Notes under the pieces: generated by a model
What the model saw: the letters and a program-made list of their open reading frames with translations, nothing else
What the model was told of the DNA's origin: nothing
Databases searched by the model: none
Made by a program: the position numbers and the translations under genes
Shown here: positions 1-20,058 of the stretch, piece by piece
Position numbering within the stretch: the first letter of the stretch is position 1
Layout: each line of letters starts with the position of its first letter
Virus record (IMG/VR): IMGVR_UViG_3300008108_000553
Span: 1-20,058 of that record
DNA from: a virus
DNA: 20,058 bases
Direction: 5' to 3' (one strand)

Positions 1-23
1 TTTACGAAAGTGTAGGACATATT

Positions 24-440
24 TTATTGTGTTTGAGTGATTACAAAGGTATAACGAATTATGACACGAAAAGTATTGCCGAACGGGTCCAAGTCCTCCA
101 AGTTGTTGATGGATGCCATTACCACGTTCTTACAATCCCATCCAGCCGGAAGGGTTACGATTGTATCGGAATTGATGCCGCCCATTACTAACTCTGCAAT
201 CTGTTCGGCACGTTTGAAGCCAAAGCCATTCCCCTTCGTTACGATGTCAATGTTTGCGGATACTTCGTGACTATACCCGGTCTTATTGTCAATGGGTGAA
301 GCAGTACGGGCAGAAATGACAATATACTCACCATCGGCATCATCCGGGACCATAGCATCGTAAACATCAATGTATGAATAGGCCTGTAATTGGCTGACTA
401 ACCACTTCTTAATCTCTATGGCAGGGTTTTTCATTATCAT
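24..440 (-). CDS. Tail completion / head-tail joining protein (gp17/DUF3168-like)
   Basis: This 138-residue protein probably caps the tail tube or joins it to the head, as HK97 gp10/lambda gpU-position proteins do. The pattern is a short helical N-terminus, a central segment with a GEYIVIS strand near residue 37, and a C-terminal segment with FRVIIRYTF. This matches the general layout of DUF3168-like tail completion proteins, but no diagnostic motif is visible, so position carries much of the call: it follows connector, head-closure and gp10-like genes in canonical order. Its ATG (438-440) overlaps the stop of the gp10-like frame in an ATGA, implying coupled translation. A second in-frame ATG two codons later is an alternative start. 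Tail tube genes should follow left of the window. Confidence 0.6.
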   Translation of the reverse strand: MIMKNPAIEIKKWLVSQLQAYSYIDVYDAMVPDDADGEYIVISARTASPIDNKTGYSHEVSANIDIVTKGNGFGFKRAEQIAELVMGGINSDTIVTLPAGWDCKNVVMASINNLEDLDPFGNTFRVIIRYTFVITQTQ

Positions 441-658
441 TTCTTCAGCAAGTTTTGAATCCGCTTAATCAGTTTGGGTTTCTCCATTTCATAGGCAGGG
501 ATGAGAAAGGGTTGGGCATTTACTCCGTTTTTGATTATCTTAAATGCAATAAATTCTGCCATCCGGATAACATCATTTTTGCTTGTTCTTTTACGGCCTG
601 TTTTAGGGTTTGTTTTCTGTGCCAACTTCTTGCGTTCTACCCATTGCAGAATAGCCAT
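437..658 (-). CDS. C-terminal part of an amber-split HK97 gp10-like protein
   Basis: This frame is the direct continuation of the gp10-like gene at 716-1021. The two are in the same reading frame and are separated by a TAG codon at 716-718, after which the frame stays open through 17 more codons to the first ATG at 656-658. The tail of the product, with QPFLIPAYE near residue 49, matches the usual C-terminal 'xPFLxPAxE' signature of HK97 gp10-like proteins. It ends in a TGA that overlaps the ATG of the next gene, an arrangement expected if ribosomes really reach it. It may be made by readthrough of the amber codon, by internal initiation at 658, or not at all if the gene is broken. Confidence 0.6.
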   Translation of the reverse strand: MAILQWVERKKLAQKTNPKTGRKRTSKNDVIRMAEFIAFKIIKNGVNAQPFLIPAYEMEKPKLIKRIQNLLKK

Positions 659-715
659 TAAGAAATCGTAATAATCACCTTTACCCTTACCCTTAAATTG
701 CGCTGCGTATTTGTG

Positions 716-1021
716 CTACTTTGGGTTAACCTGGCCGCCCCCCTTTATTTGAAACACTTTACGCCCTGTGCCAAATTCAACATAAGGGGCATAACGTAAC
801 TCCGAATATACCGTTTTCATCAACGGCTCACCAATGTTATGCTTTATGGATTGGCGAAGTTTACCAAAGTTGGCAGGTGCTAACTGCTTGGCGGTCTTTT
901 CAATAGTCAGGGCAGAAGCATTCATCTCCTTATTAAGTTGCGGCCCAATCTTTTGCGCTGCAATATCAAACATTCGCCTTACTGCCTTCCCCCCTATTAT
1001 TTCTAAATTCGCCTGGCTCAT
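716..1021 (-). CDS. HK97 gp10-like neck protein, N-terminal part ending at an in-frame amber codon
   Basis: The 101-residue product begins right after the head-closure gene (TAATG overlap). It holds the recognisable part of HK97 gp10-like proteins: an N-terminal helix, a LRQSI stretch near residue 55 and the family signature YAPYVEFGTG at about residues 77-86. Members of the family help form the neck or tail terminator. The frame stops at TAG (716-718) but stays open, in the same frame, to 437. Without that codon the gene would encode about 194 residues, closer to usual family length, with the missing C-terminal PFLxPA motif restored. A nonsense mutation, an assembly error or deliberate readthrough could explain this. 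Confidence 0.7.
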   Translation of the reverse strand: MSQANLEIIGGKAVRRMFDIAAQKIGPQLNKEMNASALTIEKTAKQLAPANFGKLRQSIKHNIGEPLMKTVYSELRYAPYVEFGTGRKVFQIKGGGQVNPK

Positions 1022-1359
1022 TACCTATATATTAATATTTCCAAATACTCCTTCCTATTATCCAAATTGGTGATACTATGAATAGTCCACTGATTGCCTT
1101 CTATTCCTAGCTTATAGGTATTATCAATGGTGAGGGGGTAGCGGACGAATACTCTCGCCTGTTGCGTGTAACTTACCTCCGCTGCTATTAAAGTACGGTC
1201 ATTCCCCTCCGGCACAAACAAACCCCAAATATCAGCCGTTTTATTCAGGGTGACCGAATAACCCCCCTCACCATCGGTTGCCAGTGTTGGCGCAAATACT
1301 TCTATTGGCTCTGTGAGCAGTTCCGCAAAAAGAAAATTCCGGGGCTTGTTTATTCTCAT
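1021..1359 (-). CDS. Phage head closure / head-tail adaptor protein (SPP1 gp16-like)
   Basis: The 112-residue protein shows the small beta-rich layout of head-tail adaptors (PF05521-like): an N-terminal segment ending in EPIEVFAP, a DGEGGY turn near residue 29, a WGLFVPEG strand near residue 45, and a C-terminal half with a VRYPLTI strand and IEGNQWTIHSI, the typical 'x-I-x-G-x-x-W-x-I' pattern of this family. It would seal the head after packaging and receive the tail. It follows the connector gene with an ATGA overlap and is followed by the gp10-like gene with a TAATG overlap, the expected order of neck genes. Confidence 0.75.
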   Translation of the reverse strand: MRINKPRNFLFAELLTEPIEVFAPTLATDGEGGYSVTLNKTADIWGLFVPEGNDRTLIAAEVSYTQQARVFVRYPLTIDNTYKLGIEGNQWTIHSITNLDNRKEYLEILIYR

Positions 1360-1886
1360 AGTATCGGACTTGTACGGTTAAATTGTTGGCACGCTCTCCA
1401 TGCCTTTTCACATATTCCCATACCTTCGGCACCTGCCCCTCTATTCTCGTACATATGGTTAACCTGATCACGAATTGCAAACTTCAAAGCAACGGGAACA
1501 TGGGTCATTCCCACCTGATATTCTGCCCTCAAAGTATCTATTTGAGGAAACTTTACCACAGGGTAATTCCCTCCAATTATTCGCTTGTCAGCAAGTAATG
1601 TATTAGTATAGTCATCATACAACACAACATCGGAAATCACCGGGCCGAAAGGTAGGTTGAAAGAACCGCCTTTGTTAGAAAACCATACTTTAACGGTCTT
1701 TGTCAGGATAGATATTCCGGCTGCATCTTCAATAGTTTTTCGGGCAGCACTTATCATTGATGCAATTAGTGCATCTTCTGAATCGTGAGTAACACGAATG
1801 TATTGTTTTGCTTCGGCAAGTGTTAAAGGTTCGCCATAACTCACCTCCGTTAACTGACTATCTATGATGTAAGATTGATTACCCAT
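1356..1886 (-). CDS. Head-tail connector protein (HK97 gp6-like)
   Basis: The 176-residue protein begins with a typical gp6-like N-terminus: EPLTLAEAKQYIRV at about residues 19-32, then a helix with DALIASMISAARKTIED, the signature of PF05135-type connectors that form a ring below the portal. The C-terminal half has a VPVALKFAIRDQVNHMYENR helix, also typical. It overlaps the end of the glycosyltransferase gene by 25 bases and the head-closure gene by an ATGA. In related phages this gene normally follows the major capsid gene directly, so the glycosyltransferase upstream looks like an insertion. Confidence 0.8.
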   Translation of the reverse strand: MGNQSYIIDSQLTEVSYGEPLTLAEAKQYIRVTHDSEDALIASMISAARKTIEDAAGISILTKTVKVWFSNKGGSFNLPFGPVISDVVLYDDYTNTLLADKRIIGGNYPVVKFPQIDTLRAEYQVGMTHVPVALKFAIRDQVNHMYENRGAGAEGMGICEKAWRACQQFNRTSPIL

Positions 1887-2812
1887 TGTTCAAAGTTTAT
1901 TAAATTTTGCTCCGGTTCTAACTCCTTCGCCCGTTGCAGCGATTTATGACTGTAAAATTCGTAATTATTTCTCACATTATTGATGGCCGCCACCCAGTCC
2001 TCCAATCGGTCAGGCCGACAGTATATCGCAGCATCGCCACAATTCTCACGAAGCCCCGGCAAATCACTTACAATTACAGGTATTCCAGATGCCATTGCTT
2101 CCGTTGCCGTCCTTCCCCATGATTCGTATTGTGAAGGCATTAATAGTATTCCCGTCCGCCTATACGCATTGCGAATGTCGGACTGATTAGCCATGTATGA
2201 TAAATTCGGCAACTCTTTGTATATCTGCTGACCGTAGCCGCCCTGTACGCCTAAGAATCGTTCCTGTGGCATCGCTTCGGCTATGCGGTAGAACATCTCC
2301 GACCCTTTATTCTTATTAAGATTGATCAGTGTTATTTCTTGCCCACGTTCAACCCTGTAATGGTCAATGTCAACGGGTGGGGGTAGTATGAATCCGTTGT
2401 TATCGTACTTGCAAAACTCACTATTCCACTTGCTATTATACACAACGTTTAGATGTCGGTTTGACCTAACGGAAGTGTACATGAATGTATTGTGCGCAAA
2501 CCATACGGCTGGTTTTTTACTCACCTTGCAGTCATTGACTACATCCTGCGCAAAGTCTAATTGAGTGAAGATTATATCGGCCCATTCGTGGTGAAAGTAC
2601 CAATCGTGTGTACGGTTGAATACTTGTATCCCTTCGTACTCGTAAAATTCAGTATTCATTGCGGAGGTCATCACCTTCACTTTGTGACCTCTTTGCAACA
2701 TCCATTTGTTGATGGCGTGTGCCATCCATTCTGATCCAGATTTTGCCATTGGCAAGTAGCTCTGAACGTGCCACAAGATGCGCAGTTTTTTTGGGTATGT
2801 GTTTTCGTTCAC
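1862..2812 (-). CDS. GT4-family (GT-B fold) glycosyltransferase
   Basis: The 316-residue protein has the two-domain GT-B layout of retaining glycosyltransferases. The N-terminal domain starts with RILWHVQSYLP and a short glycine-poor loop, and contains FAHNTF near residue 105. The C-terminal nucleotide-sugar domain carries the EX7E motif (E230 and E238, in ESWGRTATEAMASGIP) followed by VIVSDLPGLRE. It is somewhat shorter than typical members (350-400). The frame has no ATG before residue 22, so GTG at 2810-2812 is the likely start; the frame closes with TGA just upstream. It sits between the major capsid gene and the connector, an unusual place, so modification of capsid or neck proteins with sugars is a reasonable inference. 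Acting on host surface glycans is the alternative. Confidence 0.85.
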   Translation of the reverse strand: MNENTYPKKLRILWHVQSYLPMAKSGSEWMAHAINKWMLQRGHKVKVMTSAMNTEFYEYEGIQVFNRTHDWYFHHEWADIIFTQLDFAQDVVNDCKVSKKPAVWFAHNTFMYTSVRSNRHLNVVYNSKWNSEFCKYDNNGFILPPPVDIDHYRVERGQEITLINLNKNKGSEMFYRIAEAMPQERFLGVQGGYGQQIYKELPNLSYMANQSDIRNAYRRTGILLMPSQYESWGRTATEAMASGIPVIVSDLPGLRENCGDAAIYCRPDRLEDWVAAINNVRNNYEFYSHKSLQRAKELEPEQNLINFEQWVINLTS

Positions 2813-2825
2813 GCTTTTTCATGCT

Positions 2826-2857
2826 TAAAAGTAAGGGGGAGGAAAAGTCCTCCCCCT
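2826..2857 (-). terminator. Hairpin terminator-like element after the major capsid gene
   Basis: A perfect 10-bp stem (2834-2843 with 2848-2857) encloses a four-base loop. On the minus strand it is followed by TTACTTTTA, a moderately T-rich run. It lies 18 bases past the capsid gene stop and ends 13 bases before the glycosyltransferase start, so it could limit transcription into the glycosyltransferase and neck genes. A nearly identical element occurs at 18036-18066. Confidence 0.65.
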
Positions 2858-2875
2858 GTATCATTCTGCAAATGA

Positions 2876-4003
2876 TTAGATAGTAGCGTAGATAGTACTA
2901 TTAGGCAGCATCAAGTTGATAGCTTCGTAGCACTCTATTCTAGCGGTAACCATGTTGGTCACGAAGTTGTTTTGATCTTCGTAACTTAATTCGATGTTCA
3001 ATCCGTTTACTTCGATACGCTCAATGAATGAGTTATCAAGTACCAATGCACGGCTATTAGGAATCCAGTTAACGCCAACGATAGGCACACCAACTAAATT
3101 CAAAGCGCCGTTAGCACCGATACCCAAAGAACCTGCACCGAGGTAGTAACCATTGGTGAAAGATTCAATCAGTAAAGTGCTATAAGTAGCATTGCTAACG
3201 AAGATTACAGAAGGACTGAAATCAGCAGCACGCTGATTACCAATCAACTGAATCAAATCTCCCAGGTTAGTAGCAGCCGAAGTGGTAGTTACACCGGTAG
3301 CAGCACCTGATACGGTAGAGAAGAAAGCAGCATTCTCTTTTTTGAAGAAGTCACGAGCTAACAAACGGGGTAACGTTTGGCTCATGAATGGCAAAGATGC
3401 AAGCATTTGGCGGCTAAACTTGCTGAATCCGGCAATGAACTGATTAACAGTCTTTACCTCGGTCAGAGAATAGTTATTCTCTTGCTTAAGTGAACCTTCA
3501 AGTTGTGCAGCGATGTTGTTTGCGTTACCAGTAGCCTCACGATAAGTTACATAAAGTCCGGTTGGGCTTTGTACGGTAGGCACGAAGTCACGGAAGTTTA
3601 CTAACTGTCCGGGCTGAATTGCTTGGCGAGTGTTGTAAGTCGCAACTGAATCACCTGACAGGTTAGATGCTAAAGTCATTATCAGAACACGACCGTTCTT
3701 TTTGATTTCGGCTTCGATGTTACGACCATCCAATTTCTCGGCCAATGCTTCGTTGAAAGATTTTGCAGAATCAGGATTGCCGGCTTTTACCTTAGTGGTA
3801 AGGGCATCGAACTGAGTTTGCATTGCGTTCTTAAATTCAGCAAGGTCAGCAGCAGAAGCAACTGATTCCAATTTTGCTTTAAGTTCATTAACTACTGATT
3901 TCGCTTCTATTGCATCGGATTTGGCAGTGGCAGAGTTTGCCAGTACTTGCGTGAGGTTATCTCCGATACTTTTCACCTCCGCAGCGATTTGTTCTTGTGT
4001 CAT
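2876..4003 (-). CDS. Major capsid protein, HK97 fold
   Basis: The 375-residue protein has an N-terminal helical, coiled-coil-like region (about residues 1-75, rich in A, K, E and Q) typical of the HK97 delta/scaffold domain, which the prohead protease removes. A globular part with features of the HK97 fold follows: an early extended-loop region, a spine-helix stretch near SLPFMSQTLPRLLARDF (about 205-221), and a C-terminal A-domain/P-domain pattern with VSNATYSTLL, GIGANGALNLVGVPIV and a final IECYEAINLMLP. It forms the icosahedral shell. Its ATG overlaps the protease stop in an ATGA, and a strong hairpin follows the stop, fitting high expression. Confidence 0.88.
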   Translation of the reverse strand: MTQEQIAAEVKSIGDNLTQVLANSATAKSDAIEAKSVVNELKAKLESVASAADLAEFKNAMQTQFDALTTKVKAGNPDSAKSFNEALAEKLDGRNIEAEIKKNGRVLIMTLASNLSGDSVATYNTRQAIQPGQLVNFRDFVPTVQSPTGLYVTYREATGNANNIAAQLEGSLKQENNYSLTEVKTVNQFIAGFSKFSRQMLASLPFMSQTLPRLLARDFFKKENAAFFSTVSGAATGVTTTSAATNLGDLIQLIGNQRAADFSPSVIFVSNATYSTLLIESFTNGYYLGAGSLGIGANGALNLVGVPIVGVNWIPNSRALVLDNSFIERIEVNGLNIELSYEDQNNFVTNMVTARIECYEAINLMLPNSTIYATI

Positions 4004-4734
4004 TTTGTAGACAGTTTAAATTTGTTGTTTAATTGTTTGAGAGCATCAAATACAACTTTGTTATCTTCTACCGGGTCAAGTGACTGCTTCGCTGCGTCGG
4101 GTTGAGTGGTGAGTTCTGATATAGCCGTTTGTATTTGTTTTATTTCAAGTTCCAAAAGTTGGAACGTTTCATCTGTGAATGTGCCGTGTCTAAATGCTTT
4201 GTAAAGAGAATCCAATCTACCAATCAGCGTTTCTTTCACTTTCTCCGGCTCCATGCCTTTATACATTGCAATTGTTGGAGTTTCAGGGTTGGCTGCCCAT
4301 AGTACTGCACTACCTTCGTATAGCATCAATTCGGTAATGGTTCTCACACCTTCGGCCGTTGAATCCGATTTGATTGTGCTGAACCCGATAGAGTGCTGAT
4401 TGATTAGTTTAGCTTCATAAAGTTTTAGTGCATCTTCCCCGGCTTCCGTTTCAATGATTGGTGTTACTGCAATCAGCATATCACCTTCAACGTACAATTC
4501 GGAAGGTTTACCGATTGCGGATTTCATGGATGCCTTATGATCAATCAATGACCAAACAAGGTTTTTACCTTTCGGGCCACGTTGCTCAATGGTTCGTGTA
4601 AATGCTCCAGGTGTGATGATGTCATTGTCCAAATCAACATTACCCATTCTAGCCCACACGGCTTTAACCTTGCGACTAGCCATGTCCACATCTTCCACAC
4701 CGTTGCTTACATCCTTACATTGATACTGCTTCAT
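4000..4734 (-). CDS. Prohead protease (HK97 family, S78)
   Basis: The 244-residue protein has the herpesvirus/HK97 protease layout: an N-terminal strand, NVDLDNDIITPGAF at about residues 32-45 (the common 'D-x-x-x-D-I-I-x-P-G-A-F' motif), the catalytic histidine in LIDHKASM (His66), and the catalytic serine in the QHSIGFS motif (Ser115). The last ~80 residues are charged and helical, as in C-terminal tails that bring protease into the prohead. It would cleave the N-terminal delta domain of the capsid protein encoded just downstream. It overlaps the minor head gene by 20 bases and the capsid gene by an ATGA. Confidence 0.88.
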   Translation of the reverse strand: MKQYQCKDVSNGVEDVDMASRKVKAVWARMGNVDLDNDIITPGAFTRTIEQRGPKGKNLVWSLIDHKASMKSAIGKPSELYVEGDMLIAVTPIIETEAGEDALKLYEAKLINQHSIGFSTIKSDSTAEGVRTITELMLYEGSAVLWAANPETPTIAMYKGMEPEKVKETLIGRLDSLYKAFRHGTFTDETFQLLELEIKQIQTAISELTTQPDAAKQSLDPVEDNKVVFDALKQLNNKFKLSTK

Positions 4735-5551
4735 TGATTAAACTTTGTAATTGCAAAAATAACGAGTTATTCCATAGATTCCACATAGTGCCAGCCGGCC
4801 CACGTAAACCACCACTAATCTCAACGGGTCTCTCTTGTGAATCTCTTACCACTTCAAATCCAACGGTACATCTACAGTTACATACATTGCCTGCGCTTCC
4901 ATTCGGATCACCCGGATATTCCATGATGTCAATACTTGCCATCCCCGGAACGGTGAAAGGCATATCTGTAGGAACTTGCTTACCATCCATGTGCAAGTGG
5001 TCGAACTTATCACGGGGTATTCTGCGTGTACGATTATCATTAACCGAAATCCATTCTTTCACCGTTTGCAGTCCGGTTGATACTGCCCCAAGTAACGCGC
5101 CCTGATTCGCTGCCCGTGTTGTTTCAGTGCGTGCAATCAGTTCAGCACGATAAGCATTAATACCTAATTTTTCAAGTTCCTTCATCATGTCATTGATACT
5201 CCACCCCTCTTGCATACCCTTTGTGAGAATTTTTCTCATATTATCACGGGTAGTGTCGGTTATCTCACCCGTTAACTTCTGCAAACCACCTTCCAGCAGC
5301 ATTTTAATAACAATCGCCCATCTTTGTTGCGGAGTTAATTCTTGTTTCATCCCGGCACTGCGAAGAACCTTGTCATACGTGTACCTAGCCATTTGCTGCC
5401 CTGCGCCCTGATGAAGTGAACGAATGGCACGTTTCAACCCTTCTTCATCCGGTATCTCCCCGTTAAGTATTTGCCGGCATTGCTTATCTAACTCACGTTT
5501 GATAATCACCCGGTATTTCTTTCTGTATTTGTTATAAAGCTGGCGGTACAT
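4715..5551 (-). CDS. Minor head protein, Mu F / SPP1 gp7-like head morphogenesis protein
   Basis: The 278-residue protein carries the signature of the phage Mu F-like family at residues 138-152, LIARTETTRAANQGA, followed by a strand region with VKEWISVNDNRTR, a DHLHMDGKQV segment near residue 184, and the CNCRCT cluster (about 224-229), which is typical of the domain's end. In SPP1 and Mu, such proteins enter the capsid in few copies and are attached to the portal. The gene follows the portal with a 20-base overlap and precedes the protease, which is the standard order. The N-terminal 130 residues are helical and basic. Confidence 0.85.
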   Translation of the reverse strand: MYRQLYNKYRKKYRVIIKRELDKQCRQILNGEIPDEEGLKRAIRSLHQGAGQQMARYTYDKVLRSAGMKQELTPQQRWAIVIKMLLEGGLQKLTGEITDTTRDNMRKILTKGMQEGWSINDMMKELEKLGINAYRAELIARTETTRAANQGALLGAVSTGLQTVKEWISVNDNRTRRIPRDKFDHLHMDGKQVPTDMPFTVPGMASIDIMEYPGDPNGSAGNVCNCRCTVGFEVVRDSQERPVEISGGLRGPAGTMWNLWNNSLFLQLQSLINEAVSM

Positions 5552-6896
5552 CTACAGGTAGATTGGTGAAATCATCTAACGGCTGCAATCCCGATGGGAT
5601 GTATAATTTCTGGTAATCTTCAATAGGGACATTCGGGTCAGGTGAAAGGCCCTGAATCTTTAACTTTTGTTCGGGTGTCAGCCACCATGCAGTATTTAAC
5701 CACGTTGCCTGCTCCCCTCTGTTCGCTTCTAACTCCTGATATACGGTCATATCAAAGTCAACGCAAATATCAGTGTCCTTGTAACCCCAATCGGAGTATA
5801 GCTTTCGGTTGATGTTATCACGGATTGCGACAAGTTCGGGAAGAACGGCACGAAGGGTGAGAGATTTCTCCGCTTCTTTCATGTTATTGTATGTTGCTGC
5901 TTCCTGACTGCCAAGCAGTACGGGTGGTACACCGTATATTGAGCAAAGTGCTTCCTTATCCCATTTCTCTGATTCAATCAACTGCAAGTCTTTCGCAGGT
6001 AGGCCCATTTGCGCCCATCCTACTTTGTAACCTGATACCGCAGTACTTCCGTACTTCCCGGCACCCGTATTCGTAGATATTGACTGCTTTAATGCCTGTG
6101 CCTGACTTGCACCGGACAATGGGTCGAACCTCACGTCGTCCATGTATAACACACCCAAAGGCCCCATATTATCAAACATTGCAACAGATGCTTCTTTTGA
6201 TGAATTGGAACGTGTCAATACCTTACTTGCTGCCCGTAATGGTGACAGGCCGTATAACTGCCCTCCCGTTGCTGACCATTCGGGATTGAAGTATTTATCA
6301 TGCAGAATTTCTAATGTATTGAAAGGAATGTACTGCCCGTAGTAAAGTTGATAGGCCACCTTCTTCGGGGGGAATTGGTCTATGTCAACCTTTACTGCCA
6401 TGTATTGTGAAGGCAGCATGTACACCTCTAACGGCTTACCTTTATTAACCGATGCTTCACCTACCATCTTTGCGTACATGAAAGCATTGCCCGTTATCTT
6501 CTTAAACCCTACCCATTGTTCTATGATGTCTGCCCATGTATCCTCCCCGTTCGGGTATTTCAGCATTTCCTCTAATCTAACATCCTTATACGGCTCTAGT
6601 GCTTGTTCTTTGAGTTCGTATAGCTTCCGCATATCCGGCTCACGGTCCATGAGCATCGCCTTGTATCTTTTGGCAGCATCCTTATTTTTAATCTTGTAAA
6701 CACCCCACGGAGCAACCTTTGCTTTTTGCGTTATCAGTGTAATAATAGAATAGACAAGATCATTGCCCATGTAACTATCTTTCACTATTTCGGCCTGATT
6801 CTGCCCATCCCATGTAAGTAGGCCACGCTCTACCGATATTTGAACAGGTGATTTTATAGGTGCAGCTTTGCGCTTAAGAAAATCAAATACCCCCAT
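5532..6896 (-). CDS. Portal protein, HK97 family
   Basis: The 454-residue protein starts with MGVFDFLKRK, the usual N-terminus of HK97-family portals, then a stretch with GNDLVYSIITLITQKAK (about 44-60), which matches the conserved 'V-x-x-x-I-x-x-I-A-x-x-x-A' segment. Later parts show GLSPLRAASKVL, a crown/clip region with PAKDLQLIESEKW (about 312-324), and IYGVPPVLLG, the family's conserved 'I-x-x-x-F-G-V-P-P-x-L-L-G' motif. It forms the dodecameric ring at the packaging vertex. It lies 36 bases after the large terminase gene and overlaps the minor head protein gene by 20 bases. Confidence 0.9.
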   Translation of the reverse strand: MGVFDFLKRKAAPIKSPVQISVERGLLTWDGQNQAEIVKDSYMGNDLVYSIITLITQKAKVAPWGVYKIKNKDAAKRYKAMLMDREPDMRKLYELKEQALEPYKDVRLEEMLKYPNGEDTWADIIEQWVGFKKITGNAFMYAKMVGEASVNKGKPLEVYMLPSQYMAVKVDIDQFPPKKVAYQLYYGQYIPFNTLEILHDKYFNPEWSATGGQLYGLSPLRAASKVLTRSNSSKEASVAMFDNMGPLGVLYMDDVRFDPLSGASQAQALKQSISTNTGAGKYGSTAVSGYKVGWAQMGLPAKDLQLIESEKWDKEALCSIYGVPPVLLGSQEAATYNNMKEAEKSLTLRAVLPELVAIRDNINRKLYSDWGYKDTDICVDFDMTVYQELEANRGEQATWLNTAWWLTPEQKLKIQGLSPDPNVPIEDYQKLYIPSGLQPLDDFTNLPVDVPPAL

Positions 6897-6932
6897 ATTA
6901 AAGATTTAGTAACAAAATTACACCGAATTACC

Positions 6933-8108
6933 TTACCAAACGGCTACCTGGAATTGTGGCTTATGTAGATGGGTGAATATTGCGTACCTCATAGCATCAA
7001 GTGCATCATCATTTTCCTTTGTCGGTTCGTCTATCACATTGTCATTCTTGTCCTTCTTCCACTTATACGATTGCAGTTCGCGAATCAACTCCCTGCTATC
7101 TTTGTGAACGTACAATGGATATGATTTCACTTTGAGTATCCCCGGCCAAACTTCTTTATTCGCCTGTTGGGCATTAATACCCCCTCTGTATAGTTCCTCA
7201 ATGCTTTTCGGTTCGGCTGCATCGCAGTACACCGGCTTTCGGTCTGATATGTGGTCTTTGACCTCCTTTATCATTTCGGATGGAGTTAACCCTGATTTGT
7301 ACAAAAGCAATTGAACGTAGTTAGCACCTTCATAATGGCATACCTTAACAAGTGCCAACGGGTGAACATATCCGAAATCAAGACCATAGAACACATCGCC
7401 ACCTTCGGGCAGTTGGTCGGTAATCTGCCATTGAGTGTAGATAATCTCCTTCGCTGCGCCACGTTCCCCCAAGCCGTACACCTTCCACATGAAATCATCG
7501 GGTAGGTTCTTATAGCCCTCAATGATGCCAATCTGCATCGGGGAAAGGTTAGGTAAGTTGTTGAGATAGGTAGAATGTATCCTTGCATTGTTCGTGTTAT
7601 CAGCCACATCGTACACCCAACTCACGAAGTCTGCAGGGTTCCAGTCAAGAAATATCTTACCCGTTGTCCGCATTGCCAACTGGTCAAATAATGACTTGCG
7701 TATCAGGTTCGCTTCGTTAATGAATAGTATATCTCTGCCCGGTCCCCTTGCCTTGCCCTCGTCCTCTAGTCCGAATAATTCGATATAACTGCCATTGCGG
7801 AACTTATACACGAAATCGGTGAAGGAGAAACTATCATCATCCCATATTCCCCAATCGGTCATGATCTGCCTGAAATCACGATACGCCCCACGCTTTATGT
7901 GTGGTAGCGAGTGAGATACGATGCTTATACGTTTGCCCGGCTCATTGGTTGCTATCTGTACTAATAACTGCACAACGGAGTAAGACTTTGACGAACGGCT
8001 GCCCCCCTCATTACAGATAATGGGTGCCGGGCCTTTGTACGCTTTGAGATTCTCAAAGAATACCGGTGTTGCCTTAATTGGTTTTAATTCCACAGTTCTT
8101 AAATTCAT
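6933..8108 (-). CDS. terL: Terminase large subunit (packaging ATPase/nuclease)
   Basis: The 391-residue protein has the two-domain layout of large terminases. The ATPase part carries a Walker A-like loop GGSRSSKS (residues 35-42), preceded by ICNEG, and a Walker B strand ILFINEAN (127-134) with the catalytic glutamate. The RNase H-like nuclease part has YGLDFG (Asp244), PVYCDAAEP (Asp296) and the C-terminal NDDALDAMRY acidic motif (367-374), which supply metal ligands. It would translocate DNA into the prohead through the portal encoded next. The likely ATG overlaps the previous gene by 35 bases; the N-terminal residues fit the family, so that start is kept. The small subunit gene is unusually far away (11712-11981). 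Confidence 0.93.
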   Translation of the reverse strand: MNLRTVELKPIKATPVFFENLKAYKGPAPIICNEGGSRSSKSYSVVQLLVQIATNEPGKRISIVSHSLPHIKRGAYRDFRQIMTDWGIWDDDSFSFTDFVYKFRNGSYIELFGLEDEGKARGPGRDILFINEANLIRKSLFDQLAMRTTGKIFLDWNPADFVSWVYDVADNTNNARIHSTYLNNLPNLSPMQIGIIEGYKNLPDDFMWKVYGLGERGAAKEIIYTQWQITDQLPEGGDVFYGLDFGYVHPLALVKVCHYEGANYVQLLLYKSGLTPSEMIKEVKDHISDRKPVYCDAAEPKSIEELYRGGINAQQANKEVWPGILKVKSYPLYVHKDSRELIRELQSYKWKKDKNDNVIDEPTKENDDALDAMRYAIFTHLHKPQFQVAVW

Positions 8109-8652
8109 CTAACGTGCAAAATGTTTCTTTATTCTTTTGTAATACCGAGTACACATTCCAGCCATCTGTATAATTGCCCATAGCAGCAACGCTACCAACA
8201 GAAAGCAAAGTATAGCCACATACGTTAGCAAGTTGCTGATAAAACTCCTCTGTGACGTAGTTGAATCCATGTCCGGGCCAGTTGCCTGTTTTGGGGTTTT
8301 CGCTGATAATGTATCCTCCGACTTTAACAAGGTTGTGCTTGTTTTTCCAACAGTTGTATATGGCCTTAATGTCATGCTTTCCGTTTGTGCCAACGTGTTC
8401 GCTCGTTCCGGCATCGACCAATAAATCAAACTGCTTCTCGAATTTGTGTAGCTTGGATAAGTCCAATGGGGTTGAGCCGTTCTCCCCTGATATGTCAATG
8501 GCTTCGTAGTCTTTGCCGGCATAGTATGAATCTTTGGTGTAAGGTGCAGGTAATGGTACTCTGTAATCGTTTTGCGCGCCTAAATCTACCACGGATTGAA
8601 CGTGTGGTAGGTACGGGTCTATTATGCGTGTTGTTTCGTGAGTGTAGCCCAT
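8074..8652 (-). CDS. SAM-dependent methyltransferase-like protein (class I fold)
   Basis: The 192-residue protein has an SAM-binding-like start: SVVDLGAQNDY (residues 20-30) resembles motif I although the glycine-rich loop is degenerate (GAQN rather than GxGxG). It is followed by YEAIDISGENGSTPLDLS, which looks like the acidic end of strand 2 and an adenine-binding loop, and by FDLLVDAGTSEHVG, a motif IV-like strand. VKVGGYIISENP fits the strand-5 region. The substrate cannot be told. It closes the glycan/methyl transfer cassette just upstream of the large terminase gene, overlapping it by 35 bases and the preceding small gene in a TAATG. Confidence 0.65.
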   Translation of the reverse strand: MGYTHETTRIIDPYLPHVQSVVDLGAQNDYRVPLPAPYTKDSYYAGKDYEAIDISGENGSTPLDLSKLHKFEKQFDLLVDAGTSEHVGTNGKHDIKAIYNCWKNKHNLVKVGGYIISENPKTGNWPGHGFNYVTEEFYQQLANVCGYTLLSVGSVAAMGNYTDGWNVYSVLQKNKETFCTLDEFKNCGIKTN

Positions 8653-8840
8653 TATGATTCTGTTTCTTTAGGTTTAGAGAATGTTTCATCAAATCTTTTT
8701 ACTGCATTATCTGCCCAACCATAAGCCCCATCTGATTTAACTGAATTTGGAGCAGCAACATAAGCTACATAAACATCGCACCACAATTTTTTACGGATGT
8801 TTTCGTGTTCTTCTGATTGTGTTATTTCTTTATGATTCAT
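8652..8840 (-). CDS. Small phage protein of unknown function
   Basis: This 62-residue acidic-to-neutral protein is not recognised by function. It has a helical, charged N-terminus, a DVYVAYVAAP segment near residues 22-31 and a C-terminal helix with WADNAVKRFDETF. The pattern looks like small proteins seen near head genes in many phages, but this is only an impression from memory. Its ATG follows the sugar transferase gene by three bases, and its TAA overlaps the ATG of the methyltransferase-like gene, so it is plainly part of the same operon. Confidence 0.6.
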   Translation of the reverse strand: MNHKEITQSEEHENIRKKLWCDVYVAYVAAPNSVKSDGAYGWADNAVKRFDETFSKPKETES

Positions 8841-8843
8841 AGT

Positions 8844-9566
8844 TTAATCTTTAACCCCCCAATTAATGAAATAAGGTAAAACAGGTAGATAATGCCTGTA
8901 TGCTAACCCGCCATACGGCTGCACCGGAATACCTGCCATGTTCATAAGCCCCGATAATAGCGCTTGGTCATGCCGGCTGCTTACATAGTGCGGATTCTTT
9001 GATTCGTTGTGGTGAAAGCAATTCTCTTTTGCACCTTGTATCCATTTCTCAAAGATAGGCATCGTTGCAGGGTGGTCGAAGTCAAACATAATACAACAAG
9101 CCATGATTTGATACATTTGTTTGATTTCTGTGTAGTCCTTCAACCCTAACCATGCGATTTGATGGTCAGGCATGTATTTGTGAAGTTCATGTCCTTCATT
9201 ATTCCAAGCCACTATCCCGTGCTTGGCTGCTAACGCCCAAAGCGGATCGGGATTTTGGTATACCCTGATAGTGGAATCGCACCAAATGATTTTCCGGTAT
9301 CCCAACTCCAACGCTTCGGCCACCATAAACGGTTTGAACTGATAGGGCATATTTTGGTGGTTCCATGACTTGCCCCACCGCTTTGATTCGGGCCAATCCC
9401 CAAGAATTATTTTGCGCTCAAGGTATTCATCCACATATCCATCCACACTGCGCAAGTGCGTGTCATAGTCAGGTGCCTTGCGGTCAATACTGCGAATAAG
9501 TCCTAACTGTGCTTCGTTGTAGTTTTCCCGACCTGTGGAGGAAAGGGATACTATTACCTTGCCCAT
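8844..9566 (-). CDS. GT-A-type sugar transferase-like protein
   Basis: The 240-residue protein begins GKVIVSLSSTGRENYNEAQLGLIRSI, a Rossmann-like first strand and helix as in nucleotide-diphospho-sugar transferases. It then has KPFMVAEALELGYRKIIWCDSTIRV at about residues 78-102, where the C-D-S-T segment takes the place of the DxD metal/nucleotide-sugar motif seen in GT8-like enzymes ('W-x-D-x-D'). An AYRHYLPVLPYF end follows. Catalysis is not proven because the second aspartate of DxD is missing. It overlaps the FkbM-like gene by 13 bases and belongs to the glycan-related cassette between the two terminase genes. Confidence 0.65.
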   Translation of the reverse strand: MGKVIVSLSSTGRENYNEAQLGLIRSIDRKAPDYDTHLRSVDGYVDEYLERKIILGDWPESKRWGKSWNHQNMPYQFKPFMVAEALELGYRKIIWCDSTIRVYQNPDPLWALAAKHGIVAWNNEGHELHKYMPDHQIAWLGLKDYTEIKQMYQIMACCIMFDFDHPATMPIFEKWIQGAKENCFHHNESKNPHYVSSRHDQALLSGLMNMAGIPVQPYGGLAYRHYLPVLPYFINWGVKD

Positions 9567-10153
9567 ATTACGTTCTCTAAATTGTTAAGTAATTTCTTTG
9601 TCAGACCTGCCTTGTTGCAGTAATCTTTGATTAGCTGAAATAAGTCAGGGTTAGAGTTATGCTCAATACAAACCATGTCAGTATATTTCAAATCAATCTG
9701 TTCTAATATCTCATAGTCCACCCCTTCGGCATCAATGCTGATAAAGTCAAAGAACTTCAACGGTGAATGTTTGAGTAGTGTTTTGTAAGTCCATACTTCG
9801 GTCATACGTTCTTTAAACTCCACCCCCGGCCACCGCTTTAACTCTGTTTTTTTAATGGTGGAAAGCAGCGAAACATCCCCAGCGTTAAGGTGGTTGCCCA
9901 TTTCGTGAAAGGTACAATGCCCATCTTCCGTACCAATAGCAACATTGAACTTTTGCACCCCGTTACTCGCTTTGATTCGGTTGAACGCTTCTTCGCTGGG
10001 TTCGATTAACACGCCCTTCCACTCTTGCAGTTGTAGAGCATACGTATTGGATAGGGTAATGCCATCGTTTGCCCCAATGTCAAGAAAGAACCCTTTGCGG
10101 TTACCGAAGTACTGCAGGATAATGTCTTGCTCGTTGTTTTGGGAGTATCTCAT
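9554..10153 (-). CDS. FkbM-family methyltransferase
   Basis: The 199-residue protein has clear FkbM-family features: an N-terminal helix with NNEQDIILQYF, SAM-binding motif I FFLDIGANDG (22-31), the strand-2 acidic end in GVLIEPSEEAF (48-57) and the late FISIDAEGVDYEIL motif (about 137-150), where FkbM proteins keep D-x-E-G. Such enzymes O-methylate sugars or similar hydroxyls and are often found among glycosyltransferases, which is the case here: two GT2-like genes upstream and a sugar transferase downstream. It starts with ATG overlapping the GT2 stop (ATGA). Confidence 0.85.
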   Translation of the reverse strand: MRYSQNNEQDIILQYFGNRKGFFLDIGANDGITLSNTYALQLQEWKGVLIEPSEEAFNRIKASNGVQKFNVAIGTEDGHCTFHEMGNHLNAGDVSLLSTIKKTELKRWPGVEFKERMTEVWTYKTLLKHSPLKFFDFISIDAEGVDYEILEQIDLKYTDMVCIEHNSNPDLFQLIKDYCNKAGLTKKLLNNLENVIWAR

Positions 10154-10692
10154 TTGTTTGTACGGAATTGATAATGATAAAGTTCCTTGTCTATCTTGAC
10201 TTCGGTCTGTAATAACTTGCTATTGTGTATCGCAGTGGCCCAAAGGTAATCCTCCCCCACCGTTATATCCTGGAACTTGAACTGTATGGCTATTTCTCTC
10301 CTTATAGGTACGATGTGATTCGGGTAGCGGTAATACGCCCCGTTCTTCGCTTCATAGGGGTAATCCTTGCTTATAAACCACTTCCGCTCATCCTTGCCGT
10401 TGGTGGTCATTGTGCCGTTGAATACGATTACATCTGGGTCTTGCTCTGCTGCTTTAAGTATGTCGCTGACATAGGTATCAGCAATGGCATCATCATCATC
10501 TACAAATACAACGTACTTGCCTGTACTGCGTTGCAGCAGTATGTTACGTTTGCGTCCCGTTGTCATTTGCCTATCATCCGATTCTACCAGTATCTCTACA
10601 TCATCCCTGCGCTGCGGTGCAAGTGATTGCAGCAGTTGTGATAGGTAACCTTCACGGCCACGGAGTGTGCAAATTAGGATGGAGAGGGTCAT
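10150..10692 (-). CDS. Glycosyltransferase, family 2 (GT-A fold)
   Basis: The 180-residue protein opens with LSILICTLRGREGYLSQLLQSL, a classic GT2 N-terminus (strand 1 plus helix). It has DVEILVESDDR near residues 31-41 and the nucleotide-sugar/metal motif VVFVDDDDAI with Asp65-Asp68, the DXD of the family. A VGEDYLWATAI stretch near residue 144 corresponds to the acceptor-side 'E-D' catalytic motif. It is shorter than many GT2 enzymes (about 230-300) but keeps all core motifs. It is the second sugar transferase of the cassette and overlaps the FkbM gene by an ATGA. Confidence 0.87.
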   Translation of the reverse strand: MTLSILICTLRGREGYLSQLLQSLAPQRRDDVEILVESDDRQMTTGRKRNILLQRSTGKYVVFVDDDDAIADTYVSDILKAAEQDPDVIVFNGTMTTNGKDERKWFISKDYPYEAKNGAYYRYPNHIVPIRREIAIQFKFQDITVGEDYLWATAIHNSKLLQTEVKIDKELYHYQFRTNK

Positions 10693-10746
10693 AGCTTTTT
10701 ATCATTTCGTTGATGTCAACAATATGGTTTTTTTGTTATACGTTGT

Positions 10747-10920
10747 TTATGGAAGATATTTGATACACAAATAAATTAAGCCAACAACAGTACCTAATAC
10801 AGAGAAAAGTGTACCCAAAAAAGCACCTGGAGCATAAATATCTTCATGTCTTTGTTTTACCCAAAATTGATACATTGAAATTAAACAATACACAATAGCT
10901 AAAAATAATAATGTTTTCAT
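10747..10920 (-). CDS. Small two-helix membrane protein (57 aa)
   Basis: The ATG at 10918-10920 overlaps the stop of the glycosyltransferase upstream (ATGA). The frame is open for 57 codons to TAA at 10747-10749. The product starts MKTLLFLAIVYCLISMYQFW, a hydrophobic segment, then a short charged loop (KQRHEDIYAPG, about 22-32), then a second hydrophobic segment to the basic end IKYLP. Two transmembrane helices in a hairpin are therefore likely. The gene is AT-richer than its neighbours and lies between two glycosyltransferase genes, so it could anchor or assist them. A small holin is a weaker alternative, as no lysin gene is nearby. It has no recognised family. Confidence 0.6.
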   Translation of the reverse strand: MKTLLFLAIVYCLISMYQFWVKQRHEDIYAPGAFLGTLFSVLGTVVGLIYLCIKYLP

Positions 10921-11678
10921 GCGTTATGTTTTGGAAATCCTTGCTTACTCCTCCTGATATAGGTTATTTCATCAGCCCGGAACGTGGATTGCGTTTTCTC
11001 CAACAAGGCATCCGGCTTTTCCCCGGTCCATGCAGGGTGTACATGGTCGAATATTTGGCGGTTGATGTACTTATGGCATCCCCTCAATTTAGCCACATCC
11101 ATTGCCTCGTTATCACACCAAAGGTTCTCGTATTGTGGGTGGTAGATGTACCCATCACGGTCATAGTAGGTCCTGCCCATTATACTCATAGTCGGTAGCA
11201 GGTGGTTCACCCTACCATCAGGGAAGTGAATAAACTGATCTAGATTGCCGCCAAATGCGTTAATGATAGCAATATCATATCCGGGGGCAATGAAGCGCAT
11301 ATCATCGCTCATATTGACAACAATATCACCTTTCCAATCTACCATCCCCCGGTTGATTGCATGAATCTTGTTCTTGCTCGTACCGGAACAAACGTATATC
11401 CGTTTGTCCTGCAGCACGTCCATCAGTTGCGGTGAATCTAGTGTAGCCCGATCATCATCATCAATGACGAGGCCAATTGTCCAGTCCGATTTGTGTGAAA
11501 ATGCTTTAATTGTGGCTATTGCAGCAGCCATCTTATGTGGCCGGCTGCGTGTGGCAAAGTTGTAATGAATTTGCAAGGGTTTGGCTTTGATTTCACAAAA
11601 GTAACAAAATGTTTTGGAGAAATCCATTTTTAACCTACAACATAGTTTTTCACAGATTGTGCATTGCTTTTCATTCAT
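10917..11678 (-). CDS. GT2-like glycosyltransferase with cysteine-rich N-terminal extension
   Basis: The 253-residue protein has a GT-A core: FATRSRP at residues 41-47 opens strand 1, VIDDDDRATL (71-80) follows, then KIHAINRGM (105-112), and the likely metal/sugar motif VVNMSDDMRFIAPGYD (120-135). Before the core lies an extension with CTIC (7-10) and CYFC (25-28), which resembles a zinc-ribbon spacing. M18 (start 11627) is an alternative start that would drop the first pair. The start at 11678 leaves only 33 bases to the previous gene, which fits the compact layout. It is the first gene of the cassette that separates the two terminase genes, and its stop overlaps the start of a small membrane protein. 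Confidence 0.78.
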   Translation of the reverse strand: MNEKQCTICEKLCCRLKMDFSKTFCYFCEIKAKPLQIHYNFATRSRPHKMAAAIATIKAFSHKSDWTIGLVIDDDDRATLDSPQLMDVLQDKRIYVCSGTSKNKIHAINRGMVDWKGDIVVNMSDDMRFIAPGYDIAIINAFGGNLDQFIHFPDGRVNHLLPTMSIMGRTYYDRDGYIYHPQYENLWCDNEAMDVAKLRGCHKYINRQIFDHVHPAWTGEKPDALLEKTQSTFRADEITYIRRSKQGFPKHNA

Positions 11679-11711
11679 TGGGTTAAGTTGTGTCGGTTAA
11701 TGTCCGAAATA

Positions 11712-11981
11712 TCATTCGATCGGTTTACATTCCGGGTCCGGGATGATTTGAATGATAACGCTTGGCATCGGGTTCTCCGGGTCATTGCTCACCTGCATCG
11801 GTATCAGTTTGGAAGCAAGGCGGTAAAATTCGGTTGGGTTGGATTGGCCCCATTCCAGCATATTAACACCTGGTTTAAGTTGCATTTCACGGAAAGCATC
11901 GTTAATAACCTCACGAACCGATTTAGTGAAAATGTTAACTGCCCCCTTTACTCTGCCCCCTGTCTTTTTTCCTTTAGCCAT
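11712..11981 (-). CDS. Probable terminase small subunit-like DNA-binding protein
   Basis: The 89-residue protein starts with a basic, glycine-rich stretch, AKGKKTGGRVKGAVN, followed by a helix with TKSVREVINDAF and a NPTEFYRLASKLIP segment (about 49-62). This 'GRxKGxxN ... VRexxxxAFe ... P-x-E-F-Y-x-L-x-x-K-L-x-P' pattern is common in small proteins encoded just before large terminase genes, and the small subunit binds packaging sites on DNA. It has no diagnostic helix-turn-helix I can point to, so the name is tentative. It sits 10 bases after the VRR-NUC gene, and the next terminase gene is 3.6 kb away behind a glycan cassette. Confidence 0.5.
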   Translation of the reverse strand: MAKGKKTGGRVKGAVNIFTKSVREVINDAFREMQLKPGVNMLEWGQSNPTEFYRLASKLIPMQVSNDPENPMPSVIIQIIPDPECKPIE

Positions 11982-11991
11982 CTAAACCCCT

Positions 11992-12360
11992 CTATTTTAG
12001 AACAAAGTTAGCGACAATTATTTTATCCATTATTTCTATCACCTCTTTAGGGGAGTAGGCAATATGGTACAAGTTACCCCACAATTCCTGTATTTGCTTT
12101 TGAGCAGGTGATTGGCTGCCATTAGGCATTTTTAGTTCCAATGCGAATAGTGGCTTTACACAAATAAGATCAGGGCATCCTGGTAATACTCCCATAGCTT
12201 TCAATTTCATTCCTTCCCGTTTATCTCTACTCCCCCCATTTGGCACATGGAATATAAATTTTCTTAATATGGGATAGTTATGATTGATATACCGGTACAC
12301 CAATGCCTGAAACTGATCCTCGTTTCGGTACTCATATGTTAAAAATTCTTGCTTTGTCAT
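11992..12360 (-). CDS. VRR-NUC domain nuclease
   Basis: The 122-residue protein is a stand-alone VRR-NUC (PD-(D/E)XK-like) nuclease. It shows the full motif series: FHVPNGGSRDKREGMKLKAMGV (core glycine/arginine stretch, residues ~37-58), PGCPDLICV with the catalytic aspartate, FALELKMPNG with the E-x-K pair, and SQSPAQKQIQ with the late glutamine. The longer open frame begins with TTG two codons upstream, but ATG at 12358-12360 is the better start. Such nucleases commonly accompany phage SF2 helicases; both are here, on either side of the primase. The repeat-rich block 12,367-12,685 lies immediately upstream. Confidence 0.88.
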   Translation of the reverse strand: MTKQEFLTYEYRNEDQFQALVYRYINHNYPILRKFIFHVPNGGSRDKREGMKLKAMGVLPGCPDLICVKPLFALELKMPNGSQSPAQKQIQELWGNLYHIAYSPKEVIEIMDKIIVANFVLK

Positions 12361-12397
12361 ACCCAAAATTACCCAAAAACGTTAAATAACTGCATTT

Positions 12398-12685
12398 ATC
12401 CTTTACTGTAAAGGTTATTTTCAATTATCCTTTACATCCGAAACCCTTACTGCTATTGACTTTGAGCAAAGTGTAAAGGATGTAAAGGAAAAAAACGCAT
12501 TTTTTCTATAGGAATACAATAATAATATGTGTGTGTGTGTGCATAGTGTGTGTATATTATTCTATTAACTTTATAAGAAATTATCCTTTACATCCTTTAC
12601 AAACTTATAAGATTCAATGCTGGTAAGGGTTTTAAGTGTAAAGGATAATTTTTTTTATCCTTTACAATCCTTTACATCCTTTACA
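12398..12685. repeat. Iteron-like CCTTTACA / TGTAAAGG repeat block
   Basis: About ten copies of the octamer CCTTTACA or its complement occur in this gap, which lies between the nuclease and primase genes: at 12407, 12429, 12472, 12481, 12585, 12594, 12637, 12659, 12669 and 12678, plus a 7-bp half-site at 12400 that pairs with the copy at 12407. Tandem copies are spaced 9 or 10 bp. Two larger inverted structures are built from them: an 18-bp pair (12472-12489 with 12584-12601) and a 12-bp stem with a six-base loop (12637-12666). The last copies abut the primase stop codon. This is the only gap above 300 bp in the window and holds no gene. Confidence 0.85.
12472..12601. other. Candidate replication origin core: 18-bp inverted repeat around an AT/TG-rich spacer
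   Basis: Two perfect 18-bp inverted arms (12472-12489, 12584-12601) made of tandem octamers enclose 94 bp. The spacer is AT-rich and carries (TG)7 at 12528-12541 inside a 21-base purine/pyrimidine alternation (12525-12545), which could unwind easily. Iterons plus an unwinding segment next to the primase/helicase gene are typical of origins. A regulator-binding region is the alternative. Confidence 0.45.
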
Positions 12686-14854
12686 TTAAAATGGTGCCGG
12701 CTCTAAAAATTCGGTAAAAATGGCCTCGTTTTTCTCCACTTCATAGACCTGCATCACCTTATTGTTAACTCTTTTTAACAAACATTTAAATCCTATACGT
12801 TTTAGTTCCATGCCTAATTTCCTCAATGATAGGTTTTTCAGGCCGCTTTGAATCTCCAGGTGAACCTTTATTTCTGTTGCGGTCATAAACATTCCCCCGT
12901 TATTAAGTGGCAGTCCGAAATATTTATTCACAAGTTCATATTCCATTGAAAAGTCCTGAAACTTGTCTGCCTTGTTGTTGAGTTGGATAATATCTTCAGC
13001 AGATAATTGCCACTCAAAACCTTGATTATAAAGGTTGTAGGCATCCATGAATAGCTTGTCTTTGCATATTGAGTTGTATCTATTAAAGTCAATGCTTTTG
13101 ATTTCAATCGGTATAAATCGCCTGTTACCGGTTGGGTCATTAAGTATTGCTTTAGAATTAGTAGTTCCGCAAAGAACTGCTAATCTGTTTAGGTCAACAT
13201 TTGTCCTCCCGTATGGCTCCCGGAGTGAAAATGTCTGCTTACTGGTTAGTCCTTTTATGTGATCTGCTTCTTTTTTGTTCTTGCCGGCCATTTCATCATC
13301 CAGGATGATTAGCTTTTGGGTCATTAGTATTTCATCATCCTTGCCGGCATCTAACTTGCTTTCACCGTAGTAACTTTTTAGGCCCTTTGGCATCATTCTG
13401 CGAAATGCTTCAGTTTTACCGGTTCCTTGCCTTTCTGATACATAAATTAGGACCAATGGAGAGTGTACCCCAAATGCGCTGCTAATGACAGATACGAGCC
13501 ATTTTTTGCCAAAATAATGCAAATCATCATCGGTTTGAAAGCAACTAAAGAATTCATCTATTGTACCGGCACATGGTAAATCTTTATGATCTTCAAACCA
13601 GGTTAAAATAGGATTGTACGATTCTGTGTTATTGCTTGTCAACACCCGGTAGAACATATCGAAGGTTAAATCATCAAATATGACCTTTGCATCAAGGAAA
13701 AGAGTGTTAATAACTTTATCGTCTAAATCTTTCCCATCCAGCTCAATTCTGCGTGAAATAGTGTTAAATCTTAAACTGTATGTATGTTTTAAGTACGAGC
13801 GGATATTTTCAACTAATGATGTAGTATTGGAAAAATCAGCATTTGACTGAAAGGCCTGTTTGACAATTTGCTCTGCCTCTTGCTTTTTTATGCCTTCGAA
13901 CTTTTCTAAATTCTCCGCTATCTGATTGACTGATAACCCTGCCTTTTTTTGCGATGATGTAACTGCTGCAATGCGTTTTGTTTTTTCGCTGAATACGTTG
14001 ATTCCGGCTTGTTTAGCAAAGTAGTAAATAGTTGCTATGGTTATTTTACCGGTGCTTTGTGGTTGCCGTAAGCAATGGGTGAATTGTCTATCACACATTG
14101 ACCTTTCGTACTTGTTACTGCATGATGAAAGCTGGTGGAAGTACTCCCTACCTGCCTCCCCGAAATGGTCAGCAAGTCCGAAACCGATAGCCAGCCAATC
14201 GCGATAATCTTCAACGCATGATACGTTAGCATCAACCATTTTTTTAACTACCTCATCGAATTCGCTTTTTACAAATATGGTGCTTTGTATTTTGCGTTTT
14301 TTCTCCTTTGGCAGATACTTTTTAAATGTCGCTGCGTTAGTGTTAAGGTATGCTTCTGGATCGTATGAAATGAAACGGGGTCTGCAAATGTCCTTACCAC
14401 TTGGGTCAATAACTATTTGGTATTTTTTTATCAGGTAATCCGCAATGGAGTTAAAAGCATCTAAATGCCTTTCGCCATCTATTTTAAATATTACACATAA
14501 TCCGGTACCACTTATTGACATAAAACAAGCATAGACATAAGGGTCAGTAGAAAGCAATGCCTTTATCCCATTAAGTTCATTGCTAATGTTATCAATGTCA
14601 ATTCCTATAAATCCGCTATGATTAGTTATGCTTTTTGCGTTCCTTTCGGCTGAAAAGTAACCAGAAATAGTAACATAAGGTACCTGTAGTTTTGCTTTTT
14701 TGCGTTCTTCGTAATCCTTTAATATTCGGATAGGGTTAACATAGTCCTCCCATTTGCCGAAGCGAATATCATTGATAAATCTTTCAAGATCAATGGTTTC
14801 TTTTGATGTTGTTTGCCGGATGTTATTGTAGATGCTTATTACAGAGGTTCCCAT
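12686..14854 (-). CDS. Bifunctional primase-helicase: BT4734/VirE-N, PriCT-like and VirE ATPase domains
   Basis: The 722-residue protein looks like a phage primase-helicase. Residues ~60-180 carry a BT4734/VirE N-terminal-type primase-polymerase-like domain, with GFIGIDIDNI (81-90), SGTGL (115-119) and KDICRPRFISYDP (154-166). Residues ~200-285 resemble a PriCT-2 primase C-terminal domain, with YRDWLAIGFGLADHFGE and a FTHCLRQP segment. The C-terminal VirE-type ATPase (about 410-620) has Walker A SERQGTGKT (473-481), Walker B KLIILDDE (514-521), a sensor-like LCGTTN (561-566) and the TGNRRF arginine motif (575-580). It would prime and unwind the replication fork. It overlaps the helicase gene by 16 bases; the iteron block is directly downstream. 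Confidence 0.88.
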   Translation of the reverse strand: MGTSVISIYNNIRQTTSKETIDLERFINDIRFGKWEDYVNPIRILKDYEERKKAKLQVPYVTISGYFSAERNAKSITNHSGFIGIDIDNISNELNGIKALLSTDPYVYACFMSISGTGLCVIFKIDGERHLDAFNSIADYLIKKYQIVIDPSGKDICRPRFISYDPEAYLNTNAATFKKYLPKEKKRKIQSTIFVKSEFDEVVKKMVDANVSCVEDYRDWLAIGFGLADHFGEAGREYFHQLSSCSNKYERSMCDRQFTHCLRQPQSTGKITIATIYYFAKQAGINVFSEKTKRIAAVTSSQKKAGLSVNQIAENLEKFEGIKKQEAEQIVKQAFQSNADFSNTTSLVENIRSYLKHTYSLRFNTISRRIELDGKDLDDKVINTLFLDAKVIFDDLTFDMFYRVLTSNNTESYNPILTWFEDHKDLPCAGTIDEFFSCFQTDDDLHYFGKKWLVSVISSAFGVHSPLVLIYVSERQGTGKTEAFRRMMPKGLKSYYGESKLDAGKDDEILMTQKLIILDDEMAGKNKKEADHIKGLTSKQTFSLREPYGRTNVDLNRLAVLCGTTNSKAILNDPTGNRRFIPIEIKSIDFNRYNSICKDKLFMDAYNLYNQGFEWQLSAEDIIQLNNKADKFQDFSMEYELVNKYFGLPLNNGGMFMTATEIKVHLEIQSGLKNLSLRKLGMELKRIGFKCLLKRVNNKVMQVYEVEKNEAIFTEFLEPAPF

Positions 14855-16335
14855 GTCTTATAGTAGTTTTTAAGTTCTTCAATTAATTTTGTTCTTGTTA
14901 AATTTTGGTGCCATTGGTCGTACTTTTTACCTACTAACCGGCACCATTCTCTGTGCTTATCTTCTAAAATGTGGAGAGTAAAAATAAACTTTTCCTGATT
15001 GAGTTCTTTGGTGGTATATTTTAATTCTCTTGCAAAAGATTCAGCAAGTTTAAAAAAAGGACGATATTCTTTATTAAATCTGCATTCATAAATTATATCT
15101 AAAACATTGATATTTTTAGTTACTAACACAAATTCGCTCAATTCTTCTTCTACTTTTTGTTTTGGTGGAGGAAACTCATGTCCGCATTCAGGACAAATCA
15201 TAACTTTTGCGTGTAAAATTCGCATACACTTGGGGCAGTCCTTAACCGGTGCAACTCCTTCACCTTTCTTTGGTGGGTTCCAAAAAAGATAATCCCAATT
15301 ATGCCTGTCGCACCAATCCCCGTGAGTGATAGCATTCCCTCCCATGTCTATAATTGTGAAAGTTTTCTTAAATTCTGTTGGTCGTGAACCCCTACCGGTC
15401 ATTTGTAACCATAGCGGCATTGACATGGTTGATCTGTTAACTATGACCGTTTCAATCGTTGGCTCATCGAAGCCGGTAGTTGCTATCCCTACATTGCAAA
15501 GAATTGCACCTGGAGTATTTTCAAACCATGACAAAACCTCTGTTCTTTCATTGCTATCTGTTTCCCCATCAAAGTGCCGGCAATTATACCCTGCTTCTTT
15601 GAAAGCGTCTGTTACTTTTAGTGAGTGTTCAATATTTACGTTGAATACTATTGCCTTTGTACCCTCTGCTTTTTCCTTATAAATTTTTACCACATTTTTA
15701 ACATGTTGTGGCTGCGAAAATTCAAGGCCCATTAAGTTATTGTCAAATTCACCTGCTTTTATTGATAGTTCTTTTCTGTTGACTGAATCTTTGGCAGCGT
15801 ATGTTTCATTGGCACAAAGGGACCCAATTTTAATCAAATCTGCAATATCTATCCCACATACAATATCATTATAGTAATTTTTTAGCGGCTTATCTTTTGC
15901 GGCTGCCAGAGGTGTGGCAGTAAACCCAATGAAATAGCTTTCTGGAAAGTGATTATGTATTAGGTTAAAATTTGCGATGTGTGCTTCATCTATTATAATC
16001 ATTCCAATGTTATGCAGTTGGTCTATTCTACGTTTAACCGTTTCAACCATACCGACATAAATTCGGTTATATGGGATTGTCTTCATGCCGGCTATTATAA
16101 TTTGACAATCTAAATTGAAAGCATTGTGTAACGATCTGCGTGTTTGCTGCAATAGTTCTTTTCGGTGAACAAGGATTAAAACTGATTTTTCGTGCTTGTC
16201 AATGTATCTTTTGGTAATGGATGAAAAGCATACTGTTTTACCTCCACCGGTAGCAAGTTGTGCAATTACTTTTCTTTTTGATAATTTACGGATAACATCA
16301 TCCGTTAACTTAATTTGATAATCTCTTAACTGCAT
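14839..16335 (-). CDS. SF2 DEAD/DEAH-box DNA helicase
   Basis: The 498-residue protein has the full SF2 motif set: the Q-like start LRDYQIKL, Walker A LATGGGKT (27-34), motif Ib-type strand VLILVHRKEL, motif II IIIDEAH with DEAH, motif III GFTATPLAAA, motif V GIATTGFDEP and motif VI QMTGRGSR. After the helicase core is a zinc-ribbon-like CPKC/CPEC pair (near residues 376-393), then a helical tail. The start used is ATG at 16333-16335. A longer frame exists from TTG at 16353, but it would run through a hairpin and T-tract. The gene overlaps the primase by 16 bases and, with the VRR-NUC gene, resembles helicase/nuclease pairs of phage recombination. Confidence 0.9.
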   Translation of the reverse strand: MQLRDYQIKLTDDVIRKLSKRKVIAQLATGGGKTVCFSSITKRYIDKHEKSVLILVHRKELLQQTRRSLHNAFNLDCQIIIAGMKTIPYNRIYVGMVETVKRRIDQLHNIGMIIIDEAHIANFNLIHNHFPESYFIGFTATPLAAAKDKPLKNYYNDIVCGIDIADLIKIGSLCANETYAAKDSVNRKELSIKAGEFDNNLMGLEFSQPQHVKNVVKIYKEKAEGTKAIVFNVNIEHSLKVTDAFKEAGYNCRHFDGETDSNERTEVLSWFENTPGAILCNVGIATTGFDEPTIETVIVNRSTMSMPLWLQMTGRGSRPTEFKKTFTIIDMGGNAITHGDWCDRHNWDYLFWNPPKKGEGVAPVKDCPKCMRILHAKVMICPECGHEFPPPKQKVEEELSEFVLVTKNINVLDIIYECRFNKEYRPFFKLAESFARELKYTTKELNQEKFIFTLHILEDKHREWCRLVGKKYDQWHQNLTRTKLIEELKNYYKTWEPL

Positions 16336-16429
16336 AAAAAAAGAATGCCCCAAACGGTTGCAGCGTAAGGGGCATATTTAGTAAATACTAAATATAAGAA
16401 CTCATAGTCGGCTGCAACTTCGCCTATGA
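16336..16429 (-). ncRNA. Three-hairpin leader/terminator element before the helicase gene
   Basis: The gap holds three inverted repeats. The one nearest the helicase (16345-16375) has a 7-bp stem, a symmetrical AA/AA interior loop, a 3-bp ACG/CGT stem and a loop GTTGCAG. On the minus strand it is followed by TTCTTTTTTT and then the ATG, so it looks like an intrinsic terminator. The middle one is a 10-bp AT-rich palindrome (16374-16395). The third (16402-16429) has a 6-bp stem, a 1x1 mismatch, two CG pairs and a 10-base loop containing CTGCAAC. The first and third loops are perfectly complementary over 7 bases, so they could form a kissing pair or an alternative structure. A structured leader or terminator/attenuator is likely. 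Confidence 0.55.
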
Positions 16430-16438
16430 ATCTTTGAG

Positions 16439-16446
16439 CAAATATA
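16439..16446 (-). promoter_or_regulatory. Possible Bacteroidota -7 promoter box before the hairpin element
   Basis: On the minus strand the sequence TATATTTG matches the Bacteroidota -7 consensus TAnnTTTG. It lies just before the three-hairpin element, so a transcript starting some bases later would carry all three hairpins. No TTTG is found at the expected -33 distance, so the call is weak. The remainder of the gap (16447-16502) shows only a short GCGG/CCGC pair. Confidence 0.3.
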
Positions 16447-16502
16447 CTAAAGGTTTTTATAATGTGCGGTGTTATAGCGTATCCGCCATTCGGGGTAGTG
16501 CT

Positions 16503-17132
16503 TCATAATAGTGCTGATTGTAAAATATCAATACAAAGTTCTGTAGGTATTTTGCTTCGATTATAACTTCCCTTTCTACCTTGTGTACCTGTTTTGCTAC
16601 CTCTTGGTGCTGGTTGATGATGACATTGTTTGTTTCCGTTATGACAATGCGGCCTAGGTTTCCAGTTAATATCATTTGTAAATATATCTGTTGGCTTTGC
16701 CCTATCATCTCCATATTTACAATACCAAATAGTATGCCTTATAAATTGCTGCATAAAAGGCATTTTTCGCAGCATACCTCTGGGGTTTTCAATATAAAAT
16801 TTAAGCAATGGATTTATTGCTAACCATTGATAAATTAATTGAATAAAATGCTTATTAACTTCATCACATTTTTTTGCATATTCGCTTTTTGGTTCTATTC
16901 CGTTTCTATGTGTGCTTATTGCAGCAATCGTATAAGTAGTGCAATCAGGAGATGCCCAAATTATATCAGGAATAAATGGTACATCTGAAATTTTCATATT
17001 TCCAATATCACCTACATAATTTATGTTATCAAATTGCTGCCAATCAGCACTAAAAACTTTAATACCAAATTGCTCTGCAACTTTTCCTACTGATCTGCTA
17101 CCTGCGAAAAGTTCTAACAAATTGCGTTTCAT
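16503..17132 (-). CDS. Cytosine-C5 DNA methyltransferase, phage Dcm-like
   Basis: The 209-residue protein has motif I LLELFAGSRSVGKVA (5-19), a SAM-contact strand FSADW with the acidic residue of motif II, and the catalytic cysteine C64 in ASPDCTTYT, where canonical C5 enzymes have a proline directly before the cysteine. IENPRGML follows (114-121), carrying the ENP motif (115-117). The C-terminal part has a CHNGNKQCHH cluster (163-172), perhaps zinc-binding, and the GSKTGTQGRKGSYNRSKIP stretch that replaces the usual target recognition region. The size (~210) is small for a C5 enzyme (300-400), so it belongs to a compact phage subfamily. It probably methylates phage DNA against host restriction. 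It overlaps the small gene upstream by an ATGA. Confidence 0.83.
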   Translation of the reverse strand: MKRNLLELFAGSRSVGKVAEQFGIKVFSADWQQFDNINYVGDIGNMKISDVPFIPDIIWASPDCTTYTIAAISTHRNGIEPKSEYAKKCDEVNKHFIQLIYQWLAINPLLKFYIENPRGMLRKMPFMQQFIRHTIWYCKYGDDRAKPTDIFTNDINWKPRPHCHNGNKQCHHQPAPRGSKTGTQGRKGSYNRSKIPTELCIDILQSALL

Positions 17133-17320
17133 AATAAGTATGTTTTTCTGCTATCCGGATTCGGTTTCATTCCAACTTTCAAAGGTAGTGGGAAGATGCG
17201 CTCAAATTCACGCTCTGGCATCCATCGGCCATTAACAAGGCGGTACATTTTGCCTTTCTCAATCTTGGCGGTGGTATTTAGCCGGAAGTATTTTCTTTCG
17301 AGGTATTGGTGGATGGTCAT
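17129..17320 (-). CDS. Small basic protein of unknown function
   Basis: This 63-residue basic protein is not recognised. It starts with a helical MTIHQYLERKYF stretch, then KIEKGKMYRLVNGRWMPEREFERIF, a strand-rich part with an arginine/tryptophan pattern, and ends with KVGMKPNPDSRKTYLL. It could bind nucleic acid, but no motif supports that. Both junctions are ATGA overlaps (with the 67-residue gene upstream and with the methyltransferase gene downstream), so it is part of the same operon as the DNA methyltransferase and may work with it. Confidence 0.6.
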   Translation of the reverse strand: MTIHQYLERKYFRLNTTAKIEKGKMYRLVNGRWMPEREFERIFPLPLKVGMKPNPDSRKTYLL

Positions 17321-17520
17321 AGGGGCAGGATTGTTTGGTTGGTAATTTTGTAACGAATACCGTTAGAATCTAAATACGCTTCCCATACCCTAAATCTTGC
17401 AAACTTTTTATCGCCATAAGTTCCTATTTCTTCGCTTGTAGTTGAATAGCCAACTCTTGCACAAACATCAAAGTTTGGTTGTAATGTTATTTTCCAAACT
17501 ATACTTTCGTTATTTTGCAT
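17317..17520 (-). CDS. Small protein of unknown function
   Basis: This 67-residue protein is not recognised. Its pattern of alternating polar and hydrophobic residues (VWKITLQPNF, FARFRVWEAYL, GIRYKITNQTI) suggests a small beta-sheet domain. It has no cysteine pair, signal peptide or membrane segment. The ATG lies within a TAATG overlap with the stop of the alanine-repeat gene, and the stop overlaps the next start by an ATGA, so all three small genes are coupled. Confidence 0.6.
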   Translation of the reverse strand: MQNNESIVWKITLQPNFDVCARVGYSTTSEEIGTYGDKKFARFRVWEAYLDSNGIRYKITNQTILPL

Positions 17521-18029
17521 TAGATATATTTTAGTAGTAAAGATTTGATTTCATCCCTCGCAGCCCTCGCAGCATCCCTCGCAGCATCCCTCGCAGCAGC
17601 CCACGCAGCATCCCTCGCAGCATCCCTCGCAGCAGCCCACGCAGCAGCCCACGCAGCCACCGCAGCATCCCTCGCAGCAGCCAATTGTTCTACACTTATT
17701 AATTCATTGGCATAATCCCTTGCTGCTTGTATTGCCTTACGTGGTCTGTCATCATCGGGATATTCTTTCTCATAAATAGGCAGCACCATTTCAGCGCAAT
17801 CGGCTGCAAATAAGCGAATTTCTTTATCCTTCCCCTCTACTGCCCTAAATGCCCATAAGGTATCATCTAATCCGTTGCTTTCTAATATTGTACGGAGTTC
17901 CAATACTTCATCATCTGATTGGGTTTTGCCTAAATGATTCAACAATTTACCCCAACCCAAATTGGTATTTTTCGGTTCTAATAATCCGCAGGGTGAATGT
18001 GATTTGATTTTGTTTAATGTTGTTTGCAT
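17520..18029 (-). CDS. Alanine-repeat protein resembling the 'putative immunity protein' family (Imm-5-like)
   Basis: The 169-residue protein has a conserved-looking N-terminal part: SPCGLLEPK near residues 11-20, LGKTQSDDEVLELRTILESNGLDDTLWAFRAV (33-64), then EIRLFAADCAEMVLPIYEKEYPDDDRPRKAI (70-100). This is the wording I associate with the Imm-5-like 'putative immunity protein' family, frequent in Bacteroidota. The C-terminal ~50 residues form a period-four alanine helix with repeated ARDA/AWAA blocks. Its biochemical role is unknown; the family name comes from neighbours of polymorphic toxins. No toxin gene is present here, so it is an orphan, and a superinfection, anti-toxin or anti-defence role is only inferred. 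A hairpin sits in front of the start. Confidence 0.6.
   Translation of the reverse strand: MQTTLNKIKSHSPCGLLEPKNTNLGWGKLLNHLGKTQSDDEVLELRTILESNGLDDTLWAFRAVEGKDKEIRLFAADCAEMVLPIYEKEYPDDDRPRKAIQAARDYANELISVEQLAAARDAAVAAWAAAWAAARDAARDAAWAAARDAARDAARAARDEIKSLLLKYI
17552..17681. repeat. 12-bp tandem repeats encoding the alanine helix
   Basis: About nine imperfect 12-bp units, of two kinds (CAGCATCCCTCG and CAGCAGCCCACG on the plus strand), run end to end with a few shortened units. On the coding strand they give ARDA and AWAA blocks. Their near-identity means copy number could change by slippage or recombination without breaking the frame. Confidence 0.85.
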
Positions 18030-18035
18030 GGTTGG

Positions 18036-18066
18036 TAAAATTAAGGGGGAGTTGCTATCCTCCCCC
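18036..18066 (-). terminator. Hairpin terminator-like element after the SSB-like gene
   Basis: The stem GGGGGAG/CTCCCCC (18045-18051 with 18060-18066, 7 bp) with an eight-base loop lies 7 bases past the SSB-like stop. On the minus strand it is followed by TTAATTTTA. It ends 6 bases before the start of the alanine-repeat gene. Except for its six-base core it matches the element at 2826-2856 almost base for base. Confidence 0.6.
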
Positions 18067-18073
18067 GTTGTGA

Positions 18074-18352
18074 TTAGAAAGGGAGAGAATCGCTCAATTC
18101 GGGCTGTGCTGCAGGAGTACCAGTTGCAACCGCCTGTGGCTGCTTAAAGTTCCCAATATACTGCTTCTTTTCCCCTGCTTCCCGTTGCTCCTTCGTTTGG
18201 GATACCTGTACGCTGCCGATGTTGCCGTACTGATCGGGTGTGTCATTCACCCACAGGGTAACATTCAGATACTTCTTTCCGTTTTTCCCTTCGGTGATTT
18301 TGTCCTTTGGGATGTCTGTTAGGCAAATGCTGCCATTGTAAAATGTACTCAT
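18074..18352 (-). CDS. Small single-stranded DNA-binding-like protein
   Basis: The 92-residue protein shows a possible short OB-fold: FYNGSICLTDIPK, then KKYLNVTLWVND (about 26-37) and a later strand GSVQVSQTKEQR. It ends in DSLPF, which resembles the acidic-aromatic tip (DDIPF) that bacterial and phage SSBs use to recruit partners. A proline- and alanine-rich linker (about 72-85) joins the two. It is much shorter than typical SSB (about 110-180), so SSB is a best guess. Position between the RecT-like gene and the replication genes supports it. A hairpin follows the stop. Confidence 0.6.
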   Translation of the reverse strand: MSTFYNGSICLTDIPKDKITEGKNGKKYLNVTLWVNDTPDQYGNIGSVQVSQTKEQREAGEKKQYIGNFKQPQAVATGTPAAQPELSDSLPF

Positions 18353-18390
18353 GTCAAGGCCGGGTATCGGGAGCCGGTGCCGTTAAGATT

Positions 18391-18609
18391 TTAGGGTTGT
18401 GTTTCGTTTAGGGCTTTGATAAGAACATCGGCATACAATACTGCTTTACTTGCGTGTCCTTCTAAATGTTGATGAATATCCATCCCGTCTGCCAATATCC
18501 CCTGCAATGCCATTGCGGCAAAGTATTCACGTTTGGTAAGTCCAATCCAAGGTGAAGGATGATTATTCAAATCAGGTATTGAGTTGATTGGTTCGTTTCC
18601 TTTTGTCAT
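18391..18609 (-). CDS. Small protein of unknown function
   Basis: This 72-residue protein is taken from the ATG at 18607-18609. A longer open frame to 18708 exists but would sit deep in the upstream gene. The middle, WIGLTKREYFAAMALQGILAD (about 20-41), is a helix that I have a general memory of in small phage and prophage proteins from Bacteroidota, without any known function. The C-terminal helix has ASKAVLYADVLIKAL. It starts 7 bases past the stop of the previous gene; the start of the SSB-like gene is 38 bases downstream of its own stop. Confidence 0.65.
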   Translation of the reverse strand: MTKGNEPINSIPDLNNHPSPWIGLTKREYFAAMALQGILADGMDIHQHLEGHASKAVLYADVLIKALNETQP

Positions 18610-18616
18610 AACTTTT

Positions 18617-19081
18617 CTATTTAAGCGTAAACGCCACACTCGTAGTGGAAGTTTTCGCAGGTGGATAATGTTTTTCAAGTTCGCCCGATACGGGATCAAG
18701 TACTTCAATGCCGGATGCTGGAAGTCCTTTGTGGTAGGTTTCCAACTCCTTGATACGAGCAGCGATAGCTTCCGCCTGGCAGTACAATTCAGCTAACGTA
18801 CTATTCCCACATTGACTGAAATCATACTTCACCCCAACCTCCTTTACCTCTACTTTTGCGGTTTGGTACTGGAATGATTTGCCGTATTTGGCGGCTTCAT
18901 CCAATAGGATGCCTTTGTACGCTGGCATTGATGTCAGGGCTTTAATCACTTCCTCTGCTGCTTTTAATCGCAGGTGCAGTTCTAACGGGTTTACCCTGCC
19001 ATTCAGCACTTCATTCATCATCTCTAATACCACCTCCGAGCGCTGCTCTTTAGTGGTGTGATTGAATTTAATTAGTTCCAT
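18617..19081 (-). CDS. Helical protein of unknown function next to the RecT-like gene
   Basis: The 154-residue protein is mostly charged helices: EQRSEVVLEMMNEVLNG, a NPLELHLRLKAAEEVIKAL part (about 36-54), and a LYCQAEAIAARIKELE heptad-like segment (about 99-114). It ends in a small strand-like tail, TSTTSVAFTLK. The layout of coiled-coil-like helices is seen in proteins near phage recombinases, but no family can be named. The gene overlaps the RecT-like stop by 14 bases, so the two are probably co-translated and may act together in recombination. It ends with TAG, showing that amber is used as a stop in this genome. Confidence 0.65.
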   Translation of the reverse strand: MELIKFNHTTKEQRSEVVLEMMNEVLNGRVNPLELHLRLKAAEEVIKALTSMPAYKGILLDEAAKYGKSFQYQTAKVEVKEVGVKYDFSQCGNSTLAELYCQAEAIAARIKELETYHKGLPASGIEVLDPVSGELEKHYPPAKTSTTSVAFTLK

Positions 19082-19811
19082 TGTTTGTTGGGTTTATTTG
19101 GTTAGAAATCTTTTGCAAATCGTCATCGCTTATTGCTTCCGCATTTAATACTTGAGTTAATGCAGCCACCTGCGATTCAGTTAGTTCAACATCTTCCACC
19201 AGCCATGCCGCTACTGACTTTGAGCCATCTTTCAGCATTGCGCCTTCTTTAACTTTCTTTAGGGCATCTTTGAAAACCCTGTCAGATACGGTGGTACGGG
19301 ATGGGGTAACAATCACCTCATGCGGTACATCTTGGGTGATAGGTGCATCCATTTCTTCGGGAACATACACAGGCCCTGCAAATACATCGGGGGTATACCA
19401 CTTTACACCGTTTGACATCGCCCTTGCAAATAGCATATTACGTGGGAATTTGTCCAGGTTCTTGGTACCGGCTTTTTTTGCATCGTCAATGGTGAATGTG
19501 GATGTGCCGATCATGTCTTTGCCTTCAAAGAAGTCAATGGAGCAAATCTTTTCGGTCTGTTCTGTAACCTTGTAATTGTACTTTCCCGATGCCTTTACCA
19601 TTGATGCTATAACACCTGCCCCAATGGTAGGTTTACCCGAAATGATGTGAATGCCGGACATTGACTGGAACGGCCCGATGCCGAGTTCTGCCCCTGCCTG
19701 AATTTTAACGATGGCCTGTGCTGCTGACTTAATATCGGGGAACATTCCCGATTCAGCAAACGCCTTTCCGAGCGCCATAACCTCGGTAGCGTTGTGTTTT
19801 TGAATTTGCAT
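19068..19811 (-). CDS. RecT-like single-strand annealing recombinase
   Basis: The 247-residue protein starts with a helix, then AESGMFPDIKSAAQAIVKIQAGAELGIGPFQSMSGIHIISGKPTIGAG at about residues 15-62, a stretch I know from phage proteins annotated as RecT-type. It continues with DDAKKAGTKNLDKFPRNMLFARAMSNGVKWYTPDVFAGPVY (about 108-148), the family's other conserved part. Such proteins bind single strands and anneal them. The charged C-terminal part is variable. It is the first gene of the leftward early operon and faces a divergent plus-strand gene across an 86-base gap. No paired exonuclease gene is seen, so the VRR-NUC protein or a host nuclease might supply ends. Confidence 0.75.
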   Translation of the reverse strand: MQIQKHNATEVMALGKAFAESGMFPDIKSAAQAIVKIQAGAELGIGPFQSMSGIHIISGKPTIGAGVIASMVKASGKYNYKVTEQTEKICSIDFFEGKDMIGTSTFTIDDAKKAGTKNLDKFPRNMLFARAMSNGVKWYTPDVFAGPVYVPEEMDAPITQDVPHEVIVTPSRTTVSDRVFKDALKKVKEGAMLKDGSKSVAAWLVEDVELTESQVAALTQVLNAEAISDDDLQKISNQINPTNNGTN

Positions 19812-19897
19812 AAATAATTGAGTTTAGATGTCAAAGATGCAAAATATTTTGGAATTACAAAAATATTTTTTATTTTTGCTGAAACAAACCGAAATTT
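19812..19897. promoter_or_regulatory. Divergent promoter region with two AT palindromes
   Basis: For the plus-strand gene, TTTG (19848-19851), a 19-base spacer and TATTTTTG (19871-19878) match the Bacteroidota -33/-7 pattern well, about 20 bases before the ATG. For the RecT-like gene, TTTG (complement of 19858-19861), an 18-base spacer and CATCTTTG (complement of 19832-19839) give a one-mismatch match on the minus strand. The two promoters overlap. Palindromes AAAATATTTT (19841-19850) and AAAAATATTTTT (19859-19870) lie between them and could be operators. Confidence 0.5.
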
Positions 19898-20058
19898 ATG
19901 TCAGACAACACAGACAACCCGGCGTTTCCGATTATTGAGTTCCTTAATGAAAAGATAAAGAAGGACGAGGAAAACAAAGACCATTGGGAGCTGAACTCTC
20001 AGAAACCTTTGGCCGACTATTACCGGAAAGTGGCAGTCAACAGAATAGCTGCTTTCAA
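19898..20058 (+). CDS. Unknown protein, partial, the only rightward gene
   Basis: An open frame starts at ATG 19898-19900 and runs off the window after 53 codons. It begins MSDNTDNPAFPIIEFLNEK, then a charged helix KIKKDEENKDHWEL and a LADYYRKVAVNRIAAF stretch. No domain is recognised. It is transcribed away from the early operon from a promoter that overlaps the RecT-like one, a position where phages often keep regulators or lysogeny genes, but nothing in this part resembles a helix-turn-helix. Confidence 0.55.
   Translation, partial: MSDNTDNPAFPIIEFLNEKIKKDEENKDHWELNSQKPLADYYRKVAVNRIAAF

Follow-up and report, generated by a model that had tools for sequence, protein, structure and literature searches.

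Kissing-loop terminator leaders upstream of a helicase gene and other phage genes: a putative family of cis-acting transcription attenuators

The window analysed here, meaning the whole stretch of DNA under study, is a linear virus contig of 20,058 bases from IMG/VR. It encodes a VapE-type primase, a superfamily 2 helicase, a DNA methyltransferase and a RecT-like annealing protein, along with further phage genes. The genes of the helicase region all lie on the minus strand, so that the feature described below is the leader of a minus-strand helicase gene. The nearest named-phage relatives of the helicase belong to Cellulophaga, Flavobacterium, Nonlabens and Parabacteroides phages. The leader is preceded by a box of the form TAnnTTTG, the promoter form established for the phylum Bacteroidota, and the helicase relatives and the promoter form combined point to a Bacteroidota host. 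Elsewhere in the window, downstream of the primase gene (12397–12690), a direct and inverted repeat array built on ATCCTTTACATCCTTTACA looks like the iterons of a replication origin; similar repeats are found in loci L004 and L005. An Imm5-like protein is encoded at 17520–18029 (minus strand), where 12-base tandem repeats at 17548–17700 specify Ala/Arg/Asp-rich units. The helicase gene and the parts of its leader are as follows.

14839–16335, minus strand: superfamily 2 helicase gene (ResIII/DEAD and Helicase_C), start codon ATG at 16333–16335
16336–16342, minus strand: T7 tract, the end of the terminator, directly before the helicase ATG (from the sequence)
16345–16375, minus strand: terminator hairpin P2, ATGCCCC-tt-ACG[CTGCAAC]CGT-tt-GGGGCAT (from folding; covaries in groups A and B)
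16357–16364, minus strand: 3' kissing strand GCTGCAAC in the terminator loop, perfect complement of 16411–16418
16374–16395, minus strand: AT palindrome ATATTTAGTATTTACTAAATAT between the two hairpins (from the sequence)
16402–16430, minus strand: 5' hairpin P1, TTCATAGgCG[AAGTTGCAGC]CGaCTATGA (from folding; covaries in groups A and B)
16411–16418, minus strand: 5' kissing strand GTTGCAGC in the P1 loop, complementary to 16357–16364; its counterpart covaries in relatives
16439–16446, minus strand: predicted promoter, Bacteroidota-type -7 box TATATTTG (TAnnTTTG; from the sequence)

An initial annotation of this DNA had noticed complementary hairpin loops before the helicase ATG. The pairing is present and extends over 8 bases rather than the 7 reported (16357–16364 with 16411–16418). 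On the terminator side the eighth base is shared with the 3-bp inner stem ACG/CGT, and only one of the two pairings can form at a time. The T tract after the gene-proximal hairpin adjoins the start codon, as had been described. The 97-nt leader folds better than 200 of 200 dinucleotide shuffles (z = -3.6), and a 111-nt stretch gives a folding z of -3.0 against shuffles. When the leader is shuffled behind its own promoter, just 25 of 4000 sequences contain any descriptor match, and none of the 4000 reaches the real score for 5' hairpin, complementary loop and terminator stem. Within the window the leader is the sole match of a stricter descriptor. A 19-codon reading frame, MKHYPEWRIRYNTAHYKNL, occupies 16447–16506 (minus strand), and its stop codon directly precedes the promoter box; a similar short frame, MKQHPLWKIRYNTAHYNYLSIFA, is found in L004.

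The first eight relatives of the helicase were collected without any use of leader sequence. Relatives at 64–66% identity carry the same leader layout in the same place, with loops that are different yet complementary: GTAGCGG/CCGCTAC in L006, and GGTAGAAGC/GCTTCTACC in L007 and L008. The P1 stem of L004 has compensated changes (CATAT/ATATG), and the TAnnTTTG box of the relatives stands about 8 nt before P1, as in the window. A deeper helicase search added L020, L021, L022, L024, L026 and L073, each with its own complementary loops. The AT palindrome pointed out in the initial annotation exists in the window but is not a family feature: something similar occurs in L004 and L005 only, and other members have an AT-rich linker in its place. 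Among the other helicase relatives inspected, those whose start overlaps the upstream gene or comes shortly after it are mostly without such a leader. Such absence is expected if the element belongs to a transcription start, and the element seemingly accompanies a transcription unit beginning at the helicase gene.

Covariation across relatives, on which the original proposal had been made to depend, is strong in the stems and in the loop-loop pairing. Two groups of leaders are distinguished. Group A was gathered by loop-based patterns and the covariance model R1, which gives 33 matches, 26 of them distinct, every one at an E-value of 3e-9 or better. Used alone, the loop pattern GTTGCAGC..GCTGCAAC was swamped by chance matches; in 100 other viral loci (0.88 Mb) that match the loop pattern alone, R1 finds nothing at E <= 1. 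In the group A fold, P1 is followed by the terminator stem P2 (about 17 bp), which encloses a hairpin P3; a 9-base strand beside P3 pairs with the P1 loop. Taken over all helices, the kissing one included, the covariation score is 0.621; shuffling gives 0.207, and slid partners give 0.088 at most. Pairing in the loop-loop helix reaches 99.6% over the 26 distinct leaders, and four of its nine pairs show double changes. Since loop patterns served to find many of the group A loci, a fair test has to leave loop positions free. With three positions free on each side, all of the R1-fitting pattern loci are complementary (33/33).

Group B brings the design into cultured phages. The same arrangement precedes replication-module genes in Flavobacterium phages lillamy9-1, tooticki6-1, snusmum6-2 and elemoA and in Cellulophaga phage phi19:3. 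The loop pairs of lillamy9-1 (GTGAGACG/CGTCTCAC) and snusmum6-2 (GTGGAACG/CGTTCCAC) differ by two compensatory changes. A pattern with two bases free per side finds 40 viral loci, of which 40 are complementary, and a TAnnTTTG-like box lies just upstream in nearly all of these that could be inspected. The covariation score, again over all helices, is 0.330, against 0.162 shuffled and at most 0.110 slid, and the inner stem GGCA/TGCC covaries too. The paper that describes these isolates reports no lysogeny genes in the mumin-, pippi- and tantphages, which suggests a lytic life (PMC7077304). In two elements, at 9721 of L310 (snusmum6-2) and 4100 of L325 (phi19:3), the purine-rich and pyrimidine-rich loop strands have exchanged sides; the 5' loop reads GCTTCGAC or CTCTCACAA, where a G/A-rich strand is usual. 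Some group B loci, for example L354, L355, L365 and L392, have an extra small hairpin between the T tract and the ATG, with a stem that apparently covaries (AGGT/ACCT, CGAT/ATCG, CCGT/ACGG) and a conserved ATCTTWAAA loop.

The covariance models detect the window's own copy marginally at best. R1 gives no match to it at E <= 1 over all loci and 13 bits in a 201-base search, and R2 gives 5.6 bits. Its probable place in the family is assigned by its orthologous position beside the R1-matching L007 and L008 and by the same architecture. The window has a 5' hairpin behind TAnnTTTG and, just before a gene, a terminator-enclosed segment complementary to the hairpin loop.

The strict descriptor requires the promoter box, the 5' hairpin, a loop complementary to the segment enclosed by the terminator stem, and the T tract. 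In 0.70 Mb it yields 12 matches with a score of at least 26, where shuffles lead one to expect 1.4; a few lower-scoring matches are likely to be chance. Looser descriptors returned many AT-rich chance matches, and stricter versions with shuffle controls were used in their place. Elements can be numerous within one genome. In snusmum6-2 there are three, before a helicase (gp033), a NUMOD4-HNH endonuclease (gp040) and gp043. The 9.5-kb contig L387 has five, two of them of lower score; the genes that follow are a methyltransferase, an HNH endonuclease and others of unknown kind. Several group A contigs have one element per genome. Loop pairs are unrelated between the copies of one genome, so that each leader matches only itself. 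The genes behind the elements include helicases, helicase-methyltransferase fusions, a DUF3987 primase, DUF6291 proteins, a methyltransferase, HNH endonucleases, a YopX protein and small unknown proteins. The tie to the helicase suggested at the outset is not an exclusive one: the same design precedes many other phage genes.

Among distinct elements with a score of at least 26, counted over all loci except the control set, 52 of 54 have a co-directional reading frame that starts no more than 51 nt past the T tract. For 40 of the 54 the distance is at most 25 nt, and the median is 16. Ordinary terminators of isolate phages have a gene start within 25 nt in 8 of 139 cases, in a rough control restricted to simple short-loop hairpins and longer reading frames. 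A gene start so close to the T tract mostly leaves no room for another promoter, so that in most cases RNA polymerase would have to pass the terminator to transcribe the gene. A spacing of 28–51 nt from the start codon is seen in about a quarter of the elements, which with one or two exceptions belong to group B; here a short promoter might just fit before the gene.

The preferred reading, to which we give a probability of roughly 60%, is that these leaders form a family of cis-acting transcription-attenuation elements ("kissing terminators") that would gate phage transcription units. It builds on properties that sequence comparison supports well, namely the fold, the loop pairing, the promoter box, the terminator shape, the pre-gene position and the multiple copies with unrelated loops. 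The general mechanism would proceed in five stages. (i) RNA polymerase would start at the TAnnTTTG promoter and produce an RNA of 75–120 nt, in which P1 comes first and the intrinsic terminator last. (ii) The P1 loop and the terminator loop would pair to give a compact RNA, held by a kissing helix or, with the extra P3, by a loop-to-bulge helix. (iii) Most transcripts would end at the terminator, which finishes close to the start codon and in the window is predicted to touch it. The downstream gene would then be made mainly by read-through. (iv) At some moment of infection, a factor or condition would raise read-through. As the loops vary freely provided that they match, the structure or RNA polymerase, and not loop sequence, should be the target of the releasing factor. 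(v) In the read-through mRNA the hairpin would stand against the start codon, and translation may be limited too. The recurrence of the same self-docking design before other genes of Bacteroidota-type phages, with many different matching loop sequences, suggests that the kissing-loop leader is probably a built-in brake and that expression of these genes requires the phage to release it.

The initial annotation had offered an attenuator or a switch. The terminator and where it stands favour the first half of that suggestion: as read from the sequence, a promoter is followed by an intrinsic terminator upstream of the gene. The second half fares less well. A systematic search for a conserved competing (antiterminator) helix in two alignments gave none that is convincing. 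Its only candidate has three pairs and five double changes, which is not convincing, and a small hairpin in the 5' arm of P2 (GCCC..GGGC), considered as an antiterminator, is without covariation. With no conserved competing helix, a classical two-state switch is not supported, and the claim is that the leader works like an attenuator. No NusG-type antiterminator gene is found in the 18 phage records tested.

Among other explanations, a stand-alone small RNA was also raised at the outset. The terminated transcript of about 100 nt would itself be the product, serving as a protein decoy, an inhibitor of a host factor or a regulator in trans, and the downstream gene would be incidental. The separate promoter and terminator, the compact fold with both ends in stems and the single element per genome in several group A contigs would all suit such an RNA. 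Several copies per genome with differing, unrelated loops, nearly all right before a co-directional gene, favour a local role in cis instead. The loops are moreover engaged within the RNA itself, and so are not free for targets; we regard this explanation as unlikely. A weaker case can be made for a promoter and strong terminator that merely set constant low expression, with loop pairing that aids RNA stability and regulates nothing. Neither a switch helix nor a trans factor is identified, in keeping with such an arrangement. Loop-loop pairing kept in dozens of leaders nevertheless needs a reason, and a weak promoter would presumably be a simpler route to a low level. This possibility seems decidedly improbable.

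The two remaining explanations are less probable still. A leader position with an intrinsic terminator and a pseudoknot-like fold would befit a riboswitch, in which a small molecule bound by the fold toggles the terminator. The loops are free to change if they match, the groups share few conserved unpaired positions, a competing helix is not found and no metabolite is common to the downstream genes, which together make ligand sensing very improbable. A DNA-level element (a cruciform, a replication origin or an operator with inverted half-sites) is suggested by the inverted repeats and by the replication genes that are often near. At paired positions, G-U combinations number 80 and 32, against 5 and 3 for A-C, their other-strand equivalent. 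So large an excess in the stems indicates that selection acts on the gene-strand RNA. Several copies occur per genome, and the window has a separate iteron-like array at 12397–12690. Of all the explanations, action as DNA has the least to recommend it.

Attenuation in cis may extend to a regulon. Bacteroidota phages, cultured lytic Flavobacterium phages among them, would carry several promoter-linked attenuators per genome, each with its own kissing pair, and would release them through shared antitermination that reads structure and depends on the phage or the host. This extension is tentative, and we hold it to be somewhat short of an even chance. If true, it would mean a new class of RNA as well as a new layer in how phages time their genes. 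A covarying RNA family between promoter and start codon is a testable candidate for such timing. Kissing leaders also offer a clean example from nature of a terminator with a built-in loop-loop contact, and because loop pairs differ between copies they provide a natural collection of matching kissing pairs.

Comparison with known RNAs gives partial likenesses. No Rfam family reaches its gathering threshold for the leader. The best Rfam match of the window leader, the trpB motif RF04312, scores 24.8 bits, far below the gathering score of 59, and reflects a generic shape. It resembles the leader in having two hairpins, the second a terminator; it differs in its occurrence in Firmicutes and Fusobacteria and in an antiterminator shoulder in P1, and the accessible part of its description reports no kissing contact (PMC11109978). 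Nucleotide BLAST of the leaders against phage records gives chance matches only. A search of bacterial and archaeal genomes for one loop form, GGTAGAAGC, gave two matches, both by chance in unrelated sequence. No description of such leaders appears in the literature searched, mainly openly available papers; there may be an earlier one. An ssNA-helicase motif from a 2017 motif survey is reported to stand ahead of helicase genes in metagenomic sequence. None of the Rfam matches to the leader bears that name, and the comparison is limited to this position.

Among phage RNAs, the P4 CI / c4 antisense RNA (RF01695) also ends transcription by pairing, ahead of replication genes. The P4 RNA is a separate antisense molecule that acts in trans, whereas kissing leaders hold both strands in one RNA, and RF01695 gave no match to the leader in the Rfam search. 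Phage lambda makes a short terminated RNA from its Q-dependent late promoter. The Q antitermination factor recognizes a DNA site embedded in one late promoter and engages RNA polymerase there, after which terminators are passed (PMC6606751). The present system differs in having several units per genome, each with its own covarying RNA fold, and no Q-like factor is identified. The put element of HK022 is a cis-acting nascent phage RNA that suppresses pausing and termination through contact with RNA polymerase (PMC9378689). As is proposed for the kissing leaders, put is a promoter-proximal structured RNA of phage early transcripts that acts in cis; it differs in that the structure described here itself holds the terminator, and RNA polymerase contact is known for put only. 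With no claim of relatedness to either, HK022 put and the lambda Q units may be taken as the nearest working comparisons for the kissing terminators.
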